IMG/VR virus record: IMGVR_UViG_3300034073_005389
Coordinates: 186,001 to 250,000 of that record
Source of the DNA: a virus
Reading direction: 5' to 3' (one strand)
DNA: 64,000 nucleotides
In this document: positions 1 through 64,000 of the stretch, piece by piece
How the letters are laid out: each line of letters opens with the position of its first letter
Numbering within the stretch: position 1 is the stretch's first letter
The notes under the pieces: model-generated
Database searches by the model: none
What the model was told of the DNA's origin: nothing
Seen by the model: the letters and a program-made list of their open reading frames with translations, nothing else
Made by a program: the position numbers and the translations under genes

Positions 1-176
1 TGCTTTAATTTTAAAATTGCAGGATAATCTAATTGATCAGAACCATATTTAATTTTATCTTCCCAAATAGACAATACATCTACCTTATCTTTTAGTAATA
101 GCTTAATAGCTTTTCTATCACAAATAAAAGATAATATCTCATAACTAGAATTTAACAACAAAGTTTTTTTATCCAT
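1..176 (-). CDS. HNH endonuclease, N-terminal fragment (cut by window edge)
   Basis: The ATG is at 176 and the frame stays open to base 1, so about 58 N-terminal residues are visible. They read as the beta-rich N-terminus typical of the McrA-like HNH family (LLLNSSYEILSF, then a KAIKLLLKDKVDVL helix). The HNH motif itself would lie beyond the window, so the catalytic residues cannot be checked. It is the most downstream member of the minus-strand run from 15.6 kb. The assignment rests on the N-terminal pattern only. Confidence 0.6.
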   Translation of the reverse strand, partial: MDKKTLLLNSSYEILSFICDRKAIKLLLKDKVDVLSIWEDKIKYGSDQLDYPAILKLK

Positions 177-183
177 GATTACA

Positions 184-966
184 TCAGATGGCTTTCCATT
201 TAGAATGTAAATCTGCGTACTGACTAGTAGTAACTAAATCATTATATTGTGTAGGAGTAAGATTTTGTAATTTATTTGCAGATACAAATATATCCTCTCC
301 ATGAGTCATAGGGCTTTCATTTCCAACACAAAGCCAATTAGGTCTTTGTCTTCTAGCAAAGATTTCTATTTTTTTAATACTAGAATCTGGAAACATTAAA
401 TCTAAAGAGTCTTGTAAGTGCTCTGGCTTAGCTGAATGTTTTAAGTTTTCTCCAAAAGAAACAGATCTTTGAGATTTATTTTTTAAGTGTTTGTAAATTT
501 TACTATTATTAATGCCAATTAAACATAGTTCATGGGTTTGTCTAAACAGCCTTCCCATATTAAAAGACAATAAACTATTATAGTCATAGTTTTGATAACT
601 ATCTTGCAATATAGATTGCAATTCTTTTAACGTTAATTGATTAGATTTTTTTGCTTGTTTTAAAATATTTTTACAAAGACTAGCAAAAGGATCTTTTTTA
701 GACTTTACCCATACATTTACTTGTTTTTGATGAAACCCCCAAGACTTCATTACATCCAAACCTTCTTGTAATAAAGAAGATGGGGTCCATAAGGCTAAAA
801 TAGCTCCTTCAGGGTCAGCTAAGCTTTTAATTGGTAGGGTTTTTACATTATCAATGGTCATAGTGCTGTAATTAGCAGCCGCGCCCCTAGCTATATCAGA
901 CATTTTTAATTGATCAGAAAATGACCAAGGTACATCTACACATAAAACATTAAAATAATTTTTCAT
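184..966 (-). CDS. MT-A70 family adenine N6-methyltransferase with a DVPW motif
   Basis: This 260-residue protein has the MT-A70/METTL3-like layout. The catalytic motif near the N-terminus reads D11-V12-P13-W14 where the family normally has DPPW. A YSTMTIDNVKTLPI stretch, an ILALWTPSS strand and a C-terminal KIEIFARRQRPNWLCVGNE strand follow, all typical of the family, which transfers methyl from SAM to adenine N6 in DNA or RNA. The Pro-to-Val change leaves the catalytic Asp in place, so activity is plausible. The start overlaps the stop of the upstream gene by 4 bases (ATGA), so the pair is probably translationally coupled. DNA is the likelier substrate in a phage, but RNA cannot be excluded. 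Confidence 0.8.
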   Translation of the reverse strand: MKNYFNVLCVDVPWSFSDQLKMSDIARGAAANYSTMTIDNVKTLPIKSLADPEGAILALWTPSSLLQEGLDVMKSWGFHQKQVNVWVKSKKDPFASLCKNILKQAKKSNQLTLKELQSILQDSYQNYDYNSLLSFNMGRLFRQTHELCLIGINNSKIYKHLKNKSQRSVSFGENLKHSAKPEHLQDSLDLMFPDSSIKKIEIFARRQRPNWLCVGNESPMTHGEDIFVSANKLQNLTPTQYNDLVTTSQYADLHSKWKAI

Positions 967-1715
967 ATTTTCAATATCATTACTGGTAATTCTACATTAG
1001 ATCGAGTGCCATCTATTTGAACGTTTTGATTTACTTCTGCTTTTTCTTTAGATAAAGATTCTCTTTTCTTAACTGTAACTTTATAATTGCCTAATGGCAA
1101 AGAAGCCATCCACTTACCACTTCCATTTGTTCTAGTTTTAGAAACTGTTTCTAAACTCTCAGCATTTACGATTTCTACATCTGCTAGAAATATTCCTTTT
1201 CCATTTTTATCAACCACTCTTTGAACTACTGGAACAGAAGAGTCTGCTGCGGCTATAACTTTATTTTCTTTTTTAGCAGCTTCTTTTGGTTGATCCGGCA
1301 CAATAATTTCTGCAGGAGTATCTTTCATACTTGGCAATTGCATCGGAAAAACGACTTGATTAGAGGCATTATTCTTGTTTAAGTACTTATCATCGCCTGC
1401 AAAAGTCTCTGGTCTAGAAGTTCTTCTAAATCCCAATGGCTGTTCTTCTAACAATATTTTATTTTCAGAAGAAATTGGAATGTTTTTTTCGTTAGGAACA
1501 CTAGGATGTGTCACAGTATTAACCGCTTCAACTACAATTTTATTGCTAGTAGATGCGCCTTTATCTAATTTATTTATTTTTTCCATTAAAGAATTTAATT
1601 TATTAGATAATAATTTAATGTTTAAATCTTGATTACGACATATACTCAACAAAGTATTAATTTTAGATTCTAGTTCTAGAATGATATCTGTCGCTTTCCT
1701 GGGCTCTTGGCTCAT
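963..1715 (-). CDS. Coiled-coil protein with C-terminal Ig-like (CarboxypepD_reg-like) domain
   Basis: No precise family was recognised. The first ~55 residues are heptad-like and probably coiled coil. A hydrophilic, Pro/Asn-rich linker follows to about residue 160. The C-terminal ~85 residues (VVDKNGKGIFLADVEIV... GNYKVTVKK) look like a carboxypeptidase-regulatory or bacterial Ig-like beta sandwich. Such domains are common on phage surface proteins, so a virion accessory role is possible but unproven. It ends in a 4-base overlap with the MT-A70 gene. Confidence 0.5.
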   Translation of the reverse strand: MSQEPRKATDIILELESKINTLLSICRNQDLNIKLLSNKLNSLMEKINKLDKGASTSNKIVVEAVNTVTHPSVPNEKNIPISSENKILLEEQPLGFRRTSRPETFAGDDKYLNKNNASNQVVFPMQLPSMKDTPAEIIVPDQPKEAAKKENKVIAAADSSVPVVQRVVDKNGKGIFLADVEIVNAESLETVSKTRTNGSGKWMASLPLGNYKVTVKKRESLSKEKAEVNQNVQIDGTRSNVELPVMILKI

Positions 1716-1722
1716 AAATCCT

Positions 1723-2364
1723 CTAATCTAGAAAAACACCAATTTTGATTGGCACTTTTTTTAAAACAATTAAATCGCTAACTGGTATAGGCTCTCCGCC
1801 ACAAAGCTCATGTTCGCCAAAAGCTAAATTTTTTACTTGCTCCTCTACTTTATCTAAAGTACCAGAACAAACAACCACATCATTCACTAGCAATAAATAA
1901 TCTTTATCTTCTAAATTTTCAATTACAGAAAGAATATCTTCTTCTGTCTTTTGTAATTTTGGTTTTTCTTGCTTAATTGTAACAGAATCAGAAAGTCCCA
2001 AAGCTTGGTCAGATATATAATCATTGTTATCAATCATAGAAGATTGATTATCAATCTCTTCTATGTCATCAACAATGTCTCCATCTACTCCAGACCAAGT
2101 ATAGTCTCTATTCTGACCTACATTTGGTATAGATACATTTTTAGATGAAGATCCAGATATCTTAATATCTTGTCTTAATCCTGTATTTTTCAATCTAGGA
2201 TTATCTTGACTGTTTTGTAATACAGGAGTATCGGTAGGGACTGGACTACTTTTCCATTCCTCTGGCTCCACTCCCATTAACTGATATTGCGGAACATAGG
2301 GCTTATGTATTGTCTCTTTGTTCCTATCTGGATGTTTATATAATTTGACTTTGCTCTGGGACAT
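1723..2364 (-). CDS. Hypothetical acidic protein downstream of bS21
   Basis: About 213 residues, family not recognised. The first two thirds are polar and probably disordered; the last ~75 residues form a compact acidic/hydrophobic domain (LEDKDYLLLVNDVVV, then GEHELCGGEPIPVSDL). A longer reading would begin at a TTG at 2376, inside the bS21 stop; the ATG at 2364 is preferred because it lies 9 bases past that stop. It is 7 bases upstream of the Ig-like gene, so co-transcription is likely. Confidence 0.5.
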   Translation of the reverse strand: MSQSKVKLYKHPDRNKETIHKPYVPQYQLMGVEPEEWKSSPVPTDTPVLQNSQDNPRLKNTGLRQDIKISGSSSKNVSIPNVGQNRDYTWSGVDGDIVDDIEEIDNQSSMIDNNDYISDQALGLSDSVTIKQEKPKLQKTEEDILSVIENLEDKDYLLLVNDVVVCSGTLDKVEEQVKNLAFGEHELCGGEPIPVSDLIVLKKVPIKIGVFLD

Positions 2365-2372
2365 ATGATAAC

Positions 2373-2747
2373 TCAATCTTTATTATCTGAAGTCTCTACT
2401 ACTTTTTTATTTTTAAAAGATTTTTTATGAAAAAAATCCTTATTAGTATCTAACTCCATCATTTTTCTCTTCATTTCACTACGCTTCCTACGCTTGCGCA
2501 CAGAAGGCTTCTCATATGTTCGCCTTTCTTTAAAGGCAGATAAGATCTTCTCTTTTTGCACAAGTGCACGAAAGGCTCTAAGTGCCTTATCAAATCCATT
2601 GTTGTAAACCACAACTTCTAAAGGTTTGAGCTGAACTGGCTCAATATTAGCATATTTGCTATTGTCGCTGACCACGACTGTCTCCGAATCACCCCCTTTC
2701 ATTGACTTGGTTAGAGGTTTCCTACTTTTCTTATATGTTGTACTCAT
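2373..2747 (-). CDS. rpsU: Ribosomal protein bS21 with N- and C-terminal extensions
   Basis: The core (about residues 42-95) matches bS21: VVVYNNGFDKALRAFR, then ERRTYEKPSVRKRRKRSEMK, the typical amphipathic helix followed by a basic helix. Bacterial bS21 has about 70 residues; this one has 124, with a polar ~40-residue N-terminal extension and a ~25-residue basic/acidic tail. bS21 sits on the 30S platform near the anti-Shine-Dalgarno region and affects initiation on structured or weak-SD messages. Phage homologues are known from huge-phage genomes and are thought to bias host ribosomes to phage mRNA. The same window encodes IF3, tmRNA and a Thg1-like protein. Binding to host 30S is inferred. 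Confidence 0.85.
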   Translation of the reverse strand: MSTTYKKSRKPLTKSMKGGDSETVVVSDNSKYANIEPVQLKPLEVVVYNNGFDKALRAFRALVQKEKILSAFKERRTYEKPSVRKRRKRSEMKRKMMELDTNKDFFHKKSFKNKKVVETSDNKD

Positions 2748-2774
2748 ATTTGTTAAACTAACCCGTTTTAACCT

Positions 2775-4085
2775 TTATTTTAGATATTTGTCCATGTTAA
2801 TTGGCTTGCCAGTCAAAAGATTTTTCTCTTTAACTAAACGCGCCACTGAAGTATCTATATCCTTCTCTGTCGGAGTTTTTCGATTATTCGACAAAGCTTC
2901 AAACATAGAAGAAATATAAATATCTTTTAAATAAGCATAAGATAACTCATATTTTTCTGTATATTTGGCAAGCTCTTTACATTTTTTAGTTGTAATTAAA
3001 TTGCCAAACCATTTTTTAAGATAAGCAAAAGCCATTTCTTGATCAGGTAATGGAATCTCCATTTTTCTATCAAATCTAGAAGGTCTATCTGTAATAGATG
3101 GTTTCAGCTTTTTAATTTCATTAGCAGTAGCAACAATCAATAACCCATTCTTAGCAGCAATGCCATCCATCAAATTTAAGAAAGAAGAAATATCATTCTT
3201 CTCAAGAATAGAATCTAAATCCTCAAAAAATAACAAAGAAGGACTTTGATCTTCTGCATAAGCAAAAGCCTCTCTAATTGCATTATCATCAGCCCCAGGA
3301 ATAATTGTTACTGGCTTAAAATTATATTGAGCCATAATAGTGCGGATAAGCGAACTCTTTCCACATCCAGGCTTTCCATATAACAATACGCCTCTCTTCC
3401 AAGGCATTTTGTTTTTTTGATAAAATTCTTTACTAGCCAAAAAATTCTCTACTAATTTTTTTAGTTCTAACTTAATATTAGAAGGTAGAAATAAATCATC
3501 CCAAGAATGATCTTTAGTATATGGAATATCATCACCATCTACTACCCTAATATGAAGATTAGAGCGATCCCTTCTTTGTACCCACTCATCAAATGAGTTC
3601 CTAAAAACCAAATAATTATTATAATTAGAGTGAGATAATAAATTAAAAAACCCTACTTCGTCTTCATTTTGATTTCCTTTGTGAAACAAAGCACAATGAA
3701 TAAACTCTAGTTCTTTTGTCTTAATTAAGAAGATTCCTTGAACAAAAAACTTTTCATAAAAATGATCGGTTTTCCAACTAATAATAGAATCTTTATATAA
3801 ACATTGAACAGAAATATCATTATCTTCACAATATTGAAGAAATTGTCCGTCAATAATAATTCTATTATGAATAAACTTTTCAATATTTGAATTATTTTTT
3901 AATACTGAAGAAAAATGATGCTGTACCCAATTCATTAAATCAATAAAATTACTATCAGGTCGAGGAGTATCTACAACAATAGATCGATCTGTAATTAAGC
4001 TCTTTAATCTTTCCTCGCATAAATGCTCTTGCATTTCAATATCTTCAGGAGTAAGATATGATGCATCTTGTAATTTATTATCCAT
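2775..4085 (-). CDS. BCS1-like AAA+ ATPase
   Basis: About 436 residues. The C-terminal half is an AAA+ module: Walker A YGKPGCGKSS near residues 237-245, Walker B LLFFEDLD, sensor-1 LLIVATAN and an arginine-rich RPSRFDRKME stretch as in BCS1/FtsH-type ATPases. The N-terminal ~200 residues are a phage-specific beta-rich region of unknown role. A longer reading starts at a TTG at 4121; the ATG at 4085 is preferred because AAAGAG lies just upstream. Phage BCS1-like ATPases are usually of unknown function; remodelling of a protein or nucleoprotein target is the general expectation. Confidence 0.75.
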   Translation of the reverse strand: MDNKLQDASYLTPEDIEMQEHLCEERLKSLITDRSIVVDTPRPDSNFIDLMNWVQHHFSSVLKNNSNIEKFIHNRIIIDGQFLQYCEDNDISVQCLYKDSIISWKTDHFYEKFFVQGIFLIKTKELEFIHCALFHKGNQNEDEVGFFNLLSHSNYNNYLVFRNSFDEWVQRRDRSNLHIRVVDGDDIPYTKDHSWDDLFLPSNIKLELKKLVENFLASKEFYQKNKMPWKRGVLLYGKPGCGKSSLIRTIMAQYNFKPVTIIPGADDNAIREAFAYAEDQSPSLLFFEDLDSILEKNDISSFLNLMDGIAAKNGLLIVATANEIKKLKPSITDRPSRFDRKMEIPLPDQEMAFAYLKKWFGNLITTKKCKELAKYTEKYELSYAYLKDIYISSMFEALSNNRKTPTEKDIDTSVARLVKEKNLLTGKPINMDKYLK

Positions 4086-4134
4086 TTTTTTATTTGCTCT
4101 TTCTATATTTTTATATAACAATCAAAAATTTGAA

Positions 4135-5916
4135 TTAAGCTGAAATATTTTCTATATATTTACAACCCGTTGCTACACAAGCGTAAAATTTACCATATTT
4201 GCCATTTCTTTCCATCATAAAATGATTACATTTTTTACACAAATGCCTATCTTTCACATAAGCAGCATAAGCATTATGCATTTCTTTAGCAAACACCTGG
4301 TAAAACTTTTTTAACATCTCTAATTTATCTTCTTTTCCATTCTCAATTAAATCTAATTTAGACTCTAGATCAGCAGTGTAATTATAATCCATAAATGTAA
4401 AAAATTGTGTTAAAATATCTGTGATCTTTTTGCCTAACTCAGTAGCATGGTAAACATTGCCCTTTTTCTCTACATAATTACGAGATGTAATTTTACTCAA
4501 CAAATCCGCATAAGTAGCTGGGCGACCTATGTTTTTATTTACTAACTCTTTAATTAGCTTATCTTCTGAATATCTGGCAGGTGGTTGAGTTTGCTTGCGC
4601 TCTAACTTAACAGCTTTATCACCAGATAAATCGACTAAATCACCCTTTTTAAGGTTAGGAATCTCAATTTTACTATCATCATTTACTCCTAATACCTCTA
4701 AAAATCCTTTGCTCTTTAAAGCTTTGCCAGAAGCTTTTAACTCTAAACTAGAATCAGACTTAGATGCAACAGTCACTTTTAATGTATTGTATACAGCCGG
4801 TGCCATCTGACTAGCTACAAAATACTTCCAAATAGTTTCATACACTATTTTCTCGTCTGGGTCAATAATGGCAAAGTTTTGTCCTGGTAATAACGATAAA
4901 TCTGACGGTCTAATACATTCATGAGCATCTTGCGCAGCATCTTTATTTTTAAAGACATTTGCCTTTTTAAGCAATTCATAATTATTATTTTTAATAAAAT
5001 CACGAACCTCAGCTAATGCATCATCACCCACTCGAACAGAATCTGTACGAATATAAGTACAATATCCAGATTCATATAATGCCTGAGCAGCCTTCATAGT
5101 TCTATCTGCACCAAAGCCATGATTTTTAGACATAATCTGCTGCAAAGTAGAAGTTACCAAAGGTGGTGGAGCCCCTCGCTTTTCTTCTTCTGCCAAAACC
5201 TCTGTCACTACATAGTCTTTGGCTTTAGACAATTTATCTTTAACTTGTGATGCTGTTTTAGCATCCGTTAAACGAGTATTGTATTTAGTAATAAATGTGT
5301 CTTTATTTTGATCATTTAAAGCAACTTGAATAGTCCAAAACTCTTCTGGCACAAATGCTTCAATTTCTTTTTCTCGCTCAGTAATCATACGAGTTACAAC
5401 GGATTGAACCCTGCCAGCAGAAAGATTTGAACCAAAAAAATTAATTAAAAATGGCGAGGCTGTAAACCCTACCAACCTATCTAATATGCGGCGAGCTTCT
5501 TGGGCATGAAACAAATTTAAATCAATATCCCTAACTTCTTTTACCGCCTTAAGAAGCTTGTCTTTTTTGATCTCATTAAAAACCATTCGCTTGATAGGCT
5601 TACCTACATCTTCTAAACGATTGGCTAAATGCCAAGCAATAGCCTCCCCCTCCCTGTCAGGATCGGGCGCTACTAAAATAGAATCACACTGTTTAGCAGT
5701 TGACAATAAACTATCTAATAGATCTATTTTATCATCCATTAACACATATTTAGGTTTAAACTTATTTTCTATATCGATACCGATACCGTGCCTACCGCCT
5801 TTAGCAAGGTCTGTAATATGACCTTTGCTTGCCATAACGATATAATTGTTGCCTAAATATTCTTGAATTTTTTGTGCTTTAGAGGGGGACTCTACAATTA
5901 CTAATGTTTTACTCAT
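4135..5916 (-). CDS. topA: DNA topoisomerase I (type IA)
   Basis: A complete type IA topoisomerase of 593 residues. It has the Toprim domain (VIVESPSKA at the start, DPDREGEA at 85-92) and the catalytic Tyr288 in TYIRTDS. The C-terminus holds a single zinc-ribbon-like segment (CKKC ... ACVATGC, about 560-585), against three or more in E. coli TopA (865 residues), so it is a short form. It relaxes negative supercoils by single-strand passage with a 5'-phosphotyrosine intermediate, relevant to replication and transcription of a large phage genome. The start overlaps the upstream VSR-like gene by 4 bases. Confidence 0.93.
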   Translation of the reverse strand: MSKTLVIVESPSKAQKIQEYLGNNYIVMASKGHITDLAKGGRHGIGIDIENKFKPKYVLMDDKIDLLDSLLSTAKQCDSILVAPDPDREGEAIAWHLANRLEDVGKPIKRMVFNEIKKDKLLKAVKEVRDIDLNLFHAQEARRILDRLVGFTASPFLINFFGSNLSAGRVQSVVTRMITEREKEIEAFVPEEFWTIQVALNDQNKDTFITKYNTRLTDAKTASQVKDKLSKAKDYVVTEVLAEEEKRGAPPPLVTSTLQQIMSKNHGFGADRTMKAAQALYESGYCTYIRTDSVRVGDDALAEVRDFIKNNNYELLKKANVFKNKDAAQDAHECIRPSDLSLLPGQNFAIIDPDEKIVYETIWKYFVASQMAPAVYNTLKVTVASKSDSSLELKASGKALKSKGFLEVLGVNDDSKIEIPNLKKGDLVDLSGDKAVKLERKQTQPPARYSEDKLIKELVNKNIGRPATYADLLSKITSRNYVEKKGNVYHATELGKKITDILTQFFTFMDYNYTADLESKLDLIENGKEDKLEMLKKFYQVFAKEMHNAYAAYVKDRHLCKKCNHFMMERNGKYGKFYACVATGCKYIENISA

Positions 5917-6818
5917 TTTAATTTACCGTATTTTTTATCAAAAATTGATTCCCAGATAGAAATTACTTTGTAACCATTGGCGCGGAATAATCTAATTCTC
6001 TGTACTGTGTTTGTAAAGAGAGAAGAAAAAGTTTTATTAGAAACTTTATTGCAAAGAATAGGGTTGTATTTTTTAGGATGCCCATGCCAAAAATCTCCTA
6101 AAAATTCATAAATTATTTTTTCTTTTTTAAAGAAACCATCAACTTTATAAGTTTTATTATTAATAATAATTTTTACATTTCTATGTAATGGATCATTTGG
6201 AACACTGCAAATATCTAACCATAATTTTTCTTTTTTAGAACTATTACCATTACTACACCTAAGGCATTTTTTACCTTTTAAATGATTTTTAATGTTTTGC
6301 CAAAAAAGTCCATGTTTGGGGCAATTTATAGGTAATTTAGAAGTAGTATTATTGACTATTTTTATTAAAGAATAATCATAATAATTATTATGTATTTGAT
6401 GAGCCTTATCTAAAAATTTTTGTAAATCGAATGGTTTATTATTTGCGCACCCACGACACCCACCATAAAGATGTTTTTCTGCAATTTGTGAAAATTCTCC
6501 ATGAATTGGACAAATAATAATTACTTTACCTTTAATAGATTTAAAATCTACTTTAGAATAATTGTAAAAATTATTATGAATCTTATTTGATTTTTCGATC
6601 CATGAAGATAATGTAAATGGCGTTGAGTTCCCGCAACTCATACAGCCTCTTTTTAAGAAAAGGTGATTGTCAGCCCTCTGCAGAAATTCTCCATGCTCTG
6701 GACATATAATTACAACTTTTTTTTTACCGCTTACATAATTTACATTATAATAATTATATTTATAGTTATGAACTATATTAGCTCTTAATATCCAATCTTG
6801 TTGAGATAACCTTTTCAT
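5913..6818 (-). CDS. VSR-like endonuclease with three DUF723-type zinc repeats
   Basis: Residues 1-195 contain three tandem ~65-residue repeats, each with an H-N-x-Y-x-Y segment, an ICPxHGEF strand and a Cys pair (CMSC, CRGC, CLRC), the pattern of DUF723-like repeats. The C-terminal ~100 residues are VSR/PD-(D/E)XK-like (YKVDGFF, then IYEFLGDFWHGHPKKY). Such proteins behave as free-standing homing-type endonucleases in phages. It sits directly upstream of topA with an ATGA overlap, after a 70-bp leader holding an inverted repeat. Nuclease activity is inferred from family resemblance. Confidence 0.7.
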   Translation of the reverse strand: MKRLSQQDWILRANIVHNYKYNYYNVNYVSGKKKVVIICPEHGEFLQRADNHLFLKRGCMSCGNSTPFTLSSWIEKSNKIHNNFYNYSKVDFKSIKGKVIIICPIHGEFSQIAEKHLYGGCRGCANNKPFDLQKFLDKAHQIHNNYYDYSLIKIVNNTTSKLPINCPKHGLFWQNIKNHLKGKKCLRCSNGNSSKKEKLWLDICSVPNDPLHRNVKIIINNKTYKVDGFFKKEKIIYEFLGDFWHGHPKKYNPILCNKVSNKTFSSLFTNTVQRIRLFRANGYKVISIWESIFDKKYGKLK

Positions 6819-6826
6819 AAAAAAGT

Positions 6827-6850
6827 TTATATCAAATAAAAATGATATAA
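6827..6850. repeat. Inverted repeat upstream of the VSR-like gene
   Basis: TTATATCA, 8-base loop, TGATATAA: a perfect 8-bp inverted repeat about 10 bases before the ATG at 6818. It could form a weak hairpin in the leader or serve as an operator. Confidence 0.4.
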
Positions 6851-6888
6851 TCTAAATTGTTATCTTACCTAAATTTATTGTAAATAAG

Positions 6889-7329
6889 TTAAAAAATAAA
6901 CTTTTTACTATAAGTAGTTCTTGCTTTTTTAGCCATTGATTCTTCGGTAGGAGTGCTTTGTTTAAAAGCCCATACTGTGCTTCTGCATTTACAAGCAAGA
7001 TAATCTATTCTCATACTACCTCCATAAATAGCTGGGGCGCGACTGATATGATATCTAGCATTATACGAGGTACAGCTTTTTGCTGAAAAAGCTGCCAAAT
7101 TATTAAAGTTAGAAGGATTATCGAATAAATAGTAATCTGTTACTACTTTAAATTTATTTTGTAAAAAAGAAGAGATTAAATTGCTAGTATGCGGAGACTG
7201 GTGATAATATGGGGTTTTACTATGATAGTAAAATTCGGGTGGACCTTTACAGGCTTTGCACCTAGATTTCGCCATAAAGGCATAAGATAAGTTAACTTTA
7301 ACTTTTAAACCAAACGACTGTTTACTCAT
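6889..7329 (-). CDS. Hypothetical Cys-containing basic protein
   Basis: About 146 residues, not recognised. A CKAC pair follows an N-terminal basic strand, and further single Cys residues occur in the middle (AKSCTSY, LACKCRSTVW). The C-terminus is basic (RTTYSKKFIF). An upstream ATG at 7344 is also possible; 7329 gives the smaller overlap (8 bases) with the preceding gene. It ends a minus-strand group with the zinc-ribbon protein and the FtsK-like translocase. Confidence 0.5.
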   Translation of the reverse strand: MSKQSFGLKVKVNLSYAFMAKSRCKACKGPPEFYYHSKTPYYHQSPHTSNLISSFLQNKFKVVTDYYLFDNPSNFNNLAAFSAKSCTSYNARYHISRAPAIYGGSMRIDYLACKCRSTVWAFKQSTPTEESMAKKARTTYSKKFIF

Positions 7330-8515
7330 ATGTTTTTGCTTCATCGATAATTGCCTTTCTAATTCTATTTACATATACCATGCCTCCCATTTGATAGTGG
7401 GGAGGAACTCTTAAATGAGTAACTTGAACTACAGTATTGTCTGGTACATTGATCTTTATCTTATTAAAAGAATATTCTTTTAATAAATGAATAATCGATT
7501 CTTTTGTATCATTATTAATGATAGATAATACTTTCCCAATATAATAAGGCTTAGAATAAGTAGCGCATCTTCCACCAATATAATATTCTGAAGTGTTATT
7601 ATTAATGGTCTGATTTTGTACAACAGCTTCAAAAACAGAAATACCATCAAATAAACATAAGTTTTTATCTAATAAATTATTTATAATAATAAATTTTCTG
7701 TTTTTTCTTATTTGAATTGGAAAAGAGTTTTCTAATAAAGAAATGTATTTTTGAAATATTTTATGTTGAAAACCTCCAGACCTACTATTACCTAGTAAGT
7801 AGTCTGTCATTTGATCTGGAAATTGGTTTAATAACTCTTTAAAGGCTTGATATACGAATAATTTATGTGTAACGGTAAAGGCGCTGGTACTAAAAGCAAG
7901 CTGGTTACTTTGTTTTTCAACAATTTTATTAAGCAATAAAGCTTTATTGTTAAGTAATTTATTCTCTACTTGAGAGATGGGCGGTGGGGGTGCAACATTT
8001 TGCAATATTGGATGATGCATCTTTTTTAGATCAGATGGATCTCCAATAAAGCTACAATCAGGATAAGGGCAAATAATATTTTTTGATTTATTATCAGCAA
8101 TAAACCTATTGCAACCATTACATCTATAGCCTGCTTTATAATGATAAGAAAAATATCTATATAATCTAATATATTTTTCTTCTTTACATTGTTTTAATTG
8201 TTGTTTGCATTGATTGCAATCTAATATTTTAGATCCTGATAAAATGTTAATTTTATTGTGAAATAAGCATGCAGGACAAATATAATTCTTCTTAGAAAAA
8301 GAAGAATATGTTTTAGCAAACTGATTGCTATTATAAAAAAGTATGTTATCAATATCTTCTACAAGATAATTTTTTACATTATCTAAAAGATAATCTTCTA
8401 AATTTTCTAGAAAATCTTCTTTAGAAATTTTCTTACTATACTTGGTGTATAATGTATGAATACCATTTTGGTATTTATGAAAAAAATCATGAATAAATTT
8501 TATATTTTCGCTCAT
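7322..8515 (-). CDS. Hypothetical protein with multiple zinc ribbons
   Basis: 397 residues, no family recognised. Residues ~75-170 carry four CxxC-type knuckles (CPAC, CNQC, CNGC, CPYPDC), consistent with two or three zinc ribbons. A proline run (APPPPIS) separates this from a C-terminal domain of ~190 residues containing YYIGGRCATYSKPYYIGKV. Zinc ribbons suggest nucleic-acid binding. The start overlaps the end of the FtsK-like gene by 29 bases, so the two are probably coupled and may work together. Confidence 0.55.
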   Translation of the reverse strand: MSENIKFIHDFFHKYQNGIHTLYTKYSKKISKEDFLENLEDYLLDNVKNYLVEDIDNILFYNSNQFAKTYSSFSKKNYICPACLFHNKINILSGSKILDCNQCKQQLKQCKEEKYIRLYRYFSYHYKAGYRCNGCNRFIADNKSKNIICPYPDCSFIGDPSDLKKMHHPILQNVAPPPPISQVENKLLNNKALLLNKIVEKQSNQLAFSTSAFTVTHKLFVYQAFKELLNQFPDQMTDYLLGNSRSGGFQHKIFQKYISLLENSFPIQIRKNRKFIIINNLLDKNLCLFDGISVFEAVVQNQTINNNTSEYYIGGRCATYSKPYYIGKVLSIINNDTKESIIHLLKEYSFNKIKINVPDNTVVQVTHLRVPPHYQMGGMVYVNRIRKAIIDEAKTYE

Positions 8516-9482
8516 TTTGTAAAATTTCTTTTGAAGAAGTCATAGCTATTTGGAATCTTTCTAAGAATCTAAAATTATCTTTAATCAAAGCATCTCCTTT
8601 ACCAGATAAATTTTCAGCGCCTACTTCATCTAGTATGATTTTAGAATCAAAATGACTGGCGACTTTGCAAGCAATTCTGGCAGGAAAATTTGCTTTTATA
8701 TTACCGCTGATGATTTGGGCAGAAGGTCTTTGAGTAGCAATGATAATAAAAATGTTAGCCCCTCTGCTTTTTTGAGCTAAATCACACAAAGCATCATGAA
8801 ATTCATTATTTTTATCTTGCAACATAAGGTTTGCAAATTCATCAATAACAAGAATTTGAGGAGTCATCCATTCTAATGAATCTCCTTTCTTTAGGAAAGA
8901 ATATCTTTGCTCCATAAGATAATGAAGAGATTTAATTAGTTGAAGTGCGGAATTATAGCTATACGCAACAGTTCTAATAGAAGAATACCCAGAAAACTCA
9001 ACTTGCTTTGGATCAACTAAATGCAAGTCAGCGATATCGTAATGTAAAATATTTGCAATAATATTATGTAATAATGTACTTTTACCAGAGCCTGTAGTTC
9101 CGGCAATAAGTAAATGAGGATTTTCTGCCAAATCCATTGTCAATAATGATCCATCAACTTTTTGACCTAGAACGCAAGGTATTTTAAAATCTTTGGTGTC
9201 AAAGATTTTAAATAAATTATAAAGAGAAAGATTATTTTTTTCTATTTTTGCAAATTCTAATCTAACCAAACCTTCTTGGTGACGGATACTGATATTCGGT
9301 TTAGATGGTGCTTTTAATAAAAGGGCGATTTCGTCGCTATATTTTGTAATATCTTTGATCTTAGCAGTTGGCTGAAGAACTAAATCATAATAAAAATAGT
9401 TGCCTACTTCTTGATAGTTAGTGCAACTAGCTTTAATTTTATAGGAATTAAGAATATTGTTTAAATTTAAAATTTGATGCAT
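8487..9482 (-). CDS. FtsK/SpoIIIE-like DNA translocase
   Basis: About 331 residues. The motor shows Walker A GTTGSGKST (about residues 128-136), HLVDPKQVEFSGY, Walker B ILVIDEFANLM and the IIATQRPSA sensor strand, all diagnostic of the FtsK/SpoIIIE/VirB4 group. The N-terminal ~110 residues are small, with no membrane segments and no C-terminal gamma domain, so this is a soluble motor. Genome handling or segregation is plausible. The ATG at 9500 overlaps the predicted -10 box; the ATG at 9482 lies about 7 bases past the predicted transcription start and is preferred. Confidence 0.85.
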   Translation of the reverse strand: MHQILNLNNILNSYKIKASCTNYQEVGNYFYYDLVLQPTAKIKDITKYSDEIALLLKAPSKPNISIRHQEGLVRLEFAKIEKNNLSLYNLFKIFDTKDFKIPCVLGQKVDGSLLTMDLAENPHLLIAGTTGSGKSTLLHNIIANILHYDIADLHLVDPKQVEFSGYSSIRTVAYSYNSALQLIKSLHYLMEQRYSFLKKGDSLEWMTPQILVIDEFANLMLQDKNNEFHDALCDLAQKSRGANIFIIIATQRPSAQIISGNIKANFPARIACKVASHFDSKIILDEVGAENLSGKGDALIKDNFRFLERFQIAMTSSKEILQNERKYKIYS

Positions 9483-9495
9483 GTATGGTAAAGAT

Positions 9496-9523
9496 ACCAT
9501 AATTTTTTAAAATTATGCGTCAA
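9496..9523 (-). promoter_or_regulatory. Promoter of the FtsK-like operon
   Basis: TTGACG (9523-9518), a 16-bp spacer and TATGGT (9501-9496). Upstream of the -35 is a TATTTT-A-AAAATA inverted repeat (9533-9545) overlapping the previous stop codon. The spacer is itself palindromic (CATAATTTT, AA, AAAATTATG). Confidence 0.6.
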
Positions 9524-9531
9524 GAGGGCAG

Positions 9532-9936
9532 TTATTTTAAAAATAGGTTGTATTTTTCTGCAAAAATTTTTTTTAGCTGTTTGTGATTTGGCTTAATCAA
9601 GCCAACTGAATTACCAATTTTAACATTAGATTGTTCCATTGTTCCATATGGAAACTCTATTACTAAGTCACTAAAAGAATTGTCTCCGATAGTAGCAGTA
9701 CTATTAGGAACGCCTTTACAAATTTGTGTAATTTCTCCATTATTACAAAAAACTATGTCTAATGGGCTTGGTGTATTTTTCATCCAGAATTTATTAACTC
9801 TAGGAGATGCATAAACAAAAGACATAATTGGCGGAGGCCAAGGTTGACGCATAAGACCTTTAGCTTGTTCTTGATCAGAAATAGCTAATAAAGTAGGAAA
9901 TATGTACTCTGAAATATAAACATATCCAGTTTCCAT
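9532..9936 (-). CDS. DUF192 family protein
   Basis: 134 residues matching DUF192: AKGLMRQPWP, an MSFVYA strand, FWMKNTPSPLDIVF and a GEITQIC strand in order. DUF192 proteins are small beta-rich proteins, often exported in bacteria, of unresolved biochemical role. No signal peptide is seen, so this one should be cytoplasmic. It is 2 bases from the upstream 487-residue gene and ends just before the FtsK-like promoter. Confidence 0.8.
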   Translation of the reverse strand: METGYVYISEYIFPTLLAISDQEQAKGLMRQPWPPPIMSFVYASPRVNKFWMKNTPSPLDIVFCNNGEITQICKGVPNSTATIGDNSFSDLVIEFPYGTMEQSNVKIGNSVGLIKPNHKQLKKIFAEKYNLFLK

Positions 9937-9938
9937 AA

Positions 9939-11402
9939 TTAATCCTTAGGTCTATATTGTCTAGTTATATGAGTTACTTTATCTCTAGTTTCTCTTTCTA
10001 ATATTCTTCTTCTTTCATCAGGAGAGGCTCCTGGATACAATATTTCATAATATTTACTTTTCATTTGCTTAATTTTATCGTCAATTAAAGCAAAATTACG
10101 AATTAATAAATCTGAATTAAATTCTTTTTCTAATGCATCCATGGATTCATCAATCAATGAATTGGCTTCATCGGATAATTGAATTAGCTCTACGCTAACA
10201 GCCACTCTTAAAGCTTCACTAGAATCTTCGGTGGTAAAGGTTGCTACTGATAATAAGTTATTAACTTTATTTTGATCGTCAAAAACATTATTTTCGTCTG
10301 GATTATTACTTAAATCCTCTTCGTCTTGTTGCTCTTCTTCTTTTGCTTTACTTTCTTCTACATTACGTTTAAGCCTCTCAAATGCATTAACTACGTTTTG
10401 AACTAAAACTTTGTCAGATTTATCATCAGCTTCACTAAATATGTTAATACTCTTAAGAAGTCTGTTATATAGTTTTCTTAATTCTAAGTTACTCAAACTA
10501 GGCGATAAAGCTCTAGCAAGATCGTCTATGTCATGGACAGTTTTTTTGTTTCTGTTTATAACAAGTTCTTTAACCTCATCAGGGGTGGGTTGATCGATAG
10601 GCGTAGATGAATCTTTGGAGGATGGTGCAGGGGCTGGCGTAGCGACTGGTGTAGCTGCTGGTGTAGCGGCAGGTTCTGTAGTAGGTGGTGGTTTTTCTTT
10701 TTCTTTTTTCTTATCTTGATCTGATTTAGGCTTTGCGGGCTCAGATTGTAAAGACTCTTTAATAGTTTCTAAAGAAACTCCTGAAGCAGCAGCAATTAAA
10801 TTAATTATTGAATTCCAATTTGACTCAATATTTAAAAATATTGATTTAGCATTTTTTACATCTTCTGTTGAAGGAGTGAATCTGTATAAATATCCTTTAC
10901 CTAATTTTCTTTCAAATTTCCTAATATCTCTATATAGTTGAAGCAAAGAATCTAATAAAGACATTCTATAGATGCGTTGCTTCCCGCCTTGCCCCCAACC
11001 AAAAGGACCAAAAGTAGGAGTAAGTAATTTAGTAAAAAATCTAGAAAAAATATTAGAAGCTTCAACAGTTAAAACTCCTTCATAATTTTCAATAGCTGCT
11101 GTTTTTTTCTTTTTTCTATTTTTAGAATAAGAGTCTTGCTCTTGTGTTATTTTTTCTGCTTTTTGAGCAATAGAGTTATACTTATTAGTTAAATTAGAAA
11201 TAATATCAACTGGATTACCAGGAATTGGTTCAATAATTTTAGATTTTTCTTGAAAAAAAACGCTAGGAGAGCCATTTATTAATTTTTTAAAATTAATAAC
11301 ATCATGAATTAATTCTGATACTTCTTTATTCCATTCTTGTTTATTCTGCCTTAGCTGTTCTTGAGCAGGATCAGAAGATGGTTTTCTAGCATATTTATTC
11401 AT
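9939..11402 (-). CDS. Hypothetical protein with Pro/Ala-rich linker
   Basis: 487 residues, not recognised. The N-terminal ~210 residues look helical (RKFERKLGKGYLYRFTPS). A Lys/Glu then Pro/Ala/Thr-rich linker spans about 225-270, with repeated AAPTPAAT-like units. The C-terminal ~200 residues are charged helices with an acidic run. No catalytic motif is visible. A scaffold or structural role is possible; nothing around it (ClpP genes upstream, DUF192 downstream) settles this. Confidence 0.5.
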   Translation of the reverse strand: MNKYARKPSSDPAQEQLRQNKQEWNKEVSELIHDVINFKKLINGSPSVFFQEKSKIIEPIPGNPVDIISNLTNKYNSIAQKAEKITQEQDSYSKNRKKKKTAAIENYEGVLTVEASNIFSRFFTKLLTPTFGPFGWGQGGKQRIYRMSLLDSLLQLYRDIRKFERKLGKGYLYRFTPSTEDVKNAKSIFLNIESNWNSIINLIAAASGVSLETIKESLQSEPAKPKSDQDKKKEKEKPPPTTEPAATPAATPVATPAPAPSSKDSSTPIDQPTPDEVKELVINRNKKTVHDIDDLARALSPSLSNLELRKLYNRLLKSINIFSEADDKSDKVLVQNVVNAFERLKRNVEESKAKEEEQQDEEDLSNNPDENNVFDDQNKVNNLLSVATFTTEDSSEALRVAVSVELIQLSDEANSLIDESMDALEKEFNSDLLIRNFALIDDKIKQMKSKYYEILYPGASPDERRRILERETRDKVTHITRQYRPKD

Positions 11403-11429
11403 ACCTCAATAACATTTTATTGACTGATT

Positions 11430-12017
11430 TCAGATAATCTGGTCAATTAAACCATACTGCAAAGCTTGCTTAGCATCCATCCAAACATCTTGCTTACAAT
11501 CTTCTTTTAGTTTTTCTAGTGGATGACCTGTATGCTGAGCTAAAATTTTCATAATATTATCATTATTTTCTTTAATAAAATCATAATAATTTTTTGAATT
11601 TATAATATCTTGACCTGGTAAAGGAAATGCGAACTGAATACCATGAATCATGATTTTGGATGACTTCATAGCATATCTTTCTCCTTTTGCTCCGGCAGCC
11701 AAAATAACTGCACCGGCAGAATAAGCTTTACCGGCACATATTGTTTTAACTGGAGCTGAAATCATCTGCATTACATCATAAATATTAGCTAATCCAGCGG
11801 CATCTCCACCATTTGAATGTATATAAATGGTAATTGGTTCTTCATGATTTTCGTTATCATAATAAAGTAATAAGGCAGCTAGTTCGGCAGCACTTTGTTT
11901 AGTAACATCTTCAGATAAGAAGATCATTCTATCTTTAGTTAATCTAATATATGTTTCTGCATACCCGGCTAATGGATTTTTAGCGGCATCATGATCTTGT
12001 AAAGAATGTTTCTTCAT
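11430..12017 (-). CDS. clpP: ClpP-like serine protease, catalytic triad intact
   Basis: 195 residues, normal ClpP length. The oxyanion strand (HSNGGDAAG), nucleophile elbow AYSAGA with Ser100, MIHG with His125 and Asp177 in KQDVWMDAKQA align with the ClpP Ser-His-Asp triad, so it should be an active peptidase subunit. ClpP forms a tetradecameric chamber fed by ClpX or ClpA; no Clp ATPase gene is seen here, so it would rely on host or distant phage ATPases. It lies 6 bases downstream of a paralogue that lacks the triad, suggesting a mixed ring. Confidence 0.88.
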   Translation of the reverse strand: MKKHSLQDHDAAKNPLAGYAETYIRLTKDRMIFLSEDVTKQSAAELAALLLYYDNENHEEPITIYIHSNGGDAAGLANIYDVMQMISAPVKTICAGKAYSAGAVILAAGAKGERYAMKSSKIMIHGIQFAFPLPGQDIINSKNYYDFIKENNDNIMKILAQHTGHPLEKLKEDCKQDVWMDAKQALQYGLIDQII

Positions 12018-12023
12018 AAACCC

Positions 12024-12608
12024 TCATTTAGAAATAGAAATAACTTTGTCAATCAAACCATACTTTACAGCTTGATTTGCGTTCATAAACACTGTTCTTT
12101 CAAAATCTTCCATTACTTGTTTAAGTGGTTTATTACAAGATTTAGAAAAAATCTCCATCATTCTTTTGTTATCTGACATAGATTGGTCTAATATTTTCTT
12201 AGCGTCTGTTAAATTAGAATTAGAATACCAATCGTGTACTAATTGTCCTGCTGAAATAACAGAATTTTTAGTAGCGAATCTCATTCCAGGAGTTCCGCCT
12301 GCCAGAATAATAGCAGCCTCATCCATGGCAGAGCCAATACAAACAGTTTCAATAGGCGATTCAATCATAGACATGATATCATAAATCATTAATGCGTTAC
12401 GAATATCACCTCCATCAGAATTAATAAATAATGTAATTTTTTTAGAACAATCCTCTGCATCTTTTAGCAGAAGAGTTGCAACAATATCTGTGGCTAAATT
12501 ATCAGTAATTTGATTACATAAAAATAAAATTCTATCATTGGCTAATTTTTGATATACGTCAATAGCAATATCACCATTTTCGGTGTTTTCAATAACTAAT
12601 GTATTCAA
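12024..12608 (-). CDS. ClpR-like inactive ClpP paralogue
   Basis: 194 residues with the same fold landmarks as its neighbour (INSDGGDIRNALMIYD, ANQAVKYGLIDKV), but all three catalytic positions differ. The Ser position is Asp96 (GSAMDEAA), the His position falls in SAGQ, and the Asp position is Thr172 (ERTVFM). This resembles ClpR subunits of cyanobacteria and plastids, which join rings with active ClpP and tune them. The start is TTG, inside a TTGA overlap with the DksA-like stop, with AGAGG about 9 bases upstream. Co-assembly with the active subunit is inferred. Confidence 0.83.
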   Translation of the reverse strand: MNTLVIENTENGDIAIDVYQKLANDRILFLCNQITDNLATDIVATLLLKDAEDCSKKITLFINSDGGDIRNALMIYDIMSMIESPIETVCIGSAMDEAAIILAGGTPGMRFATKNSVISAGQLVHDWYSNSNLTDAKKILDQSMSDNKRMMEIFSKSCNKPLKQVMEDFERTVFMNANQAVKYGLIDKVISISK

Positions 12609-12964
12609 GGAATTGACCTCTTTCTTTGTTTTTCTTCTTTTTCTCTAATTTCTGCACATACTACACAAGTAGTAAAATATGGATTAATTTCTAATCTTTT
12701 ATGAGGAATTTCCTCTTCACAATCTTCACAAAGACCATAATTACAGTTATCAATTTTAGCAAGAGCCTCTTCAATTTTATTAATTTTATTCTTTTTAAGA
12801 ATAAGAAGTTGAGTGGCTGTGCCCATTAACATATTGCCTTGAATTTCATCGGTCTCATCTCCATCAATATCTACGCCGATATCATTCATAATTTGAGAAT
12901 ACAATATGTCTTTTTGAGACAATAAATCTTCTTTGATTTTTAAAATAAATTGCTTATTTAACAT
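12605..12964 (-). CDS. DksA/TraR-type C4 zinc-finger protein
   Basis: 119 residues. The C-terminal motif CNYGLCEDC ... TTCVVCAEI is the DksA/TraR C4 zinc finger, preceded by an ~80-residue helical part. Family members insert a coiled coil into the RNA polymerase secondary channel and mimic or assist ppGpp; phage TraR-like proteins redirect host transcription. The acidic tip residues cannot be assigned with confidence. It overlaps the ClpR-like gene by 4 bases. Confidence 0.8.
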   Translation of the reverse strand: MLNKQFILKIKEDLLSQKDILYSQIMNDIGVDIDGDETDEIQGNMLMGTATQLLILKKNKINKIEEALAKIDNCNYGLCEDCEEEIPHKRLEINPYFTTCVVCAEIREKEEKQRKRSIP

Positions 12965-13329
12965 TATTCAAACCTTAAATCTATAATAGGTACAATGGTT
13001 GTGTTTTTATTAGAATCTTTGCTACTATTTAAATTTTTTAAAAAAACTAAAAATGCATGATTTTCTGGGCTTTCAAGAAAAAATGCATTCACTTTCCAAT
13101 CCTGATAAATAGCTGGTTTAATAATTCCATTAAATTTTAAATTTACAGGAGTAGGAGGAGCATGTACTTTTTTTCTTAAAAAAGGACCTTCTATTTGAGA
13201 GGGTATTAATCCATATTTTTGTTTATACATAGATACTGCTTCTTTTTCTGAAAGAGCAGTTATTGATTCCATCAATAATTTTTCTTGTACAATAGCGGCA
13301 CAAACATAAAAAATAGGTTTTTTACTCAC
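12964..13329 (-). CDS. Hypothetical protein
   Basis: 121 residues, not recognised. An N-terminal alpha/beta part (FYVCAAIVQEKLLMESI, then EAVSMYKQKYGLIPSQIEGPF) is followed by a beta-rich region. The pattern resembles small phage proteins whose sequence indexes residues onto a short alpha-beta fold, but no function is known. It shares one base with the DksA-like gene and overlaps the HU-like gene by 8 bases. Confidence 0.5.
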   Translation of the reverse strand: MSKKPIFYVCAAIVQEKLLMESITALSEKEAVSMYKQKYGLIPSQIEGPFLRKKVHAPPTPVNLKFNGIIKPAIYQDWKVNAFFLESPENHAFLVFLKNLNSSKDSNKNTTIVPIIDLRFE

Positions 13330-13666
13330 TATCCTTACCTATATTATTTTTAATCATCTTGTCAATATCCAAGAAACTTATTAATTTCTTTTTGAATTTA
13401 TTGGCAACTTTAAAAAATATTTTTCTTTTACTTCTAGTAATAAGATGTTTGTTTCTAAATTTAATAAAATATTTTCTAGGAGCAGTTCTTTTTACTCCAA
13501 AAATTCCTAGATTAATAATCTTAAATTCTTTATCTTGCCTAATATCTTTAGATAATTCATCAAATAATATTGCTATTACACTAAAAACATGATGATGATT
13601 AATTTTTCTTTTAATTTTTTTATTTACATATTTATACAGCGCAACCCTATCAATTTTTTTGATCAT
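13322..13666 (-). CDS. HU/IHF-like DNA-binding protein
   Basis: About 114 residues, close to HU length. The VFSVIAILFDELSKDI helix, IINLGIFGVKRTAPRKY arm and a C-terminal basic FKVANKFKKKL segment follow the HU/IHF layout. HU-type dimers bend and compact DNA. The ATG at 13666 is chosen because AAGGA lies 7 bases upstream and it forms an ATGA overlap with the previous stop. A second HU-like gene lies at 15261-15605. Confidence 0.72.
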   Translation of the reverse strand: MIKKIDRVALYKYVNKKIKRKINHHHVFSVIAILFDELSKDIRQDKEFKIINLGIFGVKRTAPRKYFIKFRNKHLITRSKRKIFFKVANKFKKKLISFLDIDKMIKNNIGKDSE

Positions 13667-14004
13667 ACTTTTGTCCTTGACCATAAGATCCTGCCTTTAC
13701 CAAAAGAAGGATCTAAATATTTTTTATAATTTTCGTGAACAATTTTCCTATTTTCAAACCTAGAAACAATTCTTGTTTTAAAGAAAACTGAATTATTTAG
13801 CAACTCATCTGAGATGATATATTTTTTGTGTTTATTTATACATTTTTCACATAAACCATTAAATATATTATCAGAAGCAAATAAATTATGGGGAGAGTTT
13901 TTTTCTATATATTTGCCGCAAAAAGTAGAATACTTTTTATCAAAATTAAATTTTAAATTAACAATATGTGGAAAGTCATTATTATCTGTAATAAAGCAAA
14001 ACAT
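13663..14004 (-). CDS. Hypothetical Cys-containing protein
   Basis: 113 residues, not recognised. Cys residues at STFCGKY and GLCEKCINKH suggest one zinc site. The C-terminal end is basic. It follows the preceding gene immediately and overlaps the HU-like start by 4 bases. Confidence 0.5.
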   Translation of the reverse strand: MFCFITDNNDFPHIVNLKFNFDKKYSTFCGKYIEKNSPHNLFASDNIFNGLCEKCINKHKKYIISDELLNNSVFFKTRIVSRFENRKIVHENYKKYLDPSFGKGRILWSRTKV

Positions 14005-14478
14005 TTATACCTCTTGCAACAAGATTCTCTCAAAGTCTTGAAAGAACTCTCCTGGAGATAGGGTTTGATTATGACTATAAATCACTTTTTCATCAATTAA
14101 TTGCTTAATGCAAAAAATAACATCTTCTGTATTAATAGATTCAAATTGCAAAGAAGAAATACAAATACTTTCATTTTTTACTTTACTAAGTATTTTTTGA
14201 CAAATATGATGATTATTTATCTTAAATAAAGATAATGTTTTAGAAAAATCTTGAAAAGATTTATTTGATTTATCTAAGGAAGAAACTACTCCTAATAATT
14301 TACATCTAATTTTTTTTAGCTTTTCTACTTCTATAATTTTAGAATCTATTTCAGATATTTGATTTTTTGCAAAATCAACTATTTCATCTATAGAAAAAAT
14401 GTTATTTTTAACACAATCAGAAATAAATTGATTTAAAAAATCAACATCACTTTTTTTACCTTTAGTTTGATTCCTCAT
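14005..14478 (-). CDS. Hypothetical helical protein
   Basis: About 157 residues, not recognised; mostly helical and Lys/Ile-rich with no motif. The open frame extends upstream to 14562, but that part overlaps the previous gene by 100 bases, so the ATG at 14478 (17-base overlap) is preferred. Confidence 0.5.
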   Translation of the reverse strand: MRNQTKGKKSDVDFLNQFISDCVKNNIFSIDEIVDFAKNQISEIDSKIIEVEKLKKIRCKLLGVVSSLDKSNKSFQDFSKTLSLFKINNHHICQKILSKVKNESICISSLQFESINTEDVIFCIKQLIDEKVIYSHNQTLSPGEFFQDFERILLQEV

Positions 14479-14995
14479 AATAATTGCCATGATATTTAAT
14501 AAAACTAAGTAAATTAGCAAAATCTTGAGTATAATCCTTACATTTTTCCCAACTAAATCCAACTTGTTTTACATTTTCCATAGCAGCCAAAAAAGTAGCT
14601 TGTAAATAAATATTACAAGGCAACCACTTTTGGTTATCTACTGTTACAGCTACTAATGGTTGAGGATCAATTTCAAACTTAGAAGAATACTCTAAATAAA
14701 TTCCATATGCGGGATTATTTTGCATATGGACTAAGACAGCATAACCTAACACGCCATCTTCAGTAGAGCAATCAGCCGCCAAAATTTTTAAATATTCTCC
14801 TTCAATAAAAAATTGAGTTCCCCAAACTTTATTTTTTAAATTTGTATCTTCTATGTCAAAATTAACTGTTTCTGGTAAAAGATATTTTTTATTATTTAAA
14901 TTTTCAAATTTATTTAAATCTATATTTTGATTAGGAGATAACCCTAACCCAGAAAAAATATGATCAATAATTTCAATTGTTAATTTTTTATTCAT
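14462..14995 (-). CDS. Hypothetical protein
   Basis: 177 residues, not recognised. An alternating beta pattern in the centre (FFIEGEYLKILAADCS, LGYAVLVHMQ, AYGIYLEYSS, PLVAVTV) suggests a beta-sheet domain with helical ends. It overlaps the preceding gene by 4 bases and belongs to the 11.4-15.6 kb minus-strand run. Confidence 0.5.
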   Translation of the reverse strand: MNKKLTIEIIDHIFSGLGLSPNQNIDLNKFENLNNKKYLLPETVNFDIEDTNLKNKVWGTQFFIEGEYLKILAADCSTEDGVLGYAVLVHMQNNPAYGIYLEYSSKFEIDPQPLVAVTVDNQKWLPCNIYLQATFLAAMENVKQVGFSWEKCKDYTQDFANLLSFIKYHGNYYEESN

Positions 14996-15264
14996 CTAAA
15001 TTTTCCCAATCTAATATTAGACATTAAAGATCTAATATCTACAGGTTGTAGATTAATTTCTGGTAATTCTAATAATGATTTTTCAATATAAGATTCATAG
15101 TCAAAATTATCGCCATTTTCTCTTCTTTTACCCAATTCTTGCATACAAAGAGTCGCTAGCTCTTTATAAGAATTTAAATATCTATAGCAAACAATTATTT
15201 GACATAATTTTTCACTACTAAATGTAGGTATTTTATTTTTTGTTTCTTCTAATAAATCAATCAT
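14992..15264 (-). CDS. Hypothetical small helical protein
   Basis: 90 residues, not recognised. Helical throughout (LCQIIVCYRYLNSYKELATLCMQELGKRREN), ending in a basic IRLGKFR. It overlaps both neighbours by 4 bases, which fixes it as part of the operon started by the HU-like gene. Confidence 0.55.
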   Translation of the reverse strand: MIDLLEETKNKIPTFSSEKLCQIIVCYRYLNSYKELATLCMQELGKRRENGDNFDYESYIEKSLLELPEINLQPVDIRSLMSNIRLGKFR

Positions 15265-15605
15265 GCAGGAAGCCTCACTAGCCAGCTAGGAGAAGAAATA
15301 AATGGTCTGACACGGACATATTTTTTAGGTTTGGTAATTTTTATTCTTAAATTATTAAAAAGACCGGAAACCGTTACAATTTCTCCTCTGATTAAAAATT
15401 CTCTTATACTTTCAAATGTAGCGTTTATTATAACAGCTATTTCTGTTTTAGATACCAATGGATATCTGGCATGAATTCTTTCTATTAAATCTTCTCCTTT
15501 ATCAAACTTAATAGGATATTGTTTATTTATGGCAGAGATTACCTCATCGAATGTTGTGTTATTTAAGATAACAGAATAATTATTAAAATGTTTTATTCTT
15601 TCCAT
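15261..15605 (-). CDS. HU/IHF-like protein, divergent
   Basis: 114 residues. The segment VSKTEIAVIINATFESIREFLIRGE followed by IVTVSGLFNNLRIKITKPK fits the HU helix-helix then beta layout (the usual IxGFGxF is SGLFNNL here), with a ~45-residue N-terminal extension. It is first of the minus-strand operon, facing a divergent plus-strand gene across a 95-bp gap. DNA binding is inferred from the fold resemblance. Confidence 0.55.
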   Translation of the reverse strand: MERIKHFNNYSVILNNTTFDEVISAINKQYPIKFDKGEDLIERIHARYPLVSKTEIAVIINATFESIREFLIRGEIVTVSGLFNNLRIKITKPKKYVRVRPFISSPSWLVRLPA

Positions 15606-15700
15606 ATTGAAATTTTCCCTATAGTATAAAGCATACCTTCTCCTATAATATATATCCTCACATTTTGTCGAGAGATGATGTTTGGTGAAGGTTAGATATA
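15606..15700. promoter_or_regulatory. Divergent intergenic region
   Basis: A 95-bp AT-rich gap between diverging genes. TATAGT/TATAAT-like -10 boxes occur on both strands (for example TATAAT near 15640 on plus), but no TTGACA-like -35 at the right distance, so promoters are likely but not placed. Confidence 0.35.
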
Positions 15701-16297
15701 TTGCCTCGTATGGGCTGCGTCAATTTTAATAAAATTAAAAAAGCTTTAATAATTGGTCCTATTTATGATCAATTAGATAAATTACAAAAAATTAAAAATA
15801 TGTCAGAAAATTATGATATTACTATAATTAATGGTAGCATTTGCCATATTTTAAATAATAATCAAAAAAATAGAATTGAAAATTTTGAAAAAATTTTAAA
15901 TAAAAAAATTTATTATTTAGCTAGTGACTTAGACTATGTGTCTATGATGGAAGATGATTTTATCAAAAACTGGCTGTTAGATAAACCAAATGTAGCAAAA
16001 ATAAAATTTAATTCCGGGGTACCAGTATTGATCATGTCAGGAGGCATACCGTCTCAATTAGGTCGCTTTGGCATAGAATCAAATTTAGAAATTTCTTTCG
16101 TCACGAACCAGGGCGAGGTAGCCTGGCACCACAAATACAACGGTATGGCTGGCTACGTAATTTCTAACAATCCCTTGTCAGATGCCCCTCCAGAGTTTTT
16201 TAACTATTCAGCTAGAATAGGAATTAATTACAATAAAAATAAAATTTATTGTCAAGAAATAGAAGAATATGGATTAAAAAATACTATTTTGTTATAG
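15701..16297 (+). CDS. Possible degenerate metallophosphoesterase-like protein
   Basis: 198 residues, uncertain. The order of strands (ALIIGPIYDQLDKL, ITIINGSICH, IYYLASDLDYVSMM, VPVLIMSGGIPSQ, HHKYNGMAGYVISNNP) resembles a calcineurin-like phosphoesterase, but the DxH, GD and GNHD metal ligands are missing or altered. A TTG start at 15701 is favoured because AAGG lies 9 bases upstream; an ATG at 15710 is the alternative. One of only four plus-strand genes. Confidence 0.45.
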   Translation: MPRMGCVNFNKIKKALIIGPIYDQLDKLQKIKNMSENYDITIINGSICHILNNNQKNRIENFEKILNKKIYYLASDLDYVSMMEDDFIKNWLLDKPNVAKIKFNSGVPVLIMSGGIPSQLGRFGIESNLEISFVTNQGEVAWHHKYNGMAGYVISNNPLSDAPPEFFNYSARIGINYNKNKIYCQEIEEYGLKNTILL

Positions 16298-16341
16298 TAA
16301 TAATAATATATTTAGTAGTAAATATTTTTTAAGAGGTTTTT

Positions 16342-17043
16342 ATGGATAAATGTTGTAAGGCAGCCGCATTATATATTGCTTCATTAAAAGGATTATCTTT
16401 AATCCATCAACACAGTCATTGGACTGCTAGAGGCAGCTCTTTTTACGGAAAGCATTTGTTATTTGAAAGAATTTATGAGTCTGCTTTAGAAAATTTAGAT
16501 TTAGCAGCTGAAAAATTTATTGGCGTTTTTGGTCTAGAATGCATTGACTATGAAATGCAATCTGATTTTCTAAAAAAAGTTTTAGATAGGTTTTCTAAAT
16601 ATGAAGGCGAACCAATCGAAATGTCTTTAATGGTAGAAAAAGAATTTTTAGAATATTCTGAATATGCTTATAATTGCTTTGAAGAAGAAGATAAGCTAAC
16701 TTTAGGAATTGATGACATGATTATGTCAATCGCCAGCGAGCGCGAAGAAGCCGTTTATTTATTACAACAATCTTTAGAAGGAAAAATTTCCTTAGAAAAA
16801 GACGATGAAGAAGGTATCGAAGAAGAGGAAGAGGAGCAGGAAGAGGAGCAGGAAGAAGAGGAGGAAGAGGAAGAAGAGGAAGAGGAAGAAGAGGAGGAGG
16901 AATATCAGCCCTCTCCTATGGATGTAGGGATGTTAGATGAATTTGGGACTGACCTTGACCCTATTGACTTTGACCTAGATGATGATGATCTTAATGATGA
17001 TCTAGATTTAGATGAAGATGAAGATAATATCTTTAATTTTTAA
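16342..17043 (+). CDS. Dps/ferritin-like protein with long acidic tail
   Basis: 233 residues. Residues ~1-155 look like a ferritin-like four-helix bundle of the Dps type: HQHSHWTARGSSFYGKH, then a YESALENLDLAAEKFIGVFG helix with the typical H, D and E positions. Residues ~156-233 are almost entirely Asp and Glu, including a run of more than 20 Glu coded by GAAGAG repeats. Dps proteins store iron and guard DNA; the acidic tail is not a Dps feature and could mimic DNA or bind cations. AAGAGG precedes the ATG, and a strong terminator follows the stop. Confidence 0.65.
   Translation: MDKCCKAAALYIASLKGLSLIHQHSHWTARGSSFYGKHLLFERIYESALENLDLAAEKFIGVFGLECIDYEMQSDFLKKVLDRFSKYEGEPIEMSLMVEKEFLEYSEYAYNCFEEEDKLTLGIDDMIMSIASEREEAVYLLQQSLEGKISLEKDDEEGIEEEEEEQEEEQEEEEEEEEEEEEEEEEEYQPSPMDVGMLDEFGTDLDPIDFDLDDDDLNDDLDLDEDEDNIFNF
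16804..16905 (+). repeat. GAA/GAG/GAGGAA codon repeat
   Basis: A purine-only low-complexity stretch that encodes the poly-Glu part of the Dps-like tail. It is a coding repeat and not a CRISPR or origin iteron. Confidence 0.7.
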
Positions 17044-17065
17044 AGAAAAATAGCTAATATAGTAA

Positions 17066-17101
17066 AAACCCCGCTATAAACAAGCGGGGTTTCTATTTTT
17101 T
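17066..17101 (+). terminator. Rho-independent terminator, convergent
   Basis: AAACCCCGC, 9-base loop, GCGGGGTTT, then CTATTTTTT. A 9-bp GC-rich stem in an AT-rich genome, directly after the plus-strand Dps-like gene. The minus-strand gene ends at 17093 inside the right arm, so it may also stop transcription from the other side. Confidence 0.88.
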
Positions 17102-17404
17102 ATATTTTTGAGAAAATTTGTCAATTTCTCTATATTGTAGAGCCATAGATAATGCTTCGTAAACATTAATATTATCTTTTAATGATAAATTAGTTAATGT
17201 TAAAAGTATTTCTCCAAAAGTTCTTACTTTAATTTTATTTTTTTCTTCTTCTGGTAATGTTTTATTACTCAACATTGAGTATAAATTTGTCTTTAAGTCT
17301 AGTTCTTGAATAATAGATTCAAGATGATCTTGAGAAGAAAACTCTTTATGAAAAGACTCGCATTTTTCCCATAAATCTTCAAAATGAAGAAATTTATTTT
17401 TCAT
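17093..17404 (-). CDS. Hypothetical helical protein, weakly MazG-like
   Basis: About 103 residues, all-helical. The stretch KVRTFGEILLTLTNLSLKDNINVYEALSMAL recalls the second half of MazG-like NTP pyrophosphohydrolases, but the metal-binding ExxE/ExxD helices are not evident, so the function is open. A TTG at 17410 is possible; the ATG at 17404 is preferred. Confidence 0.45.
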   Translation of the reverse strand: MKNKFLHFEDLWEKCESFHKEFSSQDHLESIIQELDLKTNLYSMLSNKTLPEEEKNKIKVRTFGEILLTLTNLSLKDNINVYEALSMALQYREIDKFSQKYKK

Positions 17405-17406
17405 AA

Positions 17407-17601
17407 TCAATCATCCATATCTTTATTATCCATCACTGCAATTTGCAATTGTTCTTCTCCTTTGTCAGAGACGAAAACAAGAAAAACAGCTCCAGGATAA
17501 CAATCAATAAGCACAGGTGCTTTAATTTTACCAACATAAAAAGTTTGACCGTCTACATCTTTGCGAGCTTTTAAATCAATTACAATATTCTTATTAGACA
17601 T
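17407..17601 (-). CDS. Hypothetical small protein
   Basis: 64 residues, beta-rich (FYVGKIKAPVLIDCYPGAVFLVFVSD), acidic C-terminus, not recognised. It lies 2 bases below the UER1-like gene, so it is co-transcribed. Confidence 0.5.
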   Translation of the reverse strand: MSNKNIVIDLKARKDVDGQTFYVGKIKAPVLIDCYPGAVFLVFVSDKGEEQLQIAVMDNKDMDD

Positions 17602-17603
17602 AA

Positions 17604-18464
17604 TTAAAATCTCCGAATTCCAATATTATTAAAATAATTTGCCATACATTGTGTTAAAGCTTCTTGTGTTGGCGTCATCAAGAAACCTGTTTGTCTTAAT
17701 TTTAAACAATCTAAAATACAGTTTGACCTAGTAGCTTGAGTTAGCTCCGCTAGCTCGTCTTCTGAGATAATTTCAAATTGATGAAGCGGTATGTATTTCT
17801 GATACTCGTTCATAATCTCTACAGCTGTTAATGGTTCTGGATTAGTTACATGAAATATTCCAGTATAATTATTACTTATCAAGTGATCAATACATCTGAT
17901 TAAATCAGAAATAAATGTAACAGAATTTTTAATATCAATTATTTTAGAATAAGTTTTTAACTTATTAATTAAATTTCTAGGATGATTTTTTTCAGAAATA
18001 GGCATCCTAATACGAAGCGTAGTGACGTTTGGCAAATCTCCAATTAACAAATCACAAGCATATTTTGTTTTTGAATAAAATGATTTTGGATTAGCAGCAT
18101 CTCTTTCTCTCCATCCATAATCGTAAGAAACTTGTTGATTTAATACTGATTTATCAACACGAGGAGATGGTCCATAAAAAATGCAACCAGAGTTAATTTG
18201 AACTAAATGTATAGATTGTTTATTACACTCTTGTGCCAAAAGTGTTGGAATGGTGACATTACTAATTAATGTGGCTTCTTGATTGTTCTCGCACCAGTCA
18301 ATATTAGGTCTTCCTGTTTTGCCAATACAAGAAACAATTACATCGGGCTTATAAATATCAATAAAATTTTGTACAGATCTTGTATTTGGCTCTAAATACA
18401 CATTTGGTTTATCATAAGATAAATGTTCTGCAATAAAACCATTACCTAATACACAAATTTTCAT
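17604..18464 (-). CDS. UER1-like NDP-4-keto-6-deoxyglucose epimerase/reductase (RmlD superfamily)
   Basis: 286 residues, extended SDR. It carries the NAD(P)-binding start VLGNGFIAEHL, GKTGRPNIDWCEN, SGCIF, the catalytic FYSKTK, TLRIRMPIS, a PRNLINKLKTYSKIIDI block and RSNCILD. These match plant NRS/ER (UER1) and large-virus rhamnose enzymes more closely than bacterial RmlD. The family combines 3,5-epimerase and 4-reductase steps toward dTDP- or UDP-rhamnose. The upstream RmlA-like gene would supply dTDP-glucose, but a 4,6-dehydratase is not seen. It overlaps its upstream neighbour by 4 bases. Confidence 0.78.
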   Translation of the reverse strand: MKICVLGNGFIAEHLSYDKPNVYLEPNTRSVQNFIDIYKPDVIVSCIGKTGRPNIDWCENNQEATLISNVTIPTLLAQECNKQSIHLVQINSGCIFYGPSPRVDKSVLNQQVSYDYGWRERDAANPKSFYSKTKYACDLLIGDLPNVTTLRIRMPISEKNHPRNLINKLKTYSKIIDIKNSVTFISDLIRCIDHLISNNYTGIFHVTNPEPLTAVEIMNEYQKYIPLHQFEIISEDELAELTQATRSNCILDCLKLRQTGFLMTPTQEALTQCMANYFNNIGIRRF

Positions 18465-18724
18465 AATTGACTCTCAAACACATCATAAAATCGTTTGCCC
18501 ATATATTTCTCTGGTATTTCTAAATGTAAAATATGAAAATCGTTAATGGTCCAACCAATCATATTGTCATGAATAATAACTGTATAGTATTGTAGTTTTG
18601 TATTTTTTGCTACAATAATAAATTCATCTTCAAAATATTCATTTTTATTAAGCTTATCTTTTTTAAGATAAATTTTATTTTTATGTACTTTTAAAGTGAT
18701 TTTGTCTCCAACTTTATATTTCAT
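18461..18724 (-). CDS. Hypothetical small protein between sugar genes
   Basis: 87 residues, Lys-rich beta pattern (YKVGDKITLKVHKNKIYLKK, YTVIIHDNMIGWTI), not recognised. It overlaps the genes on both sides (11 and 4 bases), so it is inside the sugar operon. Its role could be anything from a small adaptor to an unrelated passenger. Confidence 0.5.
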   Translation of the reverse strand: MKYKVGDKITLKVHKNKIYLKKDKLNKNEYFEDEFIIVAKNTKLQYYTVIIHDNMIGWTINDFHILHLEIPEKYMGKRFYDVFESQL

Positions 18725-19439
18725 ATTTATTGTAATAATAATTGTTTACATAAGCAATAGATTGATGGGTCCCAGCATCATTCCACAACCCATCTATAAA
18801 AGTATAATCTAAATTTTGTTGAATATTATATAAATTAATAATATCGGTTATTTCATATTCATTTCTAGAACTAGGATTAATTTTTTTAAAAAAATCAAAA
18901 AATTGACAGTCAAACAAATAGCATCCAGTTATGGCATAATTATTATATTCTAAAGAAATTTTTTTTGGTTTTTCTTCAATTTTTATAATTTTATTATTTT
19001 GTATAGATGCCACTCCAAATCTATTTAATTCCGGGTGGTTATGCAAAACAATTTGAGATTTTGCATTAGAATTTTTCTTCCAAATAATAGGATTTTCAAA
19101 AATATTATCTCCTAATATAACCACAAAATTAGATTGTTGCGCTACATAAGACTGACATAATGAGATGGCTTGAGCGATCCCTTGCGGCTTGTGCTGATAA
19201 ACATAATTAAAATTTAGTTCATATTGACTGCCATCTTTTAAATGATCTACTACTTGTGAAAAGTGATTACCACCTAATACTACAGTAATGTTTTTGATAC
19301 CCATTGTTTTTAATGTTTTTATGGGATAATCAATAATAAACTGACCGTGCACTCCAAGCAAGTGCTTGTTTACAACATAAGTTAAAGGGTATAATCTAGA
19401 GCCAGTTCCACCGGCTAATAAAATTGCGTGGTCTATCAT
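18714..19439 (-). CDS. RmlA-like sugar-1-phosphate nucleotidyltransferase
   Basis: 241 residues. The N-terminal ILLAGGTGSRLYPLT with the LAGGxGxRL signature, KHLLGVHGQFIIDYPI and VILGDNIFENP place it with glucose-1-phosphate thymidylyltransferase-like enzymes. RmlA normally has ~290 residues; this one lacks most of the C-terminal helical part. The reaction would be dTTP plus glucose-1-phosphate to dTDP-glucose, though substrate choice is inferred. Confidence 0.8.
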   Translation of the reverse strand: MIDHAILLAGGTGSRLYPLTYVVNKHLLGVHGQFIIDYPIKTLKTMGIKNITVVLGGNHFSQVVDHLKDGSQYELNFNYVYQHKPQGIAQAISLCQSYVAQQSNFVVILGDNIFENPIIWKKNSNAKSQIVLHNHPELNRFGVASIQNNKIIKIEEKPKKISLEYNNYAITGCYLFDCQFFDFFKKINPSSRNEYEITDIINLYNIQQNLDYTFIDGLWNDAGTHQSIAYVNNYYYNKYEI

Positions 19440-19443
19440 AAAA

Positions 19444-19980
19444 TTATTTAGAAGGAGATACTGTCATCGACATAAATTTTCCATCTACATTAATAGGAGC
19501 ATCTGTTTGAATTAATGAACCTAATTCTTTAATTATCCAAAAAAGTTTGTCTTGCGCAACTTGTGGATGAGCTAATTCTCTGCCCCTAAATCTAACAGTA
19601 AATTTTACTTTATGACCATCTTTAATAAATTCTTTCGCTGATGCTAGCTTGTGATTTAAATCATTTAAATCAGTAGATGGTCTAAAAGTAATTTCTTTTA
19701 CTTCTTGAGTTTTTTGCTTTTTTCTGATTTCCGAAAGCCGCTTCTTCTCTTCATATTTAAATTTACCATAATTGTAAATTTTACATACTGGAGGAGATGA
19801 TTTAGGATTAATTTCGACTAAATCTAATCCTTGATCTTGAGCCAATTTAAGAGCATCGCGAGTAGGCATTACGCCTACTGATGCTCCATCTTGGTCAATT
19901 ACTCGAACTTGTGGTACTTTAATTTGATAATTAACTCGAACTCTAGATTGTGAATTTTGTTTTTGTGGCTGTGCTTCCAT
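19444..19980 (-). CDS. infC: Translation initiation factor IF-3
   Basis: 178 residues, full IF3 length and domains. The N-domain (VRVIDQDGASVGVMPTRDAL, then LDLVEINPKSSPPVCKIYNYGKFKYEEKKR), linker and C-domain (KEITFRPSTDLNDLNHKLASA, VKFTVRFRGRELAHP) are all present. IF3 keeps 30S free of 50S and proofreads the initiator tRNA. The start is ATG, not the rare AUU used by bacterial infC for autoregulation, so that feedback should be absent. Phage IF3 is known in huge-phage genomes. With bS21 it forms a 30S-directed pair. Confidence 0.95.
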   Translation of the reverse strand: MEAQPQKQNSQSRVRVNYQIKVPQVRVIDQDGASVGVMPTRDALKLAQDQGLDLVEINPKSSPPVCKIYNYGKFKYEEKKRLSEIRKKQKTQEVKEITFRPSTDLNDLNHKLASAKEFIKDGHKVKFTVRFRGRELAHPQVAQDKLFWIIKELGSLIQTDAPINVDGKFMSMTVSPSK

Positions 19981-19996
19981 TTATAATTTCCAAAAA

Positions 19997-20446
19997 TTAT
20001 TTGTGATTTATACCGTAAACAGACAAATATGAAACATCTATTTTCCAGATTTTACTGGATCTAGTTGACCAATCTAAAAAACAATTTTTTATATAGTCTC
20101 TAGCTTCTTGTTCAGAAACTTTATTTATTTTAATAAAGTGCTTTAAAGCTTTGTTAAATTTTCCATTAGCTTCTGCCAAGCCGATATGCTTAACCATATG
20201 GCAGTTGGGGCATAATGCAAGTAACTTGGTCAATTTTTGTATTGATTTTTGATCATCAAATTCAAAAATTTCATGACATTCAACCGGATGCTTTCTGCCC
20301 TTCCCGCCACAAATCTCACATTTATAATCAGCTTGTCTATAAACTTGCTTTCTAACATTATCCCATTCTTTAGAAGAAAGAATAGACCTAACGTTTGAAA
20401 ACCAAGAAGAAGATGGAATTAATTCAATAGTTAATTTGTAATTCAT
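19997..20446 (-). CDS. HNH endonuclease
   Basis: About 149 residues. CEICGG, VECHEIFEFDD and LCPNCHMVKH give an HNH motif with two zinc-binding Cys pairs, the usual layout of phage HNH nucleases. A TTG at 20455 is the alternative start; the ATG at 20446 is preferred. It sits just upstream of infC; homing endonucleases often flank conserved genes. Confidence 0.8.
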   Translation of the reverse strand: MNYKLTIELIPSSSWFSNVRSILSSKEWDNVRKQVYRQADYKCEICGGKGRKHPVECHEIFEFDDQKSIQKLTKLLALCPNCHMVKHIGLAEANGKFNKALKHFIKINKVSEQEARDYIKNCFLDWSTRSSKIWKIDVSYLSVYGINHK

Positions 20447-20469
20447 TACAATCAATGATTATTATATCA

Positions 20470-21024
20470 TCAATTAAAAATTAATAAGGTCTTAATAAAT
20501 TTATTTAAATTTTTAATATTTTTAAATTTATTTAAATTTATTTTGGGCAAGCTAATAGCTAAGCCGCTATAATGAATAAATGTAGAATCAGTAGTCGCTC
20601 TATAAGTATTATTAATATATAATTTTTTATTGTCTAAAGTAGAAATCAATTCTTCTGAACAAAGAAGAGTTTTAGGAAAAAAACTATTATCAATTAATTT
20701 ATTTTCAATAAATCCAAAATCTATTCTAAAATTGCATGTAGAACATTTTAGATAAAAAGATAAATAATTAGAAATCATTTCTTCTATATAATTAGATCCT
20801 TTTAAGACTTCATTTGTTAAAATATTAATTTTAAATGGAAAATTCTTGTTGCAAGAAATAAGAAAGCAATCTTTTATTTTTGTTTTGCAATATACAGCCG
20901 AATTTGGATAAAAAGAATATTTATCCTTGACACCGGCAATATAAAAATGAAGACTTTTTTTACAAATTATACAATTAGAAATATAATTGTAACAATCAGA
21001 GATTGATGCAAAAGCAGTTTGCAT
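20470..21024 (-). CDS. CxxC...LPxINL paralogue family, member 1
   Basis: 184 residues. It starts with a CIICKK knuckle, has a second CSTC in the middle and ends in LPKINLNKFKNIKNLNKFIKTLLIF. This layout recurs in genes at 49729-50085, 51044-51667 and 54416-54961. No known function; the Cys pairs suggest zinc. Confidence 0.6.
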   Translation of the reverse strand: MQTAFASISDCYNYISNCIICKKSLHFYIAGVKDKYSFYPNSAVYCKTKIKDCFLISCNKNFPFKINILTNEVLKGSNYIEEMISNYLSFYLKCSTCNFRIDFGFIENKLIDNSFFPKTLLCSEELISTLDNKKLYINNTYRATTDSTFIHYSGLAISLPKINLNKFKNIKNLNKFIKTLLIFN

Positions 21025-21035
21025 AATAATTTTTA

Positions 21036-21731
21036 TTATAATGCAGCAATTAAATCTAAAATATCTTTACGAATCCCCTCTGAGGGATCTACTTTGTAAG
21101 TAATAGAATTATTACTGGCAAATGACTCAATGGCATTTTTGGTTCCTGGACCATAAAGCCCATCAATTTTTTTAGTATAAAGTTTTATTTTAGATAAATT
21201 AGTCTGAACTTGAATTAAAAGATCTTTAGTAAATGAGACGTATGAGACTAAGTTTTCTTTTTGATCCATGGGTCTCATAAAAAGCTCGCCTTCTGATATG
21301 CGACGATTTAACAATCCTTGAAGGACAGTTGAAACGCCATTTACTTTAGCTTTCGACCAATCTTTTAGGCGTTTAGGAACATCAGAAAACCGCTTCTCGT
21401 TAACTGCACGTTGAACTCCTGTATTACGTAATCCGCCTTCTCCAACATTAAAGACGAAACTAACAAGAGCATCAAATTGATTTTGATTTAACTCAATTGT
21501 TATTGATCGGTTAACTGCTCTTTCAAATCTTTCCACATCTTTACTAAGCAATTCCATAGCCATTTTTTCTGTAATTACATCTGGTATATTTTCACTAGGC
21601 AAAATTACATGACCTACTCCAATAGTAGGCTTACCAGCAGGACATATATACCTATTTAGTTTTAGTCCCTCCCAACGAGTAATTAAAGCCAATCCATTAG
21701 GTGATGTTTTCATGTTATTAATTGTCGTCAT
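21036..21731 (-). CDS. Endolysin: GH24 lysozyme with C-terminal peptidoglycan-binding domain
   Basis: 231 residues. Residues 14-150 match GH24 phage lysozymes: E21 (ITRWEGLKL), C30 and T36 (PTIGVGH) give the E-8-C-5-T spacing of the family. The last ~75 residues (IQVQTNLSKIKL ... IDGLYGPGTKNAIESF) are a PG_binding_1-like domain. It hydrolyses peptidoglycan at lysis. No signal peptide or membrane segment is seen, so release would need a holin, not found here. It begins 17 bases after the tmRNA 3' end, with AAGGC upstream, so both are probably on one transcript. Confidence 0.9.
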   Translation of the reverse strand: MTTINNMKTSPNGLALITRWEGLKLNRYICPAGKPTIGVGHVILPSENIPDVITEKMAMELLSKDVERFERAVNRSITIELNQNQFDALVSFVFNVGEGGLRNTGVQRAVNEKRFSDVPKRLKDWSKAKVNGVSTVLQGLLNRRISEGELFMRPMDQKENLVSYVSFTKDLLIQVQTNLSKIKLYTKKIDGLYGPGTKNAIESFASNNSITYKVDPSEGIRKDILDLIAAL

Positions 21732-21748
21732 AATGTTGCCTTATTAGA

Positions 21749-22102
21749 TGGTGGAGAATTGGGGAGTCGAACCCCATTCCGCAGAATATTATTATGTAAA
21801 CTCATTCACAAACTTAGCCAGTTTTACATCTCTAGCGATGTCAATAGATTTAGCTCTATTAAGCGATTCACTGTTGTTTTTATTATTAACCTCGTGACCT
21901 GATTAATAACTAACCTTGGTGGTTAAGTGTCTGTAGAATACTAAGGTTATCTCTTCTCAGACACCCAATCAGGCAGCTAGTGCCATTGGAGCAAATGCAT
22001 TATCGTTGGCATTTAAACGTCGATTGCTGGATTAACGGAATGGCAATCATTTCCTGTTTGCATTTACACAACTCTAAACCACGTCGAAACCAAGTATTCC
22101 CC
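21749..22102 (-). ncRNA. ssrA: tmRNA (transfer-messenger RNA)
   Basis: About 354 nt. The 5' GGGGAAT pairs with 3' ATTCTCC over 7 bp (one G-U), then discriminator A and encoded CCA (21749-21752). A GGGG-TTCGACT-CCCC T arm and the 5' conserved GGTTTCGACGTGG complete the tRNA-like domain. The internal frame reads ANDNAFAPMALAA then TGA, the ALAA ending typical of the ClpXP degron. It rescues stalled ribosomes by trans-translation. Pseudoknots were not folded. Phage-borne tmRNA is known but uncommon. Confidence 0.95.
21969..22010 (-). other. tmRNA tag reading frame
   Basis: Resume codon GCC, then AAC GAT AAT GCA TTT GCT CCA ATG GCA CTA GCT GCC and a TGA stop. The tag is ANDNAFAPMALAA. The ALAA end would be bound by ClpX in most bacteria. 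Confidence 0.9.
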
Positions 22103-22181
22103 GAAAGCTACCGATGAGATTTTCACTCATATCTCCTAAATACAATAAAGGGCGTTCATATTACGCTACGGTAGCATATAT

Positions 22182-22209
22182 AGCTTATATTTTATAAATA
22201 GCATGTCAA
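22182..22209 (-). promoter_or_regulatory. Promoter for tmRNA and endolysin
   Basis: TTGACA (22209-22204), 16-bp spacer, TAAGCT (22187-22182). An AAGTTA, 5-base, TAACTT inverted repeat (22214-22230) lies just upstream. The predicted start is about 70 bases before the mature tmRNA 5' end, so a leader would be trimmed. Confidence 0.6.
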
Positions 22210-22216
22210 GATCAAG

Positions 22217-22387
22217 TTATTTTTTAACTTTGGAGGTCAAATGCCAGCCTTGGCAAGAATCACACTTATAAGTGGTTAGGTTAATTAAATTATGATGTGC
22301 AATAATTGCGTCAGCATCTTTTTTAGTATTATATCTTTTTTTATTTGGAAACTCTAAACATTTTTTATGTGGCACGGAATAAATCAT
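22217..22387 (-). CDS. Small zinc-knuckle protein (56 aa)
   Basis: 56 residues beginning at the ATG at 22387, inside the end of the Thg1-like gene (23-base overlap). The sequence holds PNKKRYNTKKDADAIIAHH and YKCDSCQGWHLTS, a CxxC with a GWHLTS tail seen in many small phage and actinobacterial proteins. Function unknown; nucleic-acid contact is plausible. Confidence 0.65.
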   Translation of the reverse strand: MIYSVPHKKCLEFPNKKRYNTKKDADAIIAHHNLINLTTYKCDSCQGWHLTSKVKK

Positions 22388-23144
22388 GTCCTAATCTAAA
22401 AATATTTAATAAAAAAGATTGTTCCTTAGTAAAGATAGGCAAATCATAATTTATAATCCATTTATTTTTCATATTTTCTCCTATTAATTTAGGAGATCGA
22501 TAACAAGCCGCACCTCTTCTAAAAACAGGATGATACTGATTAAAATCAATATTGCATTCTTGCGCTAACAATTCTATTTTTTCTTCAAAAGTTAATCCTT
22601 GAATCATCTCTTTAATAGAATTTTTATCATATTTTTTAATTAACTCATAAAAACAAGCCAATTGAATAGAGGTGTAAAAATTTTGTTGTTGCTTAAATAT
22701 AATAGTATTAACGGCTTCTGAAATAGAAGGTACATTAAAAACTCTAGAATGAAAGTGAGATTCGCCCAATAAATTTAAATCAGAGTTTTCAATATTCTTA
22801 TTGAATTCTAAAGTGGCTATAGAACTAGTGATAGAAGTTAATTTTTGAACTTTATTATCCAGCCAAGGACTAGTATCTGCAGATTGATCATTTCTAGCCA
22901 CAATTACAATTTCATCATTGTGATGATAAGCAAAAATAGCCCCCTCAATTTCAGAACATAATTTTAAGGCAGTGGTTAGCATATATTCTGAAAATTTTTC
23001 AGAATAAGGCTTATCTAATATAGATGTAGTCTTATTAAATGACCTACCATTAACTACTATAATTATTGGTAATTTATTTAATAGTTTCGCATCAGATTGG
23101 TCTTGATAAGAATCAATCCGATCTTTTAATTTAAGATTATTCAT
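22365..23144 (-). CDS. Thg1-like 3'-5' polymerase, with the first metal Asp replaced by Asn
   Basis: About 259 residues, Thg1/TLP length. IIIVVNGRSFNK is the first catalytic strand (normally LDGRxF), YHHNDEIVIV is the second (D76-E77 equivalents kept), and FHSRVFNVPS, IIFKQQQNF and RRGAACYR match later motifs of bacterial TLPs. These enzymes add nucleotides 3'-to-5', for example G-1 on tRNA-His, or repair tRNA 5' ends. The Asn at about residue 32 replaces an Asp that binds catalytic Mg2+, so activity is uncertain. TATAAT lies 6 bases before a possible GTG start, so a leaderless message is possible. Confidence 0.8.
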   Translation of the reverse strand: MNNLKLKDRIDSYQDQSDAKLLNKLPIIIVVNGRSFNKTTSILDKPYSEKFSEYMLTTALKLCSEIEGAIFAYHHNDEIVIVARNDQSADTSPWLDNKVQKLTSITSSIATLEFNKNIENSDLNLLGESHFHSRVFNVPSISEAVNTIIFKQQQNFYTSIQLACFYELIKKYDKNSIKEMIQGLTFEEKIELLAQECNIDFNQYHPVFRRGAACYRSPKLIGENMKNKWIINYDLPIFTKEQSFLLNIFRLGHDLFRAT

Positions 23145-23153
23145 CACTTGTAT

Positions 23154-23181
23154 ATTATAACCATTTATTTGGCAGGAGCAA
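23154..23181 (-). promoter_or_regulatory. Candidate promoter of the Thg1-like gene
   Basis: TTGCTC (23181-23176), 16-bp spacer, perfect TATAAT (23159-23154). The -35 is weak, and lies in the end of the upstream coding region. The 16-bp spacer equals that of the other promoters. The first codons (GTG ATG) start 6 bases past the -10. Confidence 0.45.
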
Positions 23182-23749
23182 GGGGCTTCAATTCATTATT
23201 TAATATCCCAATAATAAAAGTTTTGGGATCAGCTAATTTTGCAGCTAAAGGACCGGCAGGGTTAATTCTAGATAAATTATTTAGATGCTGACTATTTACT
23301 AATACATCAATTTTTTCTAAAAAATCTTTATTATTTACAGCTGTGGTATATGCAACGCCCTTATTTAATAATGTATCAAAAACTTGCTTAGCAAATCCAA
23401 TAATATGCTTTAATTCTACATTTTGACTAGGAATGTCTGTAGCATCAGATTTAAATCCTTGCTGATATGATTTTTCCATATTATATTTGCCATTACTAGC
23501 AAAATGCATAGCCCTATTTAAATAGTTACATAATTTATCAATTACAGAAATAACATTGGTAGCAAAACCATTTCTCAAATTATATCTACTAGACGCAGAA
23601 AAACCTGCAGGCTCTCCTAAAGTAAGCATCGAAGCTTTTGGAGCCCCAGGAGCTTCTGGAGCAGTAGGGGCAGATGGCGCCTCAGGAGCGGAAGGCACTT
23701 CTTGAGCTAACTTAAATAAAAACTTCATTCTTAATTTTGTATTTGACAT
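23165..23749 (-). CDS. Hypothetical protein with Ala/Pro-rich N-terminal linker
   Basis: 194 residues, not recognised. It begins with a FLFKLAQE segment, an AP-rich repeat (SAPEAPSAPTAPEAPGAP, residues ~19-37) and then a helical domain of ~150 residues. The Thg1-like start lies downstream past the stop. A virion or scaffold role is possible but not shown. Confidence 0.5.
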   Translation of the reverse strand: MSNTKLRMKFLFKLAQEVPSAPEAPSAPTAPEAPGAPKASMLTLGEPAGFSASSRYNLRNGFATNVISVIDKLCNYLNRAMHFASNGKYNMEKSYQQGFKSDATDIPSQNVELKHIIGFAKQVFDTLLNKGVAYTTAVNNKDFLEKIDVLVNSQHLNNLSRINPAGPLAAKLADPKTFIIGILNNELKPLAPAK

Positions 23750-23799
23750 ATATTATATATGTTAAAATTATTAACAAGTTTGATATAACATAAATTGTT

Positions 23800-24393
23800 A
23801 TGATTACTTTTATTATACCTACAATAAATAGAAATACTTTAAATAGATCAATTGATTGTTTATTATCTCAATATAACCCAAATTGGAAAGCAATTGTAGC
23901 TTTTGATGGTTTACCTGCCTTACATTTTCCAGACCCTAGAATTACTTCAATTAGTGTGCCTAAAACAGGAAAATTGAACCATGCAGGTAATGTAAGAAAT
24001 ATTGCTATTTCCAAAGCTGATACAGACTGGGTAGCTTTTCTTGATGATGATGATACTATTTCTAATGATTATGTAGATAGGTTAGTAGAAGAAACAAAAG
24101 AAAATCCAGAAGCTAAATGTATTATATTTAGAATGAAAACCTCATTTGACCCCGTTGGTATTTTACCAGAACCAAATCATAATACATTTTATAAGTGCAG
24201 GGTAGGGATTAGTTTTGCAATAAAAAAAGAAATAAATATAAACTTTGAACCATCTCACATAGAAGACTTTATTATTTTAAATAAAATAAGAGAAAATGGT
24301 CATAAAATAATTATTTCTCCTTATGTTACTTACTTTGTAAGAGAAAATCCTTGCCCAATGCCAGCCTTTAAAAGAGTTAAAATTAACTATTAA
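23800..24393 (+). CDS. GT2-family glycosyltransferase
   Basis: 197 residues. FIIPTINRNTLNRSIDCLLSQ and FLDDDDTISNDYV with the acidic DDDD metal site are typical of GT-A (GT2) enzymes. Short for the family, so it may be a minimal transferase domain. It runs plus strand, convergent with the fucose-synthase gene (4-base overlap at 24390), at the left edge of the glycan island. Confidence 0.8.
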   Translation: MITFIIPTINRNTLNRSIDCLLSQYNPNWKAIVAFDGLPALHFPDPRITSISVPKTGKLNHAGNVRNIAISKADTDWVAFLDDDDTISNDYVDRLVEETKENPEAKCIIFRMKTSFDPVGILPEPNHNTFYKCRVGISFAIKKEININFEPSHIEDFIILNKIRENGHKIIISPYVTYFVRENPCPMPAFKRVKINY

Positions 24394-25331
24394 TAATTTT
24401 CTCTATACCAATCAATAGTTTTAATTAAGCCTTGTGTTAAAGAAGTTTCTGCAGTAAAATTTAGTAATTGTTTTGCCCTAGAAACATCCAATAAGCGTTT
24501 TGGCTGACCATCAGATACTTCTCCAGTAAAGATAATTTGACCTTTAAAATCAGTCAATTCTGCTATTAGATAAGCTAAATCTTTAATAGAGATATCAACA
24601 CCAGTTCCTATATTAATAGGAAGTTCTGTGTCTAATTTTTGCTCTACAGCTTGTAATATGGCTTTAGCACAATCTTCTGCATAAAGAAACTCTCTAGTAG
24701 CATTTCCAGTGCCCCAACAAAATACTTGAGGTCTATTTTCTTTTACTGCTGTAACAAACTTATTAATTAAAGCAGGTATTACATGGCTATTTTCTAAATC
24801 AAAATGATCATGAATCCCGTACATATTCACTGGTATTAAATGAGCCCCTTTTGTTTGATATTGCTGCTTCATAGATTGAAACAATAACATCATTGTTTTT
24901 TTAGCGAGACCATATCCAGAATTCGTTTCTTCTGGAAAGCCTTCCCATAAACTATCTTCTTTAAATGGCGCGGGGCAGTATTTAGGATATCCACAAACAG
25001 AACCTAAAGTATAAACATATTCTACTTTATGTTCTAGACACTGTTCTAAAACATTAGAGTTCATTTGTAGATTAAATAAGGTTAAATCAGCGGGTTGTCT
25101 TTGATTTAATCCTATTCCTCCGCATTTAGCAGCAGCATGAATTACTATGTTTGGCTTAATTAAATTAAATAATTGCTCACATTCGCTTTGCTTTTCTAAG
25201 CGATAAAATTTTTTATTATAAGTTTGTCCAACAAAATACAAATCATATTTGTATTGGTAAGGCATAAATACTTTTTGAAGATTTTTGCCTAAAAATCCAG
25301 TGCCGCCAGTAATTAAAACTTTTTCTTTCAT
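24390..25331 (-). CDS. fcl: GDP-L-fucose synthase (GMER/WcaG)
   Basis: 313 residues, full length. The Rossmann motif GGTGFLGKNLQ, AAKCGGIGLN, TLGSVCGYPKY, the catalytic SGYGLAKK (YxxxK) and NMYGIHDHFDLENSHVIPALI match GDP-fucose synthase. It performs 3,5-epimerisation and 4-reduction of GDP-4-keto-6-deoxymannose. The substrate comes from the adjacent GMD gene, 6 bases upstream. Confidence 0.92.
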   Translation of the reverse strand: MKEKVLITGGTGFLGKNLQKVFMPYQYKYDLYFVGQTYNKKFYRLEKQSECEQLFNLIKPNIVIHAAAKCGGIGLNQRQPADLTLFNLQMNSNVLEQCLEHKVEYVYTLGSVCGYPKYCPAPFKEDSLWEGFPEETNSGYGLAKKTMMLLFQSMKQQYQTKGAHLIPVNMYGIHDHFDLENSHVIPALINKFVTAVKENRPQVFCWGTGNATREFLYAEDCAKAILQAVEQKLDTELPINIGTGVDISIKDLAYLIAELTDFKGQIIFTGEVSDGQPKRLLDVSRAKQLLNFTAETSLTQGLIKTIDWYRENY

Positions 25332-25337
25332 AATATT

Positions 25338-26327
25338 TCAAGTATTGTCTTTAATAAGTTTTTCTTGTTTCGCTAGCTTTAAATCATGCGCGATCATTTC
25401 ATCTACAAGCATTTCAAAAGTATACTCTGGTTTCCACCCTAATTTATTTCTTATTTTAGAAGAATCTCCTTGTAAGGCATCTACTTCTGTTGGGCGCAAA
25501 TACTTAGGATCAAATTTAACATATTGTTGATAATCTAAATCTAATTTATTAAATACTAGTTCTGCAAATTCTTTTACAGAATGCATTTCGCCAATAGACA
25601 CAACATAATCATCTGGAGTATCAGATTCCAAAATTTTAATCATTGCTTTTGCATAATCTTTTGCATGACCCCAATCTCTTTTTGCTTCAAGGTTTCCTAA
25701 ATATAATTCATTTTGTAAACCTAATTTAATTCTAGTAGCTGCTCTAGTAATTTTTCGAGTAACAAATGTTTCAGCTCTACGCTCGCTCTCATGGTTAAAA
25801 CAAATTGTATTGCAAGCAAATAAATTATAAGCTTCTCTGTAATTGATGGTAGAATAATATCCTGTTGCCTTTGCTACTGCGTAAGGAGATCGTGGATGAA
25901 AAGGAGTATTCTCATTTTGTGGCGGAGGCGTAGAGCCATAAAGCTCACTTGAAGAGCTTTGTAAAAATCTAGTGTTAGGACTATATTTTCTAATAGCTTC
26001 TAGGCACCTTATAACTCCAGTACCGGTTATGTCTACTGTGTACTCTGGAATATCAAAAGAAACTCTAACATGAGATTGTGCTGCCATGTTAAAGAACATA
26101 TCTGGATTTATGTCAGACACCAAGTTGGCTATGGAAGAATAGTCTGACAAATCACCATATATTAATTTAAGATTAGGATGATCGAACAAATGATCTATTC
26201 TATCTGTATTAAAAGAAGATGATCTACGTTTTAAACCATAAACTTTATAATCTTTTTCTAAAAGAATATCAGCTAAATACGAACCAGTTTGTCCTGTGAT
26301 ACCTGTAATAATTGCTGTTTTTGACAT
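25338..26327 (-). CDS. gmd: GDP-mannose 4,6-dehydratase
   Basis: 329 residues. TGITGQTGSYLADILLE, LKRRSSSFNTDRIDH, SSSSELYG and the YAVAKATGYY active site match GMD. It converts GDP-mannose to GDP-4-keto-6-deoxymannose, a branch point to GDP-fucose (the reductase just downstream) and to GDP-perosamine (the aminotransferase at 31692-32789). Enzymes to make GDP-mannose are not seen, so the host pool would be used. Confidence 0.95.
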   Translation of the reverse strand: MSKTAIITGITGQTGSYLADILLEKDYKVYGLKRRSSSFNTDRIDHLFDHPNLKLIYGDLSDYSSIANLVSDINPDMFFNMAAQSHVRVSFDIPEYTVDITGTGVIRCLEAIRKYSPNTRFLQSSSSELYGSTPPPQNENTPFHPRSPYAVAKATGYYSTINYREAYNLFACNTICFNHESERRAETFVTRKITRAATRIKLGLQNELYLGNLEAKRDWGHAKDYAKAMIKILESDTPDDYVVSIGEMHSVKEFAELVFNKLDLDYQQYVKFDPKYLRPTEVDALQGDSSKIRNKLGWKPEYTFEMLVDEMIAHDLKLAKQEKLIKDNT

Positions 26328-26344
26328 TGATTATTCCTATAAAT

Positions 26345-27235
26345 TTATATATAATTTTTAATTAGTTTAATAGCATTTTCTCGAGAAATATTTTGTTCTG
26401 GCTGAATAATTTTAGCTTTATATTTTATATTTTTTTTACCCCATTCACCAAGAAAAAAACTATTCGAATCAGACATAGGTAGTCTTGAAAAGGTAATCAT
26501 TTTTTTATTAGGATTATTTAAATTTTCTTGAGTCATACAAAATGTAAAAGGTCCTGAAGCCCTACCAATGATCATATCACAGTTTAAACTTAAATATGAT
26601 ATCTCATTTAAATCAGATCCAGATAACTTATTGACTATATCAGAAGTAAAAAAAATATTTAAAAATTTATTTTTTTCAAAATTAATTTTTTTTGTTAAAA
26701 TAAAATTTTTATTTTTATATAAAGAGGCTAGTTCAATAACAATTGAATCTAAGTTAATATTATAAGATTGATTTGATAAAGGTTGACCATTACAAAACAA
26801 AATGCTATTTTCAATATTTTTGATATTTTTAATATTAAAAACGTTATAATTTATAGATGGAAACATCTCTAATGGGTTTTTAAAAATATTTTCAATTTTT
26901 ATTGAAAAATGATTAAATATATCTTTAAATAAAAAATACAAACAATCAAGAGTGATTTTATATTTTTTTAAATATTTACTTTTGTTAGAGCCATACCAAG
27001 TATTTATGTAAATTTTATTGTCAATTTTAGTTATAAAATCATGTGATTTTATTTTTTTATAAATTTCAGAATCATATTGAATATATGACATGTCTTTCAA
27101 TATTTCCTCACCATTTTTGTGAGAATAAATATATTTGTATTTTTTTATTCCAATATTTTCACATAATTTTTTAACAAAATTTCTAGAAATATGGATATCT
27201 CCATTTCTGCAAGGATTATAAAAAATAATGTCCAT
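26345..27235 (-). CDS. NGDIHISR-family protein, copy 1
   Basis: 296 residues, family not recognised. It begins IIFYNPCRNGDIHISRNF and has KSDLNEISYLSL-like and GRASGPFTF motifs shared with two paralogues (30764-31672, 35529-36458). The GRASGPFTF region recalls the donor-site loop of GT-B enzymes. A glycosyltransferase role is a guess from context. Confidence 0.55.
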   Translation of the reverse strand: MDIIFYNPCRNGDIHISRNFVKKLCENIGIKKYKYIYSHKNGEEILKDMSYIQYDSEIYKKIKSHDFITKIDNKIYINTWYGSNKSKYLKKYKITLDCLYFLFKDIFNHFSIKIENIFKNPLEMFPSINYNVFNIKNIKNIENSILFCNGQPLSNQSYNINLDSIVIELASLYKNKNFILTKKINFEKNKFLNIFFTSDIVNKLSGSDLNEISYLSLNCDMIIGRASGPFTFCMTQENLNNPNKKMITFSRLPMSDSNSFFLGEWGKKNIKYKAKIIQPEQNISRENAIKLIKNYI

Positions 27236-27249
27236 ATTTTTTATGTAAT

Positions 27250-27501
27250 TTATTTGCCATACATTTTAGTAGATCCTTGCTTATATAATTTTTGCAATTC
27301 TCCGGTACTACAAATATGGTTAATTTTTTCATCAATCTCTTGAATTAAGTCATTTCTTTGTTGATTGGCAATATTTGTTAATTTTGTGGCATCTGCGATT
27401 TGTTTATCAGAAGCGCTTTTATCCCTCTTTATATCTTCTGCCATCCAAATTCTAATATTTACTACTGTTAGTTTATCAATTAAATTGCCTATTGTATCCA
27501 T
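27250..27501 (-). CDS. DUF4254-like small helical protein, copy 1
   Basis: 83 residues. TIGNLIDKLTVVNIRIWMAED and NQQRNDLIQEIDEKI resemble DUF4254, a helical family found in sugar clusters. A longer paralogue is at 32804-33112. Confidence 0.5.
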   Translation of the reverse strand: MDTIGNLIDKLTVVNIRIWMAEDIKRDKSASDKQIADATKLTNIANQQRNDLIQEIDEKINHICSTGELQKLYKQGSTKMYGK

Positions 27502-27508
27502 AATTACC

Positions 27509-28297
27509 TCAAATTTTGCATTTTAATATATCCTCTTGAGTATCATTTAACAATTTATTATAATTATAATTGTTTTTTACATCAGCCATAATCAATTTTT
27601 GATTATTTAAAATCTCAGTAGAATTTTCTTGAACAAAATAAAAAAAATCTAAATTATTTATATTGTACAAATCTTGTATAAATTCTCTTACGTTAAAAAG
27701 TCTACCAGCTCCTACAATAGAATCGCTTTTTGCCTTTATACTTTCTTCTACAATAAATTTAGTATGAACCATATCTCGATAAAAATTTAAATTATTTACT
27801 TGTATTTTCTTTTTATTTAAAATTGAATCAAATATTTTACCAAATAAAAAATATTGAGATCTATGAACTGAATTAAAATAAAATGGGTGAATAAATAAAA
27901 TTTTATTGTATCTAATGTCAAACTTTTGAAGCTCTTTTATTTTATTAAATAATAATAATTTTGATAAGATATATTCATTATTTAATGGATAAAAATTTGG
28001 AAGAGTGCTTAAAGATATTTTTCCAGATAAGTTATTCCACAACTCACATGTAGTATAACAAATTATCTTATTACAATTTTCAATTAAAGAATTAATTATT
28101 TTTAATGTATACAAATAATTAGGACTAATATAGTCAATATTATTTTCGTAAATTCTTTGCTCTGCAAAAGTAATATAAACTGAATTATATTCAGTATTTT
28201 TTAATAACTTAAAATCAATATCTCTAGAAGATATTTTAACATAGTCTTCAGGAAAATATTTTGATAATTGAGATGTATTACCAATTACTAAATTCAT
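27509..28297 (-). CDS. Degenerate SDR-like nucleotide-sugar protein
   Basis: 262 residues. Weak resemblance to extended SDRs: MNLVIGNTSQLSKYF start, YTTCELW, a LNNEYILSKLL (YxxxK) and a C-terminal helical part. The glycine motif GxxGxxG is not intact, so it may be inactive, NAD-poor or a different fold. It lies in the sugar operon with a 4-base overlap to the FkbM gene. Confidence 0.45.
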   Translation of the reverse strand: MNLVIGNTSQLSKYFPEDYVKISSRDIDFKLLKNTEYNSVYITFAEQRIYENNIDYISPNYLYTLKIINSLIENCNKIICYTTCELWNNLSGKISLSTLPNFYPLNNEYILSKLLLFNKIKELQKFDIRYNKILFIHPFYFNSVHRSQYFLFGKIFDSILNKKKIQVNNLNFYRDMVHTKFIVEESIKAKSDSIVGAGRLFNVREFIQDLYNINNLDFFYFVQENSTEILNNQKLIMADVKNNYNYNKLLNDTQEDILKCKI

Positions 28298-28899
28298 TTT
28301 TTTATTTTAAAAATATAATTATATTTTATTTTATTTACTAACTCATAACCAATAGACTTCATATATGTCTCATATTCTGGTAAATATAAATAATTTTCTA
28401 ACAAAATTATTTCAGGCTGATATTTTTTAGTATCAAATCCTTTCATTACTTCCAATTCCCATCCCTCTGTATCAATTGATACAAAATCAACTTTTTCTAC
28501 TTTTATTTTATCTAATAAAGTATTTAATTTTAAAATTTGAACTTTTATTTCTTTAATTTTATGTGATCCTTTTAAAGGATATTTAAGATCAATTGCAGAA
28601 TAACTAATACCATTTGCATGTTGCGGCCATCCAGTCTCTACAATTTTAAATGAAGATAATTTTTCTTCATTAGCGCAAGCAAATTGGTAAATTTCATTTC
28701 CGGCTTTCTTATGGCTTTCAACAAATTTAGGATTAGGATCGATGCAAATACATCTCCAACCATGATCTCTAAAATGCTTTGACATGCTAAAAAAATCAAC
28801 TGGACCAGCACCAACTTCAACCATAACTTTTTTTTCTAAAAAATTAGGAAAAAAATTTTCTCTGATATATTTATCTGTTTCTAATTCGGCGTAATACAT
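28294..28899 (-). CDS. FkbM-family methyltransferase, copy 1
   Basis: 201 residues. VMVEVGAGPVDFFS is the SAM loop and VDFVSIDTEGWELEVMKGFD the FkbM signature. These enzymes O-methylate sugars or polyketides; here a glycan target is expected. A second copy lies at 30126-30758. Confidence 0.8.
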   Translation of the reverse strand: MYYAELETDKYIRENFFPNFLEKKVMVEVGAGPVDFFSMSKHFRDHGWRCICIDPNPKFVESHKKAGNEIYQFACANEEKLSSFKIVETGWPQHANGISYSAIDLKYPLKGSHKIKEIKVQILKLNTLLDKIKVEKVDFVSIDTEGWELEVMKGFDTKKYQPEIILLENYLYLPEYETYMKSIGYELVNKIKYNYIFKIKK

Positions 28900-28905
28900 A
28901 AATTC

Positions 28906-30123
28906 CTAAAAACTTATAATTTCAAAATTGGGGCAAGGAACAATAAACTTACCACCATTGGCTAGATAATCTATTTCTCTATGATAAAATTCATTTATAA
29001 AATGCCAGGGTAGTACTAATAAATAGTCTGGCTTTTTTTTACGCATCTCATCTTCAGAATATATAGGAATATTAGTTCCAACAGTTTTTAAACCAAATTT
29101 ATAAACACTTCTTTCAGCAATTCCATCTATTAAAGTATGATCTAATCCAAAATACTGTAACAAAGTATTGCCTTTAGTAGATGCGCCATATCCCCAAATT
29201 ACTTTTCCCTTTTCTTTTTCTTTTTTTATAAAATTTACAGTTTTTTCTTTTAATTTATTAATTTTAATAAAAAAATTTTTCCAAGTATCAATAGAATTTA
29301 AATTTAATTTTTCTTCGTGTAAAAGTAAAGATTTGATTCTAAAATCACAAACATCTCTATAAGGTTGAGTGGCAAAAGTTTTTTCGTTTCCAACATCTTT
29401 CATTACATAAACTCTAAATGATCCGCCATTTGTATCGTTTAAATGACAATCAACAATTTTAAATTTATTTTTTTCTAAAAGATTTTTTAAATTAAATAAA
29501 GAATAATAATAAATATGTTCATGGCAAATATTATCAAACGCTAGTTGAGATAACATTAATGGAGTGTAACTTAATTGCAGCACCCATAAACCATCATCAT
29601 CTAAAACATCATATATATCTTTGACAAAAGAGTTGGGATCTTCTAAATCGTAAAACATAGCAATTGATGTAATAATTTTGGGTTTTAGATTACCGTATTT
29701 GCTATTTTTAAAATTAAAAGAAGTAAAATAATTTTGAATTATTACATCAGCATGTTTTGATGACTCTTTTACGAAAGATTCATCGGCAGGGTCTATGCCA
29801 ATTTTTATTAAATAATCTGGTAAAAAACTTAACAAAGTACCATCATTGCATGCAATATCTAACCAAACATCATTTTCTTTTAATTTTTTTACTTTTAAAA
29901 TAGATTCAGTAATGTCTTTTAATTCTTCTTTCATTGAATTATTTGTACCAGACCTATACCAATATTTGCCATACATTGTTTCTAGCGGTGCTGATTTTTC
30001 TAACCTAACCAACCCATCCTCAAGCATAACAAGTTTCATTTCAACTTTGTCACCTCTAGGCAGCTCATCATTTTTAATGAAATCAGAAACATAAAGGCTT
30101 CCCAAACTAAATAAATCTTTCAT
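28906..30123 (-). CDS. TylC3/NovU-like sugar C-methyltransferase
   Basis: 405 residues. The N-terminal part shows LETMYGKYWYRSGTNNSM, then SAM motif VWLDIACNDGTLLS, NICHEHIYYYSL and the C-terminal WGYGASTKGNTLL domain. This is the layout of enzymes that C-methylate NDP-4-keto sugars. The N-terminal zinc-binding Cys pairs usual for the family are missing, so the zinc site seems lost. Confidence 0.78.
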   Translation of the reverse strand: MKDLFSLGSLYVSDFIKNDELPRGDKVEMKLVMLEDGLVRLEKSAPLETMYGKYWYRSGTNNSMKEELKDITESILKVKKLKENDVWLDIACNDGTLLSFLPDYLIKIGIDPADESFVKESSKHADVIIQNYFTSFNFKNSKYGNLKPKIITSIAMFYDLEDPNSFVKDIYDVLDDDGLWVLQLSYTPLMLSQLAFDNICHEHIYYYSLFNLKNLLEKNKFKIVDCHLNDTNGGSFRVYVMKDVGNEKTFATQPYRDVCDFRIKSLLLHEEKLNLNSIDTWKNFFIKINKLKEKTVNFIKKEKEKGKVIWGYGASTKGNTLLQYFGLDHTLIDGIAERSVYKFGLKTVGTNIPIYSEDEMRKKKPDYLLVLPWHFINEFYHREIDYLANGGKFIVPCPNFEIISF

Positions 30124-30125
30124 TA

Positions 30126-30758
30126 TTAACCTCTAATATAAAAATCATTTACTTCTACTCTTTTATCTTTTTTCCAGCCCTTTTCTTTCAAAAAAGATTC
30201 AATAAAAGGCTCATTAAAATTATTCTCTATTACCATAAGTTTTGTATTATATTTATTTACATCAAAAGATTTTAGTACATCTAATTCATTTCCTTCAGTA
30301 TCTATAGAGATAAAATCTATTACTTTATGATTAAAGTGATTTGTTATGCACCAATCTAATCTTCTTGATTTTACTTTAATATCTTTTTTTTGTGGCTGTA
30401 ATCCTAATTTTTCATGACTAAGAATCAGTCTGTCATCAATTTCTAATCCGCTAATAGAAGATTGGTTTGCGGTTTTCATGGTAACAACAGTGAAATTAAC
30501 ATCATCTATATTTTTACTAGAAACAGCATAGTTAATAGCATTTTTTCTGTTCTTTTTTAGAGAGATAAAGTAATGTGGATTTGGCTCAATGCATAGCGCA
30601 TTCCACCCATTTTTTTCAAAATGCAATGTATTAGAAATAAAAATTCCGTCTACAGCACCAACTTCAATACAATTACCTGTTTTTTGATTGGGAAAATAAT
30701 TTTTTATTATTTTGTCAATTGGAGGATTAAATTGACCATGAAATTTAGTATATATCAT
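30126..30758 (-). CDS. FkbM-family methyltransferase, copy 2
   Basis: 210 residues with GNCIEVGAVDGIFIS, LCIEPNPHYF and KVIDFISIDTEGNELDVL, the FkbM pattern. About the same length as copy 1 (28294-28899) with different surface loops, so each may act on a different sugar. Confidence 0.8.
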   Translation of the reverse strand: MIYTKFHGQFNPPIDKIIKNYFPNQKTGNCIEVGAVDGIFISNTLHFEKNGWNALCIEPNPHYFISLKKNRKNAINYAVSSKNIDDVNFTVVTMKTANQSSISGLEIDDRLILSHEKLGLQPQKKDIKVKSRRLDWCITNHFNHKVIDFISIDTEGNELDVLKSFDVNKYNTKLMVIENNFNEPFIESFLKEKGWKKDKRVEVNDFYIRG

Positions 30759-30763
30759 TTTAC

Positions 30764-31672
30764 CTACATATTATTTTTAATTATGTTAAAAACATTTTCT
30801 AAGTTTGTTTCGTTTGATTGTATAATTTTTGCCTTATATTTAATATTTTTTTTACCCCAATCACCAAGATAAAAATCTCCTACACCGGATTTAGACAAAT
30901 TTGAAAAAGTAATCATTTTCTTATTAGGATTGTCAAAATTTTCTCTTACCATAGAAAAAGAAAATGGTCCAGAGGCTCTGCCAATAATTGTATCACATTT
31001 TAAACTTAAATAGGAAATTTCATTTAAATCTGAACCTGATTTTTTATTTATTATTTCTGAAGTAAAAAAAATATTTTTATTTTTTTTACTTAAATCATTA
31101 GTAACAATAAAATTAAAATTTGGATATTGAGAAGATAATTTTAAAATAATATTAGTAAAATCAAAATTTGATGCTTGATTTGACATAGCCAATCCATTAC
31201 ATATTAAAATATTTTTTTTATTTTTAAATTGATCATAAAATTGATCAATTTTACTAATTTCAAAAAAATTATAATTAATTTGTGGCAAAATGTCTAAAGG
31301 ATTAGCAAAAACATTTTCTATTTTTAGATTAAATTTTAAAAAAATATCTTTAAAAAGAAAATATAGGCAATCAAAAGTAATTCCATGTTTTTTTATATAC
31401 TTACTATTATCAGCAGAAAACCAAGTATTAATATAATTGTCATCATTATATTTTACAAATAAACTAGTATGAGGGACTTTTTTTCTAATTTCTTTTCCAT
31501 CATTTAATTTTAAATGACTTATATTGGGTAAATCTGCTAATAGGCAAGAATCATTTTTATGAAAATAAAAAAAATTATTTGAAGAAATTAATTTAGACAT
31601 AGCAGAAATAAAATTTCTAGAAATATGAATATCTCCATTTCTGCAATAATTATAAAATATAATTTTACTCAT
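30764..31672 (-). CDS. NGDIHISR-family protein, copy 2
   Basis: 302 residues. Starts IIFYNYCRNGDIHISRNF and keeps SDLNEISYLSL and GRASGPFSF. Closest by eye to copy 1. Lies between the FkbM and aminotransferase genes. Function unknown; a sugar-transfer role is a context-based guess. Confidence 0.55.
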   Translation of the reverse strand: MSKIIFYNYCRNGDIHISRNFISAMSKLISSNNFFYFHKNDSCLLADLPNISHLKLNDGKEIRKKVPHTSLFVKYNDDNYINTWFSADNSKYIKKHGITFDCLYFLFKDIFLKFNLKIENVFANPLDILPQINYNFFEISKIDQFYDQFKNKKNILICNGLAMSNQASNFDFTNIILKLSSQYPNFNFIVTNDLSKKNKNIFFTSEIINKKSGSDLNEISYLSLKCDTIIGRASGPFSFSMVRENFDNPNKKMITFSNLSKSGVGDFYLGDWGKKNIKYKAKIIQSNETNLENVFNIIKNNM

Positions 31673-31691
31673 TTATTATAATGGATTAATA

Positions 31692-32789
31692 TTATATTAA
31701 TTTACTATAATCTTTTACAGATTTTATAATAAAATTTATTTCGTTATTAGACAAATCTGGAAAACTAGGAAGAATAATACATTCTTTATTTAGAATTTTT
31801 GCGTTAGTTTCTGAATTTATTTGTATTCTATTATTACTTAATAAGTGATGATGGGTTGACGCTGGATAAAACATAGGTCTAATTTCTATATTTTTAGATT
31901 TAAAAAATGATTCTACTTTTTCATAAGAGTAGTTTCCGGCAATTCTAATTCCAAACATCCAATTAGAGTGAAAAGTATTTTCAGACTCTTCTTGAAGCAT
32001 AATATTATTAATATTGCTAAGCTCTTTTTTATATTTAAAAAATAAATTTTTCTTTTTTTCTAAAATCTCATCTAAAATCTCTAATTGCCCTAATAATATA
32101 GCAGCCTGAATGTTTGTAATTCGATAATTATAGCCTAATTCAGAATGAATAAACCTTGTGCTAGATTGCCCTTGTCCATGAACACATTTTATATATTGAA
32201 AAACATCATCATCATTGATGATAACGGCGCCACCTTCGCCAGAAGTTATATTTTTATTGCCAAAAAAAGAAATAGAAGAAGCAAAAGATTCTGTACCAGA
32301 ATATTTATTATTATATTTTCCAAATAATCCTTCACAATTATCTTCTACATAGACTAAATCTGGGTATTTTTCTTTTAAATTTGGAACATTAATTATATTC
32401 CCAAGGTTATGAACAACTAATAATGCATGATCTTTTTTATTTTTTATTTTAGATTCATCAATATTCCAGGTATTTAAATTAGCATCGATAGTTTGAATTT
32501 TATAATTTTTATCAAATAAAAAACTATTCCATGCAGCTACATATACATTATTTGGTGCCGTAATGTTTTTAATTTGCGGATATTTTTTATGCAGTGCTTT
32601 TGCTACAAGATGAGTTGCACTAGTTCCATTATTTACTAATAATAAATTTTTTACATTTAAAATTTCTTTTAATTTTTCTGTTGCTAAATCTATATATTTA
32701 CCTTGAGAAGATACCCAGGTAGAATCTAATGCATCATGTGCATAACGTAAAGATTTTTTAGTAAAAAATGGCTTATAAACTGGAATCAT
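31692..32789 (-). CDS. DegT/DnrJ/EryC1 aminotransferase, perosamine-synthase-like
   Basis: 365 residues. NNGTSATHLVAKAL, LVYVEDNCEGLFG and SFFGNKNITSGEGGAVI with PLP-Lys179 match sugar aminotransferases; the SFFGNK-GEGG block is that of GDP-perosamine synthase. It would aminate C4 of GDP-4-keto-6-deoxymannose with Glu as donor. Substrate is inferred from GMD being present. Confidence 0.85.
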   Translation of the reverse strand: MIPVYKPFFTKKSLRYAHDALDSTWVSSQGKYIDLATEKLKEILNVKNLLLVNNGTSATHLVAKALHKKYPQIKNITAPNNVYVAAWNSFLFDKNYKIQTIDANLNTWNIDESKIKNKKDHALLVVHNLGNIINVPNLKEKYPDLVYVEDNCEGLFGKYNNKYSGTESFASSISFFGNKNITSGEGGAVIINDDDVFQYIKCVHGQGQSSTRFIHSELGYNYRITNIQAAILLGQLEILDEILEKKKNLFFKYKKELSNINNIMLQEESENTFHSNWMFGIRIAGNYSYEKVESFFKSKNIEIRPMFYPASTHHHLLSNNRIQINSETNAKILNKECIILPSFPDLSNNEINFIIKSVKDYSKLI

Positions 32790-32803
32790 GATTTACCTAA
32801 AAA

Positions 32804-33112
32804 TTAATACGTTTTGTGTGATCTTTGTAAAAATTTACCATTATCTAATTCTTCGCCAGTCTGTAATGCTTTCATCATTTCAATTAATTTTGAATCAATT
32901 TCGTTAATTAACTGATTTCTTTGAACATTTAAATCACAAGCTTTTTTTAACACTTCCCATAATTTTTTTGCACCATCTTCAGAATCAAAATATTTTAATT
33001 TGTACTCATCAAAAGACATTCTTCTGATTTCATACAATAGCTCTTGATTGTTCCACATTTTCATATCTACAGTGCATAGTTTGTCAACTAAATTTCCAAG
33101 CGTATCAGACAT
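32804..33112 (-). CDS. DUF4254-like small helical protein, copy 2
   Basis: 102 residues. DTLGNLVDKLCTVDMKMW and LNVQRNQLINEIDSKLIE match copy 1 (27250-27501), with an internal ~20-residue insertion. Overlaps the GNAT stop by 8 bases. Confidence 0.5.
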   Translation of the reverse strand: MSDTLGNLVDKLCTVDMKMWNNQELLYEIRRMSFDEYKLKYFDSEDGAKKLWEVLKKACDLNVQRNQLINEIDSKLIEMMKALQTGEELDNGKFLQRSHKTY

Positions 33113-33521
33113 TCTTGCTCCATTTCATTATAAATAATGATTCTTTTTCCTCTATAACAAAGAAATTATATTTTTTATATAAATTAATTGCTTTATAATT
33201 ATCTTTATCTACAGTTAGATAGATGTCTATGATGCCTAACACTTTAGATATATTAATCAGTATATCAATGCAGTAAGATCCTAAATGCTTACCAATATAA
33301 CTATCAGAAACTAAAATGCCCAGCCAAATCTTATTATTTTCTTCTTCTAAATGACAATAAGCTGCTGGAATATTATTTTCTAATATAATAAAAGACTGCA
33401 AGTGAGATTGCGTAATCTCTAGACGCCTAGTATTAAAATATCTAAATTTTTTAATACCCTCTTTAGAAGAGTTTAACAAACTAGACAGTAACTGCACATC
33501 AGTTCTTACAATCTTTCTCAT
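33105..33521 (-). CDS. GNAT N-acetyltransferase
   Basis: 138 residues. The pattern of a beta4 strand WLGILVSDSYIGKHLGSYC (acetyl-CoA loop), then IIDIYLTVDKDNYKAINLYKKYNF is a standard GNAT. Next to the aminotransferase gene it could N-acetylate an amino sugar such as perosamine. Confidence 0.8.
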   Translation of the reverse strand: MRKIVRTDVQLLSSLLNSSKEGIKKFRYFNTRRLEITQSHLQSFIILENNIPAAYCHLEEENNKIWLGILVSDSYIGKHLGSYCIDILINISKVLGIIDIYLTVDKDNYKAINLYKKYNFFVIEEKESLFIMKWSKNV

Positions 33522-33524
33522 ACT

Positions 33525-34088
33525 TTATTTTCTTTTTAAGACGGCAAGCCTGTCAACAACTTCTACTAAAACCCACTTATCATATTTATTGCCTTCTAAA
33601 TACTTTTTAATATAAGTGCCTCTACCAAAAGTCCAATCATGGCACAATACATATGTACCTGTTTTTGAAAAATCTGATTCTATTTTTTTAAAATGAAATA
33701 AATTTTCAGATTCTTTCTTCTGAAAGAAAGATCCTTCTCCATAGTCTTTACCAGGAACAACCCAAGCAGAGTTTACTAATTTTTCATCACCTGCATCTAA
33801 AAAGTACATATCAGCAATAATTTTTCTGTCAAAAAATTTTAAAGAATCTTCTAAGTTCATTTCTACAATTTTCTTAGTAACATAATCGTTTAAAATTTTT
33901 TTAGCAGAATCAAAATACTCTTTACCTAATTCATAGGTAATTAATTTGCCTTTTTTATTATGCAATAAAGCTTTACAAAACTCTAAACCACTTGTAGCAG
34001 ATTTGCCTGTACCAAATTCAACTATCACATTTGGCTTCAATTTTGTTACATAATTAAATATTGCTTTCTTTTCTATTCCATTTGGCAT
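33525..34088 (-). CDS. Class I SAM methyltransferase-like protein
   Basis: 187 residues. VIVEFGTGKSATSGLEF is a SAM glycine loop and ADMYFLDAGDEKL a following acidic strand, as in Methyltransf_24-like proteins. The target is unknown; its place in the island suggests a sugar. Confidence 0.65.
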   Translation of the reverse strand: MPNGIEKKAIFNYVTKLKPNVIVEFGTGKSATSGLEFCKALLHNKKGKLITYELGKEYFDSAKKILNDYVTKKIVEMNLEDSLKFFDRKIIADMYFLDAGDEKLVNSAWVVPGKDYGEGSFFQKKESENLFHFKKIESDFSKTGTYVLCHDWTFGRGTYIKKYLEGNKYDKWVLVEVVDRLAVLKRK

Positions 34089-34101
34089 AATTCCTCTAAA
34101 T

Positions 34102-34938
34102 TTATTTCTTATTTAAATTTTTTAACAGTCTTTCTTTATTAATGTAATCTGGTAGATTTACACTAAGTTTTTTAATTCCTTTTTTCACTTCTTTGTTTGG
34201 ATGCATTCCAATATCATAACCATAGACTTGATTAGGTTTTACGTTATTTAAATTTACATTCCAACACTGAGTTAAAAAATCTTTTTTATTAGGCAAATAA
34301 GTTAGTTTGTATTTAACTCTACTATCTCCTACATAAGCAAAATGAAAATACCTAGACTCATTATCAAAATATGTTGGAGGATATTGCTTGGTAATGGTGC
34401 AATGACCATAAATATTTCCCTTTTTATGCCTAGCAATTCTACCCCACCCTAATGTCATGGTATCTTGCTTAAGGTCAGCGTTGCAAAAAATATGATCTGC
34501 GTCTTTAAAAAAGACATAATGAGGAAAGTCATATGATTGATGCTTGTCATTTGATGCAAAAAAATCATCTACTTTATCAAATGTTTCTTGAGTAAAGAAT
34601 TCATCAGCATCAGTGCACCAAAAGACATTCATATCATCTTTAACATATTGAGAGCCACGAACAAACATTTGTTTTTTTCCAGCCACTGACATACCAATAT
34701 CTGTTCTTACTCCAGATAAATCTTTATTATCTAATATAATAATCTTTTTTTCTGGATCTGGATATTTTTTTAAAAAATCTAGTGAGCCATCTGTAGAATT
34801 AGAATATGGCGTTTTAGTAACACATAAATCATAAAATATAAGTTGATCAAAATTTTTATACAAAAATGGTAACTTTTCTACTAGAAAAGGATATTCATTA
34901 TAACAAATTTGGAAATGGCAATGTTTTAATTTTTTCAT
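34102..34938 (-). CDS. GT2-like glycosyltransferase
   Basis: 278 residues. KHCHFQICYNEYPFLVEKLPF, a FWCTDADEFF DxD-type metal site, and long C-terminal extension fit the Glyco_tranf_2_4-like group. Donor and acceptor are unknown. Confidence 0.7.
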   Translation of the reverse strand: MKKLKHCHFQICYNEYPFLVEKLPFLYKNFDQLIFYDLCVTKTPYSNSTDGSLDFLKKYPDPEKKIIILDNKDLSGVRTDIGMSVAGKKQMFVRGSQYVKDDMNVFWCTDADEFFTQETFDKVDDFFASNDKHQSYDFPHYVFFKDADHIFCNADLKQDTMTLGWGRIARHKKGNIYGHCTITKQYPPTYFDNESRYFHFAYVGDSRVKYKLTYLPNKKDFLTQCWNVNLNNVKPNQVYGYDIGMHPNKEVKKGIKKLSVNLPDYINKERLLKNLNKK

Positions 34939-34943
34939 AATTA

Positions 34944-35507
34944 TTATCTTAAATAAATTGGTTTTAAATGTAAATATGGTCCTGGTACACGATCTTTAGG
35001 CTTATAATCTCTAATTTTAGAGGTATGAAAATGATAAGTTTTGATGGTTAATGAGGGATTAGATATTTTATATCCTGATTCTTTGATCTCATGCGCAACC
35101 CTATTATCACAACCAGGTCTCCCTAAGAAATAATTGCCCACTATTTTTTTTAATGAACCTTTAAAAATCCAAGTATCTTGAGAAAAAACTTTGTCCCAAA
35201 ATTTAATATTAGATGGCGAAAGATAATCCCATCTAGTTAAAGCATACGCTTCCTCATGATCCATTTTTAATGTTAAATTAATTGTATCATCAAAAAATAT
35301 ATCAGAGTTGCATATGATGTTTATGTCATCAGGACCGGTATTCTGATTAATTTTATCAAAATAAAAATCAAAAGTTAATCTATTTTGATGATTAATTAAA
35401 ATTACATTTAAATGTTTATTTTGTAAATTTTTATTTTTACAAAAATCTATTTCATAAGCTCTTTTAGGATCTGGATGTTTAAAATAATTATAATATAAAT
35501 TGATCAT
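34944..35507 (-). CDS. Small GT-A-like glycosyltransferase, copy 1
   Basis: 187 residues. DDINIICNSDIFFDD, YALTRWD, a QDTWIFKG strand and FLGRPGCDNRVAHEI are shared with the paralogue at 36461-37021. The SDIFFDD segment acts like a DxD site. Probably a glycosyltransferase; not confirmed. Confidence 0.6.
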   Translation of the reverse strand: MINLYYNYFKHPDPKRAYEIDFCKNKNLQNKHLNVILINHQNRLTFDFYFDKINQNTGPDDINIICNSDIFFDDTINLTLKMDHEEAYALTRWDYLSPSNIKFWDKVFSQDTWIFKGSLKKIVGNYFLGRPGCDNRVAHEIKESGYKISNPSLTIKTYHFHTSKIRDYKPKDRVPGPYLHLKPIYLR

Positions 35508-35528
35508 ATATTTATATGCAAATATGGT

Positions 35529-36458
35529 TTATTTTTTTATATAATTATTAATTATATTTAAAACTGCAGAATCATTTGTCTCTTTAGACTCAACAATTCT
35601 GGCAGGATATTTTATATTTTTAAGACCCCAATCACCCAGCCAAAAATTCTTACCTCCACTTAACCCAGAAAAAGTCAATAATGTCTTGTTTGGATTTAAA
35701 TAATTTTCTTTACACATAGAAAAAGTGAATGCGCCTGATGCTCTACCAATAACCAAATCGCATTTTAAACTTAAATATGAGGTTTCGTTTAAATCAGAAC
35801 CTTTTGTCTTTTTTATAATATCTGAGGAATAAACCACATTAGGATATGCCCTCCTATCAAAATTAGGATCTTTTTCTTTAAAAGTTAAAATCCATTTTCT
35901 ATTTGGATGCATTTTGGCTAATTTTAAAATAATAGGTGTAAAATTAAAATTTTTAGCCTGACCAGATCTAGCGTGATTATTACAAACTAGAACAGGAGAT
36001 ACTTTATTTTGAGAGTGAAAAGTATCAATATTTTTAATAAATGTAGGGTGCAAATTTTTATAATTAATTGCAGGAAAAAAATAAAAAGGGTCTTTTGATA
36101 TATCTTCTAATTTTAGACCCAATCCCGCATAAATATCTTGAAATATAAAATACAAAGTATCAAAGTTAAATCCATTAGCTTTATTTGAATACTTATAATT
36201 ATTTACTCCATACCAAGTACCAGCATAAAAAGTATTATTTTTAACTATGTGAACATTTTTATTGTCTGCCTGTTTTAACAAATTAGCATCAAATTTTAAA
36301 CCTTTTATATCTTCTAATAGTTTGGGGTCATTTTTATGAGAAAAATATATCTCATATTTATTTCCTAAATGCTTAACAACTTCAGAAATAAAAGTTCTGG
36401 AGATATGAATATCTCCATTATTAAAATGATTAAAGAAAACAATTTTATTATAGCTCAT
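35529..36458 (-). CDS. NGDIHISR-family protein, copy 3
   Basis: 309 residues. Starts IVFFNHFNNGDIHISRTF and keeps SDLNETSYLSL and GRASGAFTF. More diverged than copies 1 and 2. Flanked by the two small GT-A-like genes, so the families seem to be used together. Confidence 0.55.
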   Translation of the reverse strand: MSYNKIVFFNHFNNGDIHISRTFISEVVKHLGNKYEIYFSHKNDPKLLEDIKGLKFDANLLKQADNKNVHIVKNNTFYAGTWYGVNNYKYSNKANGFNFDTLYFIFQDIYAGLGLKLEDISKDPFYFFPAINYKNLHPTFIKNIDTFHSQNKVSPVLVCNNHARSGQAKNFNFTPIILKLAKMHPNRKWILTFKEKDPNFDRRAYPNVVYSSDIIKKTKGSDLNETSYLSLKCDLVIGRASGAFTFSMCKENYLNPNKTLLTFSGLSGGKNFWLGDWGLKNIKYPARIVESKETNDSAVLNIINNYIKK

Positions 36459-36460
36459 AA

Positions 36461-37021
36461 TTATGTTGGAGAAATTTGTTTATAAGGTCCAGGAACAGTG
36501 TCATGCTTTTTGCTATAATTTCTTATATTAGAAGAATGTACATGATATGTTTTTATTGTTTTACTAGGATTAGATAATCTATATCCCGCTTTTACTATTT
36601 CATAAGCGATCCTATTATCACATCCAGGCATACCTAGAAATATATCGCCATATAAATTAGATCTAATTTTACCTTTAAAAATCCAAGTATCTTGGCTATC
36701 AGGTCTGTTAAACAATTCGGCAGAGCCGTTTGTTTTTAAATCCCATCTGGATAATGCATAACAATCATCTACCGCCATATTCTTACAATTTAAGATTGTA
36801 TCGTCTAAATAAATATCTGAATTACAAACTATATTAATATCATTTGGAAGCGTAACACTATTTATTTTTTTAAAATAATAAGAATATGTTAATCTATCTT
36901 GACTTTCTATTACAATAGTATTTATGTTTTTATTAGATAAATTTTTATTTAAACAAAAATCAATTTCTTTCTGTCTAGCTGGGTTTTTATCTTTATAATA
37001 ATTATAAATTAGATTAATCAT
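36461..37021 (-). CDS. Small GT-A-like glycosyltransferase, copy 2
   Basis: 186 residues. DDINIVCNSDIYLDD, YALSRWD, DTWIFKG and FLGMPGCDNRIAYEI match copy 1 (34944-35507). Overlaps the next gene by 4 bases. Confidence 0.6.
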   Translation of the reverse strand: MINLIYNYYKDKNPARQKEIDFCLNKNLSNKNINTIVIESQDRLTYSYYFKKINSVTLPNDINIVCNSDIYLDDTILNCKNMAVDDCYALSRWDLKTNGSAELFNRPDSQDTWIFKGKIRSNLYGDIFLGMPGCDNRIAYEIVKAGYRLSNPSKTIKTYHVHSSNIRNYSKKHDTVPGPYKQISPT

Positions 37022-37983
37022 AGTAAGTGACTTAAATTTAACATGTTAATTAATTCTAGTATTTTAGAAGTAAAAGTATGCTCCATTAATACTTTTCTAT
37101 GACCATTTTTACCAACTTCTAATGCTTTATCTGGATTATTTTTACAAAACTGTATGATAGAGTGTATATCCTCTATAGATTTAGCAATAAATAGATCCTG
37201 ACCATCTACAAAATAACTATCATAATTAGGGAAGTCCCAAGAAATAACTGGTCTGCCTGAAGCTAAGCACATTAATAATCTATCAGAAAAATAATGTGCA
37301 ACCTCATTAAAATGACTAATGCTTAGTACGCAAACACTAGAGTTATAAACCTCGTTAGTTTGAGGCATGGGTATAAATTTGGAAGGGACATTATAATTCC
37401 TTCCAAACAAACCAAATCTGTCTTTATATCTAGTATATAAGCTATGCGCAACTTGTGATCTTAATGATGACGATGGAAAGTTTCCATAATGGTTAGCTGC
37501 AAATGAAATATCGTATTTAAATGATGAATAATTTTTAGGAAAATATAATTTAGGATCATATCCTATTTGCCAATAACAAGGATTCTTGCAGCCGCTATTT
37601 TTATATAAATCTAATTGACCCGTACTAGATATCAAAGAGTAATCGCATCCTTGAGATATTTTACAAAATCCGCTATCAGCATATGCCCTACAATCTCCGG
37701 TCCAGTTAGTAATAACTACTCCAGGAGACAATTTTCTAGCTTCATTTAAAACTTCTACACTAAGAAGCCCGCTAAATTGGAGCTGCATGTGAATCAATTT
37801 TGGTTGAAAAGTTCTAACTACCTTTAAAAACCCTTCATTTACACTTTCTCTTCTTTTAGAATTTAACCAAATTCTATTAAAATCATAAATTTCTAATTTA
37901 ACTCCAGCATTGTGCCAAGCATCATATGTAGCTTGCTGCACTGTATTATTATCATTTAATGGTAAATATAAAACTTTTAACAT
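37018..37983 (-). CDS. CgeB-like GT-B glycosyltransferase
   Basis: 321 residues. N-terminal VLYLPLNDNNTVQQATYDAW and a C-terminal donor domain with YFSDRLLMCLASGRPVISWD, then DNPDKALEVGKNGHRKVLMEHT-like blocks fit the DUF3880/CgeB group of GT4-type enzymes. Acceptor unknown. Confidence 0.78.
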   Translation of the reverse strand: MLKVLYLPLNDNNTVQQATYDAWHNAGVKLEIYDFNRIWLNSKRRESVNEGFLKVVRTFQPKLIHMQLQFSGLLSVEVLNEARKLSPGVVITNWTGDCRAYADSGFCKISQGCDYSLISSTGQLDLYKNSGCKNPCYWQIGYDPKLYFPKNYSSFKYDISFAANHYGNFPSSSLRSQVAHSLYTRYKDRFGLFGRNYNVPSKFIPMPQTNEVYNSSVCVLSISHFNEVAHYFSDRLLMCLASGRPVISWDFPNYDSYFVDGQDLFIAKSIEDIHSIIQFCKNNPDKALEVGKNGHRKVLMEHTFTSKILELINMLNLSHLL

Positions 37984-37984
37984 T

Positions 37985-40447
37985 TTATTTTCCTAATAAA
38001 ACTAACATTTTTTTATATAATTCTTCATTATAAGAAGGATTATAATTAAAAATTAATTTTTCATTATTTTTAAATTTAGAAAATGCAAAATCAATCGCTT
38101 CTTCATCAATTTTAAGTTTATTATCAATCATATGATTTCTCGCAAAGATCATATTTGAATCGTCTTTTAAGTAAAAGACGTTATTAGTAATAATATTTAA
38201 ATGATGCGCTTGAACAAAATTAACAAGACCAGACTCATAATTAGTTTCAAGAGAAAAATCAATAATTAATTTTGAGCCATAAAGCAAGCTAATAATTTTA
38301 TCATAGTCTTCATATTCGGAATATCTAATAACATTAGATGGTAATTTTAATCTAGACCCGACAACAACTAAATTTTTTAGATTTAACTGCTTAAAACATT
38401 TTACCACGGAAGGAGTAAATTCTTCGTTTTTTTCAAAATACAAAGCATAATCTTCTATTTTAGAAAAAGGAGAAGTATTTAAATTAAACCATAATTTAGG
38501 CAGTCTAGTAATTTTTTTACCAGGGAATTTATCTATTAATTTATTAAAATTATAAAAAGATGGAGTAATGATGTGGTTACATTTATCCAGCGCTTGAATC
38601 ATAGATTCTGAAAATTCAATCTCAGATTCTTCTAAAAAGAGATTTTTGGCTGGTAGTAATCTATCTCCAGACCCTATAACTAAATCTAGTTCATTAGATT
38701 TAGGAAATGATTTTAAATTTTTTACACAATTATGTACTTTTAATTGTGGGAAAAAAGGCTGGATCTTACGAACCCATTGTCTAGAAGAGAAATTAACTGG
38801 TAATACTGTAAAGTTTACATCCCAAGTATTAGTTGGAGAGAATCTTTCTGGTTCAAAAATACTATTAAATTTAGAAACATCTTTAACCCAACTAGTTTTT
38901 AGTGTAATCTCTTCTTTTATAGGAGGACTAGAGACTATTAGTCTATTTTCTATATTATCTATATTATCTGACTGCCCTGTAAGCACAGGGATAGAATTCT
39001 TCTTAAATTTATTATTTATTTCTTTAATAACAAATTCTCGTTTAGAGCAAACCCAAAATCTTCTTAAATTATTATTTTGATTTTTAGAATCTAAAACTTT
39101 CCAATCATAAAGGTGACTGTCATGGTTGAGATCTGGATGATCTAATCTAGTAAAAGGTAAACCTGCATCTGAAAAAATTTTTTCTATTTTAGCAGCTGTA
39201 GGTCGGCTGCCCACACCACAAAAAGATAAAGATGGATTAGTTTTATCTTCTGGAATAGTATAATTAATATTTGGATTATTAGAGTCGCATACAGCCATTT
39301 CTAATATAAGAGTGTCTTTTGTTTTATTACACAAATCTTTTAAATGCGATTCGTAGTTAGCAACATGATGTAATGTATCAATACTTAAAACAATATCAAA
39401 TTTAGTCGAAATATGTAGCGGTGACTCAAAATTTAATTTAACAGTTTTAATATTAGGATATTTTTTATTAATAATATTGATATTTTCTTGCCTGGCATCT
39501 GCAGCTATTACCGCTGATCCTAGCCTAGATAAAGAGGCTCCTACGTCGCCATTACCAGCACCAGCATCTAAAACATGCTTTCTAAAAAAGAATTTAGGAG
39601 TAAATAAATTTAATATAAATTTTAATTTATGTTCTGAATGTTTATTCATGAATAAATTTGACATATTCGCCTGCTGTAGTTGCTGTTGAATTTCAAGCCT
39701 AAAATCGGGAGCGTCATTAATATGAATATTTGTATTGCTTAATACTGGTAAAGTATTGTTGACAACAGGCTGAGAGATAGGTAATGGTAAGTAATTAAAA
39801 TCAGAAAGATTTGCAGACTCATCTTTTACACAAAACCATAATCTTCTTTTATAAAAGTCACAACTGCTATCATTTTTTTCTAACCAATCATAAACATATG
39901 AACTAGAGTTAAATTTGTTACTATTTATTCTAGTAAATTTCATTCCACACTGAGATAAAATTTTTTCAATAGCAGCAGTAGTAGGTCTAGTGCCAGTGCC
40001 ATTTACTGATAAGTCGAAAATAGACTTATTTTCTTTAATAATAACTACTTTAGCGTCATCATGATGATCGCAAACAGCTGTTTCTAATACTAGATTTTTG
40101 GCAATACGACATACTTGCTGCAAATGTGACTGATAATCTGATACGTGGCATAACAATCCTAAATCTAAAACTAAATCAAATTTTTCATTTTGAAATGGAA
40201 AGCCCCTATCTAAATCGTGTTTAATTGTTTTAATTCCAGGATATCGTTTATTGGCAACTTGTAAATGCTCATTTCTAGCGTCTAAAGCAATGACAGACGC
40301 GCCCAATCGATGTAAAGGACCGCTTAAGTCTGCATATCCACAGCCTAAGTCTAGTATTTTTTTGCCAGACATAAAAGAAGGACCATAATGGTCCATTATT
40401 CCTTTTAGTCTTTTTTGGTTCCAATCAAAATACTTGCCAGTAAACAC
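37985..40447 (-). CDS. Large protein with two tandem methyltransferase domains
   Basis: 820 residues. Domain 1 (about 1-225) has ILDLGCGYADLSGPLHRLGA; domain 2 (about 265-475) has VLDAGAGNGDVGASLSRLGS. Both continue with matching strands (VIALDAR/VIAADAR and LVLDLG/IVLSID) and end in FWVCSK-type strands, so one arose by duplication. A C-terminal ~290 residues of unknown fold may be GT-B-like. The start is GTG with AAGAGG 6 bases upstream. Probably modifies island sugars at two positions. Confidence 0.7.
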   Translation of the reverse strand: MFTGKYFDWNQKRLKGIMDHYGPSFMSGKKILDLGCGYADLSGPLHRLGASVIALDARNEHLQVANKRYPGIKTIKHDLDRGFPFQNEKFDLVLDLGLLCHVSDYQSHLQQVCRIAKNLVLETAVCDHHDDAKVVIIKENKSIFDLSVNGTGTRPTTAAIEKILSQCGMKFTRINSNKFNSSSYVYDWLEKNDSSCDFYKRRLWFCVKDESANLSDFNYLPLPISQPVVNNTLPVLSNTNIHINDAPDFRLEIQQQLQQANMSNLFMNKHSEHKLKFILNLFTPKFFFRKHVLDAGAGNGDVGASLSRLGSAVIAADARQENINIINKKYPNIKTVKLNFESPLHISTKFDIVLSIDTLHHVANYESHLKDLCNKTKDTLILEMAVCDSNNPNINYTIPEDKTNPSLSFCGVGSRPTAAKIEKIFSDAGLPFTRLDHPDLNHDSHLYDWKVLDSKNQNNNLRRFWVCSKREFVIKEINNKFKKNSIPVLTGQSDNIDNIENRLIVSSPPIKEEITLKTSWVKDVSKFNSIFEPERFSPTNTWDVNFTVLPVNFSSRQWVRKIQPFFPQLKVHNCVKNLKSFPKSNELDLVIGSGDRLLPAKNLFLEESEIEFSESMIQALDKCNHIITPSFYNFNKLIDKFPGKKITRLPKLWFNLNTSPFSKIEDYALYFEKNEEFTPSVVKCFKQLNLKNLVVVGSRLKLPSNVIRYSEYEDYDKIISLLYGSKLIIDFSLETNYESGLVNFVQAHHLNIITNNVFYLKDDSNMIFARNHMIDNKLKIDEEAIDFAFSKFKNNEKLIFNYNPSYNEELYKKMLVLLGK

Positions 40448-40459
40448 AACAACCTCTTA

Positions 40460-40618
40460 CTAGCTTTTTGCTTTAATAATCAATACTTCTGTAGATTTTT
40501 TATTCGATTTTTGATTAGTAAATCCACATTTGCGACATTTAACAGTTTTTTGGACCGATTTGTGATTATTAATAATATCCACTTCTCCGTGACATAGCTT
40601 ACATTTTAATAATTTCAT
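40460..40618 (-). CDS. Small zinc-ribbon protein (52 aa)
   Basis: 52 residues from the ATG at 40618. CKLCHGE and CRKCGF form a C4 zinc ribbon followed by a basic region. It fills the gap between the 820-residue and 162-residue genes. Function unknown. Confidence 0.65.
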   Translation of the reverse strand: MKLLKCKLCHGEVDIINNHKSVQKTVKCRKCGFTNQKSNKKSTEVLIIKAKS

Positions 40619-40625
40619 TAATGCC

Positions 40626-41114
40626 TCAATTAAATATTAATAATTTTTGTAATTTTGGATCTAAATGAGTTTGGTCTAGCTCACAATTTGGATTAGATTT
40701 AATAAAATTCATAATTTTCATTCTGCATGCAGATAGCATATCATCTTTAAAATTATTATTTTTAATATTGAAAGTTAATCTAGAAAAACAAATAATATTT
40801 TTTCTTTTATGATAATTATGCCTCATATAAACTAAACGTGTTTGTCTAGGAGATGAGTATACTCTTATTTTTTCTGGCTTGTTATTAAACGTATATTCTA
40901 ATTCTAGATAAGGAGCTACATAAACTTTTTGATAGCGATCAATAAATTCAATATGAGAATATTGAGAATTTACATATTTAGATACAAAGCCTTTAAATTG
41001 ATTTTTTTTAATGTAAAGAACTCTAGCATCTGGTATTGAATCTTTTACAAATTTATGAATTTGTATAGATTTTTCCAAATCTAAAATAGCATCATCAATA
41101 CTTTGTCTTGGCAT
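40626..41114 (-). CDS. Hypothetical basic protein
   Basis: 162 residues, not recognised. Lys/Arg-rich, with SIDDAILDLEKSI at the start and beta strands in the middle. It lies 7 bases upstream of the small zinc-ribbon gene. Confidence 0.45.
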   Translation of the reverse strand: MPRQSIDDAILDLEKSIQIHKFVKDSIPDARVLYIKKNQFKGFVSKYVNSQYSHIEFIDRYQKVYVAPYLELEYTFNNKPEKIRVYSSPRQTRLVYMRHNYHKRKNIICFSRLTFNIKNNNFKDDMLSACRMKIMNFIKSNPNCELDQTHLDPKLQKLLIFN

Positions 41115-41145
41115 AATATCTATTTATATATCATCTTAAATTAAT

Positions 41146-41361
41146 TTAATCATCAAAAATAATTTTGGTCTTGCCATTATGACCATGAACATGTTCTACA
41201 TCTTGTATAGAATGATAAATAGCTATGCTGCTACGACTACCAAACCAATGAACCACTACTTCACCAGTATCTAAAAATAAACAGCCTTCAGCTACAATTC
41301 CGCATCCACTTACACCTGACGCATCTTCCAATCTTTCGAAATGAAATCGACGCATTGTCAT
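41146..41361 (-). CDS. Small conserved phage protein
   Basis: 71 residues. RFHFERLEDASGVSGCGIVAEG and VEHVHGHNGKTKIIFDD match a small widespread phage and bacterial protein of unknown function. No membrane segment is seen. Confidence 0.6.
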   Translation of the reverse strand: MTMRRFHFERLEDASGVSGCGIVAEGCLFLDTGEVVVHWFGSRSSIAIYHSIQDVEHVHGHNGKTKIIFDD

Positions 41362-41450
41362 ATTCGTATCCTTTTGTTACCTACAAAACAATATCTATTT
41401 ATACATAATTTAAAAAATTATCAGAAATTGTTACAACCTAGAATTTTATT
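41362..41450. other. Short AT-rich gap
   Basis: An 89-base gap without an ORF. TATAAAT-like boxes occur on the minus strand but no TTGACA at the right distance. Confidence 0.4.
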
Positions 41451-41642
41451 TTAATCATTAAACGCTAAAACAACTAAAGCAGTGCAAATTGTAGCTGACA
41501 TAATAGGTCCAATTATTGCTTGAAGTACTCCAAAAATTCCAACCCAAGCCACTGCGCCTACCACTACCCTCCACAAAAAACCTTCAATAAAAAATAGCCA
41601 AAATAAAAAAACGGCAATCGCCGCTAAAATAATTAATCCCAT
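41451..41642 (-). CDS. Small membrane protein
   Basis: 63 residues with two or three hydrophobic stretches (LIILAAIAVFLFWLFF, VVVGAVAWVGIFGVL, ATICTALVVLAF). Likely inner-membrane. Holin is possible by size, but nothing supports it and the endolysin is far off. Confidence 0.55.
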   Translation of the reverse strand: MGLIILAAIAVFLFWLFFIEGFLWRVVVGAVAWVGIFGVLQAIIGPIMSATICTALVVLAFND

Positions 41643-41644
41643 TA

Positions 41645-41965
41645 TTATACACCTTCAATCATTTGTTTTAATGATTCCTTACTATTTAAACCAGTTCTAG
41701 TTGAAACAACTGATCCATTTCTAAATAATAATAAAGTGGGCAAGCTTCTTATATCAAAAAATTTAGTATTTTCAGGAGCCTCATCAATATCTATTTTTAC
41801 CACTTTTACAACATCTTGTAATTCTTTAGCCAAAGTTTCAAGAATAGGCAATTGTTTCTTACAAGGACCACACCAAGTAGCCCCAAATTCAACCAGTACT
41901 GGTTTAGTTTCTTCTAATACCTCTGAATCAAATGAATTATCTGTAACTGTAAATACTAATTCCAT
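41645..41965 (-). CDS. trxA: Thioredoxin
   Basis: 106 residues, full thioredoxin length with the WCGPC active site (W31-C35), VKIDIDEAPE and SLPTLLLFRNG (cis-Pro). It reduces disulfides; in phages it can serve ribonucleotide reductase or a polymerase. AGGAGA is 7-8 bases before the ATG and the promoter is placed at 41984-42011. Confidence 0.95.
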   Translation of the reverse strand: MELVFTVTDNSFDSEVLEETKPVLVEFGATWCGPCKKQLPILETLAKELQDVVKVVKIDIDEAPENTKFFDIRSLPTLLLFRNGSVVSTRTGLNSKESLKQMIEGV

Positions 41966-41983
41966 AATTGTTCTCCTGGATAT

Positions 41984-42011
41984 ATTGTATATTTTTTATA
42001 TAATGTGTCAA
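41984..42011 (-). promoter_or_regulatory. Promoter of thioredoxin
   Basis: TTGACA (42011-42006), 16-bp spacer, TACAAT (41989-41984). An ATATTT-T-AAATAT inverted repeat lies upstream (42021-42033). The leader starts with AGGAGA. Confidence 0.7.
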
Positions 42012-42036
42012 GATAGTGTAATATTTTAAATATAAG

Positions 42037-42264
42037 CTAATTTAATAAATTTTTTTGCTCTTTTACATTGGATAAATATTCCGGAATATAAAATCCTGAA
42101 TCAAAAATTTGAATAGTGGCTTCTGCTTGCTCAAATCCTTCTAGCTTAGCTTGATTTAAAGCCTGGTCTACTTCTTTTGCAGCCTTTTCAAAAGAAATAG
42201 ATAAAGAAATTAAATGCCATTTTGCTTTAGGTCTACTTTTTAAATAAACACCATGAATCATCAT
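42037..42264 (-). CDS. Small conserved protein
   Basis: 75 residues. IHGVYLKSRPKAKWHLIS and IFDSGFYIPEYL resemble a small phage protein of unknown role. A possible second ATG is the next codon. Confidence 0.5.
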   Translation of the reverse strand: MMIHGVYLKSRPKAKWHLISLSISFEKAAKEVDQALNQAKLEGFEQAEATIQIFDSGFYIPEYLSNVKEQKNLLN

Positions 42265-42298
42265 TATTCCTTTTAAAGTATAATGCAGTATGCATATG

Positions 42299-43336
42299 TC
42301 ATATAAATACAGATAATTTATTAAACTCAGGAAATTTTTGCATCAAATATTGAATATCTGAATGTTTTTTATTTTTAGCTAGCCAATTAATAATCTTTTT
42401 AAAATTAATAGTGGGTACTTCTTTTAATAAATTTAAAATTTTATCTGTATTAGATCTTTTGTGAGTAGACGACCTACTATAAACTTTTTCTAAGTAAATG
42501 GGCAATAAATCATCCATCCAAATAGGATCTAATAAAATAATTTTTTTGAAAAAATTAAAAAAATTAGCTTCTAATTCTAAAATATTTAAAGATTTTATTA
42601 TCTCAAATACTCTGTTTTTATTAGAAATAAATTTTTCTTTTATTTTTAAAAAAATATTTTCATCAGAAAAACATTCTAAAAGTAGAGAAGATTTATAAAA
42701 TATTTTATTATAATTTTTCCTATCAAAAACTAACTCACAAATTGAATCAAAAATTTTAATCTCGTCTACCTCAAAATTTTTATTTTTTAAATCTTTAATA
42801 AGTCTAAGTAAATTAGGAAATTTTTTATAATAAAAAATAACATTACAAATATAATCTGTAATTGAATCTTTAATTGAAAGATAAAAATCTTGCAAAAAAG
42901 TAATTAATTTTTCATAACTAACAAAAGAAGGTAATTTATATAAAAAATTTTTTATGTTTTTGCTGGTAGAAGTAGGATATCTAATTTTAGAAAACTCTAA
43001 AAATTGAATATATTCTAACTTACTTAGAATGCTTTTATTATTTCTTAACTTTAAAGAATAGTTAAGCTTATTTATTAAATAATTTTCTATGTTAACAATT
43101 AGTTTTCTATACTTAATAGAATTAAGTAGCGCAAACCTACTCTCCCAAAAACCAGCTTCCCAGGCAATATTAGAAGACTTATAAAGTCGATCCCAAAAAT
43201 ACTTTAAATGGTATGGGTGATTAGAGCGTAGATTTTTCTTAAAATTTTTTAAATCAATATTTTCTTGATTAGTAAAAAATAAAGTATCTACTTGTTTTCT
43301 AAATTCTGGATTAACTTTTAAAGTAATCGCTTCCAT
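42299..43336 (-). CDS. Hypothetical Lys/Asn-rich protein
   Basis: 345 residues, not recognised. Largely helical, strongly Lys/Asn/Ile-rich, no motif. The start overlaps the end of purA by 19 bases, so the two may be coupled. Function open. Confidence 0.5.
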   Translation of the reverse strand: MEAITLKVNPEFRKQVDTLFFTNQENIDLKNFKKNLRSNHPYHLKYFWDRLYKSSNIAWEAGFWESRFALLNSIKYRKLIVNIENYLINKLNYSLKLRNNKSILSKLEYIQFLEFSKIRYPTSTSKNIKNFLYKLPSFVSYEKLITFLQDFYLSIKDSITDYICNVIFYYKKFPNLLRLIKDLKNKNFEVDEIKIFDSICELVFDRKNYNKIFYKSSLLLECFSDENIFLKIKEKFISNKNRVFEIIKSLNILELEANFFNFFKKIILLDPIWMDDLLPIYLEKVYSRSSTHKRSNTDKILNLLKEVPTINFKKIINWLAKNKKHSDIQYLMQKFPEFNKLSVFI

Positions 43337-44457
43337 GGTATTAAATCCTGAGGCTCTATCCCGTAAGATATATATCGTACTTTACGACCTGTATTGACTT
43401 CTATTATATTAATAAATACTTGTAAGTCACTTGTTTTTTTACTATCTTTCCATCCCTGAATTTTATTCATAATAGGATTGCTGTAAAAAAAATCTTTGGG
43501 GCAAGAAATAGGATCTTGATATGAAGTGCATACTGGAACTTCTTCCATTCCTTCTAAAATATCAAATTTTGATATAATCAAATCAGTAATCCCGCCACGA
43601 TCACAAGCATATTGTAATGCTGGCAAATCTAGCCAGCCTACTCGACGAGGTCTGCCAGTAGTAGCCCCATACTCTTTCCCACGCTCTCTTAATTCTTCTG
43701 CCTCTTTACCAAATATTTCTGTAGGAAATGGTCCTTCACCTACTCTGGTAAGATAGCATTTTGCTACACCATATACTTTATCTAAATTCAGATATCCAAA
43801 TCCACTTGCAATGATCCCAGCAACAGTAGACTCGCCACAGCTTACAAATGGATATGTCCCATGATTAATATCTAGCAGAATACCTTGAGCGCCTTCAAAC
43901 AAAATATCATCAGCTAAAAATTGTTTTTTTAACTGATAAGAAGAACAAAGATGAACGCCTAGTTTTTCTAACTCTTGCAAATAAGAGTTGCATGATGAGT
44001 GAAAATATTCGCCAGAAACCAGATCCCTAATTCTATGACCAGAACGAGATATTTTATCTTTATAAGCAGGACCAATGCCACGGTTAGTAGAACCAATATG
44101 ACCATTGGATGATTTATCTTCTTCTTGATGCTCAGGTAAAACTAAAAAAGCATCTAAATCAAGATAAACTCTGCTTGGCAATGCAGAATCAATATCCGCT
44201 AATTGACTTACTTCTTTTAAAAGCTGTTTTAGGTCAATTACCATTCCAGACCCAAGAAATGCTTTAGGTCTAGGAGACCTCCAATCAAAAGAAGGTAATA
44301 GGTTATGAACATATTTTTTACCATCTCGGTAAATAGTATGTCCTGCATTAGCTCCTCCGCCAAATCTGACTATCCAGTCATAGTTAGGAGAGAAGTCATG
44401 AGTTACACGACCTTTTGACTCATCTCCTGCCTGTGCACCTAAAACAGCTATTTTCAT
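43318..44457 (-). CDS. purA: Adenylosuccinate synthetase
   Basis: 379 residues (bacterial PurA about 430). GDESKG at 11-16 replaces GDEGKG but keeps Asp12, the catalytic base. GGANAGHT holds catalytic His40; STNRGIGPAY, LFEGAQGILLDI, YGATTGRPRRVGW (aspartate-binding) and ISKFDILEG (GTP base) are present. IMP plus Asp plus GTP give adenylosuccinate. Phage PurZ enzymes for 2-aminoadenine DNA lose that Asp, so this looks like PurA. The Gly-to-Ser change in the P-loop is unusual. Confidence 0.9.
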   Translation of the reverse strand: MKIAVLGAQAGDESKGRVTHDFSPNYDWIVRFGGGANAGHTIYRDGKKYVHNLLPSFDWRSPRPKAFLGSGMVIDLKQLLKEVSQLADIDSALPSRVYLDLDAFLVLPEHQEEDKSSNGHIGSTNRGIGPAYKDKISRSGHRIRDLVSGEYFHSSCNSYLQELEKLGVHLCSSYQLKKQFLADDILFEGAQGILLDINHGTYPFVSCGESTVAGIIASGFGYLNLDKVYGVAKCYLTRVGEGPFPTEIFGKEAEELRERGKEYGATTGRPRRVGWLDLPALQYACDRGGITDLIISKFDILEGMEEVPVCTSYQDPISCPKDFFYSNPIMNKIQGWKDSKKTSDLQVFINIIEVNTGRKVRYISYGIEPQDLIPWKRLL

Positions 44458-44458
44458 A

Positions 44459-46576
44459 TTATCCTTTGTCTACTAAATTAATATAATTAATAATGTCGTG
44501 AACAGAACTATAATCTATAGATCCAACATGCTTAAGCATTAAATATTTTTCTTTGATTTTCTCATTAAGCAATTCAATATTGTTTTCTGGGTGATTATTG
44601 ATATAACCCTCCATATCAAAATGATAATCTGGATGAAGTAATGAGTGTAAATTCAATACCTCTCTTTTATTATAGTAAAGATTATAAATCTTTTGCTCTA
44701 AAAGTAATTTCTTTGCAAAAGCAGAATCCTTATCATTAATTAAGGTAACAAGCTCATCAGTATATCGAATCAAAGATTGGTTAATCTTGCGAACATTGTG
44801 ACATGCATGCATTAATTCATCAAAATTTAATGATGAATCTTCATATACTTTTTCTTCTAAAAACTCCTCTAAAGTATCTGCGTCGCTGAAGTACTCATCT
44901 ACTTTAGAATCTGAAACAGACATATCTACACAATAAAGAGAATAATCTTTAATATGAGATAAATAATTTCCAAGAATATTAACATTAATAGGTCTGTCAT
45001 TTAAACAAATGACTTTATCATTCGTGTAAGAATCTTTTTTAATTCTACAAATAATTTTCTTATTAGAATCTTCCTCTACAAAATTAGCAGGAACTTGCCT
45101 AATACCAGCCCTATATTCTGAAGTGCTTGAAGTAAAGTACTTGTAGATGATAAGTCTAGAAGCTCCAGATTTACTAGATTTTCTAGTAGAAACATTTACA
45201 ATTTTAGATAAAGGAATTGGTTGCATTTCCTTTAGATTGTAATTTGAATTAAGAAAATCTAGTGTGCATTTACCTTCGCCGGTATGAGGGAAAATAATTT
45301 GAACACTTTTTACTGATCGATTTGCGTCAAAAAACTTCTTTAAGTGTCTAGAAGAAATCTCTTTTACATCTAAATCATTAACCATTAATACTGAGTTATC
45401 AGTAAAGCTAACATACTTAGTAAAGTATCTAGAAATTCTAGTAGAATCAGAAGATCTATAATGGCTAGAGACTCCTTTAGTAAAATGTATTACCTGACAA
45501 TCAAGCTGCAACCTATAATTATTATTTAATTCGCAATTATTCCAAAGAGTTTTAGGAAAGAAATTTGAGTTAGTAAAAACTCTACTAACTAATTTATGAA
45601 AAATAATATTAGCTTCCCATAAATTAACTGCATTTTTAATTTTAGAAGAAATTACTTTATGAACTTCATCGGTAAAAGAAGCCATAGCATCTTTTACTTT
45701 TTGCTTTGTGGGCGCATCAAAATAAATCTGCTCACGGTTTGCAGATAAGCTGAGTTCACCAATCCCAAATGTTAAAAATACATCTTCTCTGCAATTTTGA
45801 ACTAAATTAAAAGAAGGAGAATCTCTTAAATATTCTGAAGGAATGGGATATTCAATCCCATCAATAACTGCTTTTACGCCTCTATTGTATCCAGAAATTG
45901 GACTAATTTGCCAATTAGTCCCAGATAGAATAGGCGCAATATCTTTATAATTTAATTCAGAATTATTAGGAAGACCTTTAATAATAGGTTTTACTTCCCA
46001 ATGTCTGGTAGCGAATTCAATTGCTTCAGCGAATTGCCGATAATCATATTGCTTGATTGGTACAACTACTTCTGTACCATTTGGTTCGTCAGTAACATTT
46101 TCTGATAAAAGAGAAATTTTTCCAATTTTTGTCTCATCAATAAAACAAACATAATTATATTGTTTGCCCTGATAATTAGTAATAATATTGAAACTATCAC
46201 TATAAGCAAATGGAGTTTTAGCACCTAAACCAAATCCACCTGTCTGAGCGTTATCATTACGCTTAGTAGATGCGGCATATTTGATAAAAATATTAGAAAT
46301 GCGCTCAGGACTAATACCTGGTCCAAAATCTTTGATTTTTAAGAAAGATTCTACGCTATTTGGAAGATAAATATGAATTGGCTTTTCTGGAGTACCAACT
46401 TCTCGATGCGCATCTCTGGCATTACAAGACACTTCTCGGCAAATAGCAGAGATAGGGTCAGAGTACATTTTATTGCGAAGAATATCAAAAATCATTCCCT
46501 GATTTTCAATAGAAAAATACTGCTCTTCTAAATGAAGAGGTGCTGCTGGACTAGAAGATACATCATTTAGTTTCAT
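44459..46576 (-). CDS. rIIA-like protein (GHKL ATPase)
   Basis: 705 residues. The N-terminal ~200 residues are a GHKL ATP-binding domain: AICREVSCNARDAHRE (N box), IKDFGPGIS (G1) and GGFGLGAKTPFAYSD (lid). The layout matches phage rIIA-like proteins, implicated in superinfection and lysis control. No rIIB gene is seen. AGGAA lies 10 bases before the ATG. Confidence 0.8.
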   Translation of the reverse strand: MKLNDVSSSPAAPLHLEEQYFSIENQGMIFDILRNKMYSDPISAICREVSCNARDAHREVGTPEKPIHIYLPNSVESFLKIKDFGPGISPERISNIFIKYAASTKRNDNAQTGGFGLGAKTPFAYSDSFNIITNYQGKQYNYVCFIDETKIGKISLLSENVTDEPNGTEVVVPIKQYDYRQFAEAIEFATRHWEVKPIIKGLPNNSELNYKDIAPILSGTNWQISPISGYNRGVKAVIDGIEYPIPSEYLRDSPSFNLVQNCREDVFLTFGIGELSLSANREQIYFDAPTKQKVKDAMASFTDEVHKVISSKIKNAVNLWEANIIFHKLVSRVFTNSNFFPKTLWNNCELNNNYRLQLDCQVIHFTKGVSSHYRSSDSTRISRYFTKYVSFTDNSVLMVNDLDVKEISSRHLKKFFDANRSVKSVQIIFPHTGEGKCTLDFLNSNYNLKEMQPIPLSKIVNVSTRKSSKSGASRLIIYKYFTSSTSEYRAGIRQVPANFVEEDSNKKIICRIKKDSYTNDKVICLNDRPINVNILGNYLSHIKDYSLYCVDMSVSDSKVDEYFSDADTLEEFLEEKVYEDSSLNFDELMHACHNVRKINQSLIRYTDELVTLINDKDSAFAKKLLLEQKIYNLYYNKREVLNLHSLLHPDYHFDMEGYINNHPENNIELLNEKIKEKYLMLKHVGSIDYSSVHDIINYINLVDKG

Positions 46577-46598
46577 AGATTAAATTCCTCAAATAATC

Positions 46599-46613
46599 AG
46601 CGCACTGTGCGCT
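46599..46613. repeat. Inverted repeat between the rIIA-like promoter and ATG
   Basis: AGCGCAC-T-GTGCGCT, a 7-bp inverted repeat around a single base, between the promoter and the ATG. Possible operator or leader hairpin; unusually GC-rich for the surroundings. Confidence 0.55.
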
Positions 46614-46624
46614 CAGGTAGTAAT

Positions 46625-46652
46625 AGTATATTATTTATAAAATAAAAGTCAA
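46625..46652 (-). promoter_or_regulatory. Promoter of the rIIA-like gene
   Basis: TTGACT (46652-46647), 16-bp spacer, TATACT (46630-46625). A 20-bp perfect palindrome (46657-46676) lies just upstream of the -35. Confidence 0.65.
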
Positions 46653-46656
46653 CCCT

Positions 46657-46676
46657 CTGCTATTTTAAAATAGCAG
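46657..46676 (-). terminator. Palindrome, likely 3' hairpin of the MoxR-VWA transcript
   Basis: CTGCTATTTT joined to AAAATAGCAG, extended by CCC/GGG after one mismatch. A T-rich stretch follows on the minus strand. It may end the upstream message while touching the next -35. Confidence 0.55.
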
Positions 46677-46686
46677 GGGGTTATTG

Positions 46687-46827
46687 TTAAAATTTACTGA
46701 ATGATAAATTTTAATGATTATGAATAGTCATCTTTTGATAAATGAAAAAACAAACTAACTTGCAAAACTATGTATACATATACCCATTGAAAAAATGTCA
46801 TAATTTAATTATGAAAAATTCATATAT
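46687..46827. other. Palindrome-rich gap after the VWA gene
   Basis: No ORF. Holds TTAAAATTTA with 8-base loop and TAAATTTTAA (46687-46714), TATGTATACATA (46769-46780), and CATAAT-TTA-ATTATG (46799-46813). Probably a structured 3' region or multiple protein-binding sites. Confidence 0.45.
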
Positions 46828-48489
46828 TTATCCTCTAAGTGAAAAGACTCTGCCAAAGGGGGCGACGAAATCTAATCCAGAGGTAATTAGCCAAATAGTA
46901 TCTACTCCTGGGTTTTTCATTTCTACTAAATCTGATTCTAGTAGATATCCATCAGTAATAATAATCAAAAAGTCACATCTGCCGATATTAGTTTCATAGT
47001 TACTGAAAAACTCAGCATATCTTGTTCCTCCTCTACCTAATATTTTTACTTTAGATAAGTTTTCCACATCACATTTTTTGATTTTAGTGGCTTTATCCCA
47101 ATAAATATTGCTATCAGCGGGAACAATTGTGCCCTCAGATCTTTCATCTAAAGACGCTAATTGTGATAGTCCAAAAGCAATATCGTCTTTACTCATAGAG
47201 CCTGACGTATCTAACAAGCATCCAAAATGAGCATAATAGTTTTTACGCTTTGGAACTAATAGTCCAGAAAACATAGGTCTGGTTTTAAACTTAGTCCAGT
47301 CATTTTTTCCATTACCGCTACGTGCTTTAAGAATTCTTGTCCTAATGATATCTTGCCAAGTAACTTTAGGTGCAGTAAGCATTCCTAACTCATCTTCTAG
47401 TCCAGCTGGTACAACTCCTGCCATTTTTTTAGCAGCTTCCATAGCGTCAGAAATGCGCTTTGCCAGCTTTTCTTCCGACTCTTCTGTATCCATGTGCTCA
47501 TCTACAGTGCCACCCAATCCAAACACATCTACTCCTCCACCACAATGACCACATCCTTCTCCAGATTTATGGTTATTGCAATTACATGGCTTACCATCTC
47601 CGTGGTCATGTGATGAATTTTGATCACCTTGAGCTTGCTGATCATCTTGAGCTTGCTGATCATCTTGATTTTGCTGATCTGACTGATCAGGATTGTCTTT
47701 GCCAGATGACTTTTGGTCAGATTTGTTTTTATCTGATTTGTTTTTAGGATCGTAAACGCCTACTCTACCACACTCTGGGCATTTTGGCAATAAGCTATAC
47801 AAATAATCATAAATTTTCTCAGGTCTTTTCATATCTTCTTCCAAATCAGGATCTGCAAAGAAGAATGTAGCCTTTTTTTCACGACGCTCTAACTCTTGTT
47901 GTTCTTCTGGAGTTAGCTCTCGATCTTCATTTGGAGCAGGCAAAGAAACATTGCTTGGTTTATCTGCCGGATCTAAGTCTTCAAATCCTTTAATTTTTGC
48001 AAAAGGATTTTTAATCAATTCAGCATACTCAGACAATGTCATGAATCTGCCAAGATGATCTTTAAAATGCTTTTTAGCATCCATATTGCGCGCTTTAAAA
48101 TCATCCATAACAGTGCCATTTACAATATAATCTACGGCAATGTTCCAAAGTTTGGGCAACCTTGAACCACGACGCTGGGGATGCATATATAAAGCATGCC
48201 AAGCTTCATGACCACAAATAATTCTTAGACCAATTTTAGTTTGCTTTAACACAAACTTAGGATTCCAATAGAATCTTTTACCATCAGTAGCTGCTGTTGG
48301 AATACTAAGAGTACAAATATGTTCTACAGGATAGAGCAAGGAGAAAATCAAAGGATCTCCTCCCATTCCGGTTCCCACATGACGATTATCGTACTTTACT
48401 CCTAAGTCTAGGAAAACTTGCGAAAGTTTCTCCTCTGCTTGCATTACTAAACTAGGGCTAATTGTTCCCATTACTTTGGTAAATTTCAT
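46828..48489 (-). CDS. VWA-domain protein with HEXXH metallopeptidase-like N-terminus (DUF2201-like)
   Basis: 553 residues. HEAWH (94-98) in the N-terminal domain is an HEXXH zinc motif. A low-complexity middle (DQQAQ repeats, then a Cys/His-rich stretch) precedes a VWA domain with complete MIDAS: DTSGSMS, GGT and TDG. It pairs with the MoxR ATPase directly upstream (22 bases); such pairs act as chaperone-like remodelling machines. Peptidase activity is not shown. Confidence 0.8.
   Translation of the reverse strand: MKFTKVMGTISPSLVMQAEEKLSQVFLDLGVKYDNRHVGTGMGGDPLIFSLLYPVEHICTLSIPTAATDGKRFYWNPKFVLKQTKIGLRIICGHEAWHALYMHPQRRGSRLPKLWNIAVDYIVNGTVMDDFKARNMDAKKHFKDHLGRFMTLSEYAELIKNPFAKIKGFEDLDPADKPSNVSLPAPNEDRELTPEEQQELERREKKATFFFADPDLEEDMKRPEKIYDYLYSLLPKCPECGRVGVYDPKNKSDKNKSDQKSSGKDNPDQSDQQNQDDQQAQDDQQAQGDQNSSHDHGDGKPCNCNNHKSGEGCGHCGGGVDVFGLGGTVDEHMDTEESEEKLAKRISDAMEAAKKMAGVVPAGLEDELGMLTAPKVTWQDIIRTRILKARSGNGKNDWTKFKTRPMFSGLLVPKRKNYYAHFGCLLDTSGSMSKDDIAFGLSQLASLDERSEGTIVPADSNIYWDKATKIKKCDVENLSKVKILGRGGTRYAEFFSNYETNIGRCDFLIIITDGYLLESDLVEMKNPGVDTIWLITSGLDFVAPFGRVFSLRG
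47629..47690 (-). repeat. 18-bp coding repeat (DDQQAQ)
   Basis: Three imperfect units of gatcatcttgagcttgct inside the VWA gene linker, encoding DDQQAQ. A coding repeat that may vary in copy number. Confidence 0.6.
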
Positions 48490-48511
48490 TTAATTCTCCG
48501 AAATTTATATA

Positions 48512-49639
48512 TCACTTACCAACAACTTGCTCTTTGATTTTATTAAGAAGAGGCTCCCATTCTGGTTGCTCATCCAAATCAAACCTAATAATACGATCTA
48601 GCTGAATCTGGCTGCGTACCGCTACCAATACCGTTTCATAAGAAACTTTTTGTAAGAAGTTTCCTACGTGCTTGACAGACGCTGGAACCTTACCTTCTTT
48701 AGAATTATCAAGCTGTGTAGCAAGTCTGGCACAAGTAATCATACATGCCACTAGTTTCTTGGTAGGCTCTAATGCATTATATTTAGAGGTCACATCTTTG
48801 CCATCAAACACTTCTTCAATCATAGGAAGAAGCTGTTGATAATGCTCATAGTAATTGCTATACTTGATGCCAGCATCTTTACCAATACAGCCACATACTT
48901 TGCGGTTAAGTAGTCCGTAATTCCAGTTAAGAGACTCGCCTTTGTACAAAATCTCAGACGCACGCGCCCACCCACGTGGGGATGGATCGGCATATCGATC
49001 TTCTGGATCAACTGCACCAAACAAATCTTTTGGATGGTCTTGAATATAAGCAGTGATAGAGGGATGAATATGACCTGTTTTACCAGCCCATTCTAGCCAA
49101 GAAGAAGCATCAGCCTCTACTAGATACTTTTCAGCACGGTCTAGTAGTGGTAAGCTGGGACGAGCACCACCTTCTGAAATCAAGTTGCCAGTCATGATAA
49201 TAGCTTTGAGATTAGGCAATTGTCTACCGTTAATAGACTTGAATTGAGTAAACTCAAGAAGCGGAGCCCAAAGGCTTGGATCAGCTTTATCTACTTCGTC
49301 GAGTAGAGCAACAACGCCTTTCTTTCCTTCAAGCATTGGTTCATAAAATTGAGGAAGAAGAAAATCTACAAACTTTTGTTTTTGAGAGGCTGCCATGATA
49401 TTTGGATAGCCGCCCATATCAACTCTTTCTAGAACTGAAAGATTGATGTATACTTCATGCATTCCGGCTTTCTTAATTTCTTGCTTAGAAATCTCAGTCT
49501 TACCACTGCCTCGACGACCAAAAATAGCTACGTTGCTGCCAACTTGAATTGAAGCAGCGATATGCTCCGATAAATCTTTTGTATTTAGTTTCTCAAGATT
49601 AAAATCAGAAGTCGCCATTGTGTGCTGTTGTGTTGCCAT
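48512..49639 (-). CDS. MoxR-family AAA+ ATPase
   Basis: 375 residues. Walker A FGRRGSGKTE (about 40-49), Walker B VVALLDEVDKADP, sensor-1 IIMTGNL and an arginine-finger-containing RPSLPLLDRAEKY stretch fit MoxR. It should energise the neighbouring VWA protein. A start at the eighth codon (ATG 49618) is also possible. Confidence 0.85.
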   Translation of the reverse strand: MATQQHTMATSDFNLEKLNTKDLSEHIAASIQVGSNVAIFGRRGSGKTEISKQEIKKAGMHEVYINLSVLERVDMGGYPNIMAASQKQKFVDFLLPQFYEPMLEGKKGVVALLDEVDKADPSLWAPLLEFTQFKSINGRQLPNLKAIIMTGNLISEGGARPSLPLLDRAEKYLVEADASSWLEWAGKTGHIHPSITAYIQDHPKDLFGAVDPEDRYADPSPRGWARASEILYKGESLNWNYGLLNRKVCGCIGKDAGIKYSNYYEHYQQLLPMIEEVFDGKDVTSKYNALEPTKKLVACMITCARLATQLDNSKEGKVPASVKHVGNFLQKVSYETVLVAVRSQIQLDRIIRFDLDEQPEWEPLLNKIKEQVVGK

Positions 49640-49677
49640 TTTATCTATCTTACTCCATGTAGGGGGTTGATGCGCCT

Positions 49678-49705
49678 AATATCATTCTTATAAATTGGGT
49701 GTCAA
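49678..49705 (-). promoter_or_regulatory. Promoter of the MoxR-VWA operon
   Basis: TTGACA (49705-49700), 16-bp spacer, GATATT (49683-49678), a weaker -10. GACAATTTT-A-AAAATTGTC (49712-49730) is upstream. Confidence 0.5.
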
Positions 49706-49728
49706 GAGGGAGACAATTTTAAAAATTG

Positions 49729-50085
49729 TCACGAAAATAATAAATAAGTGCTCAGCCTGTCGGCTAGCTCCTTCTTATTTTTAAAATTAATTTCAAATTC
49801 TGGGATCCAAACACGAGTTGGATCCAACTCGTCATTGCTTATTTTTTGTAATCCAAAAGACTGAACTTCTAATAAGTGCAAAATTTGCACGTTTTGGCAA
49901 GTAAAAACTATACTAAATAATTCTTCATTGACAAAAATGAATTCAAATTTTTCATTGCAACTTTGGCAAACATAATTTTCTGTTACAGTATTATTGTTGC
50001 CCCAAGAGGCGATATCTACATAAGAATTACAATACAAACAACTAGGATTGGTAAAATCAAAAATATTATAAATATTTTTTATCAT
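49729..50085 (-). CDS. CxxC...LPxINL paralogue family, member 2
   Basis: 118 residues. CLYC and CQSC pairs, then WIPEFEINFKNKKELADRLSTYL at the end. The shortest member; the C-terminal pattern is that of the genes at 20470, 51044 and 54416. Confidence 0.6.
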   Translation of the reverse strand: MIKNIYNIFDFTNPSCLYCNSYVDIASWGNNNTVTENYVCQSCNEKFEFIFVNEELFSIVFTCQNVQILHLLEVQSFGLQKISNDELDPTRVWIPEFEINFKNKKELADRLSTYLLFS

Positions 50086-50399
50086 TAATTGATTAATTGG
50101 TGCAAGTCTTCAGGATCTTCTTCAAGAACTAAGGTGTTGTTTTTATATTTTTCTAAAATAGAAGCATGTACCTCCCAAGGGTCATTTCTATATGATAATT
50201 TACCGGCAGTCCATTGAATTCTAAGAATTAATGATTGTGGACAATTTAAATCTTCTAGCGCAGAACACAAAAACAATCCAGCCCTACACACTTCGCGTAT
50301 TGTAGGGTTTTTCTTGATAAGATCGTCAATATACGGATCGTTATCAATATTATGATCATATTCAGAAAGTTGTTCAAAAGTAACATACTTGTTATACAT
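50085..50399 (-). CDS. Hypothetical protein
   Basis: 104 residues, acidic, helical, not recognised. It overlaps the next gene by one base (stop/start), so they are coupled. AAGGTG is upstream of its ATG. Confidence 0.5.
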   Translation of the reverse strand: MYNKYVTFEQLSEYDHNIDNDPYIDDLIKKNPTIREVCRAGLFLCSALEDLNCPQSLILRIQWTAGKLSYRNDPWEVHASILEKYKNNTLVLEEDPEDLHQLIN

Positions 50400-50456
50400 A
50401 ATTCACCTTTTATAAAAATCTATTAAAAATAACGTATTAAAATATACGGAGTATAT

Positions 50457-50822
50457 ATGTCAAAAAATATTGATGATATCTTATTATTAACTGACACTTT
50501 TATTTCACAGGCTGAAAAAGAATTATTCAAGACAGCCAAGAAAGTTAAAAAAGAATCAGATCCTGAAGCAGGAGTCAGAAATCGTGGTAAATGCGTATTT
50601 CCTGCTGAGCATCCCAAAGTAAAGGATGATGAAGATCATTTTCCAATTAATACTGCCGCTCAAGCTCGGAATGCTTTAGCTAGAGTTAACCAAGTCAGCA
50701 AAGCACCTTCTTGGTTTAAAGGTACTGTTCAAGAAATGGTCAATGCTGTAGTTAGAGCAGTTAAAAAAGAATATCCTAGCATAGAAGTATCAAAACAAGC
50801 TAAGAAGCCTGGCAAAGATTGA
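50457..50822 (+). CDS. DUF6582-like small protein
   Basis: 121 residues. After an N-terminal helix come GKCVFPAEHPKVKDDEDHFPIN, AAQARNALARVNQVSKAPSW and VVRAVKKEYPSIEVS, a pattern found in small phage proteins (DUF6582-like). CGGAG precedes the ATG. The only plus-strand gene in the right half. Confidence 0.55.
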   Translation: MSKNIDDILLLTDTFISQAEKELFKTAKKVKKESDPEAGVRNRGKCVFPAEHPKVKDDEDHFPINTAAQARNALARVNQVSKAPSWFKGTVQEMVNAVVRAVKKEYPSIEVSKQAKKPGKD

Positions 50823-50831
50823 AACTATGCT

Positions 50832-51035
50832 TTACTCAAGCATAGTTTTGACTAAAACTCCATCTATATTAGATGGTATTGCATTTCTTACAGAATCATC
50901 CAGTCTTTTTACTGAAATGCCCACATAATATCTGTCATTATCTAAATAAACTCCACTAGTAGCATACCAAGAATAATTCGCTACTTTATTTTTTAGTTTT
51001 ACACGAGCTTGATTTGCGTCTTTGAAAGTAGTCAT
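50832..51035 (-). CDS. Small hypothetical protein
   Basis: About 67 residues, not recognised. The ATG at 51035 has GAGGAGA upstream; the ATG at 51047 would overlap the previous stop by 4 bases. Beta-rich (YSWYATSGVYLDNDRYYVGIS). Confidence 0.5.
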   Translation of the reverse strand: MTTFKDANQARVKLKNKVANYSWYATSGVYLDNDRYYVGISVKRLDDSVRNAIPSNIDGVLVKTMLE

Positions 51036-51043
51036 ATTTCTCC

Positions 51044-51667
51044 TCATTTAAGTAATAATATTGTGTTAATTTTATTAAGGATTTTTTGTTGATTAGAAAA
51101 ATCAAGATCTAATAAAGGAATAGTTATTTCTCTAGATCTTTTTTTAACCACTCTTTTCATCATTTCTACATTAGAAGCATACATCTTATTTTCTAAATGA
51201 TCTGCCACCAGACAATAACATTGTGTATTATTTTTTTCAATGAAAAAAGTTTCTCTTTCAATACCAATATTAGAAATAGTTAAGTATTCTTCTTTAGAGA
51301 TGCTTAAATCTAAGGTATTAGCACATGAGCCACACTGATCGCAATCTGCGTATAAATAAAAATATAAATTTAAATAATCACTACTAGGCAATGAGCTAGT
51401 TTGCTTTATCTCAGCTGAGGTGCTATTAAATCCAAATTTATTTGTATTACAATCAATAAGCCAAGTAGAATGATAAATTACTCCCTCAATATGTGATTGA
51501 AACTTAATCTCAAGCACATTTTTCTTTTTAAAGAAAGAAGAAGAATATAAATGAATCTGGAAATTTTCATCCAAAGAAACTGTTAAATCAATAGATCTAT
51601 TAGTGTCGCAAATTTGACATTTTGATAAATAATCCCATAATTTATTAATTGTTTCAAAATTTTTCAT
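51044..51667 (-). CDS. CxxC...LPxINL paralogue family, member 3
   Basis: 207 residues. CQIC, then CDQCGSC, and C-terminal IPLLDLDFSNQQKILNKIN. It is preceded by a promoter with TTGACA-16-TAAAGT. Zinc binding is likely; function unknown. Confidence 0.6.
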   Translation of the reverse strand: MKNFETINKLWDYLSKCQICDTNRSIDLTVSLDENFQIHLYSSSFFKKKNVLEIKFQSHIEGVIYHSTWLIDCNTNKFGFNSTSAEIKQTSSLPSSDYLNLYFYLYADCDQCGSCANTLDLSISKEEYLTISNIGIERETFFIEKNNTQCYCLVADHLENKMYASNVEMMKRVVKKRSREITIPLLDLDFSNQQKILNKINTILLLK

Positions 51668-51684
51668 ATCTACGACACCACTGT

Positions 51685-51712
51685 ACTTTATATTTTATAA
51701 AAAGACTGTCAA
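51685..51712 (-). promoter_or_regulatory. Promoter of paralogue member 3
   Basis: TTGACA (51712-51707), 16-bp spacer, TAAAGT (51690-51685). TAATTT-ATA-AAATTA lies upstream (51721-51735). Confidence 0.65.
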
Positions 51713-51737
51713 GAGCCTGATAATTTATAAAATTAAC

Positions 51738-52667
51738 TTAACTTAACTTAATATTAAAGTCTTTAACTGCTTTAAAAATTGCTAAGTTTTTCATCTTAAA
51801 CTCAAACTCTACATCAATTTCACCATTATTATTGCCATTTAATTGGCAATCTGGAATATAATGCACATAATCACTGTGTTTTCTGCGCTCTGTAAAAGAA
51901 CCATTTAACAAAGATGGATCTGTATTAGATAAATGAGTAATAGGCTTAACATCTCCCCAAGTTTTTTTAGCTAAAGCAAGCCCTTCATCCAGAGATAGAT
52001 TAGCATCATTAAAAGTATGATGATGTGAATCCCAGCAAATTGGGACGCCTGTTTCTTGGTATACCTGGTATAAATCTGTAACACTGTAACTTCTCTCATC
52101 ATTTTCTAATGTCAATCTATTTTTAGTAGAAGGACTTAACTTTTTGATACTATCAATTAATATTGAAGAATTTCCTTTGGCTCCTCCATGAATATTAATA
52201 GCATAATATGGAGTTATAGGCAATTCCATTTGATCAAAAATCCAAGCATGATAATCAAGCAATCGAAAAGAGGTATTAATTACATCTTGTTTATTAGATG
52301 ACAATACTACAAATTGGTCAGGATGAGACGTTAGTCTCATATTATTTTGCATGGCATATTTGCCAGTTTCTTTCAAAATATTTTTGACTGTTTGACAATT
52401 TCTTAGACTATCTGCAACAGAATCATACAATGGAAATAAATTGGAAGAAACTCGAAACAATTTAATTCCTTCTTGATTTACTCTTTTGATTATGTTAAAT
52501 AATCCAATAGCATTATTAATCCAGGTTTGTTCAATTTGCTTAGAAGAATATTTATTTTTTAGAAATTGACCATATTGTAAACCCGTTTCATCTACAATAT
52601 TAACAAACTCAGCCTGACCATTTCTTTTAAATTTAGATTCTAAATACTGACAGCAAAGTCCTAGCAT
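51738..52667 (-). CDS. uvsE: UV damage endonuclease (UvdE)
   Basis: 309 residues. FRVSSNLFPLYDS, TSHPDQFVVLSS, INIHGGAKG, LTLENDERSYS, ICWDSHHHTF and THLSNTDPSLL match the UvdE TIM barrel with its His/Glu/Asp metal ligands. It nicks 5' of UV photoproducts, starting an alternative excision repair. C-terminal codons hold three TTAAC direct repeats. Confidence 0.93.
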   Translation of the reverse strand: MLGLCCQYLESKFKRNGQAEFVNIVDETGLQYGQFLKNKYSSKQIEQTWINNAIGLFNIIKRVNQEGIKLFRVSSNLFPLYDSVADSLRNCQTVKNILKETGKYAMQNNMRLTSHPDQFVVLSSNKQDVINTSFRLLDYHAWIFDQMELPITPYYAINIHGGAKGNSSILIDSIKKLSPSTKNRLTLENDERSYSVTDLYQVYQETGVPICWDSHHHTFNDANLSLDEGLALAKKTWGDVKPITHLSNTDPSLLNGSFTERRKHSDYVHYIPDCQLNGNNNGEIDVEFEFKMKNLAIFKAVKDFNIKLS

Positions 52668-52675
52668 ATTTAATA

Positions 52676-52978
52676 TTATTCCTGTGAATATAGCCTGCTT
52701 AACAACTTATCTAGTATAAGGCTGGTTGCACCCCCTGCCAGTGCCCAGATAATAAATAAATTAAGGCTGTAATTTTTACAATATAATAAATAAATTATCC
52801 ACCCACAATGAGTGCCAACGCACATATAGCAAGAAAATAATTTATAAAAAAAGACTCCAACATATTGATTGCGCATTAAATAACTACGCATCTTTAACAT
52901 AAGATCAAATGGTCCATCGCTTTCTTTTATTAAGAAAGCCAAACCAAAAATAGACAATAAACAAACTAATATTTCCAT
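52676..52978 (-). CDS. DUF1360-like small membrane protein
   Basis: 100 residues. FKLFSCYMCVGTHCGW-like CxxC region between hydrophobic segments (LVCLLSIFGLAFLI at start, LFIIWALAGGATSLIL late) resembles DUF1360. It overlaps nothing and follows dam by 3 bases. Confidence 0.55.
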   Translation of the reverse strand: MEILVCLLSIFGLAFLIKESDGPFDLMLKMRSYLMRNQYVGVFFYKLFSCYMCVGTHCGWIIYLLYCKNYSLNLFIIWALAGGATSLILDKLLSRLYSQE

Positions 52979-52981
52979 AAT

Positions 52982-53821
52982 TTACCTTGGCACAATTAAT
53001 AATTCTTTACAACTTTTCCACTCTTCATTATTTGAATTAATTGAATATTTGGCATCTATTTCAACTAGATTTGCCCAAGCATATAAGTCTCTTATTTCTT
53101 TACAGTTATCATAAGATAACACCCAAGATTGTTTGTTCTGTAACATACTTGCTAATTGCTGATGCTCTGACTCTACCATATAAGTATTGTACAATTGGTC
53201 TGCCTTATACCAATAAGGAGGGTCACAATATAATACTAAATCTGGTAGATTTGCCATTAATAGACTAATATCTTGATTAAGAACAGTTGTTCTATTCTTT
53301 AATAGATTTCTTACATCAATTAATTGTGATAGTAATTTTTTACTATTGTATCTACAATTAACTTTGTATTTAGAATTTTGATCTTTACCACCAATAGGAT
53401 TAGAAGTAAAAGTTTTGTTATTTTTAATTCGAGTAATATTAATTCCTGAAAAACAACATCTATTAAAAAATATTGCCTGATAAGCAGACTCTACAATATT
53501 TGTAGGACTTGTGTCTCTTAGTTGGTAAAAATATTCAATAGTGGGCTCGATTTTAATAAGTTTAAGTAAATCATTAAAATCAGTATCTGAATCAGATGCT
53601 AATAGTTTCCAAATACAATAAATACCATAATCTTTATCATTAATAAATAATTGATGATTTGGATATTGCTTCGCAACTTCAATTAAAACTGATCCACCAC
53701 CTACAAAAGCATCGCAAAAAATATTTTTTGTATTTAATAAAGGGGATAAATATTTCATAATCACTGGAAGCAATTTTCTTTTGCCTCCAGGATATCTAAG
53801 AAATGATGTTAAATTTGCCAT
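52982..53821 (-). CDS. dam: DNA adenine N6-methyltransferase (Dam-like)
   Basis: 279 residues. FLRYPGGKRKLLPVI, FVGGGSVLIEVA (SAM loop) and LYCDPPYWYK (DPPY catalytic motif) in the alpha order of Dam-type enzymes. Target sequence is not predictable. Its start lies inside the end of the PD-(D/E)XK-like gene (13-base overlap), suggesting a coupled modification-nuclease pair. Confidence 0.92.
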   Translation of the reverse strand: MANLTSFLRYPGGKRKLLPVIMKYLSPLLNTKNIFCDAFVGGGSVLIEVAKQYPNHQLFINDKDYGIYCIWKLLASDSDTDFNDLLKLIKIEPTIEYFYQLRDTSPTNIVESAYQAIFFNRCCFSGINITRIKNNKTFTSNPIGGKDQNSKYKVNCRYNSKKLLSQLIDVRNLLKNRTTVLNQDISLLMANLPDLVLYCDPPYWYKADQLYNTYMVESEHQQLASMLQNKQSWVLSYDNCKEIRDLYAWANLVEIDAKYSINSNNEEWKSCKELLIVPR

Positions 53822-54387
53822 AATTGATCTGAATATTTCTCTAAATCTGATAGATATACTGCTACTTTGTTATTTCTTAACTGATGTATTTTCATTTCTT
53901 TAAATAATTTGTTATCATGTAGCCATTGAATTTTAACAATGGCTCGAATTGTTCCATGCCTTTTAGGCACATTTAATGAATTAAATACAACATAATAATT
54001 AGGATCTATCTCTTTAAACACAGCAGTGTCGCAATCATATTTACCATTACCTATTTGAAATACCCAAGAATCTCCATAAGCAATAGCAGAATCAATATCT
54101 TGGGACTTAACCGCTATTTTGATACCAGATGGTTCGTGCATGTCAGATGCCCAAGACTTGTTTTTTTTATCATAGATATTGTAATCAGGAGAAACTAAAT
54201 TAGGTAATTTGTCTAATAATACTTGGTAAGTCCCTTCTTCGCCAATCTTACCATTTCTAATATCTTTAGTGATTTTCTCAACGTCAAATTGATTCCTTCT
54301 AGCATATTTATCAATGCTAGTTCCAACAGAATCTTCTGCAAATTTTTGACATTTTTTATACATTTCTTCTGTAATAAGATACTTCAT
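53809..54387 (-). CDS. PD-(D/E)XK-like nuclease, candidate restriction partner
   Basis: 192 residues. GKIGEEGTYQVLLDKL helix, NIYDKKNKSWASDM (Asp) and GIKIAVKSQD (Lys) form the core of a PD-(D/E)XK-like fold. The residue before the catalytic VK is Ala where Glu or Asp is common. The gene overlaps dam, so a restriction-modification role or a nuclease against other DNA are both plausible. Confidence 0.6.
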   Translation of the reverse strand: MKYLITEEMYKKCQKFAEDSVGTSIDKYARRNQFDVEKITKDIRNGKIGEEGTYQVLLDKLPNLVSPDYNIYDKKNKSWASDMHEPSGIKIAVKSQDIDSAIAYGDSWVFQIGNGKYDCDTAVFKEIDPNYYVVFNSLNVPKRHGTIRAIVKIQWLHDNKLFKEMKIHQLRNNKVAVYLSDLEKYSDQLWQI

Positions 54388-54415
54388 AGTAATAGCTATA
54401 TATCTGGCTCATATT

Positions 54416-54961
54416 TTATATAAATAAAACCATTTTTTCAACTTTGGTAAGCGTTTCTTTTATGTTTTTAAAGTTTAAATTTATTAATGGCAATTTTTCC
54501 ACTAACATAGCTGAAGAAAATACATCAACACTATATTCAGTATGATCTCTATCATAGAGATTGTTTATAACACACAATTTTTCATTATCATTTTCAATAG
54601 AAAATTGCTCAGCACATAAAGAAATATTTTTTAATTTGTTATTTTTTAAGTCAAAATAACATAAAATGCTGTAACTAAATAAGCAATCTTTTTTTATGTT
54701 TGCACATTCTGGCTTAATAATACAAAACGATTGATCATAGGAAATTCCTAAATTATTTTTAATAATAAAATCTATAAAATCATTGTCCTTATTAATAAGG
54801 ACTAAATCATCATCAATTAATTCATAACACAAATGATTATGTGATTGGTAATCAAAATAAACGGTGTGATGCTTATCATCATAAATTTCTAATTCAGAAA
54901 AGCATACCGGGCATTTAGGATGATATTGCAGTGCCTCTGCTAGTGAATTAAAAGTTTTCAT
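54416..54961 (-). CDS. CxxC...LPxINL paralogue family, member 4
   Basis: About 181 residues. CPVC at the start and LPLINLNFKNIKETLTKVEK near the end. The frame opens further upstream (55000), but the ATG at 54961 starts just past the previous stop with AAGG ahead. Confidence 0.6.
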   Translation of the reverse strand: MKTFNSLAEALQYHPKCPVCFSELEIYDDKHHTVYFDYQSHNHLCYELIDDDLVLINKDNDFIDFIIKNNLGISYDQSFCIIKPECANIKKDCLFSYSILCYFDLKNNKLKNISLCAEQFSIENDNEKLCVINNLYDRDHTEYSVDVFSSAMLVEKLPLINLNFKNIKETLTKVEKMVLFI

Positions 54962-54965
54962 AGCC

Positions 54966-55775
54966 TTAAATATAAATCCATTGAGATTTGATCTTTCCAA
55001 TCTCTGCCCGACCCACTTGACAATGAATATTTCTAGAAATCCTAATAAACTCTGGATGATGTGTATGACCTGAAAGAACTATTACATTCCTTTTCTTCCT
55101 AGTTTCCATAATCTGCTCAATTGCTTTACCCAAACGTATATTAGTATTATATGGCAACCAAAAATCTTTCAATAAAGATGACTCATCTCTGGTAGCTTCC
55201 TTCCAAGGTGGCATGTGAGTTAAAATATAAATTGTCTTGTAATCTAACTCTAATGCTTGCTCTAATTTTTCAGAAATTAACTTAGTGCTTTTATCTGCCA
55301 AATATCGAAATGCCTCAATCTTAGCATCAAAATAAGGCAATTTACGAAAATCACCAATTAAAACTTGATCTAAACTATATTTAAGATACTTCGCTTCACC
55401 AATTTCTGCATCATACCACCCGTCTGCCCCAATTACTGCTACCTCTTCATTTAACCCAACAATATCAGATTCAGTAACCCAAACTAAATTTGGATACTCT
55501 CTACATACATTACGAATATCTTCTAATCTTTTGTCAAAAGAACCAAACCAAACATCATGGTTTCCTAGTACAAAATAAATAGGACAAGTAACAGCTTTCG
55601 CTAACATCTTTAAATGATAGCAAGTTAGAATGCCATTAGAAATATCTCCTGTTAAAAAGATTCCTGCAGGTTTTTCTAATTTTAATGTCTTTAAAAAAGA
55701 CAATAGCGCCCAAGGAGACGCTACATCTAAATGCGTATCAGTAAACCAAAGATATTTTTTCGGATCCTCGGACAT
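54966..55775 (-). CDS. Calcineurin-like metallophosphoesterase
   Basis: 269 residues. TDTHLD, TGDISNG, LGNHDVWFG, THMPPW and SGHTHHPEF give the full set of metal ligands. Substrates in this family range from nucleotides to nucleic acids; no further clue is present. It follows ligA by 17 bases. Confidence 0.9.
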   Translation of the reverse strand: MSEDPKKYLWFTDTHLDVASPWALLSFLKTLKLEKPAGIFLTGDISNGILTCYHLKMLAKAVTCPIYFVLGNHDVWFGSFDKRLEDIRNVCREYPNLVWVTESDIVGLNEEVAVIGADGWYDAEIGEAKYLKYSLDQVLIGDFRKLPYFDAKIEAFRYLADKSTKLISEKLEQALELDYKTIYILTHMPPWKEATRDESSLLKDFWLPYNTNIRLGKAIEQIMETRKKRNVIVLSGHTHHPEFIRISRNIHCQVGRAEIGKIKSQWIYI

Positions 55776-55792
55776 AACTATATACCATATTA

Positions 55793-57673
55793 CTACTTAA
55801 TCAATGAAAGAAAGTCTTCTTCCGATATTAGCTTGCAACCTAGTTTACGAGCAGCTACTGCCTTAGAACTAGTGCTGTTCACATCTGCAATCAATAAATG
55901 AGAACATGTCTTATTCACAGCCGACTTATACTCTCCTCCATGATCCATAATCATTTTCTCTAGTTCCGCTCGCTTTAGATTGGTAGATCCTGTAATAGCA
56001 ATCTTGCACCCACTTAACTTACCTTGTACTTTTTCCTTGATCTTAATACCATTTTGCAATAAATCACTAATTAGTTCTTTATTTTTCTGCAAACCAATTC
56101 TAAGAGAAGCCGCCTTAGATGGACCTACTCCATTAATCTGCTCAAAGCTCTCAGCTGTAGTTTGAAAAAACTGGTTTAAACTACCATATCCGTCACTCAT
56201 AATCGCTTTAATAGTGCTAGCACCAATCATAGGAATTGATAAAGCGCCCAAAAAAGTCTCTAATGGAATTTCTACATTGCTCCATAACATTTGATGACAT
56301 TTAGTAGCTGACTTTTTACCCATTCTTTCAATCTGTGACAAATCATCTACAGACAATTTATATAAATCTGCCACAGTTTTGACTTTTCCAGACTCAACTA
56401 ATTTAGTAATTAGTCCATCTCCCCACTCTAAAATATTTAACTCTTTAATCCAATTGCGAATACGACCAGAGACTTGGGCTGGACAGTCCATAGTATTAGT
56501 GCATTGCAAATATTCTCCATTTTCCATAGTAGGAGCCCCACATTCAGGGCAATGTGTAGGAGGGTCAAATACTGTACCAGTAGAAGATACTACTTCCTGT
56601 ACATAAGGAATTACATCATTACTACGGCAAACCAATACCTTTGCGCCAACATCAATTCCTAAAGCTGCAATGTTAGAAAAGTTATGCAAACTAGCCTTTT
56701 CTACCTCTGCACCCATTAATTGTACTTTAGGGCTAAATACTGCTACTGGAGTAATACGACCTGAATTACCCACCTGATTCATAATTTGAGCAACATAAGC
56801 CTCACGAGCTACTGAATCAAACTTAATAGCAATAGACCCTTTAGGGCGATTATTCACTATCCCAAAAGAATCTAACTTCACTAAGTCATTTTGATGAGCT
56901 ACTAATCCATCCATATCATATGGATACAAATCTCGTAAAGAAGATTGATATTTGTTTTTTAGTTCTAAGATTTCTGCATTAGAAGTTAACAAATAACTAA
57001 CTGGAGCAGTTAAACCAAGATTGGTTAACTCTTCAAATTGCTGTTGCTGAGAAGTAATATCTACATCATCAGTAAAAATTTGATATACTAATACATCAAG
57101 ATACTGACAACCTTCTCCATCATATCTTCTAGAAATACCAGAAGCAGCATTTCTAGCATTAGAATAATCGGCAAAATATTTTTTATGATTGTCTTTTGAT
57201 AAGACAATTTCTCCACGAATAGTGGCAGAAACTTTCTTCCTTAATCGTAATGGTACGCCATTCATTTTAGCTACGTTAGGAGTGATTAATTCTCCGATTT
57301 CGCCAGAGCCTCTGGTGGCAGCTTTAACTAAAATTCCATTTTCATACATCAAAGAAACAGATAATCCATCTAATTTGGTAGTAACAAAGATTTTGTCATT
57401 TTTGTGAATATGATCGGTTGACCATTTGACAAATTCTTCATGAGTTTGACATTTATTTAAGCTGCCCATGGGATAAACATGCTGAAATTTTTCCCAATTA
57501 GACACTGGCTCATAACCAATACTAGTTACAGCTAGATTTTTAGGATCTAAAACTGATAATTCGTCTACCCAAGCATCATAAACTTGATCGCTAACTGTGG
57601 AAGTGTGATTATAATAATCATTTCTAGCTTTTAAAATGCTCTTTTCTAACTCTTTAATACGATCAAGTGACAT
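55793..57673 (-). CDS. ligA: NAD-dependent DNA ligase
   Basis: About 626 residues. Adenylation Lys100 in TTKLDGLSVS, the OB and C4 zinc finger CPECGAP ... CTNTMDCPAQ, an HhH region (INGVGPSKAAS) and a C-terminal BRCT (ISEEDFLSL end) are in order. A frame opens to 57706; the ATG at 57673 with AAAGGATAT before it is preferred. Seals nicks with NAD+; phages more often use ATP ligases. Confidence 0.95.
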   Translation of the reverse strand: MSLDRIKELEKSILKARNDYYNHTSTVSDQVYDAWVDELSVLDPKNLAVTSIGYEPVSNWEKFQHVYPMGSLNKCQTHEEFVKWSTDHIHKNDKIFVTTKLDGLSVSLMYENGILVKAATRGSGEIGELITPNVAKMNGVPLRLRKKVSATIRGEIVLSKDNHKKYFADYSNARNAASGISRRYDGEGCQYLDVLVYQIFTDDVDITSQQQQFEELTNLGLTAPVSYLLTSNAEILELKNKYQSSLRDLYPYDMDGLVAHQNDLVKLDSFGIVNNRPKGSIAIKFDSVAREAYVAQIMNQVGNSGRITPVAVFSPKVQLMGAEVEKASLHNFSNIAALGIDVGAKVLVCRSNDVIPYVQEVVSSTGTVFDPPTHCPECGAPTMENGEYLQCTNTMDCPAQVSGRIRNWIKELNILEWGDGLITKLVESGKVKTVADLYKLSVDDLSQIERMGKKSATKCHQMLWSNVEIPLETFLGALSIPMIGASTIKAIMSDGYGSLNQFFQTTAESFEQINGVGPSKAASLRIGLQKNKELISDLLQNGIKIKEKVQGKLSGCKIAITGSTNLKRAELEKMIMDHGGEYKSAVNKTCSHLLIADVNSTSSKAVAARKLGCKLISEEDFLSLIK

Positions 57674-57723
57674 TTTATATCCTTTTATTTGCTTGAGTAA
57701 ATTCAAAGCAGGTAAAACACAAC

Positions 57724-57757
57724 AAGCCAGATATTGTAAAAATACGATATCTGGCTT
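57724..57757 (-). promoter_or_regulatory. 5' leader hairpin of ligA
   Basis: AAGCCAGATAT, 12-base loop, ATATCTGGCTT: a perfect 11-bp stem beginning within about 10 bases of the predicted transcript start. Likely a 5' stabilising hairpin or regulatory fold. Confidence 0.6.
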
Positions 57758-57764
57758 ACTAACA

Positions 57765-57792
57765 AGTGTATATTTTACAAATTACACGTCAA
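57765..57792 (-). promoter_or_regulatory. Promoter of ligA
   Basis: TTGACG (57792-57787), 16-bp spacer, TACACT (57770-57765). AATTAC and GTAATT arms (57780-57785, 57800-57805) flank the -35. Confidence 0.6.
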
Positions 57793-57805
57793 GTAGAGCG
57801 TAATT

Positions 57806-58387
57806 TTATTTTTTAGAGGGCGTGGCACGCTTCTTGCTAGTAGCAGCTTCGGGCTCTTGCTTCAATATTATAAATGGAGGTGCTACGCCTGCGCTGAACT
57901 CTGCGGCAGCCTCCAAAGCCATTGTTATACGTTCCTCTGGCTTTAGTTTAAGCTTGGCTGTACTGTGCAGCGAGCCGAGTGCTAGGTCAGAGCCGCAACC
58001 TACTGCATCATAATTTACACTTGGAATACCTACTTGATGATCTTTCTCTATTGTATAAAGTTTGCCTTTATATCCTACTAAGAAATTTCCGCCAGTAGTT
58101 GCTTCTTTATCTCCAAAACCATTAACAGAAAAACATTTTCGAATACTATCAATAAAATCTGTGACCATATATTGGTAATCATCTTGGCTAACAGTTTGTT
58201 TGGGAGGGTCAAACTTGAACCTAAGCAATTGACCCATACGAAAGCTTTGAGTGAAACCCAAAAGAAAAGGTCCATTTGTGAAAACTTTAGGATCTTTACG
58301 AATAGTAATAGATAGTCCGGCAATTCCTGCGCTATCTGCGCCCATATAAACAGTATCATTCTCTACTACAGCAACTACGCATGTCAT
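57806..58387 (-). CDS. Proteasome/HslV-like Ntn hydrolase
   Basis: 193 residues. After Met1, Thr2 starts TCVVAVVE; Asp18 (GADS) and Lys34 (KDPKVF) match HslV T1, D17 and K33 after Met removal. GVGxG-like GCGSDLALG is present. Such proteins form threonine-protease chambers; the ATPase partner (HslU) is absent here. Short Lys-rich tail. AAGGAT precedes the ATG. Confidence 0.82.
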   Translation of the reverse strand: MTCVVAVVENDTVYMGADSAGIAGLSITIRKDPKVFTNGPFLLGFTQSFRMGQLLRFKFDPPKQTVSQDDYQYMVTDFIDSIRKCFSVNGFGDKEATTGGNFLVGYKGKLYTIEKDHQVGIPSVNYDAVGCGSDLALGSLHSTAKLKLKPEERITMALEAAAEFSAGVAPPFIILKQEPEAATSKKRATPSKK

Positions 58388-58399
58388 AATATATAATCC

Positions 58400-58690
58400 T
58401 TATAATTCAATATGTGAATGTTGTAATTTCATTACATCTCGCTTCATCAGCCAAGATTCTCTGCCCCGTTGTTGATTGCAAGGTGCACAGGCTAAATCAA
58501 TATTAGTAATGTCATTAGTTCCTCCCCAAGAAAGAGGAACTACATGTTCTATAGTTAGATTTTCTACTAGAAAAGCTTTATTACAATAGCAACAAATATC
58601 AATTAATTTATCTTTTAAAATTGATTTTTTAAATTTATTGTTAATTCGTAATTGCTGTCTTCTAGTTCTTCTACGCTGCAATTTTGCCAT
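58400..58690 (-). CDS. HNH endonuclease
   Basis: 96 residues. CCYCNKAF, TIEHVVPLSWGGTND and NIDLACAPCNQQRG make a complete HNH motif with zinc Cys pairs. Basic N-terminus. Stand-alone phage HNH. Confidence 0.85.
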   Translation of the reverse strand: MAKLQRRRTRRQQLRINNKFKKSILKDKLIDICCYCNKAFLVENLTIEHVVPLSWGGTNDITNIDLACAPCNQQRGRESWLMKRDVMKLQHSHIEL

Positions 58691-58713
58691 AAATTAAGCC
58701 TTGACCTTCCTGT

Positions 58714-58741
58714 ACTATACAATTTTTAAAATACAAGTCAA
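58714..58741 (-). promoter_or_regulatory. Promoter of HNH and proteasome-like genes
   Basis: TTGACT (58741-58736), 16-bp spacer, TATAGT (58719-58714). The 14-bp palindrome TAAAAATATTTTTA (58755-58768) lies upstream, at the end of the preceding gene. Confidence 0.6.
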
Positions 58742-58751
58742 CTAGCTTAAT

Positions 58752-59288
58752 TTATAAAAATATTTTTAATTTATCAGGCAGGTACAAGTGAAAATTAGGA
58801 TGACCTTTATACAAAAGCGGATTATATTCTGTGGAATTACTAGTAAGATGACTATTTAAATCATTTAAAAAATTAAAATATTCTTCTGAATTTTTTTCAA
58901 AAAATCTATGACCTGTAAATTTGTATTTTAAAGACCGACAAATAGACAAATCACACATTTTATTATTAATAATAAATAAATCATTTAAATTTGTATGCTG
59001 ACAAAAATCAATTAAATCTGGAGCAATTCTATTATAGACTAAATCTGATATTTTAGGTAAATCAGATTCAGAATCAGCAATAGTGGGAAAACATTCCTCC
59101 ATAATAAATTTTGGTAATTCTTCGGGATCTAATAAAACACCTTTATCAATAATAATAGCCCACCACATCCCTGTATCTAAATAATACAAAGACTTATTAG
59201 ATCTGTTAGCAGCGCAATAATTAGAAATAACCTGGTCCTTAGGTAAGAGATTTATTCCTTTTTTAGACTTAAAATATCTTTTAGACAT
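58752..59288 (-). CDS. Hypothetical protein
   Basis: 178 residues, not recognised. SKRYFKSKKGINLLPKDQ start, mostly helical. Directly abuts the small membrane gene upstream. Confidence 0.5.
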   Translation of the reverse strand: MSKRYFKSKKGINLLPKDQVISNYCAANRSNKSLYYLDTGMWWAIIIDKGVLLDPEELPKFIMEECFPTIADSESDLPKISDLVYNRIAPDLIDFCQHTNLNDLFIINNKMCDLSICRSLKYKFTGHRFFEKNSEEYFNFLNDLNSHLTSNSTEYNPLLYKGHPNFHLYLPDKLKIFL

Positions 59289-59462
59289 TTACTGTTTAGA
59301 GTTAAACAATTTTTCTAAAAGAGGAACAAAAATCCAGCCTATCGCTCCTAATCCACCTACAGAAAGAACTACAATTCCAGGAATTGTAAACCAAACAGTT
59401 AATATAACTCCTAATGACATTACTGCTACACTAGCTGCACCCCAAATTAATTGAGTATCCAT
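59289..59462 (-). CDS. Small membrane protein (57 aa)
   Basis: 57 residues from the ATG at 59462, with GGAGATGTT ahead. Two hydrophobic segments (WGAASVAVMSLGVILTVWF and PGIVVLSVGGLGAIGWIF). The stop abuts the next ATG. Function unknown. Confidence 0.6.
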   Translation of the reverse strand: MDTQLIWGAASVAVMSLGVILTVWFTIPGIVVLSVGGLGAIGWIFVPLLEKLFNSKQ

Positions 59463-59473
59463 AACATCTCCAA

Positions 59474-59692
59474 TTAGTTTTGACCATCTTCCACATTGTT
59501 TTTATAGCTTCCGCCACGGCGCTTTCTCTTACAATATTGTTTTTGGCTAAACCCTTTGGGGTTACTACAATTTATTTTTTTCTTAAACTTTACACTCCAA
59601 CGACGTTTCATGCCTTTTCTTGGCTTATTATAATCTTCTGCCAATTTAACAAATTTTTCTGCTAATTCCAAGATGGCATCTACGTCCAACAT
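59474..59692 (-). CDS. Small basic protein with CSNPKGFSQ motif
   Basis: 72 residues. KFVKLAED then CSNPKGFSQKQYCKRKRRGG, a Cys-framed basic segment found in small phage proteins. DNA or RNA contact is plausible. Confidence 0.6.
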   Translation of the reverse strand: MLDVDAILELAEKFVKLAEDYNKPRKGMKRRWSVKFKKKINCSNPKGFSQKQYCKRKRRGGSYKNNVEDGQN

Positions 59693-59716
59693 ATAATCTC
59701 CTAAATTTAATAGGAG

Positions 59717-59744
59717 ATTATTAGCTAATCAAAATAAGTGTCAA
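59717..59744 (-). promoter_or_regulatory. Promoter of the 59.7-kb operon
   Basis: TTGACA (59744-59739), 16-bp spacer, AATAAT (59722-59717). CTCCTA and TAGGAG arms overlap the -10 to RBS stretch. Confidence 0.55.
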
Positions 59745-59758
59745 AAGAAGTTTTCATA

Positions 59759-60328
59759 TTATTTTAATTTGGCTATTCTGATTAAATCAGAAGACTTTAG
59801 CATACGATCATCATTAGTATGCTCCTCTGGTTCTAAATGAACTTCCACTGAACTTGGTGGAGGTGGTGGGCAAAAAGAAGCAGATTTTTTATCTGATGTT
59901 AAGGATTGTGGTGCAGAACCATACATATTCTTTTTATAATTTTTTAATTCATAATATGTTTCTCTTACCATTTCAGCAATTGAAGGTCCATCATCATTAC
60001 TATATGCAAATTCTTTTAAAGCATTTGACTCATAGATAAAAGTAATTAGTTCTTTCATCTTATTTTTAAAGATGACTAATTGCTCAACTTCTTTTAAGAC
60101 GCCATCTATACTAAAATGCTGCTCATCTTCTGGATCTACAATTTTTGTAAATTGAGCTTTTACATCTGCTCTGCCTTCAGATCTGCCAGAATTATAAACA
60201 GGACCATCTACTTTATTTTCTGACCTAAGGCGATCAATTTCTTCTAATAACTCTTTTACATAAGAAATTGCTACATATTCATTATTTTCGACGGCAATTC
60301 TAACCTCTTCCTCATCTTCTGGCAACAT
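59759..60328 (-). CDS. Hypothetical acidic protein
   Basis: 189 residues, not recognised. Helical acidic start (PEDEEEVRIAVENNEYVAIS) and KSSDLIRIAKLK at the end. A run of five Pro separates the two halves. Confidence 0.45.
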   Translation of the reverse strand: MLPEDEEEVRIAVENNEYVAISYVKELLEEIDRLRSENKVDGPVYNSGRSEGRADVKAQFTKIVDPEDEQHFSIDGVLKEVEQLVIFKNKMKELITFIYESNALKEFAYSNDDGPSIAEMVRETYYELKNYKKNMYGSAPQSLTSDKKSASFCPPPPPSSVEVHLEPEEHTNDDRMLKSSDLIRIAKLK

Positions 60329-60330
60329 AG

Positions 60331-60633
60331 TTATTCTCCCTTGTTTGTATGCTTCATATTGCCACGAGTCATATATTCTACAAGAGCATTTTTTAAATTT
60401 ACCATAGCGTCTTTGTTTAGATTGATTTGTGGGTTGTCTGGCAAATCGATTAATTTAACATAAGCAGGGACATAGATAAATTCTGCATCTGTACTATGAT
60501 TATATTTATTATACTTGACTATATCAAATAAATATTCTGCTAAAGAATCCCAATCATCATTGGTGACAACATCTTTAAATTTAAGATGTAGGATTCTAGA
60601 CAAATCATTTTTGTTTATTTTTGTCAATTGCAT
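60331..60633 (-). CDS. Hypothetical protein
   Basis: About 100 residues. The ATG at 60633 (MQLTKINKND) is preferred to the upstream codon because it overlaps the preceding gene by only 29 bases. Helical, not recognised. Confidence 0.45.
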   Translation of the reverse strand: MQLTKINKNDLSRILHLKFKDVVTNDDWDSLAEYLFDIVKYNKYNHSTDAEFIYVPAYVKLIDLPDNPQINLNKDAMVNLKNALVEYMTRGNMKHTNKGE

Positions 60634-60940
60634 CAGATTCCTCCCAAGTACCAACAGATATTCCTTCTATCTCAAAAGACTCTAATGTAGAATCTATTCG
60701 ATCTCTTAGTATTGGTAAGCTTTCTTCTACAGAAGAGAACTCAACTATTTCATTAATTTGCTGATACAAAGCATTTTTATCATAAGGTAAAAAGCCTTTG
60801 GTTTGTTTTAAGAAAAACAAAAGCTCAGAAATTCTATTTTCAGCTTCATTTAATAATGAAGCTGCTTCATTTAATAATTTTCTATAACTATTTGCTTCTT
60901 TTCCTTTGTCTAAATAATCTCTTAAAGGTACTAAATCCAT
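60605..60940 (-). CDS. Hypothetical coiled-coil protein
   Basis: 111 residues. LLNEAASLLNEAENRISELL looks like a coiled coil. Not recognised. Confidence 0.45.
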   Translation of the reverse strand: MDLVPLRDYLDKGKEANSYRKLLNEAASLLNEAENRISELLFFLKQTKGFLPYDKNALYQQINEIVEFSSVEESLPILRDRIDSTLESFEIEGISVGTWEESDAIDKNKQK

Positions 60941-60942
60941 AA

Positions 60943-61329
60943 TTACCTCTTATCAAAAGCTCCACAATTACACTGATGCCAATCTTGCCACCAACTACAA
61001 TTAATAGGATGATCTTCTTTGTATTCTACATTACTGATTTCAGAATCTAAGAATTCATCATGCTGATATTCCCAAATCATATCTTTGATTATTTTTTTCA
61101 TTTCATGGGCGCCTTCTCTACGACCAATTTGTCGCATAGAAAGGCAATCTTGTTGATGTTTTTTCATCCACCAATCACGTTCTTCTGTCATATTTCTGAG
61201 GTCACGTTCTAGATTAATAACTCTAGTAGAGAATTCTTTAGAAGAAGGGTCCATACAAGGAGTAGATGAGTCTTTACTCAGACAATATACACAACGACCA
61301 TCTGAGCCCCAACCAGCATGATTATTCAT
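60943..61329 (-). CDS. Hypothetical Cys/His-rich protein
   Basis: 128 residues. CVYCLSKDSSTPC at the start and a Cys/His-rich end (CSWWQDWHQCNC) suggest two zinc sites. Overlaps the previous gene by 8 bases. Confidence 0.5.
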   Translation of the reverse strand: MNNHAGWGSDGRCVYCLSKDSSTPCMDPSSKEFSTRVINLERDLRNMTEERDWWMKKHQQDCLSMRQIGRREGAHEMKKIIKDMIWEYQHDEFLDSEISNVEYKEDHPINCSWWQDWHQCNCGAFDKR

Positions 61330-61543
61330 TTTTTAATTTATCCTTAGGTACAAGTTCAAAATTAAGACGAAAATATTCAAGCATATAATGAAGATTCTTA
61401 ATATCTTCTGTAGTAGGACAAGAATCTTCTCCGTAACCAGCGGGGCACGCATCAGCAATATCTGCAATGCGGCTTGCCAAATCACAAGCCTTTTCAAGTG
61501 AAGCATCTTTTAGAAAAAAGTGGATTTCAAATTTATTGTGCAT
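61322..61543 (-). CDS. Small hypothetical protein
   Basis: 73 residues, not recognised. FEIHFFLKDASLEKACDLASRIADI begins an alpha-beta fold. Confidence 0.45.
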   Translation of the reverse strand: MHNKFEIHFFLKDASLEKACDLASRIADIADACPAGYGEDSCPTTEDIKNLHYMLEYFRLNFELVPKDKLKNE

Positions 61544-61547
61544 TGAT

Positions 61548-61754
61548 TTATGCCTTTTTTATATTCCAAACTTTTTCTGGACTATAATCAATATTAATTT
61601 TTAATAAATTATTTTCAGATCTTTCTTCTGGAATTTGAGAATCTATTTGTTTAATGATCTGATTATAATAATCTGGATCCAGCTCAAACTCCCATAGTTC
61701 TCCAGAGTCATCTTTTACTAAGATTTTTACACCACTCTTTTCAGGGCTCTCCAT
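61548..61754 (-). CDS. Small acidic hypothetical protein
   Basis: About 68 residues from the ATG at 61754, which overlaps the previous gene by 14 bases; GGAG precedes it. The frame is open further upstream but inside another gene. Confidence 0.45.
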   Translation of the reverse strand: MESPEKSGVKILVKDDSGELWEFELDPDYYNQIIKQIDSQIPEERSENNLLKINIDYSPEKVWNIKKA

Positions 61755-62100
61755 TATCTCCACATCTCCAACAATACCATGAACCATCTTCGTAATTTTC
61801 TCTGCCATCGCTGTAACAGCAGCCTGGACAAATATTACGAACACTAGATGTTACATTGTCTGATTTTTTGTCTTTTTTATCATCATTCTTCTTCATAAGG
61901 TGAAGAGATAGCGAAGTATGAATTCTTTGATTCAATTCATTACATTCTTTTTCACATTCATCATATGTCCCTTCAAAAGCTTCATAATTTACCATGCCAG
62001 GGACTCTCAAAATTACAAAGTAAAATCTTTGATTTTGTGGAGTTGTAGGCGGATAATCTTTAAAAGGAATAATTTCGTATGGCTTCCAATCGTTTAACAT
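61741..62100 (-). CDS. Zinc-ribbon protein, possibly leaderless
   Basis: About 119 residues. The C-terminus CPGCCYSDGRENYEDGSWYCWRC is a zinc ribbon. Two ATGs lie at 62106 and 62100; the predicted transcript start (about 62101) favours the second, with no leader. Confidence 0.5.
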   Translation of the reverse strand: MLNDWKPYEIIPFKDYPPTTPQNQRFYFVILRVPGMVNYEAFEGTYDECEKECNELNQRIHTSLSLHLMKKNDDKKDKKSDNVTSSVRNICPGCCYSDGRENYEDGSWYCWRCGDNGEP

Positions 62101-62107
62101 ACCCATT

Positions 62108-62135
62108 ATTGTAATTATACATAAATTAGTGTCAA
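62108..62135 (-). promoter_or_regulatory. Promoter of the zinc-ribbon gene
   Basis: TTGACA (62135-62130), 16-bp spacer, TACAAT (62113-62108). TTTAAT, 3 bases, ATTAAA (62143-62157) is upstream. Confidence 0.6.
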
Positions 62136-62184
62136 GGCAGGGTTTAATTTTATTAAATAGAGGCTGCCCATATGGCTACCATTT

Positions 62185-62367
62185 TCATGAACTTTCTCCT
62201 TCTAAAGCTAGATCGGCTACTTTTTTAGCTTCTTTCTTAAATCTTTCCATATCTTTACGAGATGGGGTAATCCTAGCTTCACTATTTTGAAAATGATAAT
62301 ATTGAGTAGAAATATAAGAGCTATAAATAGCAAGCCACTTCATTTTTTGGTAGTCTTCGTATGTCAT
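62185..62367 (-). CDS. Small hypothetical protein
   Basis: 60 residues, helical, not recognised; overlaps the previous gene by 4 bases. Confidence 0.4.
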   Translation of the reverse strand: MTYEDYQKMKWLAIYSSYISTQYYHFQNSEARITPSRKDMERFKKEAKKVADLALEGESS

Positions 62368-62975
62368 TGCTTAACCTCAAACCTTTTATCTAAAGCCGTC
62401 CTAATCTTTCTCATCATTGCGATGTTATCTTCTGCATCGAATTGACCTTCCAAATGATCTGCACAATCAAGCAACAAATCTCTTAAACTTTCAATTTCGT
62501 CTTCTTTAGTATTTAATTTTAAATAAAGATCTGTTTCCATCTCTCCCATGTTATGAGAGGTTTGCTTGGCAGCCTCAATAGCTTTATCTCTTTCAAATTT
62601 TAACAACTCCATTTGCTGTTGATAAGTAGGTGGCGCATGAATGTCTTTGACGCCATTAGCAGCAATATTACAGTATTCTGTAAGCAAATTATTCTGCTCG
62701 CATAATTCACGCAATAACTCAAACCTAACTGCATACCATTCTTCAGTATGCTGTCTAGAACGTGAATCGCTGATTAGCATATCAGCGTTGTTTCGCAGTT
62801 CAATTAATAGAGAGATGTCTTCATTTTTCTGAAAGCCTTGACCTAAATCTTTGGGAATCCAAGGTCCAGGAGTAGCCGCCCTATTTAATCTTTCTAGATT
62901 AAGAAGCTTTTCTTTATGAAGTTTCCAGCTTTGATTTCTTTTCTCAATCAAGCCCATTCTTTTAATATTAGACAT
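62364..62975 (-). CDS. Hypothetical helical protein
   Basis: 203 residues. WKLHKEKLLNLERLNRAATPGPWIP near the start resembles small phage proteins with an AATPGPW motif. The rest is helical. Confidence 0.5.
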   Translation of the reverse strand: MSNIKRMGLIEKRNQSWKLHKEKLLNLERLNRAATPGPWIPKDLGQGFQKNEDISLLIELRNNADMLISDSRSRQHTEEWYAVRFELLRELCEQNNLLTEYCNIAANGVKDIHAPPTYQQQMELLKFERDKAIEAAKQTSHNMGEMETDLYLKLNTKEDEIESLRDLLLDCADHLEGQFDAEDNIAMMRKIRTALDKRFEVKQ

Positions 62976-62978
62976 AAT

Positions 62979-63215
62979 TTACTCAATCTTTTTACTCATC
63001 TTATTTAATTTTTCTAATAAGATATCTCTTTCCTCTACTATAGCTCCGCCACAATTACATCCATCATAATATGTTGGGCAATCTTCTAAATTTTTATGGT
63101 TTCCATGATAACATTCTTGCCAGAAATCGATTTCTTCTTCTGCAGTCATACAATCTTGGCAACGCAATTTATTATCTAAATAACTATCACAAATCCTTGA
63201 AGGATGTGGGGTCAT
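62979..63215 (-). CDS. Cys-rich small protein
   Basis: 78 residues. CDSYLDNKLRCQDC and CPTYYDGCNC suggest zinc or iron binding. Not recognised. Confidence 0.45.
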   Translation of the reverse strand: MTPHPSRICDSYLDNKLRCQDCMTAEEEIDFWQECYHGNHKNLEDCPTYYDGCNCGGAIVEERDILLEKLNKMSKKIE

Positions 63216-63242
63216 ATTAAATCTCTTTTGCTCGAAGAAAAC

Positions 63243-63452
63243 TCATAGATAATCAATCCATAATCTGTAAAATGCCAAATTTGTTTTAGTTAATTGAAAA
63301 GCCGACCAACCACCCCAAGTAACCCTAAATTCCCTGCCATAACAAAGATTATGTTGACTTTTGGAAAGGGCAAGATAGGGTTGATCATATCTATCTTTGC
63401 CACCGTGAAAACATAATCCTAGAAAAAAATAAGCAAAAACTTTAGGCTTCAT
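63243..63452 (-). CDS. Small hypothetical protein
   Basis: 69 residues, aromatic-rich (YFFLGLCFHGGKDRYDQPYL), not recognised. Overlaps the neighbour upstream by 11 bases. Confidence 0.4.
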   Translation of the reverse strand: MKPKVFAYFFLGLCFHGGKDRYDQPYLALSKSQHNLCYGREFRVTWGGWSAFQLTKTNLAFYRLWIDYL

Positions 63453-63669
63453 CTAATTCAATCCTTGTCAAGTAAAGAGCAGAAGAAAAATAATTCATTA
63501 TATCTTTCTTTGATTTGTCTTTTAGATTGCCGTAGAAGGATGGAAATGTTGGATCGCTCATTAATTCAGAAATAAATTCTTTTAACCATTTGTTGTAAGT
63601 TAACTTACTGGAAAAATAGTGGCGCTTAACGTCACCATCATGCCACATATAGATATGTTTCTTACTCAT
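63442..63669 (-). CDS. Small hypothetical protein
   Basis: About 75 residues from the ATG at 63669, which forms a TAATG overlap with the previous stop. An upstream TTG at 63684 is less likely. Not recognised. Confidence 0.45.
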   Translation of the reverse strand: MSKKHIYMWHDGDVKRHYFSSKLTYNKWLKEFISELMSDPTFPSFYGNLKDKSKKDIMNYFSSALYLTRIELDEA

Positions 63670-63977
63670 TATTTTGGTTCCCAAATAATCTTAATTCTAC
63701 CATCGCGCTTACATTGGCTATAGCTCTTTAATGTGCCCCAATCTTCAGGCTCTTCGCATTCTGCGTGAGTAACAAATACATATTGCTGACCTTCTTGCGT
63801 TTTCTCAACGCTAGTAACAACATAAGTTGTCTTGTCCCGAATAAATACTGTACCAATTTTAGGCTCAACAAATCCACATCTTTCAGCATCTAATTCTAGA
63901 CCATGCAATGAATCATATAGTGATCCATAATCATATGATACTGGATAAGCTTTAGATGATACTTTAAACTCATTCAT
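63669..63977 (-). CDS. Hypothetical protein
   Basis: 102 residues, not recognised. IGTVFIRDKTTYVVTSVEKT and QQYVFVTHAE strands suggest a small beta barrel. Confidence 0.45.
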   Translation of the reverse strand: MNEFKVSSKAYPVSYDYGSLYDSLHGLELDAERCGFVEPKIGTVFIRDKTTYVVTSVEKTQEGQQYVFVTHAECEEPEDWGTLKSYSQCKRDGRIKIIWEPK

Positions 63978-64000
63978 GCTGGGCTCAATATCAATTGTAC

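Follow-up and report, generated by a model that had tools for sequence, protein, structure and literature searches.

A conserved tandem of an active-type ClpP and a catalytically dead ClpP homologue in large phages

Locus and distribution of the pair

The window, by which we mean the whole 64,000-nt stretch of viral DNA analysed here, spans bases 186,001–250,000 of a virus record totalling 361,490 bp and carries two adjacent genes for ClpP homologues, arranged head to tail on the minus strand. We refer to the upstream gene as R and to the downstream gene as P. These genes, their neighbours and a tmRNA discussed below are located as follows.

8487..9500, minus strand: FtsK/SpoIIIE-like ATPase, a conserved neighbour
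9532..9936, minus strand: DUF192 gene, a conserved neighbour
9939..11402, minus strand: 487-aa gene whose family was not recognised, directly downstream of P, position conserved
11430..12017, minus strand: P, clpP-like gene, 195 aa, ATG start, predicted active-type ClpP
12024..12608, minus strand: R, clpR-like gene, 194 aa, TTG start, ClpP fold with a dead triad
12605..12964, minus strand: DksA/TraR-type zinc-finger gene (PF01258), directly upstream of R and preceding the pair in every locus examined
13322-13684 and 15261-15605, minus strand: two HU-like DNA-binding proteins, within a run of genes conserved upstream of R and P
21749..22102, minus strand: phage tmRNA, tag ANDNAFAPMALAA

Both proteins match the Pfam family PF00574 over 172–178 of its 182 positions, P with an E value of 9e-51 (model positions 8–179) and R, a full-length ClpP homologue, with an E value of 4e-47. 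Each shares ~32% identity with E. coli ClpP, and the 361,490-bp record contains no further ClpP homologue. The TTG start of R overlaps the stop codon of the gene upstream (TTGA), and the order DksA-like gene, R, P, 487-aa gene, DUF192 gene, FtsK-like gene is conserved in nearly all loci. A search of PADLOC-DB, which collects anti-phage defence proteins, returned no match for either P or R.

The first-pass annotation had pointed to other large phages as the place to look for the same pair, and 30 distinct tandem pairs were recovered. An IMG/VR scan with P yielded 27 loci, with R directly upstream of P in all 27, and a scan with the R alignment yielded 34, every one of them a tandem pair; removal of duplicates left the 30 distinct R–P pairs on which all counts out of 30 are based. 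Exactly two ClpP homologues were present in each of the 16 pair-bearing records tested for this. Among 84,980 bacterial and archaeal genomes (one per species), a scan with the P alignment found a single contig, which carries both R and P, and a pattern scan with the R alignment found no match. That contig is 383 kb long and is binned in a Chitinophagales MAG, although it is probably a phage; its R protein has also lost the Gly-Gly-Asp motif. A close relative of R in UniProt (A0A6J5RS39, 72% identical) is named simply ClpP. By contrast, Ser-His-Asp is kept in 11/11 ClpP genes that we inspected in jumbo and huge phages outside this group (phage G, Atu_ph07, Phosso, SCTP-2, Lak-B5, Munch and three genomes of 634–642 kb), and none of these genes has an inactive neighbour.

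Several other genes in the window are recognisable, all on the minus strand. At 4135-5916 lies a type I DNA topoisomerase (TIGR01051, above cut-off), and at 24390-26327 a GDP-mannose 4,6-dehydratase is followed by a GDP-fucose synthase-like gene, in a region that also has a DegT-type aminotransferase, a nucleotidyl transferase and a glycosyltransferase and is likely devoted to sugar biosynthesis. The adenylosuccinate synthetase-like gene at 43318-44457 has a best PHROG labelled PurZ-like, whereas NCBIfam favours an ordinary PurA, below cut-off.

Catalytic residues and axial loop

Residue columns were set by alignment to E. coli ClpP, which upheld the first reading of the window, including the gene coordinates: P has Ser100, His125 and Asp177 at the triad columns, and R has Asp96, Gly121 and Thr172 at the Ser, His and Asp columns, respectively. 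The proposal of an active gene beside a dead one is borne out across the family, in a pattern that chance would hardly produce. All three catalytic residues are absent from R in 30/30 distinct relatives, where the nucleophile column contains D (18), N (6), K (2), F (2), Y (1) or G (1), the His column S (15), T (7), G (4), N (3) or D (1), and the Asp column R (16), K (7), Q (2), L (2), T (1), I (1) or P (1). The P relatives retain Ser in 30/30 and His in 30/30, with Asp (21/30) or Glu (9/30) in the third column. P is nevertheless derived in its own right, since Gly replaces Gln123 and Glu takes the Asp position in those nine, and its activity is uncertain for that reason.

The first-pass annotation had named a local shift in the alignment as one way in which the triad of R might be restored, and a check on the R alignment found no such shift, with no relative having Ser at the nucleophile column. 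The window R does contain a His (VHDW) four residues past the His column, where His also occurs in 13 of the first 23 relatives. A second candidate, an Asp97-Arg171 salt bridge in place of the triad, is found in 16/30 R proteins; we do not claim it because it is absent from the window R, which has Asp, Gly and Thr. The former groove of R holds several nearly invariant new residues (E. coli numbering), namely Asp69 (29/30), Glu98 (29/30), Thr114 (30/30), Gln123 (28/30) and Leu124 (29/30), and because of these the dead groove may have a purpose of its own.

A difference in the opposite direction is seen at the axial loop. Mean entropy at the axial-loop positions (E. coli 2–18) is 1.20 bits in R vs 2.22 bits in P, a difference not equalled in any of 10,000 permutations, and the axial-loop motif, which in the window R reads LVIENTENG, is present in 26/30 R proteins and 0/30 P proteins. 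This motif marks only the VIEQT type of loop, because Bacteroidota-type and several huge-phage ClpPs that fail it carry a different aligned sequence (ILEERQLN and the like); it is also absent from two bacterial secondary ClpPs in our set, Listeria ClpP1 and that of Neochlamydia. Judged by their sequences, the losses are thus complementary: the axial loop is gone from P but kept in R, and the catalytic residues are gone from R but kept in P.

In the window P the canonical loop is replaced by a His/Asp-containing tail, and about half of the P proteins have a His/Asp-rich N-terminal tail. Within approximately residues 5–15, at the site of the axial loop, 13/30 relatives show a His-[Asp/Glu/Asn/Ala]-His motif, weak in the window P (QDHD), that could bind metal at the pore. 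Docking-pocket residues vary less in R than in P, although not significantly so (permutation p 0.11), and the R pocket is non-canonical, with Tyr60 replaced by Thr and Leu114 by Thr. An acidic residue and Arg at positions 169–170, which we take to be the ring-ring sensor of S. aureus ClpP, are retained in most R proteins and not in P. AlphaFold2 predicted a ClpP fold for R (pLDDT 78), with strands at residues 4–17 weakly predicted, and Foldseek matched this model to solved ClpP chains with a TM-score of ~0.87; the P model (pLDDT 81) is disordered over its first 15 residues.

Descent, synthesis and possible partners

In a maximum-likelihood tree of the R and P sequences with 21 bacterial and phage ClpPs, cyanobacterial ClpR not being among them, R forms one clade (100/99) and P another (100/99), and the two together are set apart from the 21 others (100/98). 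This topology is compatible with a single duplication in the phage lineage having given rise to both, with rooting and long branches as a caveat. The branching order within R and P is largely parallel, as would be expected if one ancestral pair had been inherited together. Median identity is 59% among R proteins, 54% among P proteins and 32% between R and P. Once the distance signal shared by neighbouring genes was removed, the R–P distance correlation (partial r 0.67, 22 genomes) ranked 1 of 66 neighbouring gene pairs, a value that the homology of R and P may inflate. For the closest pairs, dN/dS is approximately 0.05–0.14 for R and 0.03–0.21 for P, values that are rough because dS exceeds 1; at the codon level R is under purifying selection, and is therefore no decaying copy.

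R starts with TTG in 25/30 (GTG 2/30, ATG 3/30), whereas P and the eight neighbouring gene families that we checked mostly start with ATG. The TTG start, at 12608 in the window, is conserved across highly diverged phages, which suggests that a weak start keeps R synthesis low relative to P and speaks against the two proteins simply being made in equal amounts.

We looked for partners of the pair in the other genes of these phages. The ClpX zinc finger was found in none of 13 pair-bearing records searched, and neither ClpS nor SmpB in any of 16, of which several are fragments and seven exceed 350 kb; the ClpB_D2-small domain was likewise found in none of the 16 viral records. AAA_2 matches in 11/13 records were considered as a phage-encoded unfoldase and rejected, as they are weak and the two inspected do not look like ClpX. 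These two (L032 766-1878 and L035 1219-2325) belong to a conserved phage AAA ATPase family of ~370 aa that looks like MoxR-type and has no match in the window's record. The phages thus have no recognisable Clp unfoldase, and the unfoldase, if one is used, would therefore be the host's. A full-length tmRNA is present in 14/16 pair-bearing records, and it is possible, by association only, that it is a functional partner of the pair. The tags in related phages include ANDNAFVPMAQAA, ADEFAFAEAA and ANDNAFAMAA, and those read end in LAA, QAA, EAA or MAA; an ending in QAA or EAA instead of LAA might alter recognition by host ClpX.

A proposed shared proteolytic core and its precedents

We consider it more likely than not that R and P are the two kinds of subunit in a single Clp proteolytic core encoded by the phage. 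The two proteins would form one complex, built from an R7 and a P7 ring stacked together or from rings that contain both, with the axial loop of R contacting a host unfoldase of the ClpX, ClpA or ClpC type, so that substrate would enter through the R face and then be cut by P. The non-canonical docking pocket of R, its TTG start and the derived residues of P weigh against this proposal. Two weaker elements of this proposal are that the conserved TTG start would set the R:P ratio and that proteins tagged by the phage tmRNA might be among the substrates. A division of labour in which P cuts and R docks would fit both cyanobacterial and plastid ClpP–ClpR and Streptomyces ClpP1–ClpP2. We regard as a tentative extension, and clearly less probable than the shared core itself, that the phage core replaces that of the host: R would dock host unfoldases through its bacterial-type loop and swap host ClpP for phage P, and with its own tmRNA the virus would own both ends of ribosome rescue, tagging as well as shredding, and borrow only SmpB and the unfoldase.

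The first-pass annotation had offered two readings, a mixed ring and a decoy that poisons host ClpP. We favour the mixed complex because of the constant tandem, the complementary losses and the first-ranked R–P rate covariation, none of which a decoy explains. As a decoy, R would enter host ClpP rings, or dead R rings would occupy host unfoldases, blocking host proteolysis while P served as a separate phage protease. Such a role would suit a protein that keeps the ClpP fold and a bacterial-type axial loop in phages lacking their own unfoldase, so that host unfoldases are the likely contact, but it leaves unexplained why R is only ever found next to P, why the loop has been lost from P and why the pair covaries in rate above all other local pairs; we consider it unlikely. 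Slightly less likely still is that P acts as a lone peptidase and that R, its former active-site groove put to a new use, serves as a scaffold or binding protein, the two forming no joint protease, as the almost invariant new groove residues would allow; obligate adjacency, the complementary losses and rate covariation speak against it. ClpP-like phage proteins are often annotated as prohead proteases, and the best PHROG match of both R and P is indeed the head maturation protease family phrog_94, yet that family spans 622 positions whereas R and P are plain ClpP proteins of ~195 aa, and within ~4 kb there are no capsid genes, the neighbours being DksA-, HU-, DUF192- and FtsK-like or of an unrecognised family rather than structural, which makes a role in capsid maturation improbable. 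That R is a functionless duplicate, as the loss of its catalytic residues might imply, has next to no probability, a pseudogene being ruled out by dN/dS and by conservation at least equal to that of P, with R intact in every record.

Returning to the shared core, we searched the literature for a ClpR or an inactive ClpP in phages and found none described. Iyer and colleagues, in a survey of jumbo phages, suggest that ClpP might be turned against host proteins and mention no inactive paralogue (PMC7824862), and in huge phages tmRNA has been reported by Al-Shayeb and colleagues, whose main text does not mention ClpP (PMC7162821). Two families of Clp protease genes have been described near bS21 in ~50 phage genomes, with inactivity of either not stated (PMC9723584); these may or may not be the R–P pair. 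If the proposal is true, the pair would be, on the literature searched, the first ClpP/ClpR system known from a virus and, with only two genes, a minimal example of a clean split of catalysis and unfoldase docking between paralogues. The role of non-catalytic ClpP subunits could then be tested with just two proteins, of which 30 natural variants are available. It would also suggest that large phages may gain control of protein turnover by providing host unfoldases with a peptidase core; no such route has been described for the single ClpP that other jumbo phages encode.

The other huge phages (phage G, Atu_ph07, Phosso, SCTP-2, Lak, Munch and the 634–642 kb genomes) likewise encode their own ClpP, but as single or double genes that all have Ser-His-Asp, and in phage G a ClpX-like gene adjoins clpP. 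Among bacteria, Listeria ClpP1 (L102 in the tree), which is active only within a heterocomplex (PMC5361862, PMC9765437), lacks the axial-loop motif as phage P does, but its triad columns hold Ser, His and, in place of Asp, Asn, and its partner, ClpP2, is catalytically active. The Streptomyces ClpP1P2 system offers experimental precedent for the split that we propose, as ClpP1 gives activity and ClpP2 binds ClpX, ClpC1 and ClpC2 (PMC9765437), so that one subunit cuts and the other docks the ATPases; both of its subunits have an intact Ser-His-Asp, unlike phage R.

The closest parallels are with ClpR itself. ClpR subunits belong to the core in plastids, with their P-ring and R-ring, and probably also in apicoplasts (PMC7966870), where a dead R is maintained beside an active P, although plants have nine core subunits and these are organelle encoded or targeted, whereas the phage pair is a minimal two-gene tandem. 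In Synechococcus, ClpP3 and non-catalytic ClpR form a mixed core that is active with ClpC (PMC4673316), a two-subunit core of known function in which an active ClpP is again joined by a homologue lacking the whole triad (PMC4673316, PMC7966870); the phage pair differs in being viral, in having no adjacent unfoldase gene, and in forming R and P clades of its own in a tree without cyanobacterial ClpR. The comparison with ClpP/ClpR made in the first-pass annotation is therefore apt, in that an active-type ClpP adjoins a homologue without the triad, and by this analogy the novelty would lie in finding in a virus a ClpP/ClpR division of labour that is known elsewhere.
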